The position numbers and the translations under genes were made by a program. Below the pieces are notes generated by a model. It did no database searches. It had not been told where the DNA came from and saw only the letters and a list, made by a program, of their open reading frames with translations. From Sphingobacteriaceae bacterium (GTDB taxonomy: Bacteria; Bacteroidota; Bacteroidia; UBA7662), in assembly GCA_030682795.1 (NCBI GenBank), contig JAUXNJ010000047.1, forward strand, positions 248,001 through 312,000: a DNA stretch of 64,000 nt, in the 5' to 3' direction. This document shows positions 1-64,000 of this stretch, piece by piece. Each line of letters starts with the position of its first letter. Position 1 is the stretch's first letter.

Positions 1-451
1 TTCGCCTGAAGGTCCGGTTTACCAAGCAGGTACCCTTTCGGGTAACCCGGTGGCCATGTCTGCTGGCAAGGCACAGCTTTCACAATTGCTAGTACCAGGT
101 TTTTACCGCGGACTGAGTAAAAAAACTGCTCGATTCGTCCGTGCTATTCGCCAGCACATTGCTCAACAGCAGTATCCAGTGCGGGTTTTTCAAATCGGAT
201 CGGTATTTTGGATTTCGTTCAGCGAACTCCAGCATGTGCGTGCCGCTGAGCAAATTGATGCTGCCAGCATGACTTATTTTAAGGCATTTTTCCATCACTT
301 GATCAACCACGGCATTTACTTCGGTCCTTCTGGCTACGAAGTGGGCTTTGTATCATCGGTGCACACAGCCGAAGAACTCGAATTTGCCGCCTTCGTGATT
401 TGCGATGCTTTGGACATAGCCATGCGCGAGGCCGTGAAGGTTGAAAATTAA
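1..451 (+). CDS. hemL: Glutamate-1-semialdehyde 2,1-aminomutase, C-terminal fragment
   Basis: The gene enters from the left edge, and only the last 149 codons are present, read in the frame that starts at base 2. The PLP enzyme HemL converts glutamate-1-semialdehyde to 5-aminolevulinate in the C5 heme pathway. The visible start of the fragment carries the family signature around GTLSGNP followed by AMSAG, which in full-length HemL lies roughly 300 residues into the protein, and the remainder matches the small C-terminal domain in length. A sensor kinase gene follows after about 35 bases on the same strand, and ferrochelatase comes two genes later, so the enzyme catalysing the first committed section of the pathway and the one finishing it sit within 3.3 kb. 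Identity is firm from the motif. The PLP lysine lies outside the window. Confidence 0.93.
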   Translation, partial: SPEGPVYQAGTLSGNPVAMSAGKAQLSQLLVPGFYRGLSKKTARFVRAIRQHIAQQQYPVRVFQIGSVFWISFSELQHVRAAEQIDAASMTYFKAFFHHLINHGIYFGPSGYEVGFVSSVHTAEELEFAAFVICDALDIAMREAVKVEN

Positions 452-474
452 AATCCTTTTGCCCGTTAATTGGT

Positions 475-482
475 TAAATTTG
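475..482 (+). promoter_or_regulatory. Possible Bacteroidota -7 element before the sensor kinase
   Basis: TAAATTTG matches the Bacteroidota -7 consensus TAnnTTTG exactly. It ends only 4 bases before the ATG at 487, so a transcript from it would be leaderless or nearly so. No TTTG/TTG is found at the usual spacing for a -33 box; the nearest TTTG is at 458-461, too close. It could therefore be a chance match. Confidence 0.3.
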
Positions 483-486
483 AATC

Positions 487-1659
487 ATGACGTTTAAACC
501 ACGGGTAACTTTTTGGTTTGTAATCGGCTACATCTTTTTAGCCTTTGGCTGGTGGACCTTTGCGCACATCGATGATAACGGTCGTATCCAAGGTTTACGA
601 AAGGAACTTTTGGAGATGAAGCGCGTTCAGGCGCAGCGTGACTTGTACGCCAATTTGCTCGAAACAAAATTCAACAGCAGTGCTGGCAATAATTACACCT
701 TATACTTCAATGGCCGTGTGTTTGCTGCTGATACCGTTTTAGTGAATGCCTTTTTCGATGTGAATTACCCGGAAATGGAGCTCGACTTCTTCGAAAATGG
801 CCTAACGGTCATCATCAATCCAGCGGTGATTGCTGCCATCGACCAAAAAGAAACCAATCGCACCTTGATGTTTATTGGCGAAGGATTGGTGTTTGTAAGC
901 CTGTTAATCTGGGGCTTCATGACCATCTTCCGAAGTTATAAAGAGAAAGATGAGCTGAATTTAATGCAGGGAAATTTTGTGATGTCGGTAACCCATGAGC
1001 TCAAAACACCGCTGGCCAGTACCAAATTGATGCTCCAAACCCTACTCAAGCGCAAGCTGGAGGAATCCCAAGTGCAGAAGCTTGTTGGCAATAGTCTAGA
1101 GGAAATCAACCGCCTAGACGCGCTTATTGAGAAGATTTTGATGGCCTCGCGCTTCGAAAATCCGCACAAGCACATCCAACGCCGCAATATCAACTTATCG
1201 GAGCTTTGCAAAGATTCGGTGGAACGCTTGAGTCAAACCGCCAGGCTTGAAGGGCGATTGGTGAGCTCTATTGAAGACAATGTGAACATTCAGGGCGACG
1301 TGGCTTTACTCATTTCTGTGCTCACCAATCTCATTGAAAATGCAGGTAAGTACGCTCCAGGCGACAGTCCGGTGCGTGTGATCCTTCGCCAACAACACCA
1401 GCAAGCCATTTTGCAGGTAATAGATGAGGGGCCTGGCATCTCCGATCTCGACAAAAAGAACATCTTCAAAAAGTTCTACCGCATCGGAAATGAGGAGACA
1501 CGGACCGCAAAGGGCACTGGACTTGGTCTTTTTATTGTCAAAAATATCATTTCCGACATGGGTGGGAACATACAAGTGAAGGATAACCTACCCAAAGGTG
1601 CTATATTTGAGATAATCATGCCAGCCTTAGAATATGAGTTACAGGATACTTTTAGTTGA
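487..1659 (+). CDS. Membrane sensor histidine kinase
   Basis: This 390-residue protein has a transmembrane segment near residues 8-26, a short periplasmic region of about 100 residues, and a second transmembrane segment near 128-148. The HisKA H-box has the phospho-accepting histidine at 170 (VTHELKTPLAS). A HATPase domain follows with the N-box (LIENAGKYAP), the DEGPGI G1 box and a GTGLGLFIV G2 box. It should autophosphorylate and pass phosphate to the response regulator whose start overlaps its 3' end (26 bp). Its periplasmic domain has no family I recognise, so the stimulus is unknown. It sits between hemL and hemH, which suggests, but does not prove, a link to heme or porphyrin status. 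The ATG is preceded by a possible near-leaderless promoter element. Confidence 0.93.
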   Translation: MTFKPRVTFWFVIGYIFLAFGWWTFAHIDDNGRIQGLRKELLEMKRVQAQRDLYANLLETKFNSSAGNNYTLYFNGRVFAADTVLVNAFFDVNYPEMELDFFENGLTVIINPAVIAAIDQKETNRTLMFIGEGLVFVSLLIWGFMTIFRSYKEKDELNLMQGNFVMSVTHELKTPLASTKLMLQTLLKRKLEESQVQKLVGNSLEEINRLDALIEKILMASRFENPHKHIQRRNINLSELCKDSVERLSQTARLEGRLVSSIEDNVNIQGDVALLISVLTNLIENAGKYAPGDSPVRVILRQQHQQAILQVIDEGPGISDLDKKNIFKKFYRIGNEETRTAKGTGLGLFIVKNIISDMGGNIQVKDNLPKGAIFEIIMPALEYELQDTFS

Positions 1660-2332
1660 AGACGAAGAACACCTCCGGGACACCATTAAGTTGAACCTGG
1701 AATTGGAAGGTTACAGCGTTGTGGCTGTAGCCGATGGTTTAGAAGCGCTCAATACGATTCGAGAATCGCGTTTTAACCTGGTGATTTTAGACATCATGAT
1801 TCCTAATATCAATGGATTAGACGTATGTGAGCGCATTCGCCTCGAAAACCGCGATACGCCTGTACTCATTGTATCGGCCAAAAATACTTCTGAGGACCGG
1901 GTAAAGGGGCTTAAAATTGGAGCGAACGATTACCTCACCAAGCCTTTTAACCTCGAAGAACTGTTGCTGCGTGTAAGCATCCTCATCAAAACCGGCTTGA
2001 AAGGCACCGAAAGCGAAAAAGACCTTTACAAATATCGTTTTGGCGACAATGAAATCGACTTTAGCACCTTTACCGTAACCACGGCTAAGGGCTCTTTTCA
2101 GATTACCAAGCGTGAAACCATGCTGTTGAAGCTCCTTGTAGAAAAAAAGAATCAAGTGGTTTCTCGTGAGCAAATCCTCGAAAAAGTATGGGGATACGAT
2201 GTTTTTCCGAGCACACGCACCATCGACAACTTCATTTTGGCCTTCAGAAAATATTTTGAGGCCGATCCTAAAAACCCTATCCACTTCCATTCTGTTAGAA
2301 GTGTAGGTTATAAGTTTACTGACGCAAATTGA
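1634..2332 (+). CDS. OmpR/PhoB-family response regulator
   Basis: The protein has 232 residues. The receiver domain (about 1-118) has an acidic pocket VEDEE near residue 9, the phospho-acceptor Asp53 (LDIMIP) and the conserved Lys in YLTKPF. The C-terminal winged-helix DNA-binding domain (about 133-230) has the usual KRETMLLKLLVE and TRTIDNFILAFRKYF segments. The start overlaps the kinase gene by 26 bp and the stop overlaps the TTG start of ferrochelatase (TTGA), so the three genes should be co-transcribed and translationally coupled. It is the cognate partner of the upstream kinase. Targets cannot be read from the sequence; autoregulation of the operon and control of heme genes are reasonable inferences only. 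Confidence 0.95.
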   Translation: MSYRILLVEDEEHLRDTIKLNLELEGYSVVAVADGLEALNTIRESRFNLVILDIMIPNINGLDVCERIRLENRDTPVLIVSAKNTSEDRVKGLKIGANDYLTKPFNLEELLLRVSILIKTGLKGTESEKDLYKYRFGDNEIDFSTFTVTTAKGSFQITKRETMLLKLLVEKKNQVVSREQILEKVWGYDVFPSTRTIDNFILAFRKYFEADPKNPIHFHSVRSVGYKFTDAN

Positions 2333-3354
2333 TACAATCCAAAACCGGCATCCTGCTTGTTAATTTAGGCACGCCCGATTCCCCCGCTACTTCCGACGTT
2401 CGTCGGTATTTAAAAGAATTTTTGTTAGACCCGAGGGTTATCGACATACCAGCCATTCCCAGGAATCTGCTGGTACGCGGCATCATTGCTCCTTTTCGGG
2501 CGCCAAAATCGGCCAAGAGCTACAAGGCCATATGGACCGAAAATGGCTCTCCTTTGATGTATTACTCTCAACGTGCGGCTGATTTGCTGCAGGAGTCGTT
2601 GGGGGCCGACTACCTTGTTAAATTGGCCATGCGATATGGACAACCATCTATTCCTTCGGTGCTTGCACAATTCGAAAAAGCAGGAATCCAGCGTTTAAGG
2701 GTGATCCCCATGTTCCCCCAATACGCCTCCGCAACCACTGGTTCAGTGCACCAACGGGTGATGGAAATTGTGTCAGAATGGCAAACCATCCCTGACATTG
2801 AGTTTGTTAATTCTTACCCAGACCACCCGCTTCTTATTGAAACCTTTGCTGACAATGGGAAGGCACAACATCCTGAAAATTACGACCATATCATTTTTAG
2901 CTTTCATGGACTACCACAGCGGCAATTGATCAAAGCCGACCAGCACAACTACTGCCAAAAGCAAGATAAGTGTTGTGAAAACTATGGCGCCCACAACCAG
3001 TTTTGTTATGGTGCGCAGTGCCAACTCACGGCGCGCAGCATTGCTGAAAAACTAAACATTCCGCGAGAAAAGTATACTGTTTGTTATCAATCGCGCTTAG
3101 GTAAAACCCCTTGGATTCAACCTTACACTTCTGTTGTGTTGGAAGAACTTGCGCACAAGGGCGTCAAAAGAGTGCTGGTGTTCTCCCCTGCTTTTGTGGC
3201 TGATTGCCTTGAGACCATTTTCGAAATAGGTACAGAGTATCAGGAAGAATACGAAGAAATGGGCGGCGAAAAAGTACAATTAGTACCGAGCCTCAACGAA
3301 AATCCTAAGTGGATTGCGACCTTAGCCGACCTGGCAACATCGCCTTTACGATAA
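2329..3354 (+). CDS. hemH: Ferrochelatase
   Basis: This 341-residue protein inserts ferrous iron into protoporphyrin IX (or the corresponding coproporphyrin) as the final metallation step of heme synthesis. Family motifs are ILLVNLGTPDSP at the N terminus, the catalytic His in FSFHGLP, and ETIFEIGTEYQE near the end. The start is a TTG overlapping the response-regulator stop; no ATG is available before the conserved N terminus. Five cysteines cluster at residues 209, 215, 216, 226 and 231. Several bacterial ferrochelatases hold a [2Fe-2S] cluster on cysteines in this internal region, so the same is likely here. The gene ends one base before the convergent rdgB stop codon, with no terminator hairpin visible between them. 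Confidence 0.96.
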   Translation: MIQSKTGILLVNLGTPDSPATSDVRRYLKEFLLDPRVIDIPAIPRNLLVRGIIAPFRAPKSAKSYKAIWTENGSPLMYYSQRAADLLQESLGADYLVKLAMRYGQPSIPSVLAQFEKAGIQRLRVIPMFPQYASATTGSVHQRVMEIVSEWQTIPDIEFVNSYPDHPLLIETFADNGKAQHPENYDHIIFSFHGLPQRQLIKADQHNYCQKQDKCCENYGAHNQFCYGAQCQLTARSIAEKLNIPREKYTVCYQSRLGKTPWIQPYTSVVLEELAHKGVKRVLVFSPAFVADCLETIFEIGTEYQEEYEEMGGEKVQLVPSLNENPKWIATLADLATSPLR

Positions 3355-3939
3355 TCAAAGACGCTTTTTTAAATAAGACATCAAATCAGCCACAGCTCTT
3401 GCGCGGTGGCTGATTTTGTTTTTTTCAGCGGCTGCCATCTGTGCAAAAGTGCGTGATTCACCGGTTGGGATAAATAAAGGGTCATAGCCGAAACCAGCCG
3501 TACCTACAGGCTCCTCTGCAATGCTACCAGTAACTACTCCTTCAAAAAAGTGTTTTTCGCCTGCTTCAATCAAGCAGAAAACGGTTCGAAATTGGGCTTT
3601 GCGGTTGGTTACAGCTGCCATAGCCTCGAGTAGTTTAGCCATATTGTTGGCATCAGACTTAGGCGTTCCTGCATAACGTGCTGAATATACCCCTGGAGCC
3701 CCATTCAGTGCTTCTACCTCCAGTCCAGTATCGTCTGCAAAACAATCTTTACCGAACTTTTCATATAAATAGGCAGCTTTAATGGCCGCATTTTCATCCA
3801 GGGTTGTTCCGGTTTCAGGAATATCTTCTTGTAAGCCTAAGGCATGCAGTCCTTGCACCTGATAACCCAAGGGGGCAAGCACAGCATTGATCTCTTCTAT
3901 TTTATGCGCATTCCCGGAGGCAAAAAGCAGCGTTTTCAT
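3355..3939 (-). CDS. rdgB: XTP/dITP diphosphatase (Ham1 family)
   Basis: This 194-residue protein hydrolyses non-canonical purine triphosphates (XTP, dITP) and so keeps hypoxanthine and xanthine out of DNA. Ham1/RdgB motifs are clear: LLFASGNAHKIEEI at the N terminus, FADDTGLEVEALNGAPGVYSARYAG in the centre, and GFGYDPLFIP followed by FAQMAAAEKNKISHRARA. Length is normal for the family. Its ATG overlaps the stop of the upstream unknown gene by 4 bp (ATGA), so the two are almost certainly one transcription unit. It converges on hemH with no gap. Confidence 0.97.
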   Translation of the reverse strand: MKTLLFASGNAHKIEEINAVLAPLGYQVQGLHALGLQEDIPETGTTLDENAAIKAAYLYEKFGKDCFADDTGLEVEALNGAPGVYSARYAGTPKSDANNMAKLLEAMAAVTNRKAQFRTVFCLIEAGEKHFFEGVVTGSIAEEPVGTAGFGYDPLFIPTGESRTFAQMAAAEKNKISHRARAVADLMSYLKKRL

Positions 3940-4550
3940 TTAAAAAACCCTTTCATCGACTCCCAAAGTTTCTTTTTTGAGGCCACATCTTGTTCGAGCT
4001 CCCCCAACGATTTGGCAATGATGACCGTAATGGCCTTGCTTCGAACCTGATGATCAGGAACAAAGTCGGTCACAGCACCGAAACTCAAGATTATTTTAGC
4101 ACTGGCAAAGGCAGTCAGCTCTCTTGCGGCAAAACTTTGGTGGATGTGCACTACGGATGTAGGATCAACAGCCACTGCTGCCAATATTTTGTTAAGGAAA
4201 CTTATTTCGGAATCAGAAGGCTTTTGCGGACTAAGTACCACTACCCTGTCCTTATGAGCAGGCAGCGTAGGCTTTTGGACTTCCTCCACTGGTACGCTTG
4301 GCATTGGAGCAGGCGCTTCAACCTTGACAATAGGCTTTTCTTCTGGTTTTGCTTCAAATTTTGGAGTAGCTGCTTCAGGATTTCCAATGGTTTCAGGCCT
4401 TTTGTCAATAGTCTTGCTAACTTCCTCCAGAGGTTGAGGGCTTTCCCCAGCCAAAACAAACGATACATCGTCTATAAAATTGGCTACAAACACAGGATTT
4501 TGCGCCAAGGCATTCAATTCGGCTTGTAAATTTTGGGCTTCCTTTGACAT
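3936..4550 (-). CDS. Unknown protein coupled to rdgB
   Basis: I do not recognise this protein. I start it at the ATG at 4550 (MSKEAQNLQAEL, 204 residues); an upstream in-frame ATG at 4619 would run into the divergent ilvE gene and adds nothing recognisable. The N-terminal about 40 residues are helical, a charged Pro/Glu-rich linker covers about residues 50-100, and the C-terminal about 100 residues look like a compact alpha/beta domain (VVVLSPQ, SEISFLNKIL, KIILSFG, AITVIIAKSLGELEQD). The stop overlaps the rdgB start by 4 bp, which argues for co-expression and perhaps a role in nucleotide quality control or replication. The layout of a flexible linker followed by a small domain would fit a replication-clamp or holoenzyme accessory protein, but that is speculation. 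Confidence 0.75.
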   Translation of the reverse strand: MSKEAQNLQAELNALAQNPVFVANFIDDVSFVLAGESPQPLEEVSKTIDKRPETIGNPEAATPKFEAKPEEKPIVKVEAPAPMPSVPVEEVQKPTLPAHKDRVVVLSPQKPSDSEISFLNKILAAVAVDPTSVVHIHQSFAARELTAFASAKIILSFGAVTDFVPDHQVRSKAITVIIAKSLGELEQDVASKKKLWESMKGFFK

Positions 4551-4579
4551 CTTGTCCCAAAAATAACGTGTTAAAACCG

Positions 4580-4587
4580 TATTTTTG
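4580..4587 (+). promoter_or_regulatory. Possible -7 promoter element for ilvE
   Basis: TATTTTTG fits the Bacteroidota -7 consensus TAnnTTTG and lies 22 bases before the ilvE ATG at 4610, a sensible distance for a short leader. No convincing -33 box is seen at the usual spacing. Confidence 0.35.
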
Positions 4588-4609
4588 GATTTCATCCGAA
4601 ACGAATTCC

Positions 4610-5683
4610 ATGTTATCAAACATCAAGATCAACCGAATCAGTCAATCAAACATCCAAAATGTAGATTTTGACAATATTCCCTTCGGAAAAGTTTTTTCCG
4701 ATCATATGTTCATTGCCGATTATCGCGATGGCAAGTGGTGCGATCCGCGCATCGTACCTTACGAACCTATCGCTATGAGTCCAGCTATTTCGGCCCTTCA
4801 CTACGGCCAATCGATTTTTGAAGGCATGAAAGCCTACCGCAATCCAGAGGGAAAGCCCCTTTTGTTTCGCCCAGAAGCCAATCATAAGCGCATGAATAAG
4901 TCGGCCGAGCGCTTGTGCATGCCGAATATTACCAAAGACTTCTTTATTGGCGGTTTATTAGAGCTGCTTAAAGTTGATGAACAGTGGATTCCTAAAAAGG
5001 ATGGCTACAGCTTGTACATTCGTCCATTCATGTTCGCCATCGATGAATATGTAGGCATTCGCCCCTCCGAATCCTATCGCTTCATCATTTTTACTTGTCC
5101 GGTTGGCTCCTATTATACCGCCCCTCTCAATGTAAAAGTAAGCGACAACTACGTACGGGCTTTCCCGCGGGGCACAGGCTACGCCAAGGTGGCTGGTAAT
5201 TATGCTGCTGGCATGCTCCCGCTCAAATTTGCACGCCAAGAAGGCTTCGACCAATTGGTGTGGCTTGATGGTAAGGAAATGAAGTATGTAGAAGAATCGG
5301 GCACCATGAACCTCTTTTTCCAAATCGGAGATACCTTGGTAACTCCTATTGCAGAAGGCACCATTTTAGAGGGCATTACCCGCGATAGCATCCTCAAATT
5401 GGCCAAGGATCTGGGCGTGAAAGTAGAAGTCCGGAAATTGAGCATCGAAGAGGTCTTTGAAGCGTACAACAAAGGCAAATTAAAAGATGCTTTCGGAACC
5501 GGCACAGCGGCTACCATTGCTCCCATTCAAACCATCACCTACAAAGGCTTTAGAATGGAATTGCCACCGGTAGAAAGCAGATCGGTATCATTGAAACTGC
5601 ACCATGCCCTTGATGCTATACGTACAGGTAAAAGCGAAGATCCGCACGGCTGGATGATTAAATTGAATGATAAAATAAGTTAA
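4610..5683 (+). CDS. ilvE: Branched-chain amino acid aminotransferase
   Basis: This PLP aminotransferase interconverts leucine, isoleucine and valine with their 2-keto acids. From the ATG at 4610 it has 357 residues, the length of the eukaryote-like class II BCATs. Fold-type IV motifs are visible: FGKVFSDHMF near the start, HYGQSIFEGMKAY, RPFMFA, the lysine-containing AKVAGNYAAG segment and EESGTMNLFF. The longer reading frame from 4544 overlaps the divergent neighbour and lacks conserved residues, so the downstream ATG is preferred. A strong terminator hairpin follows at once, so the gene is probably monocistronic. Confidence 0.96.
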   Translation: MLSNIKINRISQSNIQNVDFDNIPFGKVFSDHMFIADYRDGKWCDPRIVPYEPIAMSPAISALHYGQSIFEGMKAYRNPEGKPLLFRPEANHKRMNKSAERLCMPNITKDFFIGGLLELLKVDEQWIPKKDGYSLYIRPFMFAIDEYVGIRPSESYRFIIFTCPVGSYYTAPLNVKVSDNYVRAFPRGTGYAKVAGNYAAGMLPLKFARQEGFDQLVWLDGKEMKYVEESGTMNLFFQIGDTLVTPIAEGTILEGITRDSILKLAKDLGVKVEVRKLSIEEVFEAYNKGKLKDAFGTGTAATIAPIQTITYKGFRMELPPVESRSVSLKLHHALDAIRTGKSEDPHGWMIKLNDKIS

Positions 5684-5692
5684 CAAAACTCA

Positions 5693-5718
5693 AAAAGGGC
5701 TGATTATTCAGCCCTTTT
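5693..5718 (+). terminator. Rho-independent terminator after ilvE
   Basis: An 11-bp perfect inverted repeat (AAAAGGGCTGA and TCAGCCCTTTT) with a 4-base TTAT loop lies 9 bases after the ilvE stop. The right arm ends in four Ts. Confidence 0.85.
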
Positions 5719-5744
5719 CAGATATTTAAACAAAATTAACTCCC

Positions 5745-7061
5745 ATGAAAAAACTGTTCTTGTTGTTAGCCATCGGGTTGAGCACCCAACTGGCGACGGC
5801 ACAAAACAAAATCGAATTCGAGAAATACGAATTAAAGAATGGCATGCGCGTCATCCTGCATGAAGACAAAAGCACGCCGATTGTAGCAGTAACCATTTCT
5901 TACCACGTTGGAAGCAAAAATGAGCATCCTGACCGCACTGGTTTTGCCCACTTTTTTGAGCATTTATTATTCGAAGGCAGTGAAAACATCGCCCGCGGCG
6001 AATACATGAAGCTGGTGAAGGTAAATGGCGGTGTATTAAATGCCAACACCAATTATGAGCGCACTTTCTATTTCGAAATTCTCCCTTCTAACCAATTGGA
6101 AATGGGTTTATGGATGGAAAGTGAGCGCTTGGTTCATGCCAAAATCGAAGACATTGGCATTGAAACCCAGCGAGAGGTAGTAAAGGAAGAACGCAGACAG
6201 CGCTACGACAATACGCCATACGGCGGTTTGCTCGATGAAACCATGAAGCGAACCTTTAAGGTGCACCCTTACGGTCGCAGTATCATTGGTTCGATGGACC
6301 ATTTGAACTCTGCCAAGCGGGATGAGTTTTATGACTTCTACCGTACCTTTTACGTGCCAGAAAATGCCATTTTGAGCATTGCCGGCGATATCAATAAAAA
6401 AGAAACCAAAGCCTGGATTGAAAAATATTTTGGCTCCATCCCTAGAGGCGGCAAGCCCATTCCGCGTCCAACGGTGCAAGAACCCGTGCAAACAGCCGAA
6501 GTTCGAGACACGGTTTACGACAACATCCAACTGCCAGCTGTGATTCACAGCTACAAAATTCCAGCTTTGGGCAGTGCCGACTATTACGCCTTGAACATGC
6601 TCACCAATTTATTGTCGCAAGGACAAAGCAGTCGTTTTCAAAAGAGCATTGTAGATGAGCAGCAAAAAGGCCTTTTTGTAGGTGCCTTTCCGCTGGCGTT
6701 GGAAGATGCTGGAACCGCTATCATGTTTGGTATTGTGAATATGGGTGTGAGTCCGCAAGAATTAGAAAATGCGATGATTGCGGAATACAACAAGGTAAAG
6801 GCCGATTTGATTTCTGAGACTGAGTTTCAAAAATTGCTCAATCAGGTTGAAAACGATTTTGTAAACGAAAATGCTAGCGTTCAGGGTATAGCAGAAAATC
6901 TTTCTGATTATTGGATGTTTCAAGGCGATCCAAATTTGATCAATACCGAAATCGAACGTTACAGAAAAGTAACTCGTGAAGACATCCGTCGCGTTGCCCA
7001 GAAATACCTGATTGATAGCAACCGGGTAGCCATTTATTACCTTCCTAAATCAGCCCAATAA
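5745..7061 (+). CDS. M16-family zinc peptidase, catalytic subunit
   Basis: The 438-residue protein has a signal peptide (KKLFLLLAIGLSTQLATAQ, about residues 1-20), so it should act in the periplasm. The inverted zinc motif HFFEH (His69, Glu72, His73) is intact, and the third ligand is expected in the ETQREVVKEERR helix about 76 residues later, as in pitrilysin-type enzymes. A C-terminal M16C domain follows. The next gene, 8 bases downstream, encodes a partner without HxxEH; such pairs form heterodimeric peptidases in many Bacteroidota. The substrate is unknown; misfolded or signal peptides in the periplasm are the usual guess for the family. Confidence 0.93.
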   Translation: MKKLFLLLAIGLSTQLATAQNKIEFEKYELKNGMRVILHEDKSTPIVAVTISYHVGSKNEHPDRTGFAHFFEHLLFEGSENIARGEYMKLVKVNGGVLNANTNYERTFYFEILPSNQLEMGLWMESERLVHAKIEDIGIETQREVVKEERRQRYDNTPYGGLLDETMKRTFKVHPYGRSIIGSMDHLNSAKRDEFYDFYRTFYVPENAILSIAGDINKKETKAWIEKYFGSIPRGGKPIPRPTVQEPVQTAEVRDTVYDNIQLPAVIHSYKIPALGSADYYALNMLTNLLSQGQSSRFQKSIVDEQQKGLFVGAFPLALEDAGTAIMFGIVNMGVSPQELENAMIAEYNKVKADLISETEFQKLLNQVENDFVNENASVQGIAENLSDYWMFQGDPNLINTEIERYRKVTREDIRRVAQKYLIDSNRVAIYYLPKSAQ

Positions 7062-7069
7062 TTTAAGCC

Positions 7070-9148
7070 ATGAAAAAAATACTCCTATTTATACTAGCCT
7101 TGGGCTTTGGATTACAAGCCAGCGCCCAATTAGATCGAAGCCAGCGCCCGAAACCCGGTCCGGCTCCTGAAATCCGTTTAAACGATCCTGCTACCTTTAC
7201 CCTTCCCAATGGATTGAAAGTATTTGTAGTGCAAAACAACAAATTGCCGCGCCTAAGCGTGTCGCTTGTTTTAGACGTAGATCCGGTGATGGAAGGAGAC
7301 GCTGTGGGTTATGTGGAAATCATGGGAGACCTCATGCGCACGGGTACCAAATCAAAGTCCAAGGCCGAAATCGATGCCTTTATCGACCAAATAGGTGCCT
7401 CGGTAAGCACTTCAGCAACTGGTCTCAATGCCTCTTCTTTGTCGAAGCATAAAACCAAACTGTTTGATATTTTGAGCGAATTGGTTCTGGAAACAGAATT
7501 TCGCCAAGAAGAATTGGATCGCATCAAAAAACAATACATTTCAAATTTGCAGACTGAAAAAGACGATGCGAATGCGATTGCCAATAAGGTGCGTAGCGCT
7601 CTGCTGTTTGGGAAATCCCACCCCTATGGTCAAATCACAACCGAAAAAACCATAGAACAAGTGAATTTAGCGTTGTGTCGCAAACATTTTGACACCTACT
7701 ACAAGCCCAACGTAGGCTATTTAGCACTCGTTGGAGATATTACTGTAGCAGAAGCTCGTCAATTAGTAGAAAAAGCCTTTGGTAGCTGGAAAAGCGCTGA
7801 AGTGCCACGTCATCAATATGCCATGCCACAGCCTCCAGCTCAAACGCGGGTGATTGTGGTAGATCGCCCTGTTGCCGTACAAACCGTCATCAACATTGCG
7901 CATCCGGTTGACCTCAAGCCGGGCTCGGCAGATGCCATTAAAGCCAGCGTCATGAACACCATTTTAGGTGGAGGCGATGCACGTTTGTTCAATAACTTGA
8001 GAGAGACCTACGGCTTTACGTATGGCGCTTACTCTAGCTTAAGCCGCAACAGACTTGTGGGGTCCTTTAATGCCAACGCTCAGGTGCGTAGCGCGGTAAC
8101 AGACAGCTCAGTGATGATGTTCTTGTACGAACTCAACCGCATTCGCGACACCATGGCGGATGTATCTGAGGTGGACGGCATTTTAAAGTATCTCAACGGA
8201 ACTTTTGCGATTGGACTTCAGAATCCGCAAACCATTGCCAATTTCGCTATTGAAATTGAGCGCTACAATTTACCGAAAGACTACTACCGCAATTATTTAA
8301 AAAATTTGGCGGCCATCACCCCTGCCGATGTTCAAAAAACTGCGCAGAAGTATGTATTGCCGGCACAAGCCTACATCATTTGTGTAGGTAATAAATCCGC
8401 CATTGCAGAGGGCCTTGCCAAATATGCCGCTTCAGGAAAAGTGGAGTTTTTTGACATGTTCGGCAACGAGGTTAAAGAAGCCCCCATGCCTTTACCAGCT
8501 GGTTTGACTGCTGAAAAGGTGATAGAAAACTACATCGCTGCAATAGGTGGACGTAAAAACTGGTCGAAAGTTAAAAACATTGACATGACTATGGGAGCTA
8601 CTGTTCAAAACATGACTCTGAACATGCAAATGAAAAAGATGCAACCAAACATGGTGATTAATGAAATCACCTTGAATGGTGCCATGACCATGCAAAAAAT
8701 AGTTTTCGATGGCGAAAAAGGCAAGGCTTCTGGAATGCAAGGAAGCAAGGCTTTAGAGGGCGAGAAATTAGCTGAAATCAAAGAAAGCGCTGCCATTTTA
8801 CCTGAGCTAAATTATTTGACCGGCAGCACAAAATTGGTCCTAGTGGGCATTGAAAAAATAAATGATCAACCCGCTTACTTGATTTCCGTTGTTAGTCCTT
8901 CTGGAAAAAAAACCATGGAATACTATGATATCAAAACAAGCTTCAAAGTGCGTGAAGTAAGTACGGTGGACGGGCCGCAAGGCGAGGCTTCTCAAATTAC
9001 TGATATAAGCGACTATAGAAATGTTAAGCCTGGCATTTTAATTCCACATACCACAACTTTGGATATGGGCGCTCAGTTAATTAAACTAGAAATGAAATCA
9101 CTTACCATCAATGGCAAGATGAAAAAATCTGATTTCGCAGTAAATTAA
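7070..9148 (+). CDS. M16-family peptidase partner with C-terminal lipoprotein-sorting-like domain
   Basis: This 692-residue secreted protein has a signal peptide at about residues 1-19 (ending ALGFGLQASAQ). Residues of about 25-450 are a two-part M16 fold, but the zinc motif is missing: GYVEIMGDLMRTG stands where HxxEH would be. It is therefore the non-catalytic subunit of the heterodimer with the preceding gene. About residues 475-692 form an extra domain (ENYIAAIGG..., several strands, a hydrophobic sheet) that resembles the LolA/LolB-like lipoprotein-sorting fold often called an outer-membrane lipoprotein-sorting domain. The fusion adds about 200 residues beyond ordinary M16 partners. A bidirectional terminator follows. 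Confidence 0.9.
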   Translation: MKKILLFILALGFGLQASAQLDRSQRPKPGPAPEIRLNDPATFTLPNGLKVFVVQNNKLPRLSVSLVLDVDPVMEGDAVGYVEIMGDLMRTGTKSKSKAEIDAFIDQIGASVSTSATGLNASSLSKHKTKLFDILSELVLETEFRQEELDRIKKQYISNLQTEKDDANAIANKVRSALLFGKSHPYGQITTEKTIEQVNLALCRKHFDTYYKPNVGYLALVGDITVAEARQLVEKAFGSWKSAEVPRHQYAMPQPPAQTRVIVVDRPVAVQTVINIAHPVDLKPGSADAIKASVMNTILGGGDARLFNNLRETYGFTYGAYSSLSRNRLVGSFNANAQVRSAVTDSSVMMFLYELNRIRDTMADVSEVDGILKYLNGTFAIGLQNPQTIANFAIEIERYNLPKDYYRNYLKNLAAITPADVQKTAQKYVLPAQAYIICVGNKSAIAEGLAKYAASGKVEFFDMFGNEVKEAPMPLPAGLTAEKVIENYIAAIGGRKNWSKVKNIDMTMGATVQNMTLNMQMKKMQPNMVINEITLNGAMTMQKIVFDGEKGKASGMQGSKALEGEKLAEIKESAAILPELNYLTGSTKLVLVGIEKINDQPAYLISVVSPSGKKTMEYYDIKTSFKVREVSTVDGPQGEASQITDISDYRNVKPGILIPHTTTLDMGAQLIKLEMKSLTINGKMKKSDFAVN

Positions 9149-9163
9149 ACTTAGGTGCTACAC

Positions 9164-9193
9164 AAAAAAGCCCGTCGTTTGACGGGCTTTTTT
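9164..9193. terminator. Bidirectional terminator between M16 and thioesterase genes
   Basis: The inverted repeat AAAAAAGCCCGTC / GACGGGCTTTTTT with a GTTT loop has an A tract on the left and a T tract on the right. It can stop transcription from both sides. It touches the stop codon of the minus-strand gene. Confidence 0.88.
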
Positions 9194-9720
9194 TATGTAT
9201 TCTGTGTAGTAAACAGCATTTTCAATTCTGTAGCTTCGTCGGGCTTCATTCTTCCATCCAAAATGAGGCGTAATTGACGCCTGCGTAAGGCACCGTCATA
9301 TAAACGAATTTCCTCCTCGGTTTCTGGCTTTAATTCAGGTACATTAATCGGGTTTCCCAACTGATCGACGGCTACGAAGGTGAAATAAGCCTCGTTACAC
9401 TTATACTTTTGCCCTGCAGGAATGTTCTCGCCCCATACCTCAATATGAACTTCCATGGAAGAATTGAACGACCTGGTGACTTTGGAAGACAGGGTTACCA
9501 CATCACCTAACTTGATGCCTTTGCTGAAGCTCACATTGTCGACGCTGGCAGTTACCACAATGCGATTACTGTGCTTTTGCGCTGCAATGGCCGCACAAAT
9601 GTCCATCCAATGCAGGAGCTTCCCCCCCATTAAGTTGTGTAAAGTATTGGTATCGTTGGGAAGCACCAATTCGTTCATGATGGTGAGCGAATCGGTAGGT
9701 ACTTTGAAGTTCTTACGCAT
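9193..9720 (-). CDS. Acyl-CoA thioesterase (hotdog fold)
   Basis: The 175-residue protein belongs to the YciA/BFIT-like acyl-CoA hydrolases. Signatures are a first helix segment NTLHNLMGGKLLHWMDICAAIAAQKHS, which contains the conserved Asp of the hotdog active site, then VVTASVDNVSFSKGIKLGDVVTLSSKV and a late FTFVAVD strand. It would cleave medium- or long-chain acyl-CoA to free fatty acid and CoA in the cytoplasm. It is a single gene: it diverges from nothing close, and its stop lies in the shared terminator. The preferred chain length is not visible from the sequence. Confidence 0.9.
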   Translation of the reverse strand: MRKNFKVPTDSLTIMNELVLPNDTNTLHNLMGGKLLHWMDICAAIAAQKHSNRIVVTASVDNVSFSKGIKLGDVVTLSSKVTRSFNSSMEVHIEVWGENIPAGQKYKCNEAYFTFVAVDQLGNPINVPELKPETEEEIRLYDGALRRRQLRLILDGRMKPDEATELKMLFTTQNT

Positions 9721-9759
9721 GGATGACTGAATTTGAGCGCAAAGGTACGCATTTTCAAC

Positions 9760-11571
9760 TCAACGACTAAGGATAAGCTTTTGTCTACTTACGAGTTGTC
9801 GTTGGTCATGAAGCTCCACTACGTACATACCTATGGGTAAATCGCCTACCAATATGGGGCTGTCAATCTGACTGCCACTCGCAACCACGCGTCCAGTCAT
9901 GTCTTTGATATTCCATTGCTTCACCGCACATTCACAACGCAAGATTATAAAATCACTTGCTGGATTTGGATACAGCTGCATTCGTAAGTTAGTGATTGTT
10001 GGTAGCGCAGTTGGGTATACCAAAGGGCCACCCAAAACAGGACGAATCATCCAGGCCCCTGTGATTAAGGAAGGATTCCATTGCCCTTGGGTGTTAAACC
10101 ACTTGACTCCTTGTGGATTATTGTTACGATCTAAGCCAATATTAAGCAGTCGCGGCGTAAGCTGTTGCCATCCTACATAAAACGAATCACGTACCACCAC
10201 GGGAGTATCTAAGGCATAGTACATAAATTGCCCTATACTATCAGCATACCGTGGTCTTAACAACTCTTGTTGTCTTAAAAGCGACTCACTACCCGTAAAC
10301 TGATTTTCACCAATAAACGACCACACCTTCAGATTGAAGAGCTCTAAGGAAGCATTTTCGGCAGCTTGTGTAAAATACATCCACATTCCTCTGAGGGTAT
10401 CTGGCGTAGTAACATAAAATTTATAGGCAATACTCCCTCCTATAATATTTAACCCATAGCCCGTTTCCGCGGTGCCGTCATCGAATGCATAATGATTCCA
10501 AAAACGTTGAAATCTTCGAACGGTATCATTCCGAGCAAGAAAATCAGGACTATTTTGCAGCAAATAGGTAGTTTGTAAGGTAAGACTATCTGAATTTGAA
10601 ATGTTTATAGGAAAGGAAGGAAAAGAAAAGGTTACATCTGAACTCCCGCTAAAAGGAGATATGTTTTGAAAGGCGGCATCCACTACAACATCACCATTCA
10701 AAAAATTACGCGTCGTAAATTTATAGGCCACATTCCTATCTGCGCCAAGATTTCTTGCTAAAACCGTGTGGTTTAAGGCTTTATACCTAGCTGAATCGGC
10801 TTTAAATTGTTTGAACGGCATTTCCTGATATACGTTCAATAAGGAACTTGGGCGGAGCTTAAATCCCACATCAGTAATAGCAGTGTCTACGCTGGTCCGA
10901 TTGCGCGCTAACCTCACATAATCAAGATGCCAAACGTCTACATTACCAGTCAAATTACCGTAAGAAGTAAATCGAAAACGGAATCCTTGATGAAAAAACA
11001 AACTATCGCCCACGCGCACCAATTGTTGGCGAAAAGGCCGGTTAGAAGTACCTGTTACCCTCCATACTGAATACCAATCACCATCTCGTCCAAAAAATTC
11101 GAGCGTTAATGAATCTGTTGCTTCAGGTGGGTCACATAAACCCGCTGGCTGCCAAAAAAAACTAAGGTAAATGGAGTCTGCAGCATCATCAGCGCCAAGA
11201 TTGATGGCCTGAGAAGTCAAACGATCTGCCACACCAGAAGCTGTTGGAGAAAAGATGTCGTATGCAACTCCAAACTGATTTAACCCGTCAAATGTGGCAA
11301 CGCCAAGCGTTGGTGGAGCCTCCGCCATGTCGGTATTTACATATACGAAACGATCCGTCCACCTAGTTGCCGAAGGTGTAACCTGACTTCCTGAGAAATC
11401 ATCTACAAAAGGTAAATTAATTGTATCTAGTCGGTTCGCAATTCTAAAATTTGCATTGTATTGCGCCTGCAAAGGATTAGAAGCCAAAGGCGTGATTACC
11501 TCTTGCGCCATGCCCTGCTCAAGGCAAAAAAATGCAAGTATGAATAGCGCCCAATGGGTATGTTTCATCAT
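9760..11571 (-). CDS. Secreted protein with T9SS type A sorting domain
   Basis: This 603-residue protein has a signal peptide (to about residue 22, GMAQ). The long all-beta body includes jelly-roll-like stretches (LTSQAINLGADDAADSIYLSFFWQ, FRFRFTSYGNLTGNVDVWHLDYVRL). The final about 75 residues are a type A C-terminal sorting domain: LYPNPASDFIILR, then KDMTGRVV and LPIGMYVVEL, ending in LVSRQKLILSR. It should cross the outer membrane by the type IX system and be anchored to or released from the surface. It lies 7 bases downstream of the PASTA gene and may be co-transcribed with it and with ddl. No enzyme motif is visible. Confidence 0.88.
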   Translation of the reverse strand: MMKHTHWALFILAFFCLEQGMAQEVITPLASNPLQAQYNANFRIANRLDTINLPFVDDFSGSQVTPSATRWTDRFVYVNTDMAEAPPTLGVATFDGLNQFGVAYDIFSPTASGVADRLTSQAINLGADDAADSIYLSFFWQPAGLCDPPEATDSLTLEFFGRDGDWYSVWRVTGTSNRPFRQQLVRVGDSLFFHQGFRFRFTSYGNLTGNVDVWHLDYVRLARNRTSVDTAITDVGFKLRPSSLLNVYQEMPFKQFKADSARYKALNHTVLARNLGADRNVAYKFTTRNFLNGDVVVDAAFQNISPFSGSSDVTFSFPSFPINISNSDSLTLQTTYLLQNSPDFLARNDTVRRFQRFWNHYAFDDGTAETGYGLNIIGGSIAYKFYVTTPDTLRGMWMYFTQAAENASLELFNLKVWSFIGENQFTGSESLLRQQELLRPRYADSIGQFMYYALDTPVVVRDSFYVGWQQLTPRLLNIGLDRNNNPQGVKWFNTQGQWNPSLITGAWMIRPVLGGPLVYPTALPTITNLRMQLYPNPASDFIILRCECAVKQWNIKDMTGRVVASGSQIDSPILVGDLPIGMYVVELHDQRQLVSRQKLILSR

Positions 11572-11577
11572 TTTTAT

Positions 11578-12333
11578 TTATTCTACCCAAATATCAACAT
11601 AAGACATGGTATTGATGGGCTCATCGTCATTTACTTCGGGAAACTGACGTACCACTAACGCTTTTGAACTATCTCTTATTGCCGGAGCATAATTGACGGC
11701 ACCCAAATAAAGTGCAGTTTCACTCAAATAAAATCTAGCTTCCTCTATTGTTAGACCCACCAAGTTTGGCACATTTACCAATGAATCCACATTGTAAATG
11801 CCCACGACCAAGTCTACGATACTGCCTTTTGGTACCTCCTTGCCTGGATACACCTTGCTCCCATTCATCATCATTTCGAGAATAACATTATTGGCAATAT
11901 CAGGGCGCATAATCAGGTTACCGACTCCTAATCCGAGATTTTTCAAGTCAATGGTAGCTTTTCTGAGACTCAAATCAATAAGGTCGGGCAGCTTTACTTT
12001 GGGCGTATTTGAGGCAGTGATCGATAAATATATGGTCCGACCCTCTTTTACCTTGCTCCCTGGCTTAGGATCTTGTCCATATACTAACATAGGTGGCTTT
12101 CCTTGTAAATAGGTCGAGTCAATCACCATGTATTTAAGGTCATTCTCGGCCAAAAGTTGTTCCAATTGGTTGATATGTAAATCAGTCAAATCAGGCACCT
12201 CAATTTCTTGACCATGATTGGTGTAAAATTTCATGTATTGAACTAGTCCAACAATTAACACAACCGTTAGGCCTAGGATAAAGCCCAACTGAACCAAAAA
12301 GGTCTTTGATTTGATAAACTTAATGAAGCTCAT
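11578..12333 (-). CDS. Membrane-anchored triple-PASTA protein
   Basis: The 251-residue protein has a cytoplasmic stub, one transmembrane helix (about residues 12-32, LVQLGFILGLTVVLIVGLVQYM) and three PASTA modules facing the periplasm at about 40-105, 112-180 and 183-251. The module starts (EIEVPDLTDLHINQLEQLL, KVKLPDLIDLSLRKATIDLKN, LVNVPNLVGLTIEEARFYL) are regular. PASTA domains bind peptidoglycan fragments or help position cell-wall enzymes; in Gram-positives they sit on PknB kinases and PBP2x. Here there is no kinase or transpeptidase domain. The ATG overlaps the ddl stop by 4 bp, which ties it to peptidoglycan precursor synthesis. It may be a wall-sensing or scaffold protein. Confidence 0.93.
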   Translation of the reverse strand: MSFIKFIKSKTFLVQLGFILGLTVVLIVGLVQYMKFYTNHGQEIEVPDLTDLHINQLEQLLAENDLKYMVIDSTYLQGKPPMLVYGQDPKPGSKVKEGRTIYLSITASNTPKVKLPDLIDLSLRKATIDLKNLGLGVGNLIMRPDIANNVILEMMMNGSKVYPGKEVPKGSIVDLVVGIYNVDSLVNVPNLVGLTIEEARFYLSETALYLGAVNYAPAIRDSSKALVVRQFPEVNDDEPINTMSYVDIWVE

Positions 12334-15002
12334 GCGTAGGTTTTTTGGGTGCGTCCGTATGCCAATATCTGATCAATAAATTCATAAGGCTTGTAGCCAT
12401 TAATGGCACACTGGTGAAAAATGCAAGTTGCAGGCGTCATGCCTGGTAAAGAATTGATTTCAATGATGTAAACTTCGATTTTATTCAAATCGTATATCTT
12501 CACAAAAGCATCGATGCGACAATAGCCTTCCACATTCAAAATTCGGGCGGCGCGTTCAAGCTCTTTTTTTACAAAAGCACTTACCACTTCGCTATCGGCT
12601 TTGTTATCGGTATACCTGGCGGGCGTAATGTTCAATCCCTCACCTGCTAAAAACTTCTCTTCTAATGATAACACCTCGCCTTCTGCCAAACTTTCAGAGG
12701 GTTCAAACATCTCGTAAATGATCTCTCCCGCTGCATTGCGATGGGTTAATAGCCCCCCAGTTACTTCCAGAAAAAATGTTGCATCGCCTTTTTCAATGAA
12801 GGATTCTACCAAAAAGACTGGCTTTTGGGGAAATTCTTCTTTCAACTTTAGCTTTAATACCGCTGCTGGTTCAGGCAATAATTCCTCCTGATCGCGATAA
12901 ATCAAGGCGGCATAGGCCAAGAGTTCCTCCTTATTCTTCAGTTTTTTTACGGCTGAGGAACAACCATCATCCACCGGTTTGGCAATAATGGGGAAAGCAA
13001 ATTTCTCCACAATGTGCGCCACCAGGGCCTCATGCGAAGGGAAATCGCCCTCACGCACCAGCATGTGCCGAGCCACCAACATACCGTTATTGGCCAGCAA
13101 TTCATTGGTTTCGTATTTATTGATGGTGATGGCGCTCGAACTGGGCTTTGAGCCGTTGTAGGTAAGACCCACTTTTTCGAGCTCGCCTTGCAAGGTGCCA
13201 TCTTCGCCTGGTCGTCCATGTAAGGCAATAAAAACCTCGTCTACCTGGGCGGCTAACTCTTCGAAACTCAAGCGCCGCGGCTTTAACAGTGCATTAAAAG
13301 CAAACAAATCAGTAATATCCTTACACTGCTCTTGGATGGTAGCAATGAGGGGATGCACTTGAAAATGTGCAATTTTCGCTGCAATATCATCGGCATTGTC
13401 CTTCAAATGAAGGTTAATGGGGATGGCATACAACTCAAAATGAGCCGCATTACCGGTTAAAAACACACTGATGGGCTCATATTCGACCGAAGAGCTCAGT
13501 TTTTCAAAGATGTTTCGACCAGATTCTACCGAAATATGGCGTTCGCTCGAGTAGCCACCCATAATAACGGCCACTTTGCGCTTATTCCCGGCAGCTTTTT
13601 GCTCTTGCTTCAGGGCTAAATCGAGTTGCGATAACAAAAAACCAATTGGCATTCCTTTTTTAGCCCTTTGTCGCAAAGAAGTACGAATGATATAGGTCAA
13701 AAACTGACTCGGATTTAAACCAATTTCTGCCGCTTGGTGGAAAAAAAAGGACGACGGCATCATGCCTGAAGTAGTATTGGGGTCATTCAATAATACCCGT
13801 CCGTTTTTTGTAAAAAAGCCATCAATTCGCGCATACACGTCAAATCCAAAAGCGTGAAATAGCTTTTCGGCCGCGCTGCGGATATGTTGAATGTCAGATG
13901 CAGCTAAATCAATAGGCGTTACTTTGCGCGACAAGCCAGGTAGGTACTTAGAACGATAATCGAATAGCTCCTTCCCTTTCACAATGCCCGTTGGTGGTAA
14001 GGCTACCGCACTGCCATCTTCTTGCTGAATTACAATACAGGAAAACTCATCACCTTCGATGAAGGCCTCAAATAATAAAGTATGTTCCCCATCAAGGGCT
14101 TCTAAACTAACACTTTGGTGCTTTTCAACAAGCTGTTGATTCAGCACCTTTAACAGTTCTTCTGGATGGTAAATTATTTCGCCAGCATTCAAACGCGCAG
14201 GTAAGCCAATGTTTGATCGGATATCGGAAAATTCCCTTACAAAACGAATGCGCGCATCCGCATCTAAAGCACCCCAAAAGGCGCCGGTGAGGGTGCTTCT
14301 AAACAGTGATTTATCGACTGCTTGTTGGAAGGCCTCAAAATTATTTTCATGTAAAATAGAAATACCAATAGAACTGCCCTGATTGGCGGCTTTCACCACA
14401 AAAGGAAGTCCGATTTGCTGCTTCAAACCCTCAAAATAGGCCTGCTGCTCTGCTACGGAAAACGACAACCAGCTGTTTCGATCCAGGACCTTGAAACTCG
14501 GCACTTCCATATTAGCAGCACTCATGAGGTGTTTTTGAGCTGCTTTATCCATACCAAAAGCCGATGCCCAAATGCCTGAACCAGAATAGGGAATGCCTTG
14601 CCACTCCAATAAACCTTGCAAACGGCCATCTTCCCCATTTTTGCCATGCAAGGCCAAAAAAGCAAAGTCGATGTGTGCTTTGAGCGCTTCCGCCTTTACC
14701 GGCTGCCCCAATTCGGCCAGCATCTCGAGTTGTGCAGCTGGCTCTAGATCGCCCAAATGTTCGGCATATACCTGAAAATGATTGGGCGAGGGCTGTAAGG
14801 CACTCACTGGCGGGTAAAAATCACGAATAGAGCCCTTGTACAGGTATTGCCAATCTAAAATCACAAAATTGCCAAAGCTGTCCACGAAAATCGGCACGGC
14901 GGTAAAAAGCGCCTTGTTCAAATTGTCGTATACAGTGCGGCCACCCGCAAACGAAACCTCCCTTTCGCGAGAATTGCCTCCAAAAAAAATGCCTACGCGC
15001 AT
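12330..15002 (-). CDS. ddl: Tandem two-module D-alanine-D-alanine ligase
   Basis: At 890 residues this is more than twice the usual Ddl (about 300-370). Two complete ATP-grasp ligase modules lie in series. Module 1 (about 1-455) has GGNSREREVSF, HGKNGEDGRLQG, VVKAANQGSSIG, Lys352-Tyr353 and the metal-binding DPN at 407-409. Module 2 (about 475-890) has GGYSSERHIS, HGRPGEDGTLQG, KPVDDGCSS, Lys783-Phe784 and a canonical EINSLPGMT with Glu848 and Asn850. A short charged linker joins them. Ddl condenses two D-Ala molecules with ATP for the peptidoglycan stem peptide. Both modules keep ATP and metal residues, but each departs from consensus: module 1 has Asp for the metal Glu, and module 2 has Phe for the substrate-controlling Tyr. 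The frame is open throughout, so this is a true fusion. It is co-transcribed with the PASTA gene. Confidence 0.92.
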   Translation of the reverse strand: MRVGIFFGGNSREREVSFAGGRTVYDNLNKALFTAVPIFVDSFGNFVILDWQYLYKGSIRDFYPPVSALQPSPNHFQVYAEHLGDLEPAAQLEMLAELGQPVKAEALKAHIDFAFLALHGKNGEDGRLQGLLEWQGIPYSGSGIWASAFGMDKAAQKHLMSAANMEVPSFKVLDRNSWLSFSVAEQQAYFEGLKQQIGLPFVVKAANQGSSIGISILHENNFEAFQQAVDKSLFRSTLTGAFWGALDADARIRFVREFSDIRSNIGLPARLNAGEIIYHPEELLKVLNQQLVEKHQSVSLEALDGEHTLLFEAFIEGDEFSCIVIQQEDGSAVALPPTGIVKGKELFDYRSKYLPGLSRKVTPIDLAASDIQHIRSAAEKLFHAFGFDVYARIDGFFTKNGRVLLNDPNTTSGMMPSSFFFHQAAEIGLNPSQFLTYIIRTSLRQRAKKGMPIGFLLSQLDLALKQEQKAAGNKRKVAVIMGGYSSERHISVESGRNIFEKLSSSVEYEPISVFLTGNAAHFELYAIPINLHLKDNADDIAAKIAHFQVHPLIATIQEQCKDITDLFAFNALLKPRRLSFEELAAQVDEVFIALHGRPGEDGTLQGELEKVGLTYNGSKPSSSAITINKYETNELLANNGMLVARHMLVREGDFPSHEALVAHIVEKFAFPIIAKPVDDGCSSAVKKLKNKEELLAYAALIYRDQEELLPEPAAVLKLKLKEEFPQKPVFLVESFIEKGDATFFLEVTGGLLTHRNAAGEIIYEMFEPSESLAEGEVLSLEEKFLAGEGLNITPARYTDNKADSEVVSAFVKKELERAARILNVEGYCRIDAFVKIYDLNKIEVYIIEINSLPGMTPATCIFHQCAINGYKPYEFIDQILAYGRTQKTYA

Positions 15003-15056
15003 AAAGCAAATATAGTGTTTGGGTTGCAGGCTTAAATGCCTTCAAATGTAATGTGT

Positions 15057-15081
15057 AAAAAGAAAGCCACCGAGGTGGCTT
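15057..15081 (-). terminator. Terminator downstream of the ferredoxin gene
   Basis: The 8-bp arms AAGCCACC and GGTGGCTT (15064-15081, 2-base loop) are followed on the minus strand by a T-rich run (A-rich on plus at 15057-15063). It lies a few bases beyond the ferredoxin stop. Confidence 0.8.
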
Positions 15082-15085
15082 CGTA

Positions 15086-15478
<393 letters not shown>

Positions 15479-15509
15479 TCAAACGCTTACGCACCCAAAA
15501 TTTTACGGT

Positions 15510-16520
15510 TTGCAATCACAAATACAAGCATTAAAGCAATTTTCAGAGCTGCTTAGTTCCAAAAGTCGGGCAAGTGACTTTAAAGAAGTGTGTCAATTGG
15601 CTATCCAGCAAAATCCCTGGTTCACCGAAGCGAGCATCCAGGCGGCCATTCAGGCCTGGGAACATGCTTTACAACCGGCTTCCATCGAAAAATGGTTGGG
15701 CGCTTACAGTGCTGTTAGCAACCAAAAACGAGTGGGACTCATTTTAGCGGGGAACATCCCGCTGGTAGGATTGCATGATTTGATTTGTGTATTGGTTAGC
15801 GGCCATAAAGCGGTGGTCAAAACCGCCTCCGACGACAGCATCCTCATGCGTTGGGTAGTGGCTTTATTACAGCAAGCCCATCTCGCTTGGGAAAGTCAAA
15901 TCGAATTCACAGAAAAAATGACGGGCATCGATGCCATCATCGCCACAGGTAGCAACAACAGCAGCCGGTATTTTGAATACTATTTCAAAGATATCCCGCA
16001 TATCATCCGCAAAAACCGAAATTCAGTGGCCGTTTTAACGGGAACCGAAAACGACGAAACCCTGATGGAGCTTGGCAAAGATGTATTCGACTATTTTGGC
16101 TTAGGTTGCAGAAATGTAAGCAAAGTATACCTGCCAGTTGCAGCCGACCCAACCCGTTTGCTGCAAGTTTGGGAGCCCTACCGTGCCAATCTATTATCGC
16201 ACAACCGTTACTTCAATAATTTTGAGTATCACTTGGCGCTGCTCATGGTAAATCGCGTAAAGCACTATACCAACAATGCACTCATCTTATTAGAATCGGA
16301 GCAAATTGCCTCCCCTGTGAGTATGCTTCACTTTGAATTTTATTCGGATGTAGCAGCGCTGGAGCAACAACTTGCTGCGCAGCGCGACCAAATTCAATGT
16401 GTACTCGCTATGAATGGTCACTTCAAGGGCAGTTTGCCTTTTGGACAAAGCCAGCAACCCGAACTTTGGGATTACGCCGACGGAATCGACAGCCTCGCCT
16501 TTTTAACGCAACAGGTTTAG
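15510..16520 (+). CDS. Acyl-CoA reductase (LuxC-like)
   Basis: The protein has 336 residues from a TTG start at 15510, chosen because LQSQIQALKQFSELL is what the N terminus of Bacteroidota family members looks like. An in-frame GTG at 15438 is the alternative, and the first ATG (15366) lies inside the divergent ferredoxin gene. The fold resembles aldehyde dehydrogenases: VGLILAGNIPLVGLHDLICVLVSGHKAVVK is the nucleotide-binding region, and the conserved GLGCRNVSKVYLP holds the probable nucleophilic cysteine. LuxC-type enzymes reduce activated fatty acyl groups to aldehydes, but the cellular role of this family in Bacteroidota is not established. The ferredoxin next door is its standard neighbour. 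The stop overlaps the convergent desulfurase stop. Confidence 0.85.
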   Translation: MQSQIQALKQFSELLSSKSRASDFKEVCQLAIQQNPWFTEASIQAAIQAWEHALQPASIEKWLGAYSAVSNQKRVGLILAGNIPLVGLHDLICVLVSGHKAVVKTASDDSILMRWVVALLQQAHLAWESQIEFTEKMTGIDAIIATGSNNSSRYFEYYFKDIPHIIRKNRNSVAVLTGTENDETLMELGKDVFDYFGLGCRNVSKVYLPVAADPTRLLQVWEPYRANLLSHNRYFNNFEYHLALLMVNRVKHYTNNALILLESEQIASPVSMLHFEFYSDVAALEQQLAAQRDQIQCVLAMNGHFKGSLPFGQSQQPELWDYADGIDSLAFLTQQV

Positions 16521-17656
16521 GCGGGGTGTAGCTCAAAAATTTGCTTAAGCTGTTCTACCACGTAGTCCACTTCTTCAGTAGTGTTTTGCTTGCCGAATGA
16601 AAAACGTACGTTGTGACGGCTCGGGTCTACCCCAATACCCCCCAGCACATGGCTGCCGACATTGCTACCAGAAGAACAAGCACTGCCTCCAGAGGCACAA
16701 ATTCCTGCGATATCGAGGTTAAAAAGTAGCATTTCTCCTTTGGGGTGGGCCGGAAACGACACATTCAGTACTGTATACAAACTGTTTCCATTGTAGTCGC
16801 CATTAAAAGTTACTCCCGGAATATTTTCGACCAGCTTTTCGATCATATAGGAACGAATTCGGCTGATATGCGCTCGTTTGCCTTCCACATCGCGGCATGC
16901 AATTTCTAAGGCCTTGGCCAAACCTACAATGCCATAAATGTTTTCAGTACCGCCGCGCATATTACGCTCTTGCGCTCCTCCTTGCAATAAAGGCTTGATA
17001 CCCAATCCTGCACGGATGTAGATAAAGCCCACACCTTTTGGTCCGTTAAACTTATGTGCTGCCCCATTGATAAAATCAACTGGCACTTCTTGCAAATTGA
17101 TATCGAAATAGCCCGTGGTTTGTACCGTATCGGAATGAAAATAAGCGCCATATCTTTTACATAGCTTGGCTACCGCTTCCAAATCGATCATGGTGCCAAT
17201 TTCATTATTGCCATGCATGAGCGTTACCAAAGTCGGTCCTGCCAGTTGCAGCAGCTGCTCCAACTCCTCCATGCTGATACAGCCTTTTTCATCTACTTTC
17301 AGATAGCTGATTTTGGCCAAGCCATCTGCCTCAATTCGATCCAAAGTATGCGTTACGGCGTGGTGCTCAATGTGGCTGCTGATGATGTGCTTCACCCCAA
17401 GATCGGTTACGCTGCAACGAATGGCCATATTATCAGCCTCAGTACCACCAGAGGTGAAGAAAATTTCTGCCGGCGAACAATGTAATAAAGCCGCCACGGT
17501 TTTGCGCGCCTTTTCAATCTCAGTGCGAGCCATCCTGCCCAATCCATGGGTAGAAGAAGGATTACCGTACACTTCCTTCATCACTGGCACCATCGCTTCC
17601 AGTACCTCGTCATGCAGCGGTGTGGTGGCAGCATTATCGAAATAAAACTTCTTCAT
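16517..17656 (-). CDS. Cysteine desulfurase (NifS/IscS family)
   Basis: The protein has 379 residues. It removes sulfur from cysteine through a PLP-dependent reaction and supplies it for Fe-S clusters or tRNA thiolation. The N terminus KKFYFDNAATTPLHDEVLEAM is typical. The PLP lysine is Lys202 in AAHKFNGPKGVGF, and the persulfide cysteine is Cys327 in the GGSACSSGS loop. The short active-site loop and overall spacing place it with the class I (IscS/NifS-like) enzymes. The start overlaps the glmM stop by 4 bp, indicating translational coupling. No scaffold or SufE gene is nearby. Confidence 0.95.
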   Translation of the reverse strand: MKKFYFDNAATTPLHDEVLEAMVPVMKEVYGNPSSTHGLGRMARTEIEKARKTVAALLHCSPAEIFFTSGGTEADNMAIRCSVTDLGVKHIISSHIEHHAVTHTLDRIEADGLAKISYLKVDEKGCISMEELEQLLQLAGPTLVTLMHGNNEIGTMIDLEAVAKLCKRYGAYFHSDTVQTTGYFDINLQEVPVDFINGAAHKFNGPKGVGFIYIRAGLGIKPLLQGGAQERNMRGGTENIYGIVGLAKALEIACRDVEGKRAHISRIRSYMIEKLVENIPGVTFNGDYNGNSLYTVLNVSFPAHPKGEMLLFNLDIAGICASGGSACSSGSNVGSHVLGGIGVDPSRHNVRFSFGKQNTTEEVDYVVEQLKQIFELHPA

Positions 17657-19035
17657 TTCAGGAGTGCTTTAATTTCAGTGATCATTTGGCTGGCTAGGGC
17701 GCTGGCTTTATCGGAAGTGCCACTTTCAGCATAAATGCGGATGATTGGCTCGGTATTCGATTTACGCAAATGCACCCACTCTTTATCGAAATCGATGCGT
17801 ACACCATCGGAGGTGTTGGTTTTTTGCTGACTAAAACGCTGCTTCACTGCTTCTAACAAAGCATCTACGTCAATATCGGGTGTGAGCTCAATCTTGTTTT
17901 TGCTAATGAAATAGGCTGGGTAAGAAGCCCGCAACTCTGTCATTTTTTTGCCAGAATGTGCCAAATGGGTTAAGAAAAGGGCAATACCCACCAAGGCATC
18001 TCTACCGGCATGTAATTTCGGATAAATAATTCCCCCATTGCCTTCTCCGCCAATGATGGCGTTAATCTCACGCATTTTTTCTACCACATTTACTTCCCCC
18101 ACGGCACTGGCTTCATAACGCATGCCGTGCCCCTCAGTTACATCCTGCAAGGCACGTGTAGAACTGAGGTTTGAAACCGTATTGCCAGGGATATGTGTTA
18201 GTACGTAATCGGCAACCGCTACCAAAGTATATTCTTCGCCAAACATACTGCCGTCCTCATTGATAAGGGCCAGGCGATCTACGTCCGGGTCAACCACAAT
18301 GCCCAAATCAGCTCCCATTTGCTTTACCAAGGCTGAAATCTCAGTCAAATGTTCGGGCAAAGGTTCTGGATTATGCGGAAAATGGCCGTTCGGCTCACAA
18401 TACAACTGGTGCACTTGCTTCACGCCTAACTCCTTCAGCAGTTTTGGTACCGCTATGCCCCCGGTTGAATTCACACAATCGATGGCTACCACATATCCTT
18501 TCGAACGTATGGCTTCTACATCCACTAAGGGTAACTCCAATATTTTTGTAATGTGAAAGTCAATGGCATCGGTATTCGCATGGCATTGCCCCAAAGCATC
18601 TACCTCTGCAAATGAAAAAGCCTCTGTCTCGGCAAGCGCCAATACCTCCGCCCCATCTTGCGCATTGATAAACTCTCCTTTAGCATTCAATAACTTGAGG
18701 GCATTCCATTGCTTGGGATTATGTGAAGCAGTAAGGATAATTCCTCCCGCAGCTTTATACTCAGGCACTAGCATTTCTACGGTAGGCGTTGTTGATAAAC
18801 CCAGGTCGTAAACATCAAATCCCAAACCTTGCAAAGTGCCAATAACCAACCGATTAACCATTTCTCCAGAGATACGTGCATCGCGCCCCACTACAATCAC
18901 CTTGCTACTACTTTTGGCTTGAAGCCAAGTGCCGAAGGCGGCGGTAAATTTCACTACGTCAACAGGACTTAAACCTTCGCCAGGTTGGCCGCCAATGGTA
19001 CCACGAATTCCAGAAATTGATTTGATTAAGGTCAC
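17653..19035 (-). CDS. glmM: Phosphoglucosamine mutase-like phosphohexomutase
   Basis: This enzyme isomerises glucosamine-6-phosphate to glucosamine-1-phosphate for UDP-GlcNAc, peptidoglycan and LPS synthesis. From a GTG at 19035 the protein has 460 residues and begins with TLIKSISGIRGTIGGQPGEGLSP, the family N terminus. The upstream ATG at 19098 adds about 21 unconserved residues. The phosphoserine is Ser104 in LTASHNPKQWN, the metal loop is DPDVDRLAL, and the sugar loop is GEGNGGIIYP. A C-terminal phosphate-binding loop RKSNTEPIIRIYAES is present. Phosphomannomutase activity cannot be excluded. It is coupled to the downstream desulfurase by a 4-bp overlap. Confidence 0.9.
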   Translation of the reverse strand: MTLIKSISGIRGTIGGQPGEGLSPVDVVKFTAAFGTWLQAKSSSKVIVVGRDARISGEMVNRLVIGTLQGLGFDVYDLGLSTTPTVEMLVPEYKAAGGIILTASHNPKQWNALKLLNAKGEFINAQDGAEVLALAETEAFSFAEVDALGQCHANTDAIDFHITKILELPLVDVEAIRSKGYVVAIDCVNSTGGIAVPKLLKELGVKQVHQLYCEPNGHFPHNPEPLPEHLTEISALVKQMGADLGIVVDPDVDRLALINEDGSMFGEEYTLVAVADYVLTHIPGNTVSNLSSTRALQDVTEGHGMRYEASAVGEVNVVEKMREINAIIGGEGNGGIIYPKLHAGRDALVGIALFLTHLAHSGKKMTELRASYPAYFISKNKIELTPDIDVDALLEAVKQRFSQQKTNTSDGVRIDFDKEWVHLRKSNTEPIIRIYAESGTSDKASALASQMITEIKALLK

Positions 19036-19107
19036 TTTTGTAGGATTTAAAATGCAAATATAGCCTTCCCGTTTGGCATAGGAAAGTGAAACACACAAAT
19101 GCCTGTC

Positions 19108-19824
19108 TTAACCTTCTTTTACCACCAATTTAAATCCTTTGCCGTGCACATTCATGATTTCAACACGCTCATCGGCGGATAACATTTTGCGTAGCTTAGA
19201 TATAAAAACATCCATACTTCGCCCATTAAAATAAGAATCGTTGCCCCAGATATTATTCAAAGCTTCATCTCGTGGCACCACTTCATTAATACGCGAGCAC
19301 AACATGCGCAGTAATTCAGATTCTTTGGAGGTCAAATCGGTGCTTATACCGTTGATGGTAAGGCTTTGGGTGATGGCATTAAACAGGGTGTTGCTAAACT
19401 GAAATTGCTCGGCCTCATTGTTTGACTGTGTGTTTTTGCGAAAAGTACGTCTCAAAACGGCGTGAATGCGCACCATCAACTCGTCCATACTAAAAGGCTT
19501 GGTGAGATAATCATCAGCCCCAATTTCGAATCCTTTTAAAACATCTTCCTTCATCGACCTTGCAGTTACAAAAATGATAGGCGTGCTCGGATCTGTTTTT
19601 CGGATGTCTTTAGCTACCGTAAAGCCATCCTTTACCGGCATCATGATGTCTAAAATAAGTAAATCATATTTTTTCTTCTGATACATGGCCATGGCGATAG
19701 CTCCATCTGTGGCAAGGTCTACCTCAAAGCCTTTAGATTTGAGGCGTTCTGATAAAATCAGACCAAGATTTTCATCGTCCTCTGCCATTAACACCTGTAC
19801 GTGATCGTTTTCAAATGCTTCCAT
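19108..19824 (-). CDS. OmpR-family response regulator (RprY-like)
   Basis: This 238-residue protein has a receiver domain with the acidic pair in MAEDDEN, phospho-acceptor Asp59 (LDIMMP) and KPF lysine, followed by a winged-helix domain (TSKESELLRMLC, GRSMDVFISKLRKML). It resembles RprY, which regulates envelope and redox functions in Bacteroides and Porphyromonas; that identification rests on general similarity only. The gene starts one base after the kinase stop, so the two are co-transcribed. Confidence 0.93.
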   Translation of the reverse strand: MEAFENDHVQVLMAEDDENLGLILSERLKSKGFEVDLATDGAIAMAMYQKKKYDLLILDIMMPVKDGFTVAKDIRKTDPSTPIIFVTARSMKEDVLKGFEIGADDYLTKPFSMDELMVRIHAVLRRTFRKNTQSNNEAEQFQFSNTLFNAITQSLTINGISTDLTSKESELLRMLCSRINEVVPRDEALNNIWGNDSYFNGRSMDVFISKLRKMLSADERVEIMNVHGKGFKLVVKEG

Positions 19825-19825
19825 A

Positions 19826-21358
19826 TTATGCGTTGTTTTTTTCGTAGGGTAACTTAATTATAAATGTACTTCCTTTTCCTGGTTCGCTCTGCACTTCTAT
19901 ACTGCCTTTATGTAATTCCACAATACTAAGCACATAGGAAAGGCCGAGACCAAAGCCTTTTACATCATGTACATCACCGGTGGGTACTCGGTAAAATTTA
20001 TCAAAAATCTTTTTGGTTTGGGCGTTGGTCATGCCGATGCCATTATCGTTAACCGCGAATATAAAATGACTCTCAGTATTTGAAGTTTCAATTGAAACCA
20101 ATGGCACTTTATTGCAGTATTTCAGAGCATTATCAATTAGATTTGAGATTAAATTAATCATGTGCATCTCATCCACTTCTACCATACTGTTGGTAGCCAT
20201 CAGCTTCAAAACAAGCTGTCCGCCCCGCTTTTGAATCATCAATTCACTTTGATTGGCAATGCGATTCAGCAAATCGTGCATGTTAAGCTCTTTACTTTTT
20301 AAAGAGAAGCCCGACCGTTCTAACAACGCAATGTTCAATATCCGCTCTACATGTCGCTTTAACCGCATATTTTCATCAAAAATGATACGATTGTACTTGT
20401 TTATAAGCTGATTTTGATTCGCACCCCCTAACTCAATAAGTGCTTCGCTAGCAAGATTGATGGTGGCAATGGGCGTTTTTAATTCATGGGTCATGTTGTT
20501 GATAAAGTCGGTTTTAAGCTCAGAAAGTCGTTTCTGGCGTAAAAGCAAATCTACCAAGAGGTAAAAACTTAGGCCCAAGAGCAAAATTGCACAGAGCGAC
20601 AACACCATTTGTGCAGAGATATTACTAAAGAAAAAGGCACGCTGATTTTGGAATCGAAATACCAAATAATGGTTTGAACTGAGGTGGTCGCTTGGAAAAA
20701 GTTTGGCAAGAAACACATTTTGAGTGCCAGAAGTCTTGTTTTCAGAGGCTACCCGTTTAAAAAACGCATTATCTGCCTTTACCAGCTCATAAACGTAGTC
20801 ATTCGTGAGTTCATACTTTTGAAAAATGAGGTGCGTAATGGAGTCTAAATGTTCAAGATTTACACGTTGCTCTATTGACTTGGAGCGTGTTAACTGTATT
20901 TCACGCATGAAAGCCATCATAAAGCCTTTATTTCCCGAAAGTTGATTATCAGCTAAAATCTTATCAATAACATGTAAGGCACTGTCTTCCTGACTTTCTG
21001 ACCTGATCAAAGGTTGATAGCCGAATTTTTCGTGCTGATGTTCTGGCCTTCCAAACCCCTCTTGCAAATTACGATCCAAGTTCCCAGGATGGGGCCTGGT
21101 TGCAGGAGGCGCGCTTGATAAATGGTCGGCATTGAGCGTGGCACGCATAAAAGCACCCATAGCTTCCTGACTTTCGAGTCTCTTTGAAATCTCATGCACA
21201 GCATTATTAGCCAGAATATTGAAATTTTCACGCTGCAATTTCATGGCATTGTTTAACCAGTAAAATTGAAGTCCCAATAAAGATAACAAAGAGATGGCGA
21301 TGCTCACCACCAGCAATCGTATGTGGTGCGCCTTTACGTTGATATTAAAAATGGCCAT
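19826..21358 (-). CDS. Sensor histidine kinase (RprX-like)
   Basis: I use the ATG at 21358 (MAIFNINVKAHH, 510 residues); an alternative lies 9 bases upstream. The protein has an N-terminal transmembrane helix (about 13-35), a large periplasmic domain of about 200 residues with no recognised family, and a second transmembrane helix (about 250-270, MVLSLCAILLLGLSFYLLVDLLL). The HisKA domain carries His291 in MTHELKTPIATI, and the HATPase domain has DNALKYC, DNGIGM and GFGLGLS. It pairs with the regulator one base downstream. The order matches RprXY-type systems of Bacteroidetes. Confidence 0.93.
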   Translation of the reverse strand: MAIFNINVKAHHIRLLVVSIAISLLSLLGLQFYWLNNAMKLQRENFNILANNAVHEISKRLESQEAMGAFMRATLNADHLSSAPPATRPHPGNLDRNLQEGFGRPEHQHEKFGYQPLIRSESQEDSALHVIDKILADNQLSGNKGFMMAFMREIQLTRSKSIEQRVNLEHLDSITHLIFQKYELTNDYVYELVKADNAFFKRVASENKTSGTQNVFLAKLFPSDHLSSNHYLVFRFQNQRAFFFSNISAQMVLSLCAILLLGLSFYLLVDLLLRQKRLSELKTDFINNMTHELKTPIATINLASEALIELGGANQNQLINKYNRIIFDENMRLKRHVERILNIALLERSGFSLKSKELNMHDLLNRIANQSELMIQKRGGQLVLKLMATNSMVEVDEMHMINLISNLIDNALKYCNKVPLVSIETSNTESHFIFAVNDNGIGMTNAQTKKIFDKFYRVPTGDVHDVKGFGLGLSYVLSIVELHKGSIEVQSEPGKGSTFIIKLPYEKNNA

Positions 21359-21428
21359 AAAGTACAAAAAACCACATTATTCGGCAATTATGATAAGGTC
21401 TTGCTTCGGTTAACTATAATTAACAGCT

Positions 21429-24341
21429 TTAAGCCAATATCGATTTAATTTCTTCAATGTTCAGTTGCTTAACCAGAGATGGTTCAGCACTAACCAGACT
21501 ATCGCTGATGGAGCGCTTTTTCTGTTGCAGTGACATGATTTTTTCTTCTACCGTGTTTTTGGTGATAAAGCGATAGGAAATGACTTTTCTTTTTTGACCT
21601 ATACGGTGCGAACGGTCAATAGCTTGTTGTTCTACGGCAGGATTCCACCAAGGGTCGAGTAAAATGACATAATCAGCCGATGTGAGGTTTAGGCCCAGTC
21701 CGCCCGCTTTCAAGCTGATTAAAAACACCTTCATTTCGCTGTTTTTATTGAATTTTTCAACCAAATTCCGGCGGTCGTCGCGCGGCGTTTGGCCATCCAA
21801 ATAGTAATGCGCAATGCCTTCTTTCTCAAGGCGCTTTTTTACCAACCTGAGATGCTTTACAAATTGTGAAAAAACCAAAATCTTATGCCCTTCGAACAAG
21901 GCATTTTTCAACATCCGCATGGCTTCTTCAAATTTACCTGAGGAGTCATCGTATTCCGACTCCACCATGGCTGGATGGTTGGCTACTTGCCGCAAAATAG
22001 TAAGTCCCCGCAGCAACAGCATCTGAGAGCGTAATAAACCATTTTTTTGGATGGCATCCAGGATTTCATTTCTAAAACCAGCCTTCAAACGCTCATACAC
22101 CTCTTCCTGAGCAGCCGTCATATCGCAATAATGAATGTGCTCAATGCGGTCGGGCAAATCGGTGGCTACCTGTTTTTTGGTTCGCCGCAGGATAAAAGGA
22201 TTGATAACCGTACGCAAGCGTGCAGCTGCCAGCTCATCTTTTTCTTTTTCAATCGGATTCACATAATTCTCTCTGAAAAACTTCAGATTTCCGAGCAGGC
22301 CTGGATTGGCAAACGCCATGATTGACCATAAATCTAATACCGAATTTTCAACGGGAGTACCGCTCAACACCAACCGATGTTGGGCAGGAATGAGTCGCAC
22401 CGAACGCGAAATTTGGGAGCCGGGATTTTTAATGTTCTGGCCCTCATCAATGATGGTGTAGTTAAAATGGACCCGCTTAAACATGTCCATATCGATGCGC
22501 AATGTGCCAAAGGAAGTAATCACCAAGTCATAAGAATTGAACCAAGTTTCCACCCGATCGCGATTGGTGCCTGCGTGGATCATGATCGTGAGGTCCGGTG
22601 CAAATTTCTTAGCCTCAGCATACCAATTATGCAAAATTGACGTAGGTGCGATGAGTAACGAAGGCTTGTGCGTTTCAGCGTTGGCCAGTCGCTCCTGTTT
22701 ATCTTTGAGCAGCAAGCACAGGGTTTGAACAGTTTTTCCAAGCCCCATATCATCCGCCAAAATGCCGCCAAAGCTGTTTTTACGTAAAAACCAAAGCCAA
22801 TTAAGTCCTGCTTGCTGATAGTGTCGCAATTGGGCCGTAAAGCCCGACGGCTGCGCCACTTCTTCAATACGTTCGTGGTTGCTAATGGCGTTGATTTGAA
22901 CCTTCATCTTGGCTTCAGCGCGCGACTCCAGAGCCTCCTGCAGCTCGGTAACCATTTGGTAGTGGTGCCTGTGGAGCCGCACCTGCTCAAGGTCCCCTTC
23001 TACATGATCAAACACACTCTTCAACCTGGTGAACCAAGCTTCGGGGATAATAGCAAACTTTCCGTTGGGCAATTCAAACTCACGAATGCCATTCTTAATG
23101 TGGTTGCGCAGGCGAATGAAAGGAATTTCGAAGGAGCCGAAAATAATTTTAGCTTGTATATCGAACCAATCGCCTACCTCCGTTACAGTTAAGTCGAGCT
23201 GATTGCCTTGGATGTATAAATGTTCTGCACTTTCATCTTGTTCGAAAATGAAACCTGCGTCTTCTAATTTGCTGCGGTGCCCTGATAACCAATCTAACAA
23301 ACAACCGTGCTCGTCAGAGGCGGCTGTAAGTCCAAACATGGCACCGGAAATAAGGTGCAAGCCAAAGTGATTGAGCTTATCGTGCTGATTGGTTTCCCAA
23401 ATGTGGGAGCGCACTGTCTTGGTAAACTCATAGGTCTCGCCATTTTTTCGAAGCTTCACCAACACCCGGTTGCGGTTATTAAACAACACATCCTGGTAAT
23501 CGTATCTGAATAGCAATAGAAGTACGTATTCGCCGTGCAAAGTCTTGCTCAAACGCAAAACTGGCTCCGCCTCGGTTTTACTGCTTCTGATTTGAAATCC
23601 TTCAGCCTTTACCTGGTAACGTTCCACAAGCGAAAAAACAAATTTATGCAAATAAGTATCTTCTGACGCCTTAGGCACTTGAATAAAGAATTTATTCAGA
23701 AATGGTAGAATCTTATTTCCCTCCATTTCGGGATCAAACTCATAAAGTTGGTCGTTAATCAACAACCAGGCGGGATTCATACACAACAGCAAGGCACCTT
23801 GCTGCTGAAATCTTAGCAACTTTCCTTGATGCAGTAGGGTTGGATAATACCGAATTCCCTCTTCATTGCGCTTAAAATGAAAGAGCACCGATACTTTGCC
23901 CTCGTTGTATTGAATGGGCTTCCAGGTAGGGTCGTCATCGTCGCCCATGATAAAGATGTCCTTGCCCCTGCACAACTCCAAACAACGTGCAATGCGCTTT
24001 TCAATGGTAGGGCGTATGAGTTCGTGCATTTGCTCATTGTATACGGTTTGAAAAAAGTCGACCGGCCGCATCAATTTTTTACCAGCATGTTTTTTAATGA
24101 TGGTATGCTGGTCACATTCCTCCATCAACTTGATGAGTTCAACATCTGCCTCATCCAACAAATAATCGAATTCCTTACTGGTGATAGAATTGAGCTTTTT
24201 ATGGGTATAGGTAAAGCTACCGCGTTCATTCAATTGAACAATGTAAGGCGCAATCAACAAGCCCAAGTACTCATGATTGTACAAGGAGTAAACCAATTTA
24301 TGCGACTGCGCCTGATCTATTTGCACGGTAATTTCTTTCAA
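21429..24341 (-). CDS. SNF2/Swi2-family DNA helicase
   Basis: This 970-residue ATPase has an N-terminal half (to about 480) with no certain domain, rich in beta segments, as in the bacterial SNF2 family with an associated N-terminal domain. The motor follows: a Q-motif region (LRHYQQAGLNWLWFL), Walker A DDMGLGKT, Walker B DEGQ, SGTPVENS, then the helicase C lobe (KILVFSQF, LISLKAGGLGLNLTSADYV, DPWWNPAVEQQAIDRSHRIGQ). Such proteins translocate on double-stranded DNA and remodel protein-DNA complexes; RapA is the best known relative. No methyltransferase, nuclease or other defence partner is adjacent. It lies between dapF and the RprXY-like pair on the same strand, 87 bases from dapF. Confidence 0.92.
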   Translation of the reverse strand: MKEITVQIDQAQSHKLVYSLYNHEYLGLLIAPYIVQLNERGSFTYTHKKLNSITSKEFDYLLDEADVELIKLMEECDQHTIIKKHAGKKLMRPVDFFQTVYNEQMHELIRPTIEKRIARCLELCRGKDIFIMGDDDDPTWKPIQYNEGKVSVLFHFKRNEEGIRYYPTLLHQGKLLRFQQQGALLLCMNPAWLLINDQLYEFDPEMEGNKILPFLNKFFIQVPKASEDTYLHKFVFSLVERYQVKAEGFQIRSSKTEAEPVLRLSKTLHGEYVLLLLFRYDYQDVLFNNRNRVLVKLRKNGETYEFTKTVRSHIWETNQHDKLNHFGLHLISGAMFGLTAASDEHGCLLDWLSGHRSKLEDAGFIFEQDESAEHLYIQGNQLDLTVTEVGDWFDIQAKIIFGSFEIPFIRLRNHIKNGIREFELPNGKFAIIPEAWFTRLKSVFDHVEGDLEQVRLHRHHYQMVTELQEALESRAEAKMKVQINAISNHERIEEVAQPSGFTAQLRHYQQAGLNWLWFLRKNSFGGILADDMGLGKTVQTLCLLLKDKQERLANAETHKPSLLIAPTSILHNWYAEAKKFAPDLTIMIHAGTNRDRVETWFNSYDLVITSFGTLRIDMDMFKRVHFNYTIIDEGQNIKNPGSQISRSVRLIPAQHRLVLSGTPVENSVLDLWSIMAFANPGLLGNLKFFRENYVNPIEKEKDELAAARLRTVINPFILRRTKKQVATDLPDRIEHIHYCDMTAAQEEVYERLKAGFRNEILDAIQKNGLLRSQMLLLRGLTILRQVANHPAMVESEYDDSSGKFEEAMRMLKNALFEGHKILVFSQFVKHLRLVKKRLEKEGIAHYYLDGQTPRDDRRNLVEKFNKNSEMKVFLISLKAGGLGLNLTSADYVILLDPWWNPAVEQQAIDRSHRIGQKRKVISYRFITKNTVEEKIMSLQQKKRSISDSLVSAEPSLVKQLNIEEIKSILA

Positions 24342-24428
24342 GCAAGCTTACGCCGGCCTAGGTTCGTGTTGGTTGAACCTCCAAATTAAAAAAATCTGAT
24401 AAAATCCGCATTAAAAAATTAGAGTTTT

Positions 24429-25223
24429 TTAACGATTTACGGAAATAAGGCCTTGGAAGACCTCTTCGGCTGGTCCAATGAGGACAATATGCTGGTAACC
24501 TGCTGCAGTTCGTTCAAAACTAACACGCAGCACACCACCTGCTGTATGTACTTCAATGGCCGTATTTCCACGACCCTTGTGCAGCGTATCTATCAGTAAT
24601 GCAGCCGCTGTTACACCTGTGCCGCAAGAATAGGTCTCAGCTTCCACCCCGCGCTCGTAGGTTCTCACTTTGATCACATGCTCATCCACAACTTCTACAA
24701 AATTCACATTGGTGCCCCCGGGTGCATAATGTTCATGCCAGCGAATGGCGTAGCCACGATCACTCACTGGAAAATCAGTGAGCCCCGTTACCACTTCCAT
24801 GTGGTGCGGTGAACCAGTATTCAAATACCATCCTTCCAAAGCCTTTTGTGGAAGCCCCACATCAATCATCTGTAAATGCACCAAATCACCACTGATATGC
24901 GCCTGGTGAGGCCCATCCACAGCTATGAATTCAAAATACTGCTCTACTTCTACCAAACCTAAGGCATGCGCAAATTGAACAGCACAACGTCCACCATTGC
25001 CACACATACTTCCCTCCCTGCCATCGGCATTGATGTACACCATTTCGAAGGCATATTGGGGATGGTTTTGCAAAAGAATCACCCCATCTGCTCCAATTCC
25101 AAAGCGTCGGTCACACCAAGAGGCAAACAAGGCTTGTTCCAACCGATCAACAACCAAAGCGCGGTTATCGATCATAATGAAATCATTTCCGGTACCCTGG
25201 TATTTTCTAAAAATCAAATCCAT
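24429..25223 (-). CDS. dapF: Diaminopimelate epimerase
   Basis: The 264-residue protein converts LL- to meso-diaminopimelate for lysine and peptidoglycan. Both active-site cysteines are visible: one in SMCGNGGRC and one in ETYSCGTGVTAAAL. The N-terminal FRKYQGTGNDFIMIDNRA motif and GADGVILL are canonical, and the length is normal. It is divergent from the HtrA gene across a 142-base intergenic region, and 87 bases upstream of the SNF2 gene. Confidence 0.97.
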   Translation of the reverse strand: MDLIFRKYQGTGNDFIMIDNRALVVDRLEQALFASWCDRRFGIGADGVILLQNHPQYAFEMVYINADGREGSMCGNGGRCAVQFAHALGLVEVEQYFEFIAVDGPHQAHISGDLVHLQMIDVGLPQKALEGWYLNTGSPHHMEVVTGLTDFPVSDRGYAIRWHEHYAPGGTNVNFVEVVDEHVIKVRTYERGVEAETYSCGTGVTAAALLIDTLHKGRGNTAIEVHTAGGVLRVSFERTAAGYQHIVLIGPAEEVFQGLISVNR

Positions 25224-25365
25224 CTTTGCTTTGTTAGTATTTTACAGGCTTTAACTTTTCATTAACAAATTTCTGTCAAGATGTCACGTTAATTGCCTGT
25301 TTGTGCCCGTAAATTCGCAGCGGCACAGAATTGGTGCAAAGTTAATCAGAATTAAAATCAACTAT

Positions 25366-26799
25366 ATGAAAAGGTATATCGGAATTTTTGTCATTGCGCT
25401 TTTTGGCGCGATCAGCGGTGCTGCCATCGTCAAGTGGATCAGTCCAACCCCACCCACAGCTACAGCTACCTCCCAACCCGTTCAGTTTGCCAATTTTCCT
25501 GAACACATTCTCGAGCATCCTAATTTTGTAACCGCGTCGGCCATTTCTACGCCAGCAGTGGTGCACATCAAAACCAAAGCAACGCCTGTAGCTTCAAAAA
25601 GATCGAATGATCCTTTCCGGGATTTTTTCGGACCCGAGTTTTTTGGTCCACAAGGTCCACAAATGGGCTCCGGATCCGGCGTTATTCTTACTGCCAATGG
25701 ATACATAGTAACCAACAACCACGTGATCAATGGCGCCGATGAAATTGAGGTAGTGCTAAACGACAAACGCAGTTTTAATGGCACCATCATCGGAACAGAC
25801 CCCAGTACCGACATCGCCCTGATTAAGATTCAGGCCAATAACCTGCCTTTTTTAAGCTTCGGCAACAGCGATGAGCTGCAAATTGGCGAGTGGGTGTTGG
25901 CCGTTGGCAATCCATTTAACCTTACTTCTACTGTTACTGCCGGCATAGTGTCGGCCAAAGGCAGAAACATCAACATCTTAGGCGGAGGCACGAGCATCGA
26001 AAGCTTCATTCAAACCGATGCCGCCGTAAATCCAGGCAATAGCGGGGGTGCGCTGGTGAATGTAAAGGGAGAGTTGGTGGGCATTAATACTGCCATTGCC
26101 TCCAACACTGGCAGTTATCAAGGCTATTCATTTGCAGTACCTGCCAACATTGTAAGCAAAGTGGTAGAAGATTTGAAAGAATACGGCACTGTACAACGCG
26201 GTTTCCTTGGCGTTCAAATCCAAGATGTGGATGCAACCCTGGCTAATAAAGAGAATTTGTCGGTGACCGCCGGCGCTTATGTAGCCGATTACCTGCCAAA
26301 CAGTGCAGCTGAAGCGGCAGGACTCAAAAAGGGTGATGTGATTGTGCAAATTGAAGGCGTGGCCGTGAACTCCACCCCACAATTGATGGAAGTGGTAAGT
26401 CGCAAACGCCCAGGTGAAAAAGTAGCCATAGTGGTAGATCGAAAAGGCAAGCGCCACGACTATTCGGTGACCTTACGCAATGCTGAAGGAAACACCAGCA
26501 TAGTGAAGGCCTCACCTAAAGCCGAAGTTGCCAGCATGCTCGGAGCCAATTTTGAAGCACCTTCGGCCAAAGAACTTGAAAGTTTAGGCATTGATGGCGG
26601 CGTTAAAATTGCCAAACTCAACAAAGGCAAATTGCAAGAAACCGGCGTACGTGAAGGCTTCATCATCACCAAGGTTGATAAAACCAAGGTCAAAAACAGC
26701 AAAGAACTCATTAAAGCATTGGAAGGTAGCAGCGGAGGCGTATTGTTAGAAGGCTTTTATCCCAATGGCTCGAAAGCCTATTATGGTTTCGGGATGTAA
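25366..26799 (+). CDS. degP: DegP/HtrA-family periplasmic serine protease
   Basis: From the ATG at 25366 the protein has 477 residues. A signal anchor (about 3-20, YIGIFVIALFGAISGAAIV) is followed by a trypsin-like domain with His119 (NNHVIN), Asp149 (STDIALIKI) and Ser226 (GNSGGAL), then two PDZ domains (about 290-380 and 400-477). The longer frame from 25303 adds a basic, unconserved extension. DegP-type enzymes degrade or refold damaged envelope proteins. The sequence LQ-loop region contains a phenylalanine-rich stretch (FRDFFGPEFFGPQ) typical of the regulatory LA loop. A terminator follows, so it is monocistronic. Confidence 0.96.
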   Translation: MKRYIGIFVIALFGAISGAAIVKWISPTPPTATATSQPVQFANFPEHILEHPNFVTASAISTPAVVHIKTKATPVASKRSNDPFRDFFGPEFFGPQGPQMGSGSGVILTANGYIVTNNHVINGADEIEVVLNDKRSFNGTIIGTDPSTDIALIKIQANNLPFLSFGNSDELQIGEWVLAVGNPFNLTSTVTAGIVSAKGRNINILGGGTSIESFIQTDAAVNPGNSGGALVNVKGELVGINTAIASNTGSYQGYSFAVPANIVSKVVEDLKEYGTVQRGFLGVQIQDVDATLANKENLSVTAGAYVADYLPNSAAEAAGLKKGDVIVQIEGVAVNSTPQLMEVVSRKRPGEKVAIVVDRKGKRHDYSVTLRNAEGNTSIVKASPKAEVASMLGANFEAPSAKELESLGIDGGVKIAKLNKGKLQETGVREGFIITKVDKTKVKNSKELIKALEGSSGGVLLEGFYPNGSKAYYGFGM

Positions 26800-26821
26800 A
26801 AGCTGTTAAGTTTAATCAGAT

Positions 26822-26855
26822 AGGCTGTCTTTAACGAGACAGCCTTTTTATTTTG
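26822..26855 (+). terminator. Terminator after the HtrA gene
   Basis: The arms AGGCTGTCT and AGACAGCCT (perfect 9 bp, 6-base loop) are followed by TTTTTATTTT, 23 bases past the stop codon. Confidence 0.88.
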
Positions 26856-26906
26856 CCTAGATAACTGTATTTTCAAACTCCCAGTCCCTGCTTTTGTTCC
26901 TGCCCT

Positions 26907-29330
26907 ATGCCCTTTCCACATTCCATCGCTTGGTTTAACGTTAAAAACTGGCAGCCTTTCGACTTTCAGCTAGATTGCTGGGAAGCTGTAGCGGCAGGAA
27001 AAAGCGGATTATTGAATGCGCCAACGGGATTTGGAAAAACCTATGCCCTCTTTTTGCCTTTGCTCGAAGAGCTATCGAAGCAAGAAGAAAAATCGAGGAA
27101 ACCCGGCTTAAAAATGCTCTGGATTACCCCACTGCGGGCACTCACAGCAGACTTAGCGCTGGCCATGCAAGAGGCCGCTATTGGGTTTGGATTACAAATC
27201 CGCATTGAAACAAAAACAGGAGATACCGAGGCCTCGGTACGACAAAAACAACGTTTGGCCTTGCCAGATGTGCTACTTACTACCCCTGAAAGTCTTCACC
27301 TCCTGCTAAGTACCCCCAGCTGGGAAGAAAAACTGAGCAATTTAGACCATTTTATAGTGGATGAATGGCACGAAATGCTCGGCAACAAGCGAGGTGTAAT
27401 GCTAGAATTGGCCTTGGCTGTGCTCAAAAACAAAAAGCCTCATCTGCGTATTTGGGGCATTTCGGCCACCATTGGCAACCTTACTGAAGCCATGCAAGTG
27501 CTCCTTGCGGATAGCTGGGAAAAGGGTATTTTGGTGCAAAGCCAGTTTCGCAAAAGTACCAGCGTAACCAGCATTATTCCACAAAACTTCGAAAAATACC
27601 CTTGGGCTGGGCACTTGGGACTGCAAGTAGTACCCCAACTTATTCCTCTGATTTACAATGCTAAAACTAGCCTCATCTTTACCAATACAAGAGCACAGAC
27701 CGAGCTCTGGTACCAACGTATTTTGGAGGTAGCGCCAGACTTGAGCGGACAAATTGCCTTGCACCACGGCTCATTAAGCACAGAAATCAGAACCTGGGTA
27801 GAAGAAGCACTTCATGCAGGGAAGCTAAAAGCAGTGGTTTGTACTTCGAGTTTGGACTTAGGGGTAGATTTTAAACCTGTTGAGCAAGTTTTCCAAATAG
27901 GGAGTCCCAAAAGCGTAGCCCGTTTTTTGCAACGTGCGGGTCGCAGTGGCCATCAACCAGGTGCCAGTAGTCAGATTTACTTTGTACCCACGCATGCATT
28001 GGAGCTCATGGAAGCCGCTGCCTTGCAGCAAGCCGTTGCTGAAAATAAACTCGAAGCCCGTCAACCGCTGCTGCTACCCTACGACGTACTCCTGCAATTT
28101 ATGATGACACTTGCTTGTGGGGATGGCTTTGTGCCCGCGGAGTTATGGAAATTACTGTCCCAAACCTTTGCCTTCCAAAGCATTCAAAAAGAGGCTTTTG
28201 ATTGGTGCTTGCGGTTTTTGATCAGTGGTGGCGAAAGTTTAGAGGCTTACGATGAATACCAAAAAGTTGGGGTGGTGAATGGCCGGGTACTGGCCTTGAA
28301 TAAGAAAATAGTCATGAAGCACCGCATGTCGATTGGCACCATTGTGAGTGATACCAATTTGGCCGTGACTTACCTCAATGGTGGACGCATTGGTAGTGTG
28401 GAAGAGTGGTTTGTAACGAGTTTGCTACCTGGCGATGTATTTTGGTTCGCTGGCAAGGCATTGGAGTTTGTACGCATCAAAGAGCTACAAGTGCAAGTCA
28501 AAAAAAGCAGTCGCACCGATGGCAAAGTGCCTTCCTGGATGGGTGGCCGCATGCCGCTCTCCTCTTCCTTATCGGCTTACCTGCGCCAGCGTTGCGATGA
28601 CGCCGCCCATCAACTACATCAAGGAGCAGAAATGTTGGCTTTACAAGCACTTTTAGCTGAGCAGCAAAAACGCTCTCATCTCCCCAAAAACAATGAAATA
28701 CTGGTAGAACTACTGCAGCTCAATGATGGTTACCGCTTGTTGTGCTACCCCTTTGAAGGCCGGCAGGTACATGAGGGATTATCGGCCCTGTTTGCCTACC
28801 GCCTCGGTCAATGGAAGCCCATGAGCTACTCTATGGCCATGAACGACTACGGCTTCGAGCTGTTCAGCGACCAGGCCATACCTTTAGATGCCGGTAGCTG
28901 GGAACGTCTGTTAAGCACTGATAACCTACGCAACGACTTATTAGCCAGCCTAAATGCCACGGAAATGGCCCGCCGCCAGTTTGGGGAGATTTGTCGCGTG
29001 GCTGGACTCGTTTTTCACGGATATCCCGGTGCACCAATTCGTACCAAGCATTTAAAGACTTCCTCCCACTTACTTTTTAATGTATTTTATGAATATGAAA
29101 GTAATAATTTGCTCGTACAACAGGCCTTTGAGCAAGTGCTTGAGCAGCAACTAGACGAAAGCCGACTGCGTAGCGCCCTCCTGCGCATGCAGCACCAAAA
29201 GCTGATTCTCCACCGCAGCAACAACCCTACCCCCTTTAGCTTTCCGCTGTTAGCCGATCGACTTCGGGAAAAAATTAGCAGCGAGCAATTGGCCGATCGG
29301 CTAAAAAAAATGATGCCATCTGCCTCATAA
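26907..29330 (+). CDS. Lhr-like DEXH-box helicase (ligase-associated DNA damage response type)
   Basis: This 807-residue superfamily 2 helicase has Walker A NAPTGFGKT (about residue 40), motif II DEWHEMLG, motif III SGISATIGN-like (WGISATIG), the C-lobe motifs CTSSLDLGVDF and RFLQRAGRSGHQ, and a long Lhr-type winged-helix/beta-barrel C-terminal half. It matches the helicase of the bacterial four-gene set of ATP-dependent ligase, metallo-beta-lactamase-fold exonuclease, helicase and PdeM. The PdeM gene follows 17 bases downstream. The ligase and exonuclease genes are absent from this locus: the upstream neighbour is degP behind a terminator. The role in DNA repair is inferred from the family. 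Confidence 0.93.
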   Translation: MPFPHSIAWFNVKNWQPFDFQLDCWEAVAAGKSGLLNAPTGFGKTYALFLPLLEELSKQEEKSRKPGLKMLWITPLRALTADLALAMQEAAIGFGLQIRIETKTGDTEASVRQKQRLALPDVLLTTPESLHLLLSTPSWEEKLSNLDHFIVDEWHEMLGNKRGVMLELALAVLKNKKPHLRIWGISATIGNLTEAMQVLLADSWEKGILVQSQFRKSTSVTSIIPQNFEKYPWAGHLGLQVVPQLIPLIYNAKTSLIFTNTRAQTELWYQRILEVAPDLSGQIALHHGSLSTEIRTWVEEALHAGKLKAVVCTSSLDLGVDFKPVEQVFQIGSPKSVARFLQRAGRSGHQPGASSQIYFVPTHALELMEAAALQQAVAENKLEARQPLLLPYDVLLQFMMTLACGDGFVPAELWKLLSQTFAFQSIQKEAFDWCLRFLISGGESLEAYDEYQKVGVVNGRVLALNKKIVMKHRMSIGTIVSDTNLAVTYLNGGRIGSVEEWFVTSLLPGDVFWFAGKALEFVRIKELQVQVKKSSRTDGKVPSWMGGRMPLSSSLSAYLRQRCDDAAHQLHQGAEMLALQALLAEQQKRSHLPKNNEILVELLQLNDGYRLLCYPFEGRQVHEGLSALFAYRLGQWKPMSYSMAMNDYGFELFSDQAIPLDAGSWERLLSTDNLRNDLLASLNATEMARRQFGEICRVAGLVFHGYPGAPIRTKHLKTSSHLLFNVFYEYESNNLLVQQAFEQVLEQQLDESRLRSALLRMQHQKLILHRSNNPTPFSFPLLADRLREKISSEQLADRLKKMMPSAS

Positions 29331-29347
29331 TCCTCATTTTTGAGCAT

Positions 29348-30019
29348 ATGATGACAGCACAGCTTGAAGTAAGTCTTGGCGGAACCCAGTGGATATTAGA
29401 CCATCGCAAGGCGGCCTATTTGCCAGCGCACAAACTACTTCTTTTATCAGATGTGCATCTGGGGAAAGTACAACATTTCCGTAAAAACGGCATCGCTGTA
29501 CCCGCACAAGCCGCATCCCAAAACTTGTCATTAATGCAGTCTCTCCTGACTGATTACCAAGCTACAACCGTTTTGTTTTTGGGAGATTTGTTTCACAGCA
29601 GAGACAATACCGAGCACCAGTTACTTGAGCAAATGCACCAAAGTTTCCCCCACGTACAGCTTGCTTTGGTACCTGGGAACCATGATGAATCGATGCTCAA
29701 GCAGCTTCCTGCCTTTTTACAGCTTACCAATCCTAGCCACCAACTCGGCAATATGCTGTTCAGCCATCATCCACCACCAAGTTTTCAAAAACAATATTTT
29801 CATTGCTACGGTCACCTACACCCAGCTGTAGAAGTACGCGGCAGAGCGCGTCAGCGTATGAAATTTCCAGCCTTTTTATTTACAGCTAACGCCTTGGTCA
29901 TGCCAGCCTTTGGTCAATTCACAGGTTCGGTTGCCGCCAACCAACATTTACCTCATGCTAACCAAGTGTTATGTACACCAGAAGGCCTTTGGTGCATCGA
30001 AAATCACAAATTTTCCTAA
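29348..30019 (+). CDS. pdeM: Ligase-associated metallophosphoesterase PdeM
   Basis: The protein has 223 residues and is a calcineurin-like phosphoesterase. All metal-ligand motifs are present in order: SDVHLGK (near residue 35), GDLFHSRD, GNHDE, a HHPP segment and GHLHP. The FRKNGIAVP motif between the first two is characteristic of the PdeM branch. It probably acts as a DNA or nucleotide phosphodiesterase together with the adjacent helicase. It ends about 105 bases before the PspC gene and there is no strong terminator. Confidence 0.93.
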   Translation: MMTAQLEVSLGGTQWILDHRKAAYLPAHKLLLLSDVHLGKVQHFRKNGIAVPAQAASQNLSLMQSLLTDYQATTVLFLGDLFHSRDNTEHQLLEQMHQSFPHVQLALVPGNHDESMLKQLPAFLQLTNPSHQLGNMLFSHHPPPSFQKQYFHCYGHLHPAVEVRGRARQRMKFPAFLFTANALVMPAFGQFTGSVAANQHLPHANQVLCTPEGLWCIENHKFS

Positions 30020-30124
30020 GTATGCAACCGCAATGCCAACTGTTTCGTCTATTTGCTGTGTGACTTATTAGCATTTTTGTCATGCGATATTTTTCACGAA
30101 GTTTATACCTTTAAAAGCCCTGTT

Positions 30125-30562
30125 ATGGAAAGAAGAATTTACAGATTGCGTACCGATCGGGTACTGGCCGGTGTTGCCAGCGGTATCGCACGTCATTTTA
30201 AAACCGACCCTGTACTCATCCGCGTGCTTTTTGTTGCTATGGCCTTGGTGGGTGGTGGTGGCATATTAGCTTACATCATTCTTTGGGCTATCATTCCTGA
30301 AGAACCATTTGGCAGTTTTGAGTCCACCGCAACCACCAATTCAGATACGAGCGCCGATAATTCCTTTACCTTCGCAGAAAGCAATGTACCACAAGCGCGC
30401 ACAGGCTCTTTGATTGCTGGAATAGTATTGATTGTAATGGGTACGTTGTTTTTGGCTGATGAGTTTTTACCTGATTTTAACTTTGGCAAATACTGGCCTG
30501 TATTGCTGGTAGCCATTGGCATTGCTTTATTGTTCACCGCTCGTAAAAAAGAAAAATCATGA
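30125..30562 (+). CDS. PspC-domain membrane protein
   Basis: From the ATG at 30125 the protein has 145 residues. The N-terminal PspC domain (about 1-62) reads RRIYRLRTDRVLAGVASGIARHF, followed by a hydrophobic helix (VLFVAMALVGGGGILAYIILWAII) and a PEEP motif. Two further hydrophobic segments at the C terminus (LIAGIVLIVMGTLFLADEF, YWPVLLVAIGIALLF) form a LiaI/LiaF-like transmembrane hairpin. PspC proteins sense inner-membrane stress. The stop overlaps the start of the next gene by 4 bp, and the two products share the hairpin, so they probably work together. Confidence 0.92.
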   Translation: MERRIYRLRTDRVLAGVASGIARHFKTDPVLIRVLFVAMALVGGGGILAYIILWAIIPEEPFGSFESTATTNSDTSADNSFTFAESNVPQARTGSLIAGIVLIVMGTLFLADEFLPDFNFGKYWPVLLVAIGIALLFTARKKEKS

Positions 30563-31518
30563 AAGCAGATCGTATATTTTGGGGTGTCATCCTCATCCTT
30601 TTTGGCGTCTTGTTTTTCTTACAAAACTTAGGGTATGTAAGTTTTCAATTTGGCGCTATCTGGAAACTTTGGCCGTTGGCACTCATATATTGGGGCTTTT
30701 CTGCCCTGCTTAAAGATAAATCAGGAAGTGCAAACCCTGTGCTTTATGGCATCCAAATCATCATTCTTGCTGTAGTCGTTTACTTTTTGGTTAAGCCTAT
30801 CCAACCTAAATCGACTAGCTTTTATGATTTTCATCCTGAATGGAAAGAAGGTGCCGAAGGCTTTGACGAGGGGTCTTCTAAAAAAGAAAAAAAACGAGCA
30901 CATGCCTTTGAAATACCTTGGAATGCTGGACTAGAAACGGCTAGTTTGGAGGTAGACTTTGGTGCAGGAAATTTGAACATTGCAGGTGAAACCACTGAGC
31001 TTTTAAAAGCAGATGCTTCTACCAATTTCGGCAATTATGCCTTTGAAAATAAAGTAACTGGCAATACGGCGACTATTGAACTGTCGTACAACGCCAAGGA
31101 GGTTAATATGAATAGGAAGTTTAAAAACGATTTAAACATCCAGCTGCATCCCGCGCCCATTTGGTCGCTCTCCCTCGAAACAGGAGCCTCGGCAAGCGAT
31201 ATTGATTTATCACCCTACAAAATCGAAAAGCTCAAAATTGATGGTGGCGCCATGAGCATGGATTTAAAATTAGGGCTGCCTGTGAAGGTGATGGAAGTAG
31301 ATATTCAGGCAGGTGCCTCTTCTTTCGATATTAAAATCCCGAAAAAAGCAAGTTGTGAAATCAAAATTCAAGGTGGCTTGAGCAGTCTCGATATCACTGG
31401 TTTTGAAAAAATAAGCAAGGGTTTGTACAGAAGTACGGGCTTTGACGCAGGAAAGCCACATATTCAGCTGAATGTTGAAACAGGTGTGAGCTCTGTGAGC
31501 ATAAATACCTACGATTAA
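30559..31518 (+). CDS. LiaF-like transmembrane protein with beta-repeat C-terminal domain
   Basis: The 319-residue protein starts with a LiaI/DUF5668-type hairpin (RIFWGVILILFGVLFFLQNLGYV..., GAIWKLWPLALIYWGF), has a third hydrophobic segment near residue 70, then a soluble domain (about 130-319) of repeated short strands such as LKIDGGAMSMDLKLG and MEVDIQAGASSFDIKIP, a beta-helix-like adhesin fold seen in LiaF and related DUF2154/DUF4097 proteins. It likely senses or transmits envelope or cell-wall antibiotic stress together with the PspC protein. No sensor kinase is adjacent. Confidence 0.88.
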   Translation: MKADRIFWGVILILFGVLFFLQNLGYVSFQFGAIWKLWPLALIYWGFSALLKDKSGSANPVLYGIQIIILAVVVYFLVKPIQPKSTSFYDFHPEWKEGAEGFDEGSSKKEKKRAHAFEIPWNAGLETASLEVDFGAGNLNIAGETTELLKADASTNFGNYAFENKVTGNTATIELSYNAKEVNMNRKFKNDLNIQLHPAPIWSLSLETGASASDIDLSPYKIEKLKIDGGAMSMDLKLGLPVKVMEVDIQAGASSFDIKIPKKASCEIKIQGGLSSLDITGFEKISKGLYRSTGFDAGKPHIQLNVETGVSSVSINTYD

Positions 31519-31553
31519 TCGAAACAAACTGCCTATTTTTTCCTTTTACAAAC

Positions 31554-33839
31554 GTGGATTTTATCTTTAAGAATAGCAAGCTGTTACTTCTGGTAACAGC
31601 TTTTTTAACGTTGGGCGCCTTCTATCGGGCTACCAAAATCTCCTTTATTTACGATTTAGAAGCTTTTTTTCCGAAAGACGATCCCGATGTCGCCTTCATG
31701 GCCTCTTTCAAAGAGCGCTTGCAACGTGACGATTTGTTTTTGATGGTTGCCATCGATCGCGAGCAAGACATATATGATGTAGCCTTTTTAAAAAAGGTGA
31801 ATGCCTTCACCTTAGCTTGTAAAGCGCTACCCAACATCCAAAGTGCGGAGTCAGTCACTACCCTTAAAGAGCCTTTAAAAACCCCCTTCGGCTTAAGTTC
31901 GCGGCGTTTACTGCATTGGGAAGACAGTAGTAGATTAGAAAACGACCGCCTGGTGATTAGGGCGGATGAACGGATTCGAAACAATTTGGTTTCAGCCGAT
32001 GAACAGGCCTTGGTAGTAAGCATGACCACCACGGGACAGCTGAGTCAAGCGGAAGCTAATTTGCTGAATTACCAAATCGATTCGTTAATAAACGCATACG
32101 AATTCCACAAAACGCATACAGCCGGTGTAATCACTACCCAGGCCGTTTTTGTGCAAAAGATTGAAGAAGAGCTGCTGCTCTACATTGCGCTTTCTATCTT
32201 GATTGTGACCATTGTGCTTTTTTTCTTGTACAAAAGCTTTTGGGGCATTGTCATTCCCCTCGCTTCTGTGGTAGTGTCATTGGCTGTTTTTTTGGGCTAT
32301 ATGGAATTGAGCGGACAATCTTTCGACGTAATCAGCACCATGTTCCCCACGCTGATGTTGATTTTTGGGATGTCCGACGTCATCCACTTACAAAGCAAAT
32401 ACATCGATGAGCTCGAAAAAAACAAAAGTCGCTGGCAAGCTATGCGAACGGCCTTTAAAGAAATTGGAACCGCTTTGCTCCTTACCTCCATTACTACAGC
32501 CATTGGTTTTGGCTCCTTACTGCTTTCCAGCATTCCAGCCATCCAACGATTTGGATTGAATGCTGCTGTAGGCGTTCTCATTGCCTATGTATTTGTGTTG
32601 ATTTTTGCGAGTGCCGCCTTGCTACATTTTGATCGGCCCCAACTTCAGAACATTCGTAAACAGCGCAGTAATTGGCGCAAATTCAGTCTCACACTCTATC
32701 TCCAAAACCGAAAATATCCTGTTCAGATTAGCCTCATCGCCGTTTTTGTATTGCTATTATCGGCTTTTGGCATTTCTAAAATATCCACCAACAGTTACTT
32801 ACTTGGCGACATTCCGCGGGAAAGCAAACTGCGTCAAGACTTCCTATTCTTTGAATCCAAATTTGCCGGGGTTCGTCCTTTTGAAATTGCCATCCTACCC
32901 GCAACTGGTAAAAAAATACTTGACCAAGATGTGATTATACAAACGGCCAAGCTCACAGATTATCTTCAGTCAAAATTTGCCATTGGTGCCATTCAGTCGC
33001 CCGTGGTTTTTATTAAGAGCATTCACAAAAGCTGGAATGGCGGCGCTGCTGATCAGTACAGCATACCGGAAAGCACCGAGGCCTATGATGACATTCGAAA
33101 AGTTGCTGTGAATTTTGCGAAACGCGCCGCTTACAAACTCTTCGACGAAGATCAAACAATTGGACGCATCAGTGCACGCATTCAGGACACCGGCTCCGAT
33201 AGTTTAGCCTTAGACATGGTGGAAATTGAAAATTGGATGACGCAAAACATCGATCCGAGCGTGGCCAGCTTTAAGATGACGGGATCGGTGCTTTTGGTAG
33301 ATAAAAACCACGAATACTTAAGAAAAAACCTGTTCCAAGGACTTTTGCTGGCTTTCTTCTTGGTAGGGATTATATTTTCGGTGTTGTTCAAGGACTGGCG
33401 CATGGTCTTAGTAAGCATCATTCCGAATATTGTGCCCATGATCATTGCGGGCGCAGCCTTGGGCTTTACGGGCATTGAACTCAAAGCAGTTACGGCCGTT
33501 ATTTTCACCGTTTCGTTTGGAATTGCGGTAGACGACACCATCCATTTTTTAACACGCTATAAACTCGAACGTACCAAAGGCCGTAGTGTAGATGCATCGC
33601 TGCGCCAAACTTTTTTGGTAAGCGTTAAAGCCATTACCATTACCACTATCATCCTCATCTTTGGCTTTATAAGTTTGATATTTAGCAGCTTTACCGGCAC
33701 GTATTATGTGGGAGTATTGGTCTGCATTACCCTAATTAGTGCACTGATTGCAGACATTTACATTATCCCGCAACTCTTGTATTGGATCAATCCAGGAAGT
33801 AGGCCTAAGGCTGGTAAACGCGGTGCTTCACAAAAATAG
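31554..33839 (+). CDS. RND/MMPL-superfamily exporter
   Basis: The protein has 761 residues from a GTG at 31554; no ATG precedes the first transmembrane segment. The architecture is a duplicated unit of one helix, a periplasmic loop, and five more helices. First-half helices lie at about 8-25 and 205-380, second-half ones at about 400-420 and 590-745. The sterol-sensing/MMPL-like motifs GMSDVIHLQSKY and GIAVDDTIHFLTRYKLER contain the proton-relay acids. Such proteins in Bacteroidota are implicated in lipid or hopanoid export; the cargo here is unknown. There is no membrane-fusion or TolC partner beside it. The last 35 bases overlap the 3' end of the convergent peroxidase gene. Confidence 0.92.
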   Translation: MDFIFKNSKLLLLVTAFLTLGAFYRATKISFIYDLEAFFPKDDPDVAFMASFKERLQRDDLFLMVAIDREQDIYDVAFLKKVNAFTLACKALPNIQSAESVTTLKEPLKTPFGLSSRRLLHWEDSSRLENDRLVIRADERIRNNLVSADEQALVVSMTTTGQLSQAEANLLNYQIDSLINAYEFHKTHTAGVITTQAVFVQKIEEELLLYIALSILIVTIVLFFLYKSFWGIVIPLASVVVSLAVFLGYMELSGQSFDVISTMFPTLMLIFGMSDVIHLQSKYIDELEKNKSRWQAMRTAFKEIGTALLLTSITTAIGFGSLLLSSIPAIQRFGLNAAVGVLIAYVFVLIFASAALLHFDRPQLQNIRKQRSNWRKFSLTLYLQNRKYPVQISLIAVFVLLLSAFGISKISTNSYLLGDIPRESKLRQDFLFFESKFAGVRPFEIAILPATGKKILDQDVIIQTAKLTDYLQSKFAIGAIQSPVVFIKSIHKSWNGGAADQYSIPESTEAYDDIRKVAVNFAKRAAYKLFDEDQTIGRISARIQDTGSDSLALDMVEIENWMTQNIDPSVASFKMTGSVLLVDKNHEYLRKNLFQGLLLAFFLVGIIFSVLFKDWRMVLVSIIPNIVPMIIAGAALGFTGIELKAVTAVIFTVSFGIAVDDTIHFLTRYKLERTKGRSVDASLRQTFLVSVKAITITTIILIFGFISLIFSSFTGTYYVGVLVCITLISALIADIYIIPQLLYWINPGSRPKAGKRGASQK

Positions 33840-34806
33840 AGTCATTTAAAGCGTGTAAAAACTGCTCTAAATCCTGCAATTCTGATGGCGACAAACCCAG
33901 TGGTTTGATACGTGAATCTTGTCCCGGATAACCATCACCTCCCCTGTTGTAATAGGCCAAAACTTCGCTCAAGCTGTTGTAGCGCCCATCGTGCATGTAT
34001 GGCGCGCTAAAGCCTAAGTTCCGCAAACTTGAGGTTTTAAACTTGGCGAAATCCTCGGCTCGGTTCGAAATGCGCGCCCTACCGGTATCGAGCTGGGCAT
34101 CCATATTTAAGCCAATATTGTGGAATTGGAAGTCGGTAAAATTCACCCCGCTATGACAGCTTGCACATTGCGTTCGATTACTGAAAAACAAATCTTTCCC
34201 TCGGCTTTCTGAGGCATTTAGCACTTGTGCAGAATTGTATAGATAGTTATCGTACTTACTATTGGCGGATACCAAACTCAACTGAAACCACATCAAAGCG
34301 CGTGTGATGCTGAACGGGTCGGGCTGTCGTTGATAGATTTTTTCAATTTCTGAAACGTAAAAGTCGCTCGTTCGTAAGCGCAATGACAGCTCCTGCAAGG
34401 GCAAATCGAGCTCATGGTGGTCATCCATGGGCGCCATGGCTACTTCTTCCAAACGAGGAATACCGCCATCTTTGAAAAACGATTGTGGAAAAAACAGATT
34501 GAATAGCGGTGGTGCATTGCGGCGCCCGCTACCGCCATGGGCCCCCACGCTAAAAGGAAGACCGTCTCCAAAAGCCAAGGCTTGCTTATGACAGGAGGCG
34601 CAACTTACCGAACTGTCTCGCGAAAGCCCCCGGTCGTAAAACAGCGCTCGTCCAAGTTCTATTTGGAGCTTATTGCGCTCCGACAAGTACCGGATGCTAT
34701 CGGGTATCGGAAAATCAGCTGGTATTTCTGGTAAATCAAACTTTAGCTCCGGCTTACTTTCGCAGGCAAATGCGGCCAACAGCAACAAAGCCGCCCAGCT
34801 TTTCAT
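33805..34806 (-). CDS. Diheme cytochrome c peroxidase family protein (MbnH/MauG-like), copy 1
   Basis: This 333-residue protein is a probable lipoprotein (LLLLAAFAC, cysteine at about 15). The two c-type heme sites are CASCH at 69-73 and CASCH at 214-218. The APYMHDG loop has His272, and 14 residues later stands Tyr286; in classical bacterial peroxidases this position is the distal Met ligand, whereas MauG and MbnH have Tyr. It is therefore more like a MauG-type oxidant of a protein partner than a peroxide scavenger. It overlaps the upstream paralogue by 1 bp, third in the operon after the MbnP-like gene. Confidence 0.92.
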   Translation of the reverse strand: MKSWAALLLLAAFACESKPELKFDLPEIPADFPIPDSIRYLSERNKLQIELGRALFYDRGLSRDSSVSCASCHKQALAFGDGLPFSVGAHGGSGRRNAPPLFNLFFPQSFFKDGGIPRLEEVAMAPMDDHHELDLPLQELSLRLRTSDFYVSEIEKIYQRQPDPFSITRALMWFQLSLVSANSKYDNYLYNSAQVLNASESRGKDLFFSNRTQCASCHSGVNFTDFQFHNIGLNMDAQLDTGRARISNRAEDFAKFKTSSLRNLGFSAPYMHDGRYNSLSEVLAYYNRGGDGYPGQDSRIKPLGLSPSELQDLEQFLHALNDSIFVKHRVYQP

Positions 34807-35882
34807 TAGAAAGGACTCTTGTATGCTGGATTGTTCAAATAAACAGAATCGGTAAGGGTGTGCAAAAAGGCAATGATGTCGGCTTTGTCTTGCGCTGACA
34901 AACCAAGTCCCACACCTTGTGATTTCAAATTAGGGTCTAAGGTAGGACTTGATTTCAAATGCTCGTTGTAATGGTCCATCACATCCTCCAAGGTAGCAAA
35001 ACGCCCGTCATGCATGTAAGGCCCCGTTACAGCAACATTACGCAAGCTTGGTGTTTTAAACTTACCGATGTCGGTGGGGTCGTTAGTCACGATACTGAAC
35101 CCTACAGCCGGATTCTCATCCAAACCGTTGTTTGTAAAGTTATTTACAGTAAATAAATGTGTTCCGTGGCAGTGGAAGCAGTCTGCTCCCGTAGGTCGAC
35201 CGCTACCAGGGGGACTAAACTCTCGCATAAAGAGGTTAAATCCACGCGTTTCTTCGGAATTCAATGGGTTTAGTACCGGATTTACGCGAAACCTATCAAA
35301 CTTAGAATCGGTAGATTGGATGCTCAAAATAAACTGCTCCAAGGCTTTGGCCATTCTCTCTGTCGTAACTACATCGCTACCAAAGGCTTTGCCAAATAAA
35401 TCGGGATAAAGGTTGGTTTGCTGCAATTTAGCCACTGCGTTCTGCAAACTTTCATGCATTTCAATAGGATCTTCAATGGGGAGTAAAACTTGTTGACGCA
35501 TGGTAGCAACTCTACCATCCCAAAAAAAGCGATTGGTCCACATCAAATTAAACAATGCCATGCTGTTACGTGAGCCAACTGCTCCTGTAATGCCTACGCT
35601 AAAACGCCTACCATTGTCGGTGAAAGCCAATTCCTGGTTGTGACAACTGGCGCAAGACTGTGTATTATCACCACTTAATTTGGTTTCATAAAACAAATGA
35701 CGTCCCAATTCTATGCCTTGTACCGTGAGGGGATTATCAGCAGGTACAACTGCTGGTGGAAAGAATGGCTTTTGCGCTAAAGAAACGGGCGTTGGTGCTG
35801 GATACTCCTTTGCAGGTTTCAAGTCAGGCTTACAAGCGCTAAAACCCAGCATTAAAATACTTACAAATAGCAGTCGATTCAT
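34806..35882 (-). CDS. Diheme cytochrome c peroxidase family protein (MbnH/MauG-like), copy 2
   Basis: The 358-residue protein has a lipobox (LMLGFSAC, about residue 17). Heme sites are CASCH at 77-81 and CFHCH at 235-239. The distal region PYMHDGR has His291 with Tyr305 14 residues on, again Tyr in place of the peroxidase Met. It starts one base after the MbnP-like stop and ends overlapping the copy 1 start. The two copies differ throughout their length, so this is an old duplication. MbnH-type enzymes oxidise a tryptophan in MbnP; this copy is the immediate neighbour of mbnP and the better candidate for that job. Confidence 0.92.
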   Translation of the reverse strand: MNRLLFVSILMLGFSACKPDLKPAKEYPAPTPVSLAQKPFFPPAVVPADNPLTVQGIELGRHLFYETKLSGDNTQSCASCHNQELAFTDNGRRFSVGITGAVGSRNSMALFNLMWTNRFFWDGRVATMRQQVLLPIEDPIEMHESLQNAVAKLQQTNLYPDLFGKAFGSDVVTTERMAKALEQFILSIQSTDSKFDRFRVNPVLNPLNSEETRGFNLFMREFSPPGSGRPTGADCFHCHGTHLFTVNNFTNNGLDENPAVGFSIVTNDPTDIGKFKTPSLRNVAVTGPYMHDGRFATLEDVMDHYNEHLKSSPTLDPNLKSQGVGLGLSAQDKADIIAFLHTLTDSVYLNNPAYKSPF

Positions 35883-35883
35883 C

Positions 35884-36642
35884 TCAATCCTTGATAATTA
35901 AATTGGACATATTGCCATGCAAAATCTCCGCCACTGGATCACCATAAGCGCTGTGGCTAAACAAAGCTGAATCACGCATAATGTGCTGGTGCGGGCTTTC
36001 AAAGAAATTTTTAGCTTCAAAACGCATCGGCAAAACAACCACATTATCATTGTAGTTAAAGCTGATGTTTTCGAAAGTATATTGGGTAATCAAGTCGTCT
36101 CTACCAATGTGATAAGAGTACGCGCCTTGAATGGGAGCGTCTTTGAAAAAACGGCCTTCAATTTTACAGAAAATGTAGCCTGCATTCCAGCTCCAGTGCA
36201 TGGTTCCACCACGCATGATGCTCAAAGGGTGCTCATTGGGCCATAAAGCAGGATCAGCGTGGTTCTTAGCTGAATCTACGCCAAGCTTGAAACGAATGCC
36301 TTGGTAGGCTCCTTTAGGAAAGTTTGGAAATACCAAAGTGTCAATGGGCGTTTGACGCGCCATGATTAAAGCTTGATAATCAAACGGCATCCAACTGCCA
36401 TCAGGCTTTTTAAACTCAAAATCGGTTAGGAAATAGCTTAATTCAGCGAAACTGATCAGGTTGTGAGTAGTATTGTACTCAACGCTGTTAAATTTTATCA
36501 ATTCCCCATCAAACTCGTGACGGATTACCATTTTAACGGCAGGCGTTTCGGTAGGAATCACCGGGTCGACAGTCTTTTCTTTACAGCTGCTTATCAATAA
36601 AACCAACATCAAGATGGCAAAAGGGGAAAGGGACTTTCTCAT
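35884..36642 (-). CDS. MbnP-like copper-binding lipoprotein
   Basis: This 252-residue protein has a lipoprotein signal (LVLLISSC, about residue 20) and an all-beta body. Family features are the FNSVEYNT...ISFAELSYFLTDFEF stretch, the GIRFKLGVDS segment and the core HWSWNAGYIFCKIEG (His149, Trp150, Trp152). In methanotrophs MbnP binds copper through a kynurenine made from a tryptophan by the diheme enzyme MbnH. Which Trp here would be modified cannot be decided by eye. It is first in a minus-strand operon with two MbnH-like genes. Copper or metal handling at the outer membrane is the likely role; no methanobactin genes are present. Confidence 0.88.
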   Translation of the reverse strand: MRKSLSPFAILMLVLLISSCKEKTVDPVIPTETPAVKMVIRHEFDGELIKFNSVEYNTTHNLISFAELSYFLTDFEFKKPDGSWMPFDYQALIMARQTPIDTLVFPNFPKGAYQGIRFKLGVDSAKNHADPALWPNEHPLSIMRGGTMHWSWNAGYIFCKIEGRFFKDAPIQGAYSYHIGRDDLITQYTFENISFNYNDNVVVLPMRFEAKNFFESPHQHIMRDSALFSHSAYGDPVAEILHGNMSNLIIKD

Positions 36643-36664
36643 GTCCGAAAATTAAGCATTTATT

Positions 36665-38026
36665 TCATCGATTCCAATAGGTTTTTAGGTTCACAAAGGC
36701 CCTGAGACCTTCTTTACTCAATTCCCTACCCAAACCCGAGGCTTTAATGCCTCCGAATGGCAGGCCTGGATGTGACTTCATCAAACCATTTATAAAAACG
36801 CTTCCCGACTCCATATTGTTTAAACAATATTGTTGTATTTCAAGATCTTGCGTAAAAATAGTCGCACCTAATCCAAACTTACTGTCATTGGCCAGAGCAA
36901 TTGCCTGTTCAGGGGTGGTAAACGACATCACCACAGCCACTGGACCGAAAAGCTCTTCCTTGGCCACCAACATATGAGCGCGTACGCCTGTCAATATGGT
37001 AGGTAAGTAAAAAGCCTCATTTTGTGGCCATTTCCCCCCTCCCACAAATACCTCCGCTCCTTCAGCCACAGAATGCTCAACTTGTTTGGCCAATTCATCC
37101 ACAAAACTACCATTGGCCAAGGGTGCTAAACTGGTTTGAGCCTCTTTTGGATCTCCTAAAACATAGCCTTCTGCAATCTCCTTACAGCGAAGCAAAAACG
37201 CATCATACACACGCTGTTGCACAATAAAACGTTTGGCCGCGATACAACTTTGGCCAGCATTCTGGAAGCGCGACTGCATGGCTGTTTTGGCAGCCAGCTC
37301 CAAATCTGCATCTTCAAAAACCAAAAAAGGATCATTCCCGCCTAATTCCAATACCATGGGCTTGAGTGCTGCACCTGCCCAACCTCCTACCTGGCGACCA
37401 ACCGCCTCGCTACCTGTTAGGCTCACTCCTGCCACGAGCGCGTGCTGCACCACTTGCTGCATCTGGGCCCCTGGCAAAAGCAAAGTGCGCATGCAATTGG
37501 CTGGAAATCCTGCCTGTATAAAGAGTTGTTCAATGGCCAGCGCACAGCCGCTTACATTGCTGGCATGCTTTAAAACGGCTGTATTGCCTGCTATCAGTGT
37601 GGGCACTAAAAAACGAAAGGCTTGCCAAAAAGGAAAATTCCAGGGCATGATGCCTAATATGACCCCAAGCGGCTGGTAAAGAACACCACTCTGCCGGGCA
37701 TCGGATAAGCGCTCCTCAGGCGCCAGTTGCTCCTCAGCATGCTCCAAATAGTAAGCGCACAAAGCCATGCATTTGTCTACTTCCGACTTGGCCTCTACCA
37801 ATAGCTTGCCCATTTCCATAGTAGCAAGTAGGGCTAATTGATCGCGCTCAATGCGCATTAGCTCGATGAGCCGTGAGAAAAACGCTAGCCTATCGGCTAA
37901 TGGCATGGCCTTCCAGTTGAAAAAGGCCTGCTGCGACTGCTGCAGTACCGCTTCTACCTCCTGTGCACCCATCACAGGGTAAGATTGCAGCACTTCCCCT
38001 GTGTATGGATGAACAGATTGCAGCAT
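36665..38026 (-). CDS. NAD(P)-dependent aldehyde dehydrogenase (succinate-semialdehyde type)
   Basis: The protein has 453 residues, the short form typical of bacterial succinate-semialdehyde dehydrogenases. Motifs are MPWNFPFWQ (catalytic Asn region), VSLTGSEAVG (cofactor), LELGGNDPFLV (general base Glu) and the nucleophile in NAGQSCIAAKRF, with KEELFGPVAVV near the C terminus. It would oxidise a semialdehyde to the acid. The exact substrate is uncertain. It lies one base from the acidic unknown gene upstream, suggesting co-transcription, and about 20 bases upstream of the mbnP-like start. Confidence 0.92.
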   Translation of the reverse strand: MLQSVHPYTGEVLQSYPVMGAQEVEAVLQQSQQAFFNWKAMPLADRLAFFSRLIELMRIERDQLALLATMEMGKLLVEAKSEVDKCMALCAYYLEHAEEQLAPEERLSDARQSGVLYQPLGVILGIMPWNFPFWQAFRFLVPTLIAGNTAVLKHASNVSGCALAIEQLFIQAGFPANCMRTLLLPGAQMQQVVQHALVAGVSLTGSEAVGRQVGGWAGAALKPMVLELGGNDPFLVFEDADLELAAKTAMQSRFQNAGQSCIAAKRFIVQQRVYDAFLLRCKEIAEGYVLGDPKEAQTSLAPLANGSFVDELAKQVEHSVAEGAEVFVGGGKWPQNEAFYLPTILTGVRAHMLVAKEELFGPVAVVMSFTTPEQAIALANDSKFGLGATIFTQDLEIQQYCLNNMESGSVFINGLMKSHPGLPFGGIKASGLGRELSKEGLRAFVNLKTYWNR

Positions 38027-38027
38027 T

Positions 38028-38471
38028 TTAGAAATTAAAATCGTTGGGTTGCTCGGCCGACCAAAGGGTGCGGATGTCGTCTTTGGTAATGAGTACTACT
38101 CTAAACGGATTGGGGATGTAAGTAATGCGCGCATCCATCGGCTTGCCTTTGGCATCTTTGAGAATGGTTTCTACCAGGATACCGGAGTCGGGCCCCAAAT
38201 CAAATGAACCTTCTTCTATGGCACTAGGAATGTATTCTTTGGCGAGATAGGCGGTCGGAAGCAGCACTTCTACATCAGGACAGATAGCCTCGTGAATGCG
38301 ATCCAAAACGTTTTCGAGCTCATCGCCATATTTATCGTTGAATGTATCCTCAAAATCGTGGATTTCATCCTCCAGATCGTCGTAGGATTCGTCAGAAAAG
38401 TCGAGTTCATTTAGCTCGTTGCGCATTTCAATCAAGTCGACCAGGTCAGAATTCAATCTCGTGTAGTTCAT
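38028..38471 (-). CDS. Small acidic protein of unknown function
   Basis: This 147-residue protein matches no family I can name. About residues 1-65 are predicted helical and very acidic (ELDFSDESYDDLEDEIHDFEDTF), the remainder is a small alpha/beta region (VEVLLPTAYLAKEYIP, ARITYIPNPFRVVLIT) ending in DIRTLWSAEQPNDF. No signal peptide or membrane segment is present, so it should be cytoplasmic. It precedes the aldehyde dehydrogenase by one base on the same strand and lies about 100 bases from the divergent RNase P RNA gene. Confidence 0.8.
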   Translation of the reverse strand: MNYTRLNSDLVDLIEMRNELNELDFSDESYDDLEDEIHDFEDTFNDKYGDELENVLDRIHEAICPDVEVLLPTAYLAKEYIPSAIEEGSFDLGPDSGILVETILKDAKGKPMDARITYIPNPFRVVLITKDDIRTLWSAEQPNDFNF

Positions 38472-38577
38472 GCTGCAAAATTATGGTTTGAATTAGCTTT
38501 TCAAACGAATTAGAAATTAAATTATCGGCAATTTTATTGCTTAATTCTGTACAGAGCTATTTCTGGTAGGGATAGGC

Positions 38578-38585
38578 TATCTTTG
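38578..38585 (+). promoter_or_regulatory. -7 promoter element of the RNase P RNA gene
   Basis: TATCTTTG is an exact TAnnTTTG match and lies about 6 bases before the expected 5' end of the RNA, the position required for a Bacteroidota primary-sigma promoter. A good -33 TTG is not evident. Confidence 0.6.
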
Positions 38586-38590
38586 CAGCA

Positions 38591-38912
38591 AGTAGTTGGT
38601 CTTGTCGCTCCGGCAACGGGGAGGAAAGTCCGGGCAACACAGAGCGCCAGGCTTTGGAAAGCAAAGGTTGGGGTAACCTAACAGACAGTGCCACAGAAAA
38701 TTACCGCCTTTCGAGGTAAGGGTGAAAACGTGAGGTAAGAGCTCACGACCGTTGTTGGCGACAGCAGCGGGGGGTAAACCTCCTGGGTTGAAAGACCATG
38801 TATACCGGTGAAGCGCTGCTCGCGTGTTTCCGGGGGGTAGGTCGCTTAGATAAATGACAAGAGCCTTTGGCTTGCCAAGGGTACAGGACCCGGCTTAAAA
38901 GACTGCTTCAAT
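38591..38912 (+). ncRNA. rnpB: RNase P RNA, bacterial type A
   Basis: The catalytic RNA of RNase P, which trims the 5' leader of tRNA precursors. The universally conserved segments are present: GAGGAAAGTCCGGGC near the 5' end (P4 5' strand), ACAGTGCCACAGAAA, GGGTGAAAACGTGAGGTAAGAG, a GGGTAAACC element and, near the 3' end, ATAAATGACAAGAG before the P4 3' strand region TACAGGACCCGGCTTA. The ends are estimated from the P1 helix and may be off by a few bases. A -7 promoter element precedes and a hairpin terminator follows. Confidence 0.95.
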
Positions 38913-38913
38913 T

Positions 38914-38937
38914 AAAGGCCCCTTTGGGGTCTTTTTT
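38914..38937 (+). terminator. Terminator of the RNase P RNA gene
   Basis: AGGCCCC and GGGGTCT pair (one G-T wobble) around a TTT loop, followed by TTTTTTG, immediately after the RNA. Confidence 0.8.
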
Positions 38938-38985
38938 GTTTAGCATTCAAGCAAAGCTGTTAATTTAGCAGCACAATTGAATTCC

Positions 38986-40398
38986 ATGGCACGTATACTC
39001 ATTATTGACGACGAAAGAAGTGTAAGATCCAGCTTGCGAGAAACCTTAGAATTTGAGGATTATGAGGTGGATGAAGCCGTAGACGGGGCCGAAGGCTGGG
39101 AAAAAATTCAGCAAGGCAATTACGACTTGGTATTTTGCGATATTAAAATGCCGCGCATGGATGGCATGGAGGTGTTGGCACTGATTCAAAAGCACCAGGT
39201 CGAACTTCCGGTTTTAATGATTTCTGGCCATGGCACTATCGAAAACGCGATAGAAGCTACCCGCTTGGGTGCTTTCGATTTTATTTCTAAACCACCAGAT
39301 TTGAACCGCTTGCTCATTACGGTTCGCAACGCCCTGGAAAAAAAGCATTTGGTAACCGAAACCAAGGTGCTCAAGCAAAAAGTCTATAAAACTCAGGACA
39401 TTATTGGGGAATCGGCAGGCATTCAACAAATCAAAGACAACATCGACCGGGTGGCCCCTACCGATGCGCGCATTTTAATTACGGGCGAAAATGGAACGGG
39501 AAAGGAGCTTGTGGCTCGTTGGATCCACGAAAAAAGCTTGCGTAGCAAAGGCCCACTCATTGAAGTCAATTGTGCTGCCATCCCTGGCGAACTCATCGAA
39601 AGTGAACTCTTTGGACATGAAAAAGGTGCTTTTACCTCTGCCATCAAGCAGCGGATTGGCAAATTTGAGCAGGCCAATGGCGGTACATTGTTTTTAGATG
39701 AAATTGGCGACATGCCCTTGGCGGCTCAAGCCAAGGTGTTGCGAGCCTTGCAGGAAAATCGCATCACCCGGGTGGGTGGCGAAAAAGACATCCCTGTGAA
39801 TGTGCGCATCGTTGCAGCCACAAACAAGGATTTGGTTAAAGAAATTGATCAAAATAATTTTAGACTTGACCTGTACCATCGCTTAAGTGTGATCATTATA
39901 CATGTGCCATCGCTCAATGCGCGAAAAGAAGACATTCCTGCAATAGCGAAGCAATTCATCAAAAACATCTGCGATGACTACAACATGCCAGTAAAACAAT
40001 TTAGCACTGAAGCATTATCGCTTTTACAAGATTACAATTGGACTGGAAACATTAGAGAGTTGCGCAACGTAATCGAGCGACTGGTGATATTGGGGGATGC
40101 CAATATTACCGCAGCAAACGTCTTGAAATACACTTTCCCTTTGGGATTAAGCAACCAGCGTTTGGAAGAATCTGTTGTCAGCACTGCTACACCATCCGCT
40201 CCTTTAGTAGATGCGTTGGAAATGGACACTTTCGATGATTTTCAAGCGTACAAAGACCACGCTGAAAAATTATTCATAGCGCGCAAACTTCGGCAACATG
40301 CTTGGAACGTTGCTAAAACTGCAGAAGTTATTGGCATTCAAAGAAGTCACCTTTACAATAAAATAGATAAGTATCAACTCAAAAGAGACGATACGTAA
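38986..40398 (+). CDS. Sigma-54-dependent NtrC-family response regulator
   Basis: From the ATG at 38986 the protein has 470 residues. It has a receiver domain (DDE near residue 9, phospho-acceptor Asp52 in FCDIKMPRMDG, lysine in ISKPPDL), an AAA+ domain (about 138-370; Walker A GENGTGKE, Walker B GGTLFLDEIGDMP, sensor NWTGNIRELRN) and a Fis-type helix-turn-helix (about 430-465, NVAKTAEVIGIQRSHLYNKI). The sigma-54 contact loop reads GAFTSA (214-219) rather than GAFTGA. The family activates sigma-54 promoters after phosphorylation. No kinase is adjacent, so it is an orphan. The IS66 element sits 37 bases beyond the stop. Confidence 0.94.
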   Translation: MARILIIDDERSVRSSLRETLEFEDYEVDEAVDGAEGWEKIQQGNYDLVFCDIKMPRMDGMEVLALIQKHQVELPVLMISGHGTIENAIEATRLGAFDFISKPPDLNRLLITVRNALEKKHLVTETKVLKQKVYKTQDIIGESAGIQQIKDNIDRVAPTDARILITGENGTGKELVARWIHEKSLRSKGPLIEVNCAAIPGELIESELFGHEKGAFTSAIKQRIGKFEQANGGTLFLDEIGDMPLAAQAKVLRALQENRITRVGGEKDIPVNVRIVAATNKDLVKEIDQNNFRLDLYHRLSVIIIHVPSLNARKEDIPAIAKQFIKNICDDYNMPVKQFSTEALSLLQDYNWTGNIRELRNVIERLVILGDANITAANVLKYTFPLGLSNQRLEESVVSTATPSAPLVDALEMDTFDDFQAYKDHAEKLFIARKLRQHAWNVAKTAEVIGIQRSHLYNKIDKYQLKRDDT

Positions 40399-40427
40399 CG
40401 CCTTGTTTCGCAATCCATGCAGCTGCA

Positions 40428-40435
40428 GGGAAGAT
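40428..40435 (+). repeat. Left target-site duplication of the IS66 element
   Basis: GGGAAGAT directly precedes the left inverted repeat and is repeated exactly right after the right end at 42661-42668. Eight bases is the family's normal duplication. Confidence 0.92.
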
Positions 40436-40501
40436 GTATCCCCCCGACCAACTCCATCTTGCCAGCTGATCTAAAGCGCCTGAACTTCGTGGAAAAAAAT
40501 C

Positions 40502-40768
40502 ATGAAGAAGAACTGGGAATTGATTTTAGCTGAGCAACAGGTGAGCGGCCAAAGTATCAAGCGTTTTTGCGAAGAACGAGGATTGAGTTTAGGCGTTTTT
40601 CACTACCACAAGAAGCGCAAGAAAGAAGCTGGGACTGGTAGTTTTGTGGAAGTTGAAGGTGATTTTGGCAATGGCCATCTGATTGAGATTTGTTATCCGA
40701 GTGGTGTTCGGTTAAAATTGAGCGGTAAGGTGCCGTTTGCTGAGCTGAGCAGGTTGCTGCATGTTTAG
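40502..40768 (+). CDS. tnpA: IS66 accessory protein TnpA
   Basis: This 88-residue protein has the N-terminal helix-turn-helix of IS66 OrfA: WELILAEQQVSGQSIKRFCEERGLSLGVFHYHKK, followed by a short C-terminal strand region (EICYPSGVRLKLSG). It is required for transposition in characterised IS66 elements, although its exact job is not settled. The stop overlaps the tnpB start by 8 bp. Confidence 0.92.
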   Translation: MKKNWELILAEQQVSGQSIKRFCEERGLSLGVFHYHKKRKKEAGTGSFVEVEGDFGNGHLIEICYPSGVRLKLSGKVPFAELSRLLHV

Positions 40769-41114
40769 CCTAGGCAACAGCCAGCGCTATTTGCTTTACA
40801 ACCAGCCGTGCGATATGCGCAAGGGTTTTGATGGCTTGTGTGGTTTGGTAACGAACCAATTGAACCGCAGCGTGCTCGATGGCGGAGTGTATATTTTCAT
40901 TAACAAGCAGCGTAATCAGATCAAATTGTTGTGTTGGGAGCCTGGCGGTTTAGTTTTGTACCACAAGCGTTTGGAGCGTGGGCGCTTCAGTGTGCCGGAT
41001 CTAACTCAAAGTTCTGGGCTGTTAAAGTGGCCCGATTTGGTACTGATTGTTGAGGGTATCGAACTAAGTTCGGTGAAGAAAAAATTGCGATTTTCTGATA
41101 CAAAAAGTGCATAA
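40761..41114 (+). CDS. tnpB: IS66 accessory protein TnpB
   Basis: The 117-residue protein matches the IS66 Orf2 family: RYLLYNQPCDMRKGFDGL near the start, then GGVYIFINKQRNQIKLLCWE and LVLYHKRLERGRF. Its start overlaps tnpA, implying translational coupling. It is a second accessory factor, of uncertain function, whose C terminus is full length here. Confidence 0.93.
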   Translation: MFSLGNSQRYLLYNQPCDMRKGFDGLCGLVTNQLNRSVLDGGVYIFINKQRNQIKLLCWEPGGLVLYHKRLERGRFSVPDLTQSSGLLKWPDLVLIVEGIELSSVKKKLRFSDTKSA

Positions 41115-41170
41115 AAGCTTGTTTAATCGGGCTCAAAGCGCTATTTTTATGTTATTCAAATCGCGGAAAA

Positions 41171-42634
41171 TTGACCACTGAACAGGAAAATGTATTGCTA
41201 AAAGAGCGCATTGCTGCACTTGAAAACACTGTTCAAAGTCAGCAAGATTTAATTCGACGTATTCAGCAAATGCTCTTTGGTCAAAAGCGCGAACGTTTTG
41301 AGCAGCCCGATAACCAGCTTGATTTATTTGCCCCCGTGCCAGAGCCAGTCAAAGAAGAACTGGAGCAACAAGCAGCCGAGCAAATTACAGTTACTTACAC
41401 CCGCCAAAAGCAGGCACATCCAGGTCGCTGCGAGATGCCTGCTAACTTAGAAGTTGTTGAAACCATCATTGAGCCCGATTGCGATACTACGGATATGGTA
41501 TGCATTGGTGAAGAAGTGAGCGACAAACTGGGTTATCAGCCCGAGCGTTTTTACATCGAGCGCACCATCCGCCGCAAGTATGCTCCTAAATCGGGTGAAG
41601 GCGCCTTTGCCATTGCCCCCATGCCAGAGCAGGTAATCGAAAAAGGCATCCCTACAGCGAGTTTACTTACCCAAATACTCATTGATAAATACGTAGATCA
41701 CCAGCCGCTGCACCGCATCAGGGCACGTTTTGCACGAAGCAACATCATCATCCCCGAATCGACCATGGATGGCTGGGTAAAAACCTGCCTCGAACGCCTT
41801 CAAATACTTTATGATTATTGCCACGGCTTGCTAAAGGCACAAACCTATTTGCAGGTTGATGAAACTACCATCAAGGTTCAGGATCCAAAAATCAAAGGCG
41901 ATACGTTCTTGGGTTACTATTGGGCATATCATGCTCCCATCACGCAATTGGTGCTTTTTGAATATAAGCCTGGTCGTGGTGGAAAGCATGTATGGCAAAC
42001 TTTGAGCGAGTTTTACGGCTATTTACAAACCGATGGATATGCTGGCTATAATCAAATAGCTGCGCGTTCAGGTATTGTACATCTGGCTTGTATGGCACAC
42101 ATCCGGCGTAAGTTCTTTGATGCCCAAAACAACGATAAAATCAGGGCGCAAAAGGCGCTGCTGTACATCCAAAAGTTGTATGCCATCGAAAGCAAGGCAA
42201 CTGAGCTGCACCTTACAGCCGAACAGCGCAAGGAACTACGATTAACAGAGGCGTTGCCAATTATCAATGAAATGGCCAAATGGATAGCTGCAGAAAATAA
42301 ACTGGTGTTACCTAAAAGCGCCATCGGAAAGGCCTTCCTCTACGCCATTGAACGCTGGCAAGAAATGAGCAATTACCTGCTCAATGGAAACCTGCTGCTT
42401 GATAATAACCTGATCGAAAATCAAATCAGACCCATAGCTCTCGGACGCAAAAACTACCTGTTTGCCGGTAGTCACGAAGCCGCACAGCGTGCAGCCGTTA
42501 TTTACACCTTTATGGCGCAATGTAAAAAGGCCAATGTAAACCCCAACGAGTGGCTTGCATACGTACTCACCGACTTACAAACCACCAAAATCAATCAGCT
42601 CGAAAAGCTCCTACCCATTAACTTTGGAAAATAA
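41171..42634 (+). CDS. tnpC: IS66-family transposase TnpC
   Basis: The protein has 487 residues from a TTG start at 41171, the only plausible one before the conserved N-terminal coiled coil (LLKERIAALENTVQSQQDLIRRIQQMLFG). A zinc-binding linker region follows, then the DDE domain with Asp230 (LQVDETT), Asp288 (LQTDGYAGY) and Glu416 (NLIENQIRPIALGRKN). The IS66 C-terminal domain ends ANPNEWLAYVL-like (VNPNEWLAYVLTDLQ). No frameshift is seen, so the element may still be active. The stop lies at the right terminal repeat. Confidence 0.95.
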   Translation: MTTEQENVLLKERIAALENTVQSQQDLIRRIQQMLFGQKRERFEQPDNQLDLFAPVPEPVKEELEQQAAEQITVTYTRQKQAHPGRCEMPANLEVVETIIEPDCDTTDMVCIGEEVSDKLGYQPERFYIERTIRRKYAPKSGEGAFAIAPMPEQVIEKGIPTASLLTQILIDKYVDHQPLHRIRARFARSNIIIPESTMDGWVKTCLERLQILYDYCHGLLKAQTYLQVDETTIKVQDPKIKGDTFLGYYWAYHAPITQLVLFEYKPGRGGKHVWQTLSEFYGYLQTDGYAGYNQIAARSGIVHLACMAHIRRKFFDAQNNDKIRAQKALLYIQKLYAIESKATELHLTAEQRKELRLTEALPIINEMAKWIAAENKLVLPKSAIGKAFLYAIERWQEMSNYLLNGNLLLDNNLIENQIRPIALGRKNYLFAGSHEAAQRAAVIYTFMAQCKKANVNPNEWLAYVLTDLQTTKINQLEKLLPINFGK

Positions 42635-42660
42635 CAAGATGGGGTTGGTCGGGGGGATAC

Positions 42661-42668
42661 GGGAAGAT
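42661..42668 (+). repeat. Right target-site duplication of the IS66 element
   Basis: GGGAAGAT directly follows the right end of the element, identical to the copy at 40428-40435. Confidence 0.92.
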
Positions 42669-42709
42669 GGTATTGCGAATTTACCAAGATTAAACACATA
42701 GCGGGTTTA

Positions 42710-42754
42710 AAACAAAGAAGGGGCGCATCTTTTGGATGCGCCCCTTCTTTGTTT
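42710..42754. terminator. Perfect bidirectional terminator
   Basis: Arms of 20 bp (AAACAAAGAAGGGGCGCATC and its complement) around a short TTTTG loop. It ends the minus-strand T9SS gene whose stop is at 42764; before IS66 inserted, it probably also ended the NtrC-type gene. Confidence 0.9.
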
Positions 42755-42763
42755 ATTGAATAA

Positions 42764-44887
42764 TTACTTGATGATTTTGAGTGTACCTTGATACTGCTTA
42801 TCGTTTAGCTGATCAAACACATACAGGTGGTAGTAATAGTTACCTGCCGATAAACCTTCCCCTCCCCAATTGTTGCGGTAGTCCATTGAACTGTAGAGTT
42901 CTTGTCCCCAACGGTTGAAGATGTACAAACGTGCACCAGGGTAATATTCGAGGTTCTCGATAAAGAAAACATCATTTGCACCATCGCCATTCGGAGTGAT
43001 TACATTCGGTATTTCTATTTCTCTGCCAGGCACTTCGTAATCAATTGGATTAGAGAATGACTGCAAAGGTGCGTTAGGATTGCGCGTTACAACACGCAAT
43101 TGGTATTGGCCTTTAGGTTTTGGCTTTTCCCGCACATAAGAAGTGTCGGTGAAAGGTCCTGCTACAACTTGCCATCCTTCTTGCACTTTGTTGCCATCAA
43201 ATTCTTGAACAACGTATTCAGGATTTGCCCAACCATTGTAACGGGTCCATTTAATGAGTACAGTTTCATCATCTGCCACTGACGGAGGATCGTTAATCAA
43301 ACGCATGCTGGTTACTGTATTGGAGCGCAGGTTTTGTTTGCCATTGATGAGAATGAGATTCATATTGAAACTAATCGGCGCATCTTTTGGCAAAACAGGA
43401 CTGTATACATCTCTGAAGGAGCGCACCATCGGATCAAACTCCTGATGGAACCGCTTTTCGGTAGATAAAATATTCTCTCCCGGTGCGGCTCTATGTAGAT
43501 TATAAGCCAAAAACCAGTTGTAATTCAAGGTATCAGGCTCTGCCCATTGTAAAATCAAAGCATTAGGGTTGATGGTGTCAACAGAGACATTGATGATTTC
43601 CATGGGTTTACGATATTCGGGACAATTGCTCACCGATATCACCAAAGTATCGAACAAGTCCATAAACTTTTGACATTGGTTTCCTAAAGTATTGCCATCA
43701 GAACCAGTTCTTGAAACCAAGTAGTAGAAACCATTTTCATCTAAAGGATTTACCAAACGCAGGTTTACTACAGTGGTGCGGTCTTGCGCATCGCAAATGC
43801 CTGGCGCTGCACTACGAAGCTGGATTAATTGACCACTTGGATTATACAATCTAAATTCTGAGGCATCAGTGGAGATGGTATTGCACTGAACGCGTGATGC
43901 TAGATTCACCACAAAGTCTAAATCTGTAGGCGTGCCACATTGCACAGCTACTGTGTCGTTTAAATAGGTAGGCGTGATGTTATCGCAAAAACGACCTGTA
44001 CCTAAAATCACCTGTACATCCACCTTCACATAACCTATTAATACTCCATTCCTGAATTCATCAATTTTCAGACAAAAAACTACGGTTTGAGGCGTAGTGC
44101 TAAAGAAACTTAGATTTCCGTTGTTCGGGTCAATAGTAATGGTATTGTTTAGAACAGCTGCAGGCACCGCTGCCGATTTTCCGGCTTGATAATTAGAAGG
44201 CTGATTCCAACCTGTAGAAGCGGCAACCAGTGAATATACTACTGAGTCACCATCGATTTCTGAAACGTCAAAACGAACAGTTACAGGCTCCGATACACAA
44301 TAGGCAGGTACTTCGAAACTAGCCAAACGAGCCGAATTATTACCGGGCGTAATGTTATTGTTGAGGTAGGAATCTATAAAGAAATTTACAGCTCCTGTAC
44401 CACCGCCACCTGGGGCGTTAGATAAAGAGTTGTTGTTATTCCTACAGCATAAACCAGCAGTAGCAGTTTGACCCCAAGTGAAGTAAAACTCATTACATGC
44501 TGCCGTAGTAGAGGTTGGTAAGGTAACCGTTCCTTCCCAATCGAAGCGCTGAATACCATATCGGGTACCCCCCTGGCAAGTACTGGGGTCGTCTACACAT
44601 GGTGTAGGAACTTCTACCCCTGTTCCGGGCATTGGAAACACAGTAACTGCAAAAGGCGCGCCTCCACAGTTGTTTCTTACAAAAATAGTTGCTGGTGGCG
44701 GCGGGGTAGTTGGCGAACCGAAAGGCGTAATGAATGCTCCAGAACAGTCTCTATACAAAGTAAGTGTAAGAATGTACTGATTTGGACCAATGTTGCGATA
44801 GGTAATATTACCTCCTGCTACGTGCGATGCTTTCAGCGAAGGAACCATTACCAATAACGCAATTATTAAGGCATACAGCTTTTTCAT
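42764..44887 (-). CDS. Large surface protein with T9SS type B sorting domain
   Basis: This 707-residue protein has a signal peptide ending at LKAS (about residue 20). The N-terminal third begins SHVAGGNITYRNIGPNQYILTL, with many cysteines and glycine/asparagine-rich loops. A middle region (from about 300) shows repeated beta modules, with FRLYNPSGQLIQLR. The last about 80 residues are a gliding-motility-associated type B sorting domain: VITPNGDGANDVFFI, LYIFNRWGQELYSS and GNYYYHLYVFD, ending GTLKIIK. It should be exported through T9SS and held at the surface, as for SprB-like adhesins. The C-terminal half is related to the protein at 45466. Confidence 0.9.
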   Translation of the reverse strand: MKKLYALIIALLVMVPSLKASHVAGGNITYRNIGPNQYILTLTLYRDCSGAFITPFGSPTTPPPPATIFVRNNCGGAPFAVTVFPMPGTGVEVPTPCVDDPSTCQGGTRYGIQRFDWEGTVTLPTSTTAACNEFYFTWGQTATAGLCCRNNNNSLSNAPGGGGTGAVNFFIDSYLNNNITPGNNSARLASFEVPAYCVSEPVTVRFDVSEIDGDSVVYSLVAASTGWNQPSNYQAGKSAAVPAAVLNNTITIDPNNGNLSFFSTTPQTVVFCLKIDEFRNGVLIGYVKVDVQVILGTGRFCDNITPTYLNDTVAVQCGTPTDLDFVVNLASRVQCNTISTDASEFRLYNPSGQLIQLRSAAPGICDAQDRTTVVNLRLVNPLDENGFYYLVSRTGSDGNTLGNQCQKFMDLFDTLVISVSNCPEYRKPMEIINVSVDTINPNALILQWAEPDTLNYNWFLAYNLHRAAPGENILSTEKRFHQEFDPMVRSFRDVYSPVLPKDAPISFNMNLILINGKQNLRSNTVTSMRLINDPPSVADDETVLIKWTRYNGWANPEYVVQEFDGNKVQEGWQVVAGPFTDTSYVREKPKPKGQYQLRVVTRNPNAPLQSFSNPIDYEVPGREIEIPNVITPNGDGANDVFFIENLEYYPGARLYIFNRWGQELYSSMDYRNNWGGEGLSAGNYYYHLYVFDQLNDKQYQGTLKIIK

Positions 44888-44980
44888 AAATTTTAAGTTT
44901 ATTTCGAATGCTCTAAATTAGGCATTGTGCTATTAAAGCGAAATTAAATGTGCTCAATGAGGATTAAATAAGGATTAAAA

Positions 44981-45457
44981 CTAATAGAGCTGCTTTTTAT
45001 CAAAATTTGACCAATCATAAAAAACATGCTTAGCCAGTTCCATGTCTACTCTATAAGTAGGTATTTTTCTTTGCCCAATGCTTTTAACCATTTCCTCATA
45101 TAAAAAGGCATCATCAAAACCAATGGCCGCGGCATCCTCCCTTGAATTGGCAAAATAGATGGCATCGATTCTTGCCCAATAGATGGCAGCTAAGCACATG
45201 GGACAGGGTTCACAACTAGAATAGATGACGCATCCTGCCAAATCAAAATTATTGAGTTTACTGCTGGCAGCACGAATAGCTTGGACCTCGGCATGAGCTG
45301 TAGGATCATTGTTACCAAGCACCTCATTCACACCGGTGGCAATAATTTCTCCATCCTTTACGATCACGGCACCAAAGGGACCTCCTTTTAAGTTTTCTAA
45401 ACAACCTGCCGACAATGCTACCGCCTTGGCTAAAAAACGCTCGTGCACTGTATTCAT
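44981..45457 (-). CDS. Nucleoside/guanine deaminase
   Basis: The 158-residue protein belongs to the cytidine/deoxycytidylate deaminase superfamily. The zinc site is HAEVQAI for the first His and Glu and CEPCPMCLAAIYWARID for the two cysteines; GPFGAVIVKDGEII and NDPTAHAEV are family features. The NDPTAHAEV and ARIDAIYFAN segments resemble guanine deaminases (GuaD) rather than TadA, so deamination of guanine or related bases is likely. It lies between two T9SS genes, 9 bases from the one upstream on the same strand. Confidence 0.9.
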   Translation of the reverse strand: MNTVHERFLAKAVALSAGCLENLKGGPFGAVIVKDGEIIATGVNEVLGNNDPTAHAEVQAIRAASSKLNNFDLAGCVIYSSCEPCPMCLAAIYWARIDAIYFANSREDAAAIGFDDAFLYEEMVKSIGQRKIPTYRVDMELAKHVFYDWSNFDKKQLY

Positions 45458-45465
45458 AGTATTTT

Positions 45466-47361
45466 TTACTTAATGATTTTTATAGGACCCTGTACCAAAT
45501 CCCTTTCAGGAATAATGATTTTATAAATATAAGTGCCCGCTTCCAGGTTGGTTGGACTAAACTGATTGGCATAGTTTTGTGCGCTGAAAACACGCTGTCC
45601 CCAGCGATTGTATAATTCTACAGTATTGACCGGAAAAAACTCTATGCCTTCTATCCATAAATAATCATTGGCGCCATCTCCATTGGGCGTAATAACGTTC
45701 GGTACTGTGATCTCACGTAAAATCATCTCAAAAGGAACAAAATTGCTTAAGGCAATTCTTGGCTCTACCGGATGCTTAGTGAGTACTTGTACCCGATACT
45801 TGCCGATTTCAATGGGTTTTTCGAAGCTGTAGAAAGTATCGGTAGTGCTGCCCAGCAAAGTACCAAGACTTGTGTCAGACCAAGCAGCTACATACACCTC
45901 ATAGGTGGCAGGTGTCCAGCCCTTGTAAGGCGACCATTGAACAGAGGCCATACCACGAAGTCCGTTATCGAGTTGATCACCCAAAGCCCGGAGCCAAATA
46001 TTGTTGATAGAATCTCCATTGCTTCTTAAATCCCCATAAAACTTCAACCTGAGAACAGCCCGAAAATCTTTAGTTTCTGAAATCGGTCGAGCTTCACTGG
46101 TTATAAGCGTTGTGTCGTCGATCATTGGAATATACACAAACTCACGCCACCGTAGACTGGTAACTGAGTCCTTTACAAAGACTTTATAACCGTCAAAAAA
46201 ATTAGGATCAAAATTGGGAGGTTTGTTCCAGGTTAAAGTTGACGACTCATTGTCTCTATTCACCGATACATTGAGCATATTTACCTGAGTATCATACGTG
46301 TAACAATCCCCTAAACGCACAATAACAGTATCAAAAGCAAAAGCGCCTGTGCCACATTCACCCATGAGGCCATCTCCATCAATGCCATTGCGCACTACCA
46401 AATAGTGATCACCGTTGAATAAAAACTGATCGGCCAACTCAATGGTTAAACTATCGGTACGACCATTGACACAACTGGCAGCTACCGTACGTGTTTGAAG
46501 CAGGGTGCCTTGGGGCGTGTATAATCTAATTTCTGAGCCATTTGGATCAATGGTGCTACATACTAATTCTCCTTCGCCAACTTTGAGTCCAATCGTGGTA
46601 GTGTAACAATTAGCCGCTACCACGGGCCAAAATGACGTTGTATCGATAGAAGCAAAGCCATTGAAGGCACTGCCTGCACAAGATCCATCTGGAATGAACT
46701 CCCAACCCTCTGGAGTGGCTGGCAGCACAACCCAATTTGTAGAATTTCGACCAGCAACTGTAGTTGCCACAGTTCCTGTTGCATTATGAACTCCTAATAC
46801 AGCATTACCACCAACAAAAGAACAAGGTGGTTTGCTAAGAATAAAAACTTCTATCAAGTTTGAACATTCGTACAATACAATTTGAAAGGTTCCCAAATTT
46901 TGGTTGCATCCGTACATCGGCACGTTCAGGTAGCTTACCACTAATCTCCGAAAAGGTGCAGTTCCAGCAGTTTGATACATTACATTTCCCCCAACTCCGG
47001 GTTCCCAATCTTGCCAAGGTGCCATGATGCAATTGCGAGGAACGTTACCTCCAGGATTTGGAATTGCTACGGAAGTAAAGTTTTGGACACTAGTTTGCGT
47101 AAATGTTATCCAACCATTAGCACTAATGTAGAATTGGTTATATGTGTTTCCATAAAAGCAAAAATCAAATCCAATTGGAAGTGCTCCAGTAACACCATCC
47201 TCGGCTGGACTTCCAATAAATGTTCCTAATACCGAAATGCCGACAAAAGGCTGAGGATTGTATGGGATAGAACTGATAGCATATGATTGGGCAATGGATT
47301 TCATAAAACTAAAAGGCAGGATCATGGATATTAATAAAATTAGTTTTGTTAAGGATAACAT
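45466..47361 (-). CDS. Surface protein with T9SS type B sorting domain, paralogue of the 42764 gene
   Basis: From the ATG at 47361 (MLSLTKLILLI) the protein has 631 residues; an in-frame ATG 27 bases upstream is the alternative. A signal peptide ends near KSIAQS. The N-terminal domain (about 25-230) begins YAISSIPYNPQPFVGIS with GFDFCFYGNTYNQFYISANGWITF. From about residue 240 the architecture follows the gene at 42764: a cysteine-bounded module with SEIRLYTPQGTLLQTR, then Fn3-like sections, then a type B sorting domain (VITPNGDGANDYLWI, VELYNRWGQRVF, AGTYIYKIIIP). It is probably a surface-displayed structural or adhesive protein. Confidence 0.88.
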   Translation of the reverse strand: MLSLTKLILLISMILPFSFMKSIAQSYAISSIPYNPQPFVGISVLGTFIGSPAEDGVTGALPIGFDFCFYGNTYNQFYISANGWITFTQTSVQNFTSVAIPNPGGNVPRNCIMAPWQDWEPGVGGNVMYQTAGTAPFRRLVVSYLNVPMYGCNQNLGTFQIVLYECSNLIEVFILSKPPCSFVGGNAVLGVHNATGTVATTVAGRNSTNWVVLPATPEGWEFIPDGSCAGSAFNGFASIDTTSFWPVVAANCYTTTIGLKVGEGELVCSTIDPNGSEIRLYTPQGTLLQTRTVAASCVNGRTDSLTIELADQFLFNGDHYLVVRNGIDGDGLMGECGTGAFAFDTVIVRLGDCYTYDTQVNMLNVSVNRDNESSTLTWNKPPNFDPNFFDGYKVFVKDSVTSLRWREFVYIPMIDDTTLITSEARPISETKDFRAVLRLKFYGDLRSNGDSINNIWLRALGDQLDNGLRGMASVQWSPYKGWTPATYEVYVAAWSDTSLGTLLGSTTDTFYSFEKPIEIGKYRVQVLTKHPVEPRIALSNFVPFEMILREITVPNVITPNGDGANDYLWIEGIEFFPVNTVELYNRWGQRVFSAQNYANQFSPTNLEAGTYIYKIIIPERDLVQGPIKIIK

Positions 47362-47464
47362 GTGATTTAGTTTTCTTTTTGATTTCACTATATTCTGCTT
47401 GTAACTATTTTCGTGTCTCCGAATAAATGAAATTTATTACACCTCAAATTAAAGAAGAAAAAAA

Positions 47465-49327
47465 TCATTTTATTAAAAACTTTTTACTTGACGCAGTACC
47501 ATTTAAATCAACAACTGTAACGATAAAAAAATCAGAATCAATTTTAACTATCTCTCTAATGTGCTTTGAACCATCTCCCTTTTTAGATTTATTAGATCTT
47601 CCAATTCCATCGATTACTTGGAAATGTGCTATTCCTTGTTCATTAATTATTTCCAAAACATAACTTTCCTTATTGTATATAATTTGTAGAGATTCAGGAC
47701 TTTTGTTACTTGTCAATTTTTCACCTTTCATTTCACTACTACCACTGGTCCGAAGAGGGTTATTTACCCCAAGATATCCTCGTTTGTAACCAATTCTAGA
47801 AGTTGTACTTTCATAAAATGCCAAATCAACCCAATACAAATTTCCAGAAATCGAAACCACTGATTGGTCGAATCCATACATCCACCCCTCACCTACTACA
47901 AAATAATCGAAATCGAAAGAAGCTGGAACAGAGTACTTGAAACCAAAACTCCCAGTCAAATTTTGAAAACTAGTATTGTAAGGGGGCTGACTTATATTAT
48001 TGTCAGCAATAGGGAATATTCTTCTAAGTAAAATTTCATCTGTTTGATATCTTACCGAATTATTATCAGACCAATTCCATGCAGTATTATTTATCATATT
48101 GCCAATCATAGCAACTACAGGCTTTTTATTTGGCGAATCTTCAATTGATAAATTTGGCGGACTCAATTGATTATTAAAAGGCGCAGGTGCCGGACTTGTA
48201 GTGATGCCAACATTAGCATTCAAAACATCAGAAATCCATTCTGTGGTTGGCCATGCTGGTGGATTGTAGGAGTGATCAATAACATAATAATCTGGTGGTG
48301 AAATAGGGTTAAGTTCTAATCCGCTATCATAGGTATATCTGACACTACTTCCGACAAAAGTCCTACTTCCTTCAATTAACTCATAAACCACACTACAATC
48401 GTATCTTGCCTGATTATGGTAAAAATGTGGCCGACTATCGTAGTACGTGTGTGCGTCAATACGTGGGTATTGAACTTTAGTTGGGATTATTCCGCCTGCA
48501 TGTTCAACTTTGTGAATATAATCAAAACACCAAGGGTTTTGGTGTATTCCAAATTTTCCTACAACCACTATCTCACCAACTCCCTTAAAATCTTGCACAA
48601 AAACATAAGAAACATATGTTTTGCCATCCAAAGTATACAAAGCAACATCTGGTTGAATGGCGTCCTTTAAACCGCAATTAGGATCATTTACTAAGCCTAT
48701 TAACCCAAAAGTATTTGAATTAAATCCATAACGAATTGTTTCAATTTTAGAATTGTTTTCCCAAACCACTACAGATATCCCTTTATCAATATGTCCACTT
48801 GGGTAAGTTGCAGCATCAATATTTGGATAAACACCGTTTTGCGATAACATGAACAACCCATCATTGCCATAATTTAAGTCAGGAAATGGATTTCCGCTCC
48901 CAAAATCCCAAAGTTCCGACCAAATTGAATAACCATTACCATTGTCAACTTGATAGACTACATGAGCTTTCATTGATCCATTGTAATCCCAAACCACATC
49001 TGGATCACTTATTCTCAAGCCATTGGTATAACCTAATAAAGGAAAACACCAGCTTTGATTAATAGGAACAGGGATTGGCCCACCAGTAATAATTGTGTAT
49101 TCGATGAATGTGATCGATGGTTCATTACCGTCGTTAACAATTACCTGAAAATCCTTATACGTAGATGAACCAGTATTTTGAACATTTTCTGTTGGACATT
49201 GGTTATAATTATCATGTGTAACTGGATTTGTAAACTGCCCATTCACTGAAAGAACAATTAAATTTGTCAAGAAAACAAGTATAATCACAATGAGGATTTT
49301 ACTTTTGATTAGGCTATAGGATTGCAT
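47465..49327 (-). CDS. Secreted protein of unknown function with probable T9SS type A tail
   Basis: I start at the ATG at 49327 (MQSYSLIKSKILIVIIL, 620 residues); 49357 is an alternative. A signal peptide ends near LSVNGQ. The body (about 30-540) is a run of short beta segments with SHIDKGISVVVWEN-like and VVWDYNGSMKAHVVYQVD stretches that look like a beta-propeller. The final about 75 residues (SLQIIYNKESYVLEIINEQGIAHFQVIDGIGRSN...) resemble a divergent type A sorting domain. The coding sequence is visibly richer in A and T than its neighbours, and its 5' end lies against an IS1595 element. It may have been acquired. No function can be assigned. Confidence 0.75.
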   Translation of the reverse strand: MQSYSLIKSKILIVIILVFLTNLIVLSVNGQFTNPVTHDNYNQCPTENVQNTGSSTYKDFQVIVNDGNEPSITFIEYTIITGGPIPVPINQSWCFPLLGYTNGLRISDPDVVWDYNGSMKAHVVYQVDNGNGYSIWSELWDFGSGNPFPDLNYGNDGLFMLSQNGVYPNIDAATYPSGHIDKGISVVVWENNSKIETIRYGFNSNTFGLIGLVNDPNCGLKDAIQPDVALYTLDGKTYVSYVFVQDFKGVGEIVVVGKFGIHQNPWCFDYIHKVEHAGGIIPTKVQYPRIDAHTYYDSRPHFYHNQARYDCSVVYELIEGSRTFVGSSVRYTYDSGLELNPISPPDYYVIDHSYNPPAWPTTEWISDVLNANVGITTSPAPAPFNNQLSPPNLSIEDSPNKKPVVAMIGNMINNTAWNWSDNNSVRYQTDEILLRRIFPIADNNISQPPYNTSFQNLTGSFGFKYSVPASFDFDYFVVGEGWMYGFDQSVVSISGNLYWVDLAFYESTTSRIGYKRGYLGVNNPLRTSGSSEMKGEKLTSNKSPESLQIIYNKESYVLEIINEQGIAHFQVIDGIGRSNKSKKGDGSKHIREIVKIDSDFFIVTVVDLNGTASSKKFLIK

Positions 49328-49380
49328 CTTTTTTTCTTTCAAAAATAATAATTTCATCTGAATAAAAATAGTATTAGCTA

Positions 49381-49388
49381 AAAAGTAA
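49381..49388 (+). repeat. Left target-site duplication of the IS1595-family element
   Basis: AAAAGTAA is repeated at 50401-50408 on the other side of the element. The shared word extends to 10 bases, so the exact element edges may shift by one. Confidence 0.82.
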
Positions 49389-50400
49389 TCTGTTCATCCG
49401 CTAGTTAGCAAGTAAAATCATTGATTGACAAGAGGCGTTTTGGTTTAGGCTGAATTTCAAGAAAAAAAGCCATGCGATTATTGACCTTTTTTGATGAATT
49501 CAGCACTGAGGAAGCTTGCAAGCTTCATTTTAAAGCAATGAGAGACAAGCAGGGGATTATTTGTAATAGGTGTCAATGCGAAAAGCATTACTGGCTCCAA
49601 AATGAATGGAAGTATCAGTGTGCCTCATGTAATTACAGGACGAGCTTAAAAAAGGGCACAATGATGGAGCACTCGAAGCTGAAGTTCATGACCTGGTATG
49701 CCATTATGATGCTCATGACAGCTACCAAAAAAGGGTTTTCTGCTTCAGAAATCCAGCGACCGTTGGGCAAAAAGCGCTATGAGCCCATTTGGAGAGCCAT
49801 GCATAAACTTCGGGCAGCCATGGGACAGCGTGATGATCTGTATGTTCTAGAAGATATGATTGAGCTTGATGACGCATTTTTTGAAACAGAAACCTCGGAA
49901 AATCAGAAGAACAAACTCAAAAGAGGTCGAGGGAGTAGGAAGCAAACCAAAGCGCTGGTTGCAGTTGAATCTACCCCGTTAGAGGATATCAATACAGGTC
50001 TTCAAACCTCAAGCTGCAGATTTTTCAAGATGAAAGTTTGTGATTCCTTCATGGCCGAACATAACGACGAAATTATCACGGCGATCATAGGTGAAAATGC
50101 AGTTGTAACCACCGATAAAAGCACCTCCTATGTGAATATCAGCAATTACGTGGAGGTACATGTCACTGAAAAATCCACCAAAGAAACCACCAAAAACGCT
50201 CTCAAATGGGCTAATGTGACCATCAGCAATGCAAAAAGGACGTTTTTAGGGATCCATCACAAAATCAAGGCAAAGTACTTGCAAGCCTATTTAGACGAGT
50301 TTATTTACAAGCTGAACCGAAGATATTTTGGAGAAAATCTATTTCAGAGGCTCGTAATCGCACTTTCAAGCTCTCACTTGCCATCATGCGGATAAGCAGA
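49389..50400 (+). mobile_element. Complete IS1595-family insertion sequence
   Basis: The element is 1012 bp. The ends form imperfect inverted repeats: TCTGTTCATCCGC on the left and TCTGCTTATCCGC on the right read inward, with further matches over about 29 bases including a shared GCAAGT. One transposase gene is intact, and its stop codon lies within the right repeat. Eight-base direct repeats flank it. It sits between the secreted protein at 47465 and lepA, in both cases close to their start codons. It is unrelated to the IS66 element. Confidence 0.88.
49472..50395 (+). CDS. IS1595-family transposase
   Basis: The 307-residue protein has an N-terminal zinc ribbon (CNRCQCEKHYW...YQCASCNYRTS), a middle region KLKFMTWYAIMMLMTATKKGFSA typical of ISXO2-like transposases, and a catalytic core with acidic residues in MIELDDAFFE and VVTTDKSTSY. 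The C-terminal LGIHHKIKAKYLQAYLDEF motif precedes YKLNRRYFGENLF, the family's characteristic N-containing end. The frame is intact and the length normal. Confidence 0.92.
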   Translation: MRLLTFFDEFSTEEACKLHFKAMRDKQGIICNRCQCEKHYWLQNEWKYQCASCNYRTSLKKGTMMEHSKLKFMTWYAIMMLMTATKKGFSASEIQRPLGKKRYEPIWRAMHKLRAAMGQRDDLYVLEDMIELDDAFFETETSENQKNKLKRGRGSRKQTKALVAVESTPLEDINTGLQTSSCRFFKMKVCDSFMAEHNDEIITAIIGENAVVTTDKSTSYVNISNYVEVHVTEKSTKETTKNALKWANVTISNAKRTFLGIHHKIKAKYLQAYLDEFIYKLNRRYFGENLFQRLVIALSSSHLPSCG

Positions 50401-50408
50401 AAAAGTAA
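50401..50408 (+). repeat. Right target-site duplication of the IS1595-family element
   Basis: AAAAGTAA matches the left copy at 49381-49388. Confidence 0.82.
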
Positions 50409-50474
50409 TATTGACGATATCTACAATCCGAGTTTCACCGCAGCAATTCATTAAAAAAGATTCATTTTTCAAGC

Positions 50475-50482
50475 TAACTTTG
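50475..50482 (+). promoter_or_regulatory. Probable -7 promoter element of lepA
   Basis: TAACTTTG fits TAnnTTTG and ends 7 bases before the lepA ATG, implying a transcript with almost no leader. It lies just outside the IS1595 element, so the promoter seems to have survived the insertion, although the -33 region may now lie close to the element. Confidence 0.45.
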
Positions 50483-50489
50483 CGCTTCG

Positions 50490-52277
50490 ATGAAAAATAT
50501 CAGAAACTTTTGCATCATTGCACACATCGACCATGGTAAAAGTACTTTGGCCGACCGATTACTTCAGGTAACCAATACCGTGGATGTGAGGGATTTACAG
50601 GCCCAAACACTCGACGATATGGATTTGGAAAGAGAGCGCGGTATCACCATTAAGAGCCACGCCATCCAAATGGATTATACCTACAAAGGCGAAAAATATA
50701 CGCTCAACTTGATTGACACCCCCGGTCACGTAGACTTTTCATACGAAGTTTCACGGGCCATTGCCTCTTGTGAAGGGGCTTTGTTGGTGGTAGATGCTTC
50801 TCAAGGCATTGAGGCGCAAACCATTTCCAATTTATACCTGGCGTTGGAGCACGACCTCCACATCATTCCGGTTTTAAACAAAATGGACCTTCCAGGCGCT
50901 AATCCAGAAGAAGTAAAAGACCAAATTGTAGAGCTTTTGGGCTGCGATATTGCCGACATTTTGCCTGCGAGTGGTAAAACCGGCTTTGGCGTAGATGTCT
51001 TGCTGGAACAGATTGTAGAACGCATTCCTGCACCCAAAGGCGATCCTGATGCGCCGTTGCAAGCTTTGATTTTTGACTCAGTTTACAACAATTACCGCGG
51101 TATTGTGGCTTATTTTAGGGTATTTAACGGCAGCATTAAGTCGGGCGAAAAGGTAAAATTCTTCAATACCGGCAAAGAATATTATGCCGAGGAAATTGGC
51201 ATCCTCAAAATGAAGCAGCAACCGCGCAAGCGTGTTGAAACGGGCGATGTAGGCTACATCATCAGCGGTATTAAAACTGCCAAAGAAGTGCAAGTGGGCG
51301 ATACCATCACCAGCATGGAAAGGCCAGCGACCGAAGGCATCCAGGGTTTTGAGTTGGTTAAACCCATGGTTTTTGCCGGCATTTACCCCGTTGACACCGA
51401 AGATTACGAAGAATTGCGCGACAGCATGGACAAGCTGCAGCTGAACGATGCGAGCTTGGTTTTTGAACCAGAATCGTCGGCAGCCCTCGGCTTTGGCTTT
51501 CGTTGCGGCTTTTTGGGCATGCTCCACATGGAGATCATCCAAGAGCGTTTGGAGCGGGAATTCAACATGACCGTGATTACCACCGTACCCAACGTATCGT
51601 ACTATTGTACTACGACCAAGGGCATTAAAATGACGGTGAATAATCCGAGTGACCTCCCCGACCCTAGCACCATCGACTTCATTGAAGAACCTTATATCAA
51701 CGCACAAGTTATTACCAAGGCCGATTACATTGGAGCGGTAATTGAACTCTGCATGAGCAAGCGGGGCATCATTAAAAACCAGGTGTACCTTACCTCTAAC
51801 CGGGTAGAAATCACCTTCGAAATGCCGTTAGGTGAGATTGTATTCGACTTTTACGACCGTTTAAAGACCATTTCGCGGGGTTATGCCAGTTTCGATTACC
51901 ACCAAATTGGCTATCGTGAATCGCGTTTGGTGCGCATGGACATTCGCCTCAACAGCGAGCCTGTTGATGCTTTATCGTCGCTCATTCACACCGACAAAGC
52001 CTATGAACTTGGCAAAAAGATGTGTGAAAAATTGCGTGAGCTCCTGCCCCGCCAACAATTCGACATTGCCATTCAAGCTTCTATTGGTGCCAAAATCATT
52101 GCCCGCGAAACCATCAAGGCCTTGCGTAAAGACGTAACGGCTAAGTGCTACGGCGGTGACATCTCCCGGAAACGTAAATTATTAGAAAAGCAAAAGAAGG
52201 GTAAAAAGCGCATGCGTCAGGTGGGCAACGTAGAAATCCCGCAAAACGCCTTTTTAGCTGTTCTCAAATTAGATTAA
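50490..52277 (+). CDS. lepA: Elongation factor 4 (LepA)
   Basis: This 595-residue translational GTPase promotes back-translocation on stalled ribosomes and affects initiation. The G domain has AHIDHGKST (G1), the [10 protein letters not shown] effector (G2), DTPGHVDF (G3) and NKMDLPGA (G4). The C-terminal LepA-specific domain with [22 protein letters not shown] and [24 protein letters not shown] is complete. It is the first gene of a run with folD (1 base apart) and queE (8-bp overlap). The IS1595 element lies 89 bases upstream. Confidence 0.98.
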
Positions 52278-52278
52278 G

Positions 52279-53163
52279 ATGTATCAAATCATTGACGGTA
52301 AGGCTACTGCGGCCACTATCAGAGCTGAAATTGCGGCGGAGGTGGCTGCATTAATCTCCAAAGGAGCCCGCAAACCCCATTTAGCAGCCGTTTTGGTTGG
52401 TACAGATGGAGGCAGCGAGACCTACGTGGCCAACAAAATAAAGGCTTGTGAAGATGCCGGCTTTAGCTCTACCCTCTTGCGATTTGACGAACATTTGTCA
52501 GAGGCCGAACTGCTGGCTACTGTGCAGCAATTGAATGCCGATGCCGAAATTGACGGTTTTATAGTGCAGTTACCACTGCCTAAGCACATCAATGCCGACC
52601 GAATTAACGAAGCCATCGACCCTAAAAAGGATGTTGACGGCTTTCATGCAGTAAATATTGGTCGGATGGTGTTGAACCTGCCTTGTTATTTACCTGCTAC
52701 GCCGCACGGCATTGTTGAGTTGCTCAAACGCTATAACATTGAAACCGAGGGTAAACATTGTGTGGTGCTCGGTAGAAGTAATATTGTAGGCTCTCCAGTG
52801 AGCATTTTGCTGGCGCGCCAGGCTAATCCCGGCAATTGCACCGTTACCCTGTGTCACAGTCGCACCAAAAACCTCAAAGAGCACCTTTTGCAGGCCGATA
52901 TCATTGTGGCCGCACTCGGCAAACCTGAGTTTGTGCGGGCTGATATGGTAAAGCCTGGTGCTGTTGTGATTGATGTGGGTACGACCCGTGTAGTAGATGC
53001 TTCACGCAAATCGGGCTTCAGACTGTCGGGAGATGTAGCTTTTGAAGAAGTAGCTCCCAAGTGCAGTTACATTACGCCTGTGCCAGGTGGTGTTGGTCCG
53101 ATGACCATCGCCATGTTGCTCAAAAACACCTTGCATGCCGCCAAAAAGGACTTTTATGGCTGA
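52279..53163 (+). CDS. folD: Methylene-THF dehydrogenase/methenyl-THF cyclohydrolase
   Basis: The 294-residue protein makes 10-formyl-THF from 5,10-methylene-THF. The family patterns are [14 protein letters not shown] with the catalytic Lys, [27 protein letters not shown], the Rossmann loop [12 protein letters not shown] and [15 protein letters not shown] at the end. It sits one base after lepA and overlaps queE by 8 bp, so all three are one operon. Confidence 0.97.
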
Positions 53164-53761
53164 GATGACATTGCCTGTGATGGAATCCTTTTACACCATT
53201 CAGGGTGAGGGACATAACCAGGGCAAAGCGGCATTTTTTATCCGTTTGGGGGGATGTGATGTGGGTTGCGTTTGGTGCGATGTAAAAGAATCGTGGCCGG
53301 CAGAAGCCCATCCGCAGCGCACTGTAGCAGAAATTTGCGCCGAAGTGCAAGCTAGCGGCGCTCCTAATGTGGTGATTACGGGTGGGGAACCGAGTTTATA
53401 CGACTTAACTGCTTTAACCACTGCCTTAAAAGCCCTAGGATTGCAGGTGTGGATTGAAACCGCGGGTACCAATCCTTTGCTTGGCATTTTCGATTGGATT
53501 TGTGTTTCTCCGAAAAAATTTAAGCCAGTTCTACCACAAAATCTAGCCCTTGCTCACGAATTAAAAGTGATTATTTATCATAAAAGTGATTTTGATTGGG
53601 CCAAAACGCATCAAAATCACTTGAATAAAGCAGCCAAGCAGTATCTTCAACCCGAATGGAGCAAGGAAAATGAAATGCTTCCGTTAATAATCGAATATGT
53701 GAAGGCAAATCCAGATTGGCAAATCTCTTTGCAAACACATAAGTATATGAATATACCCTAA
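53156..53761 (+). CDS. queE: 7-carboxy-7-deazaguanine synthase
   Basis: This radical SAM enzyme makes CDG, the ring-contraction step of queuosine and deazaguanine biosynthesis. I use the ATG at 53156 ([19 protein letters not shown], 201 residues), which overlaps the folD stop by 8 bases; a longer frame from 53135 sits fully inside folD. The [23 protein letters not shown] start and the cluster motif CDVGCVWC (CX3CX2C) are diagnostic. [18 protein letters not shown] and [11 protein letters not shown] follow. QueC, QueD and the transporter are not in the window. Confidence 0.94.
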
Positions 53762-53769
53762 GTAGCTTA

Positions 53770-55665
53770 ATGAGACTTTTTGCTTTAATTTCTGTTTTAT
53801 CGTATTTCATTGCTTTACAAGCGACTGCACAACAGCGTGTATCTGCAAAGGCGGAAAAACAATACCAAGAAGCTATTTCATTAATTAATGACAACCGAGT
53901 AGATGATGCGCAAAAAATATTAACCAAAGTTTTCAATAAAAACCCTCATTATGCACGTGCTGGGGTGACTTTGGGTGACATTTACATCCAGCAGCAAAAA
54001 AACAAGCAAGCTCGGGAAGTATATGAGTCGGTAGTTCGCAACAATCCAGATTTTTCGTATCGTCCGCATTTTCAATTGGGCAGGATGTGTTTGTTGGAGG
54101 CAGACTACCGACAAGGAAAAATGTATTTTGAGCAGGTAATGCGCTTTAAACCTTTGCCTGCCAGTACCCAGCAGGATGCTGGTTTGTATTTGAATCAATG
54201 TAATTTTGCCATCGAAGCCTTGGGGCAGCCGGTACCATTTACCCCCATCAACTTAGGCGATAGTATTAATAGCGAGCACGACGAATATTTACCGGCGCTT
54301 ACGGCGGACGATGAAACCATCATTTATACGCGAAAAGACGAGGCTGGAGAAGATTTTTACGTGAGCAGCAAATTAGCAGATGGCAGCTGGGCCAAGGCAC
54401 AAGCCCTTCCCCCACCACTCAAAACCACTTTAAATGAAGGCGCGCACTGTTTAACAGCAGATGGCAAGACTATTTTTTTTACAGCTTGCTACCGAAACGA
54501 CAGTAGAGGCGGCTGTGATTTGTACATGAGCAAACTTACACCCGAAGGCTGGTCGGTGCCCGTGAACCTCGGCGACCAAATCAACACCAAGCATTGGGAA
54601 ACGCAGCCCTCGCTGAGTTATGACGGTCAAACCTTGTATTTTGTAAGCAACCGACCGGGTGGCTTCGGCGGTAGCGATATTTGGATGAGCAAGCGTTTGG
54701 CCAGTGGCGAATGGGGATTGCCCGAAAACATGGGGCCTTATATCAATTCGCGTAAGGACGAGATCTCTCCTTTTATTCACTATGACGATCAAACCCTATA
54801 TTTTGCAAGCGAAGGCATGGCAGGTATGGGCAAGTTGGATATCTATTTGAGCCGGCGCATGCATGATGGAGAATTTGGTCCGGCCCGAAACCTCGGCTAC
54901 CCCATCAACACCGAAAAAGACGAAAGCAGCTTGTTTGTGAACATGGCTGGCAACCTTGCGCTCTTTAGCTCCGAATCGGGTGATACACGCGGTGGCAACG
55001 ACATTTACTTCTTTGAAATGCCAGAGGAGCTGCGCCCGGCAAAGGCCATTTATGTAAAAGGTAAAGTAACCGACATCCAAAACAAGCTACCGCTTAATAG
55101 CTCCGTGGAAGTTGTGGATTTGGCAAACGGACAAGTGGTGTTCAAAACCGAAACCTTTAAACGAGACGGTGCCTTTTTGGTGAGCCTGCCTACTGGTAAA
55201 TCTTTTGCCTTTAATGTGAGTCGCCAGGGCTACTTGTTTTTTAGTGAAAACTTTAGTCTCACGGCCGACCGATCTACATCTGAAATCTATAAAATAGAGC
55301 TGCAGCCCATTGAAACGGGCAGTGAGGTGATTTTAAAGAATATTTTCTATGCAGTGAATTCATTTACCCTTGAAGAAAAGTCGCTGATTGAGTTGCGCAA
55401 ACTGCAGGAGTTTTTAAAGCTGAACCCTGCTCTGGTAATTGAAATTCAAGGGCATACCGATAATGTAGGCGCTGCCAAATACAACCTTGATCTCTCGCAG
55501 CAGCGTGCCAAAATGGTGTACGAAGCGCTGATTCGTTTTGGTACCGACCCTAAGCAATTGCAATTTAAAGGCTATGGCGATGCCCAACCCATTGCCGATA
55601 ATCAATCGGAAGCAGGCCGCAGTGCCAACCGTCGCACCCAGTTTAAGGTGCTAAAGGTTAAATAA
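53770..55665 (+). CDS. PorE-like TPR / PD40 propeller / OmpA-domain protein
   Basis: The protein has 631 residues. It has a signal peptide (to about residue 20, LQATAQQ), TPR repeats (about 25-120), a six-fold PD40/WD40-like propeller (about 150-405, with repeated YFVSNRPGGFGGSDIWMSK, YFASEGMAG-type blades), a carboxypeptidase-regulatory-like beta domain (about 415-495) and an OmpA peptidoglycan-binding C-terminal domain (about 510-631, IEIQGHTDNVGAAKYN, RSANRRTQF). This is the domain order of PorE, a T9SS-associated protein in Porphyromonas gingivalis, but paralogues with the same order are common in Bacteroidota. There is no lipobox, unlike PorE. It follows queE by 8 bases. Confidence 0.88.
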   Translation: MRLFALISVLSYFIALQATAQQRVSAKAEKQYQEAISLINDNRVDDAQKILTKVFNKNPHYARAGVTLGDIYIQQQKNKQAREVYESVVRNNPDFSYRPHFQLGRMCLLEADYRQGKMYFEQVMRFKPLPASTQQDAGLYLNQCNFAIEALGQPVPFTPINLGDSINSEHDEYLPALTADDETIIYTRKDEAGEDFYVSSKLADGSWAKAQALPPPLKTTLNEGAHCLTADGKTIFFTACYRNDSRGGCDLYMSKLTPEGWSVPVNLGDQINTKHWETQPSLSYDGQTLYFVSNRPGGFGGSDIWMSKRLASGEWGLPENMGPYINSRKDEISPFIHYDDQTLYFASEGMAGMGKLDIYLSRRMHDGEFGPARNLGYPINTEKDESSLFVNMAGNLALFSSESGDTRGGNDIYFFEMPEELRPAKAIYVKGKVTDIQNKLPLNSSVEVVDLANGQVVFKTETFKRDGAFLVSLPTGKSFAFNVSRQGYLFFSENFSLTADRSTSEIYKIELQPIETGSEVILKNIFYAVNSFTLEEKSLIELRKLQEFLKLNPALVIEIQGHTDNVGAAKYNLDLSQQRAKMVYEALIRFGTDPKQLQFKGYGDAQPIADNQSEAGRSANRRTQFKVLKVK

Positions 55666-56467
55666 TCGCTTGACGCAAGCGGGTTAATTGCTCCATCAAA
55701 CCTTCAAACTTACTTAAGTGCAACATATTGGCGCCATCCGATAGGGCATTGGCTGGGTCGGGATGTGTTTCTAAAAAGAGTCCATCTGCCCCCACTGCAA
55801 TGGCAGCTTTGGCAATGGTACCAATCATTTCAGGTCTTCCTCCCGTAACCCCGCTCCCTTGGTTGGGCTGCTGAAGTGAGTGCGTAATGTCGACCACTAC
55901 TGGCACTTTAAAGGCTTGCATTTCGGGGATGCCGCGAAAATCGACCACCATATCGCCATAACCAAACATGGTACCGCGATCGGTTACAAAAACCTGGGCA
56001 TTGCCACTGTCGCGCACCTTTTCTACCGCAAAACGCATAGAGCTGGGCGCTAAAAACTGTCCTTTTTTGATGTTCACCCACTTCCCTGTAGCCGCTGCTG
56101 CTTGCAGGATATCGGTTTGGCGGCATAAAAAAGCAGGTATTTGCAATACATCTACATAAGCAGCTGCCATGGCTGCCTCATTGGCGGCATGGATGTCGGT
56201 AACCACTGGAATATTGAACTCCGCCTTCACCTTCGCCAGAATTTTCAACGCTTTTTCATCGCCAATACCTGTAAAAGAGTTGATGCTGGAGCGATTGGCT
56301 TTGCGATAAGAGCCTTTAAAGATGTAAGGAATTTGCAAGCGTTCACACACTTTTACCGCGTGTTCGGCAATGTGCATGCACATGCTTTCTGATTCAACAG
56401 CACACGGACCAGCCATCAAAAAAAACTGATTGGCGGTATTTTCACCTAACAAAGACTTTGTATCCAT
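55658..56467 (-). CDS. kdsA: 3-deoxy-8-phosphooctulonate synthase
   Basis: The 269-residue protein joins phosphoenolpyruvate and arabinose-5-phosphate to give KDO-8-phosphate for lipopolysaccharide. Clear features are FFLMAGPCAVES, KGSYRKANRSSINSFTGIGDEKALK, VTDIHAANEA, QIPAFLCRQTDIL, KKGQFLAPSSM and RPEMIGTIAKAA, ending with a FLETHPDPANALSDGANM segment. Its 3' end overlaps the convergent PorE-like gene by 8 bp. It diverges from the ArsR-family gene. Confidence 0.97.
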   Translation of the reverse strand: MDTKSLLGENTANQFFLMAGPCAVESESMCMHIAEHAVKVCERLQIPYIFKGSYRKANRSSINSFTGIGDEKALKILAKVKAEFNIPVVTDIHAANEAAMAAAYVDVLQIPAFLCRQTDILQAAAATGKWVNIKKGQFLAPSSMRFAVEKVRDSGNAQVFVTDRGTMFGYGDMVVDFRGIPEMQAFKVPVVVDITHSLQQPNQGSGVTGGRPEMIGTIAKAAIAVGADGLFLETHPDPANALSDGANMLHLSKFEGLMEQLTRLRQAII

Positions 56468-56542
56468 GATGCAAAATTAAATCATTATCGATCGTATTGA
56501 CTAAAAGCGAAAAAAATCGGCATTTATCGTAATTTTACGCTC

Positions 56543-56872
56543 ATGGGTAGCAGCAAAACCGAAGGCTTTACGGAAGAACAAAACAAAATCGCCTTATTGG
56601 CCAAGGCCATGGCACATCCGGCGCGTATTGCCATTTTGCAATACCTGATGCAGCAAAAAAGCTGTGTTTGTGGGGATATTGTAGAAGAATTGCCGTTGGC
56701 ACAAGCCACGGTAAGTCAGCATTTAAAAGAGCTGAAAGCCGCCGGCATTATTCAAGGCGAAATTGAAGGCACCAAAACCTGCTACTGCATTTCTGCCGAA
56801 GGTTGGGAGATGCTCAAAAGTTATTTTGAAGGCTTTCTGAATGCTTATACGGGCCAACAGAGCTGCTGTTAA
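56543..56872 (+). CDS. ArsR/SmtB-family transcriptional regulator
   Basis: This 109-residue winged-helix repressor has the usual order: LAKAMAHPARIAILQYL, a CVCGD segment near residue 38, QATVSQHLKELKAAGII, and a wing region GTKTCYCISAE. Cysteines at CVCG resemble the metal-sensing CVC motif of ArsR, and the protein ends in SCC, so it may sense thiophilic metals or metalloids. The gene is divergent from kdsA. Its stop TAA shares bases with the tolC-like stop on the other strand (4-bp overlap). No arsenic or metal transport gene other than the RND pump is close. Confidence 0.92.
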   Translation: MGSSKTEGFTEEQNKIALLAKAMAHPARIAILQYLMQQKSCVCGDIVEELPLAQATVSQHLKELKAAGIIQGEIEGTKTCYCISAEGWEMLKSYFEGFLNAYTGQQSCC

Positions 56873-58179
56873 TCGAGTAGCTGTCCACTCAACCGCAGCA
56901 ATTCGGTTTGATTCACCACCATTAAAAAGCGGGCTTGAATGAGGCGGCTTTCGGCGGCCACATACTGCCGCTGGGCTTCTCGCAACTCAATGGCAGGCAA
57001 AGCACCCAATTTGTAGCGATCGTTGGCAATTTCAAGGTTTTGAGCGGCAATTTCGAGGTTTTCAGTCTCCATCTCTACCAATACCCGGTTGTTATCGAAA
57101 GCGGTATAGGTGCTACTCAAGGCCGATAAAATGCTTTGCTTTTGCTGCTCAAAGGCGATGTCGGCGCTCATGATTTGAATGCGGGCATTTTGACGTTGAC
57201 GTTGTACCCTGAAACCGTCGAAAACATTGATAGAGGCGCGCAAACCAAAATCTACCCCCCTGTTTTGGTTACTGGCGAGGAAGCCAGCTTCGGATTGGAG
57301 GCGATTGAAGTGGTAGCCCCCTATTAAATCGATTTGAGGCAACATTTGCGCACCAATTTGCTGGCGATTGAGCGCTGCTACTTTTTGATTGAGTCCAGCC
57401 ACCGCCAACCAAGTATTCTGTTTTTCGGCTTGGGACCGTAAATCGGCATAATCAAGTTCCCTCACCGCCTGGATACTGTCGCTTGGCACAAAGTCCAAAT
57501 TAACTTCCCTGCTGAGCAAGTCGTTTAGGGCGATTTTACTTAGTTTGTAAGCTTCTAACTGCTGCAAATAGCTGGTACGATCGGCATTGTAATCGACTTT
57601 GGCCTGAAGGAACTCGAGTTTGGAACTGCTGCCTAATTGGTAGCGCTGCTCGGCCAATTTAAGGCGCTCTTCGCTGATGCTGAGCGATTTTTCGGCCAAT
57701 TCGAGCTGTTGTTTACGTTGTACGATTTCGAAGTAGGTCATCGTAACATCGGCCATTACCTGCTCAATGGCGGCTTTGGCTTGGAGCTTGCCCATGCTTT
57801 CGAGCTGACCCAAGCGCTTGTAGCTGGTAAACATGGCCATGCCGTCGAAAATGGTCCAGTTCATGAGGGCGTTTACGTTAAGCGACTGTTGGGCGGCACT
57901 CGGGTTTTCGAGCACATTGCCCGTTAAAAACTCCTGTCGGATGTTGTTTACCGAGCCTGCTTGGTCGAGCGACAAAGCCACATTGGGCAAAAATCCCGCC
58001 TCGCCCCAACTGTGGTTGTTTTTGGCAATGGCAGCGTCGTTTTGCGCGATGCGGATGTCGAAATTGTCTTCCAAAGCGATGGCCAAGGCCTGCTGCAAAC
58101 TCAAACTTTCTTGCGCTGATAAGGGCTGCTGTATGGCCATCAGCATGAGGAGGAAGAGAATCGCCTTAAAGCTTTTCAT
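56869..58179 (-). CDS. TolC-family outer-membrane efflux protein
   Basis: The 436-residue protein has a signal peptide (about 1-22, PLSAQE) and two homologous halves of long coiled-coil helices (LSISEERLKLAEQRYQLGSSSKLEFLQAKVDYN and ...ENLEIAAQNLEIANDRYKLGALPAIELREAQRQY), the TolC pattern of a trimeric channel-tunnel. It is the last gene of the minus-strand operon, overlapping the RND gene by 14 bases, and supplies the outer-membrane exit of that pump. Confidence 0.93.
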   Translation of the reverse strand: MKSFKAILFLLMLMAIQQPLSAQESLSLQQALAIALEDNFDIRIAQNDAAIAKNNHSWGEAGFLPNVALSLDQAGSVNNIRQEFLTGNVLENPSAAQQSLNVNALMNWTIFDGMAMFTSYKRLGQLESMGKLQAKAAIEQVMADVTMTYFEIVQRKQQLELAEKSLSISEERLKLAEQRYQLGSSSKLEFLQAKVDYNADRTSYLQQLEAYKLSKIALNDLLSREVNLDFVPSDSIQAVRELDYADLRSQAEKQNTWLAVAGLNQKVAALNRQQIGAQMLPQIDLIGGYHFNRLQSEAGFLASNQNRGVDFGLRASINVFDGFRVQRQRQNARIQIMSADIAFEQQKQSILSALSSTYTAFDNNRVLVEMETENLEIAAQNLEIANDRYKLGALPAIELREAQRQYVAAESRLIQARFLMVVNQTELLRLSGQLLD

Positions 58180-61100
58180 TTTGCTTCTTTTTTAAATCTA
58201 CCGATATGTAACTGTAGATGGCTGGAATGATGTACAAGGTAAGGAAGGTGCTAAACAGCATCCCTCCTACAACAGCAATGCCCATGGGCACGCGACTTTC
58301 GGAACCTTCTCCCAAAGCCAAGGCGATAGGCAAAATACCTAAAATGGTAGAAAGCGAGGTCATGAGGATGGGTCTGAAGCGCGATTCTGCCGCATCAATG
58401 ATGGCGTTCATTTTTTGCATACCGGCCTCTTTGCGCTGGTTGGCAAATTCTACAATGAGAATGCCGTTTTTGGTAACCAAGCCAATCAACATGATGATGC
58501 CGATTTGGCTAAAAATGTTAATGGTTTGGTTGAAGAGGTACAGCGAAAAAATGGCTCCTGCCAAGGCTAAAGGAACGGTAAACATGATGATGAAAGGATC
58601 CCGGAAGCTTTCGAACTGCGCTGCCAGCACCATGTAAATTAAGATAAGGGCGAGCAAAAAGGCAAATTGTAGGCTGGAACTCGATTCGCGGAATTCCTTC
58701 GAGGGGCCATCTAAAGCCGTCCGAAAGTCATCGGGAAGCACTTCAGCGGCAATGGCATCCATGGCATCGATGCCCTGACCAATGGTTTTGCCGGGGGCTG
58801 GATTGGCGGAGATGGTGGCCGACACAAAGCGATTGAAGCGGAAGCGCTGCAGTGGACTGGTTTCTTCGGTCAAAATCACCAGGTTATCGAGTTGGATCAT
58901 CTCCCCGCGGTCGTTTCGTACGAATAAGCCGCGTAAATCACCCGGGTCGTTTCGGTTCGGTCGATCGAGCTGACCAATAACCTGATACTGCTTGCCGTCG
59001 AGAATGAAATAATCGAAACGCTGTCCGCTCAAGCCAAACTGCAAGGTCTGGGCAATGTCGAGCACCGAAACCCCTAAATTCCGTGCCTTCTCTCTATCAA
59101 TTTGAATCGAAATTTCAGGCTTGTTGATTTTGAGGTTCACATCCACAAAGCTGAAGGTCGAGTCCTTCATGGCACGCGCCAAAAATTCGGGCATGATTTC
59201 TTTCAAACGCTCAAAGTTGGGCGCTTGAAGCACGTATTGCACTGGAAGGCCTGCATTTCTAGCACCAAAAGTTTGCTGCTGGAATACAAAAGAACGGGCT
59301 TCAGGCAATCGGTTTACCACTTTGGTGAGCTCATCGGCCACTTGCATTTGGGTACGACTGCGGTCTTTAGGGGCTTTGAGGATGATGCGCGAAAAGCCAG
59401 AATTGGTAGAAGAGGACGCGCCAAAACCGGGTGAAGTAACGGTGATGATGGAGGCATGTTCTGGCACTTCGGTCTTTACAAAGGCCAACAGCTCGTTCAT
59501 ATACGTATCCATGAACTCAAAGGTGGCTCCTTCTTGGGCGGTAGCAAAAACCCGGATATCGCTGCGGTCCTCTAAAGGCGCCAACTCCGACGGCAACTTG
59601 GCACCAAACCAAACAATGGCAGCAATCGATACAGCCAAGGCCACAAAAGCCAGCCAGCGTCGGCGCATGAGCCACACCAAACTGCGCTTGTAGCCCAGAT
59701 TTAGACTGGTAAATTGCGCTTCACTCCATTTCCAAATGCTGCTGTGGCCTTTCGATTTTTTGAGAATACGGCCCGAAAGCATAGGGGTAAGCGTTAAGGC
59801 TACAAAGGAAGAAATGACCACCGCACCGGCAATGACCAAGCCGAACTCGGTAAAAAGTTTACCGGTGATGCCCTGTAAGAAAATGATTGGCAAAAACACC
59901 GCCACGAGTGTAATGGTGGTGGCAATCACGGCAAAGAAAATTTCGCCAGATCCTTTGATGGCAGCTTCCATCGGCGGCATCCCCTCTTCTATTTTCGAAT
60001 AGATGTTTTCGAGCACCACAATGGCATCGTCTACCACCAAACCAATGGCCAATACGATGCCGAGCAAGGTGAGCACATTGATCGAAAATCCAGCCAAATA
60101 CATCACAAAAAAGGTACCTATCAAAGAAATGGGGATTACCAAAACGGGGATAATGGTGGTTCTCCAGTTTCTGAGGAAGATAAAAATGATGATTACCACT
60201 AAGAAGAAAGCCAAATAAATGGTGCTTTGTACTTCTTTGATGGAGTTGCGGATGTATTCGGTGGTGTCGAAGCCAATCTGCACCTCAATGTCATCGGGCA
60301 GGTTGCGCTTGATTTCTTCTACCCTTTCGTAAAACTGATCGGCAATGTCGATGTAGTTGGAACCGGGTTGGGGGATGATGACGGTGCCCACCATGGGCGT
60401 GCCGTCGCGGCGCAATAAAGTACGCAGGTTTTCTGCCTCCATTTTGGCATAACCCACATCTTTGAGTCGCACCACCTGGTCACCATTGGTTTTTAATATG
60501 AGCCGCTCAAAATCTTCGGTGCTTACCAAACGTCCCGAAGTACGTACCGTAAGTTCGATGTCGCGGCCTTCTACAGCACCAGAAGGTAATTCCACGTTTT
60601 CGCGCAAAAGCGCCGACCGTACGTCGAGTGGCGTAAGCTGGTAAGCCACCAAACGCGCCGGATCGAGCCACAGGCGCATGGAGTATTTTTTTTGTCCCCA
60701 TATTCGCACCTCGCTCACCCCAGAAATGGTTTGAAGGCGCTCTTTAAACACCCGCTCGGCTATGTCCGACAAATCGAGCATGTCGCGGGTACTGCTTTTA
60801 ATATTTAGAAAGAGGATGGGGTTGGCATCCGCATCAGCCTTGCTTACGGTGGGTGGATCAACATCCTGCGGCAAGTTAGAAATGGCCCTCGAAACGCGGT
60901 CGCGCACGTCGTTCGCAGCAGCTTCGAGGTCGATTTCGAGTTCAAACTCAACCGTTATGGTCGACCTGCCGTCCCTACTTACCGAGGTAATCGATCGTAT
61001 GCCGGCAATGCCATTGAGCGATTCTTCGAGCGGCTCGGTGACCTGCGATTCGATGATATCGGCATTGGCGCCTACATAATTGGTGCTCACGGTAATGATG

Positions 61101-61228
61101 GGGGCTTCTACACTCGGATACTCCCGAACGCCCAAAAAACGGAAGGCAATGAAGCCCAGTAGTAAAATAACAAGCGAAAATACGATCGTTAGGACCGGTC
61201 GCTTGATGGATATTTCAGATAACCCCAT
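58166..61228 (-). CDS. RND-family multidrug efflux transporter (HAE1 type)
   Basis: This 1020-residue inner-membrane pump has the AcrB layout: TM1 (about 9-28), a large periplasmic domain, a first helix bundle (about 335-480) and its duplicate after a second periplasmic domain (about 860-1010). The proton-relay acids occur in GLVVDDAIVVLENI; VVLENIYSKIEEG and PVPLALAGA-like segments are typical. It starts one base downstream of the membrane-fusion gene and overlaps the TolC-family gene by 14 bp. Substrates are unknown; HAE1 pumps export drugs, dyes or bile salts. Confidence 0.95.
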   Translation of the reverse strand: MGLSEISIKRPVLTIVFSLVILLLGFIAFRFLGVREYPSVEAPIITVSTNYVGANADIIESQVTEPLEESLNGIAGIRSITSVSRDGRSTITVEFELEIDLEAAANDVRDRVSRAISNLPQDVDPPTVSKADADANPILFLNIKSSTRDMLDLSDIAERVFKERLQTISGVSEVRIWGQKKYSMRLWLDPARLVAYQLTPLDVRSALLRENVELPSGAVEGRDIELTVRTSGRLVSTEDFERLILKTNGDQVVRLKDVGYAKMEAENLRTLLRRDGTPMVGTVIIPQPGSNYIDIADQFYERVEEIKRNLPDDIEVQIGFDTTEYIRNSIKEVQSTIYLAFFLVVIIIFIFLRNWRTTIIPVLVIPISLIGTFFVMYLAGFSINVLTLLGIVLAIGLVVDDAIVVLENIYSKIEEGMPPMEAAIKGSGEIFFAVIATTITLVAVFLPIIFLQGITGKLFTEFGLVIAGAVVISSFVALTLTPMLSGRILKKSKGHSSIWKWSEAQFTSLNLGYKRSLVWLMRRRWLAFVALAVSIAAIVWFGAKLPSELAPLEDRSDIRVFATAQEGATFEFMDTYMNELLAFVKTEVPEHASIITVTSPGFGASSSTNSGFSRIILKAPKDRSRTQMQVADELTKVVNRLPEARSFVFQQQTFGARNAGLPVQYVLQAPNFERLKEIMPEFLARAMKDSTFSFVDVNLKINKPEISIQIDREKARNLGVSVLDIAQTLQFGLSGQRFDYFILDGKQYQVIGQLDRPNRNDPGDLRGLFVRNDRGEMIQLDNLVILTEETSPLQRFRFNRFVSATISANPAPGKTIGQGIDAMDAIAAEVLPDDFRTALDGPSKEFRESSSSLQFAFLLALILIYMVLAAQFESFRDPFIIMFTVPLALAGAIFSLYLFNQTINIFSQIGIIMLIGLVTKNGILIVEFANQRKEAGMQKMNAIIDAAESRFRPILMTSLSTILGILPIALALGEGSESRVPMGIAVVGGMLFSTFLTLYIIPAIYSYISVDLKKKQNEKL

Positions 61229-61229
61229 C

Positions 61230-62297
61230 TTATGGCTGCTCCAAAATTTCGACAGCGATACCAGGGCGAACTTTCAAAACACCGGCTGTGATTACCGTAT
61301 CGCCTGCAGATAGGCCAGTACTTACGACCACCCGATTGGCCGTGCGGTTAGAAGTGGTGATGACCACCGGCTTAACCACGCCATCTTTAATCAAAAACAA
61401 TTTTTTGGCATTCATTTCAGGTACAACGGCCGTATTCGAAACCAACAGGGCATCTGGAATTTCGTTCAGCTTTAATATTACCTTAGCAAAAGCTCCTGCA
61501 ATGAGCTCGTTTTTAGTATTTTTAGTAACTGCCCGTACCTGTAAAGTGCGTGTATTGGCATCGATGCGCGGGGCAATGGCTTTCACATCAGCGCTAAAAG
61601 TGTCGGGCAAATTTTCGACTGTGAAATTTAGCCGCATACCCGTTCTGATTTGAGAGGCGTACTTTTCGGGCACCGAAAAATCGATGTACATTGGATCGGC
61701 ATTCACCAATTCAGCGATGCGTGAATTTTGATTAACAAAAGCACCCAGACTCACATAGCGGAGACCTACCCTGCCCGAAAAAGGTGCCCGTACCTCGGTT
61801 TTTGCAATTTGTGCCTTCACCAAGGCCAAATCGGCTTTTACCACCGCCATTTCGGCACTAAATTGATCGTACTCTTGCTGGCTGATGGCTTCTTTGGCCA
61901 AAAGGGCTTTTTGACGGGTATCCCGGCTGCTCAGCTCCTTTAATAAAGCTTCTGACCTTTGGAGTTGGGCCTGCAAATCATCGCTGTTTAGGCGCATGAG
62001 CACCTCACCTTTTTGTACCCTGCTGCCTTCTTGTAAATTTAGGAAGGTAATGCGACCGGCTGCTTCTGACATCAAATTGACTTCTTCGCTGGCCGTGAGG
62101 CTACCGCTTAGACTAATCACTTCGCTAAAAGCCTCGGGTTGTACCACTTGAATTTTAACAGTAGGCTTGGTTTGAGGCACCGAACTGGCAGCAGGCAGTT
62201 CTTTGCTTTGCGACGGCTTGAACTTATTCCATGCCAGTAGACCGATCACTGCCGTGATGGCAATTAATATTAAAACTCGTAGGGATGATTTGCTCAT
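61230..62297 (-). CDS. Efflux RND periplasmic adaptor (membrane-fusion protein)
   Basis: From the ATG at 62297 the protein has 355 residues; an upstream frame start at 62339 overlaps the glycosyltransferase gene. A signal anchor (about 4-22, SLRVLILIAITAVIGLLAW) is followed by a lipoyl-like half (VNLMSEAAGRITFLNLQEGSRVQKGEVLMRL), an alpha-hairpin (LQAQLQRSEALLKELSSRDTRQK) and a beta-barrel domain with SGRVGLRYVSLGAFV. It bridges the RND pump and TolC. Start and glycosyltransferase stop overlap by 1 base. Confidence 0.94.
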   Translation of the reverse strand: MSKSSLRVLILIAITAVIGLLAWNKFKPSQSKELPAASSVPQTKPTVKIQVVQPEAFSEVISLSGSLTASEEVNLMSEAAGRITFLNLQEGSRVQKGEVLMRLNSDDLQAQLQRSEALLKELSSRDTRQKALLAKEAISQQEYDQFSAEMAVVKADLALVKAQIAKTEVRAPFSGRVGLRYVSLGAFVNQNSRIAELVNADPMYIDFSVPEKYASQIRTGMRLNFTVENLPDTFSADVKAIAPRIDANTRTLQVRAVTKNTKNELIAGAFAKVILKLNEIPDALLVSNTAVVPEMNAKKLFLIKDGVVKPVVITTSNRTANRVVVSTGLSAGDTVITAGVLKVRPGIAVEILEQP

Positions 62298-63034
62298 TAA
62301 TGGTGGTTGTAGCCTTTTTTTCCGCGGAACATGCTCCATAATTTCAGCTTGATTACACCGAAGGCTGCTTCTTTAACAATTCCTTTCGACATTTTGCTTT
62401 GACCGAGGGTACGATCAGTGAATATGATGGGCACTTCCGTGAGTTTAAAACCATAAAACCACGATTTAAATTTCATTTCTATCTGAAAAGCGTAACCAAC
62501 GAATTGAATTTTATCTAACCGTATGGTTTTCAGCACAATTCTTTTGTAACATTTAAAGCCTGCCGTGGCATCATTGATGGGCATGCCAGTGATAAAACGC
62601 ACATATTTGGAGGCGAAGTACGATAAAATCACACGCCCCATGGGCCAATTCACCACATTTACCCCGGTTACATAACGCGAGCCTACAGCCAAATCTGCGC
62701 CGTTTACACAGGCCTCCCGTAACCGCAACAAATCCTCCGGATTGTGTGATGAGTCGGCATCCATTTCAAAAATGTACTCGTAATCACGCTCCAGCGCCCA
62801 GCGGAAACCGGCAATATAGGCTGTGCCTAAACCTTGTTTGCCACTTCTGGCTAGCAAATGGAGATTTGGATATTCGATTTGCAGACGTCGTACAATGTCC
62901 TGGGTACCATCAGGCGAATTGTCGTCCACAATCAACAAATCGAATGGATGTGCCAAAGAAAACACCTTCCTGATGATCATTTCAGCGTTTTCCTTTTCGT
63001 TGTAAGTTGGTATAATTACGAGAGAATCGTTCAA
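62297..63034 (-). CDS. Polyprenol monophosphomannose synthase-like glycosyltransferase (GT2)
   Basis: The 245-residue protein has the DPM1-like core: LVIIPTYNEKENAEMII at the N terminus, LIVDDNSPDGTQDIVRRL, GLGTAYIAGFRWAL, EMDADSSHNPEDL (DxD-type metal site), RYVTGVNVVNWP and SFKCYKR-like (GFKCYKRIVL), with QIEMKFKSWFYGF. It would transfer a hexose, probably mannose, from a nucleotide sugar to a polyprenol phosphate for glycan or lipid assembly. It lacks a membrane extension, as in the soluble bacterial members. It is the first gene in the efflux operon; the pairing with the pump may be chance. Confidence 0.9.
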   Translation of the reverse strand: MNDSLVIIPTYNEKENAEMIIRKVFSLAHPFDLLIVDDNSPDGTQDIVRRLQIEYPNLHLLARSGKQGLGTAYIAGFRWALERDYEYIFEMDADSSHNPEDLLRLREACVNGADLAVGSRYVTGVNVVNWPMGRVILSYFASKYVRFITGMPINDATAGFKCYKRIVLKTIRLDKIQFVGYAFQIEMKFKSWFYGFKLTEVPIIFTDRTLGQSKMSKGIVKEAAFGVIKLKLWSMFRGKKGYNHH

Positions 63035-63195
63035 AACTGATTTAAATTAAGCTGTGAAATTAACAAATTATGCCGCAAGTCGTTTGCTGTGCAGCTCATT
63101 AATTGAAGTTTAAACATTTTTTAATGTTCAGATGAAAATTGCGCTTTAATTCTGCAAACCATCGCGACAATTCATAAAAAACGTATTTTTGAAGG

Positions 63196-64000
63196 ATGCG
63201 CAACAACCCATTAGACGGCAGTGAAGACCATTTGGAGGGTCCGGATAAAGACATTGAAAAATTCCTGAGACCCAGGACTTTCGATGATTTCACCGGGCAG
63301 CGGAAGGTGCTCGATAATTTGCTGATTTTTGTGCAAGCCGCGCGGATGCGACAAGAGCCGCTCGACCATGTACTGCTGCACGGACCTCCAGGTTTGGGTA
63401 AAACTACCTTGGCGCACATCATTGCCAATGAAATGGGAGCTGGCATCAAGGTTACCAGCGGTCCTGTGCTCGAAAAACCAGGAGATTTAGCGGGCTTGCT
63501 CACAGGCTTGGATGAAGGTGATTTGCTTTTTATTGACGAAATACATCGATTGAGTCCTGTTGTGGAAGAATACCTGTATTCGGCGATGGAGGACTACAAA
63601 ATCGATATCATGATTGATACGGGTCCAAATGCCCGCAGCGTGCAAATCGCCATTAGTCCATTTACCTTGGTAGGCGCCACCACCCGATCTGGCTTGTTAA
63701 CCGCTCCCTTAAGGGCACGTTTTGGTATTAATTCAAGACTTGAATACTATGATGCTAAATTACTGACTAGCATTGTTGTAAGATCAAGTGAAATACTGAA
63801 TGTGGCGATTGAAGAAACGGGTGCATTTGAAATTGCACGCCGCTCACGTGGCACGCCGCGTATTGCCAACGCTTTGTTGCGTCGTACCCGTGATTTTGCG
63901 CAGGTCAAAGGCAACGGCATCATTACCAGCGACATTGCTAAGATGGCTTTGGAAGCGTTAAATGTGGATCAGCATGGTTTGGATGAGATGGACAACAAGA
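63196..64000 (+). CDS. ruvB: Holliday junction branch-migration helicase RuvB, 5' part
   Basis: The gene runs off the right edge; the first 268 codons are present and start at the ATG at 63196. RuvB is the hexameric motor that drives Holliday-junction branch migration with RuvA. Seen are [18 protein letters not shown], Walker [10 protein letters not shown], Walker [35 protein letters not shown] (sensor region and arginine finger) and [15 protein letters not shown]. The last visible residues are [11 protein letters not shown]-like, about 70 residues short of the usual C terminus. It is divergent from the glycosyltransferase gene across a 161-base gap. Confidence 0.97.

Follow-up and report, generated by a model that had tools for sequence, protein, structure and literature searches.

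We found that much of the Bacteroidia, a major class of bacteria, depends on a D-Ala-D-Ala ligase (Ddl) built as a pair of unlike halves joined covalently. Ddl is essential, a textbook enzyme and the target of a drug (D-cycloserine), and it has been described as a protein of one module that recurrently forms a homodimer. The pair was identified in the window, that is, the whole stretch of 64,000 nucleotides of Sphingobacteriaceae DNA analysed here, as one gene for an 890-residue protein that is the only Ddl of its genome (hereafter designated double Ddl). We consider, with moderate confidence, that the N half is probably the housekeeping ligase and the C half an ATP-competent, respecialised partner in an ancient fused pair.

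Domain organisation of the double Ddl

The double Ddl gene (positions 12330–15002, minus strand) forms a single open frame with an ATG start, no internal stops and 890 residues, at a place where stop codons abound on the plus strand. The initial annotation had described such a frame without naming its strand, and both the two Ddl modules that it reported and their boundaries, at about residues 1–455 and 475–890, proved to be right. Pfam analysis of the whole chain gave two matches to Dala_Dala_lig_N and several partial ones to Dala_Dala_lig_C, the latter being pieces of two such domains, and the halves, when run separately, each exceeded the curated cut-offs of PF01820 and PF07478 (89.4 and 108.5 bits with the two models for the N half alone; 77.0 and 66.7 bits for the C half alone). 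The N half (residues 1–455; 13638–15002, minus strand) is followed by a linker (residues 456–474; 13581–13637, minus strand) and the C half (residues 475–890; 12333–13580, minus strand). In the AlphaFold2 model of the whole chain (mean pLDDT 87.6, pTM 0.88), the linker is predicted to lie within one long helix (residues 454–473). The closest solved structures are DdlA chains (3i12). The whole chain also scored above the cut-off of the general Ddl models of NCBIfam, none of the Van-type and MurC-Ddl models reached its cut-off, and the double form is described by none of the best 25 NCBIfam models.

A second, free-standing ddl, which the initial annotation had considered, was looked for in the genome from which the window derives (3.14 Mb, 100% complete, a draft assembly of 47 contigs), and none was found. 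PF07478 recovered the double gene together with lower-scoring matches that, by frame length and score, resemble other ATP-grasp enzymes, and the more specific PF01820 recovered no protein besides the double Ddl. Being the only Ddl of the genome, the double protein would thus be needed for the pentapeptide.

An assembly or frame artefact, for which nothing but the draft state of the assembly can be adduced, has a negligible probability. The double frame recurs in hundreds of genomes, isolates among them, and its full-length occurrence in tens of independent genomes, together with the purifying selection on both halves and the predicted fold of the whole chain, excludes such an artefact. The dN/dS ratio between the window's gene and a relative (L010) was about 0.04 for the N half and 0.025 for the C half, with dS near saturation, and it was about 0.05 for each half in a pair of relatives below saturation (L013 and L015). 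Purifying selection is strong on both halves and, by this one unsaturated pair, about equal.

Unlike active sites of the two halves

In Ddl (residues are numbered as in E. coli DdlB unless one-letter codes of the window's protein are given), a triad linked by hydrogen bonds is formed by Glu15, Ser150 and Tyr216, the second D-Ala is bound by Ser281, and Mg is held by Glu270 and Asn272. Glu15 and Arg255 contact a substrate analogue (PMC5717164). We aligned 108 rows of double Ddls to DdlB, at least five of which are the same gene fetched twice, and added 20 further doubles, chosen mainly as the most divergent (most 41–56% identical), to give a total of 128 rows.

The N half retained the triad Glu15-Ser150-Tyr216 (E13, S210 and Y353) in 108/108 rows, as well as His63, Lys97, Glu180, Glu187, Lys215, Arg255, Asp257, Asn272 and Ser281; Lys144 was kept in 107 of the 108. 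Four replacements were equally constant (108/108), namely Glu270 by Asp, Ala271 by Pro, Pro275 by Ser and Leu282 by Phe. In the window's protein, the metal/acceptor loop concerned is LNDPNTTSGMMPSSFFFHQA (residues 405–424; 13731–13790, minus strand), with D407 for Glu270 and S412 for Pro275, both invariant in doubles. Moreover, the N half contains a specific insertion of about 70 residues (approximately residues 232–300; 14103–14309, minus strand) inside its ATP-grasp domain, so that the spacing from DdlB position 154 to Glu180 amounts to 93–122 residues versus 26–29 in single Ddls; between positions 154 and 180, the N half has about 70 extra residues and the C half exactly 22.

The C half kept Glu15, His63, Lys97, Lys144, Glu180, Glu187, Lys215, Arg255, Asp257, Glu270 and Asn272 in all 108 rows, including all three metal ligands (Asp257, Glu270 and Asn272), of which the N half keeps Asp257 and Asn272 and has Asp at 270. 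Indeed, the ATP and Mg residues of the window's C half are intact (K629, K675, K783, R829, D831, E848 and N850). With the same constancy (108/108), Ser150 was replaced by Cys, Tyr216 by Phe and Ser281 by Thr, so that Glu-Ser-Tyr reads Glu-Cys-Phe (E487, C681 and F784, with T859 for Ser281), and Tyr210-Asp211-Tyr212 became Leu-Ser-Leu (one Ile). The 20 divergent doubles all had Asp270 and Ser275 in the N half and Cys150, Phe216 and Thr281 in the C half, with slight variation at Phe282 and Met/Leu278 of the N half. The Glu-Cys-Phe active site was absent from the 33 single Ddls compared, which had Ser150 in 33/33 and Tyr216 in 32/33; Cys at position 150 occurred in 0/33 single Ddls versus 128/128 C halves.

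In comparison with DdlA and DdlB (PF01820 and PF07478), which have one module where the double Ddl has two in one chain, both halves share the fold, the succession of domains and almost every residue that binds ATP or Mg; the N half differs by its insert, by Asp at position 270 (Glu in Ddl) and by Ser at 275 (Pro in Ddl), and the C half by Cys150, Phe216 and Thr281. The claim of two complete modules, each with its own nucleotide, catalytic and metal motifs, therefore needs to be qualified: both halves pass Pfam, but the C half lacks two triad residues, and the N half, canonical in its triad, is altered in a metal ligand and in the acceptor loop. Judged from sequence, it is the N half that makes the whole protein a predicted Ddl, and the name D-Ala-D-Ala ligase should not be applied to the C half. 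The division of labour that had been proposed from the divergence of the halves is plausible, since each half has its own conserved signature.

These signatures also bear on two other readings of the C half. According to one, D-Ala-D-Ala is the product of each half, the fusion does no more than link the two subunits of the usual homodimer, and the changes in the C half are neutral for specificity. E. coli DdlB Y216F keeps ligase activity. Consistent with this reading, a crystal structure of the same variant contains ADP and a phosphorylated inhibitor (PDB 1iow), which indicates that Phe at 216 does not block substrate binding, and one way of dimerising recurs among Ddl enzymes (PMC6899670). 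Within one protein, however, the N and C halves are only about 25% identical, as against about 58–61% between orthologous halves (means of 58% for N halves and 61% for C halves; for single Ddls of the class, the mean is 38%), and Cys150 separates every C half from every single Ddl compared. Such fixed, different signatures would not be expected of redundant copies, and we regard this reading as quite unlikely.

According to the other, the C half is a D-Ala-D-hydroxyacid (e.g., D-lactate) ligase of the kind that lactic acid bacteria have. Its invariant Phe784 (108/108) is the change, Tyr216Phe, of the Leuconostoc D-Ala-D-Lac ligase; Tyr216 is replaced in LmDdl2 (by Phe) and VanA (by His), and the sole single Ddl with Phe216 (1/33) is presumably that of Latilactobacillus (L153), if the expectation for lactobacilli holds. 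LmDdl2, VanA, VanC and VanG are likewise Ddl-family paralogues with an altered second-substrate site, but they are single-module proteins. To our knowledge, D-Ala-D-Lac and D-Ala-D-Ser ligases keep Ser150, and the Ser150Cys change has no counterpart in known depsipeptide ligases. Moreover, the double Ddl scored far below the curated cut-offs for D-Ala-D-Lac and D-Ala-D-Ser ligases (181 bits versus a cut-off of 550 with NF000206), and neither vanH nor vanX was among the conserved neighbours of the doubles. By model score, membership of the C half in the D-Ala-D-Lac equivalogs was rejected, and a D-lactate-using C half appears very unlikely.

Spread of the double Ddl in Bacteroidota

Matches to the double Ddl were found in 57/60 relatives, mostly as full-length doubles; among these relatives, genomes of the same order as the window have the double form as a rule, many further families of the class have it too, at 48–61% identity, and the remaining genomes have one ordinary Ddl of about 330–380 residues. 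A double and a free-standing Ddl occurred together in none of the 60 relatives or the phylum-sample genomes. When 246 genomes were drawn evenly across the class, 111 (about 45%) matched the double Ddl at E 1e-30 or better, a count that includes a family with a truncated form (f88, described below) and a few contig-edge fragments; the matching genomes span 36–37 family codes, f88 being counted among the 37. In the other classes of the phylum, 0/89 genomes had a double Ddl, and all have single Ddls. At least 543 encoded relatives were confirmed among the matches listed. The named carriers include isolates of Hymenobacter, Pontibacter, Adhaeribacter and Rufibacter, which as cultured hosts make the role of the second half directly testable, and many metagenome bins, whose names are partly unreliable (a bin labelled Chitinophaga pinensis equals the genome G001). 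Many carriers are Bacteroidota of water and soil.

Thus, the arrangement, which had at first been taken for an oddity, is instead the ordinary and sole Ddl in much of the class. The initial annotation had also allowed that it might be the ordinary, already characterised Ddl of this group; the first part of that statement is borne out by the class-wide spread, and the second is not, as no description of a double Ddl was found in the full-text literature covered, which includes a minority of the subscription journals. The nearest papers treat other Ddls (PMC4814524, PMC6899670, PMC5717164 and PMC11915815). Within the full-text literature searched, the impression that the arrangement is undescribed was therefore upheld, and the double Ddl is the usual form in its group and apparently uncharacterised.

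Origin and locus

In the tree of Ddl modules, all N halves formed one clade (support 100/99) and all C halves another (100/100), each on a long stem (1.6 and 2.2 changes per site for the N-half and C-half clades, respectively). One clade per half on such long stems indicates that duplication and fusion took place once, long ago. The N and C halves group together with support of 94/88, and the sister relation of the halves is not firm because long branches meet at this node. A fusion of two source genes, one of DdlA type and one of DdlB type, was considered and found to be unsupported, since the halves group with each other, in a tree that is itself weakened by the very long stems.

The surroundings of the doubles are conserved and comprise genes for a PASTA-domain protein, a secreted protein and an RluA-type pseudouridine synthase, with a nucleotide pyrophosphatase-like gene or a phosphoglycerate kinase gene upstream (identities assigned from the sequence by eye). 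In the window, the PASTA-domain gene (11578–12333, minus strand), assigned by Pfam and synteny, overlaps the ddl stop by 4 bases (ATGA). A PASTA gene adjoins the doubles and also 13/20 of the single Ddls of the class that were fetched, and this common neighbour indicates that the double gene sits at the ancestral ddl locus. In the RpoB tree, families with doubles and families with single Ddls are interspersed over the class, which points to either many replacements or some transfer.

A natural truncation in family f88

A natural experiment on the role of the C half is offered by f88, which lacks the catalytic part of this half. In 41/41 sampled genomes of this family (30 genera), the match covers only residues 1 to about 553–594 of the double Ddl, and the proteins, of 544–614 residues, consist of the N half, with its insertion, followed by a tail. 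Homology of this tail spans the first 96–122 of the 423 C-half positions (best E 1.5e-22); against the C-half profile, 24/30 tails scored at E 0.0014 or better, as compared with E > 1 for shuffled controls. In an AlphaFold2 model of one f88 protein, the tail is predicted to be a folded domain (block pLDDT 91–97). Taken with this model, the tail appears to be the preATP-grasp domain of the C half, corresponding to most of residues 475–598 of the window's protein (13209–13580, minus strand), the ATP-grasp part being gone.

No second Ddl was found by PF01820 search in the five f88 genomes tested. The N half, together with one C-half domain, thus appears able to serve as the only Ddl, and Asp at 270 seems to be compatible with this role, as it is kept in 30/30 f88 proteins. 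The acceptor loop of f88 differs from that of the doubles, with canonical Pro275 in 30/30, Ser278 in 30/30 and Leu282 in 25/30, so that f88 is an imperfect deletion experiment. Since Pro275 is canonical in f88, Ser275 is found only beside a complete C half.

In the N-half tree, f88 groups with Hymenobacteraceae (support 93/96; 81/75 with the loop masked), and in the RpoB tree it groups with a Hymenobacter-like family (f46). Both placements favour a loss of the C module followed by a return to Pro275; the alternative, in which Pro275 never changed, was not rejected by an AU test (p 0.197). By its kinship with Hymenobacteraceae, our guess is that f88 belongs to the Cytophagales.

The truncation also bears on a regulatory C half, which would bind ATP and D-Ala or D-Ala-D-Ala, form no bond and tune the N half via the shared interface. 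In favour of such a role, no copy of the C half has more than one of the three triad residues left, f88 discarded the ATP-grasp part and kept the first domain, and Ser275 and Met/Leu278 of the N half are seen only with a complete C half, which suggests physical coupling. Set against this, the C half shows no variation (108/108) in its ATP- and Mg-binding residues or in the oxyanion Arg255, some of which pure sensors usually lose, and the correlation between the loop and the C half rests on one evolutionary event. The loss of the catalytic part in f88 also fits a regulatory or a redundant role. We consider a purely regulatory C half unlikely, while giving it real weight.

Possible roles of the two halves

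In the explanation that we prefer, one ancient duplication and fusion would have given rise to a covalent pair of unlike halves acting as the housekeeping D-Ala-D-Ala ligase of the lineage. The N half would phosphorylate D-Ala and join a second D-Ala to it, thus supplying D-Ala-D-Ala, as suggested by the survival of a whole family, f88, with the N half and one C-half domain. The C half would bind ATP, Mg and a D-amino acid and probably use ATP, since all of its ATP and Mg residues are invariant. Presumably, it handles the second substrate or its deprotonation differently, and it may either act on a different second substrate or join D-amino acids only under some condition, in view of the change of Glu-Ser-Tyr to Glu-Cys-Phe and of the D-Ala2-binding Ser to Thr. 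The C half is likely to be a fixed, dimer-like partner of the N half as well, because the pairing of subunits in Ddl dimers is a recurrent one (PMC6899670). The product of the C half is the least certain step of this explanation.

Alternatively, the halves may depend on each other as in CarB, the overall reaction or two linked reactions (e.g., a further step on D-Ala-D-Ala) needing both. Such a dependence could be read from the residues altered on each side, namely the metal ligand and acceptor loop in the N half and the Ser-Tyr relay in the C half; the canonical Pro275 is present in the N-half loop of f88 alone, the family without the C-half ATP-grasp domain. We judge it rather improbable.

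Among other known systems, the MurC-Ddl fusion of the Chlamydia type (NF011171) likewise places a Ddl inside a longer cell-wall chain; the partner there is MurC, and in the double Ddl no Mur ligase domain was found by Pfam (174 bits with NF011171 versus a cut-off of 1015). CarB resembles the double Ddl in concept only, having two ATP-grasp halves per chain with different work; it belongs to another ATP-grasp family, and CPSase domains gave no Pfam match in the double Ddl. In a 2025 phylogeny of ATP-grasp enzymes, CarB alone is named as a protein with two ATP-grasp domains (PMC11915815).

Repeated reshaping of the ddl locus

In the RpoB tree (loci L203–L232), families f17, f46, and f88 formed one well-supported clade that holds single, double, and truncated forms of Ddl; therefore, the ddl locus has been repeatedly reshaped among close relatives. 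Throughout the Bacteroidia family f88 (L173–L202), the sole Ddl consists of the N half followed by the C-half preATP-grasp domain, itself degenerating, and the truncated enzyme, composed of the N half and this remnant, is encoded at L157:4478–6151 and L158:4508–6226. This truncated Ddl is a natural intermediate between the double and single forms.

Variants and neighbors of the double Ddl

The double Ddl of the sampled genome G275 (L159:3613–6618) is interrupted immediately ahead of the metal/acceptor loop of the N half by about 30 extra residues, NEELKIENSSAAAETPGTEHQALSTKHQAPST, inserted in frame; this stretch looks like a translated interspersed repeat within an essential gene. A typical Bacteroidia double Ddl (58% identity) was also found at L105 on a contig named Candidatus Saccharibacteria, which is probably mis-binned.

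The gene for a PASTA-domain protein (window 11578–12333, minus strand) overlaps the ddl stop by 4 bases, and its position beside ddl is kept across the class. Because PASTA domains of other bacteria bind cell-wall peptides, a functional link between this protein and Ddl is possible. Elsewhere in the window, an ORF of 384 residues (15366–16520, plus strand) had no Pfam match, and two M16 peptidase genes of unequal length lie side by side on the plus strand, encoding 438 (5745–7061) versus 692 residues (7070–9148).
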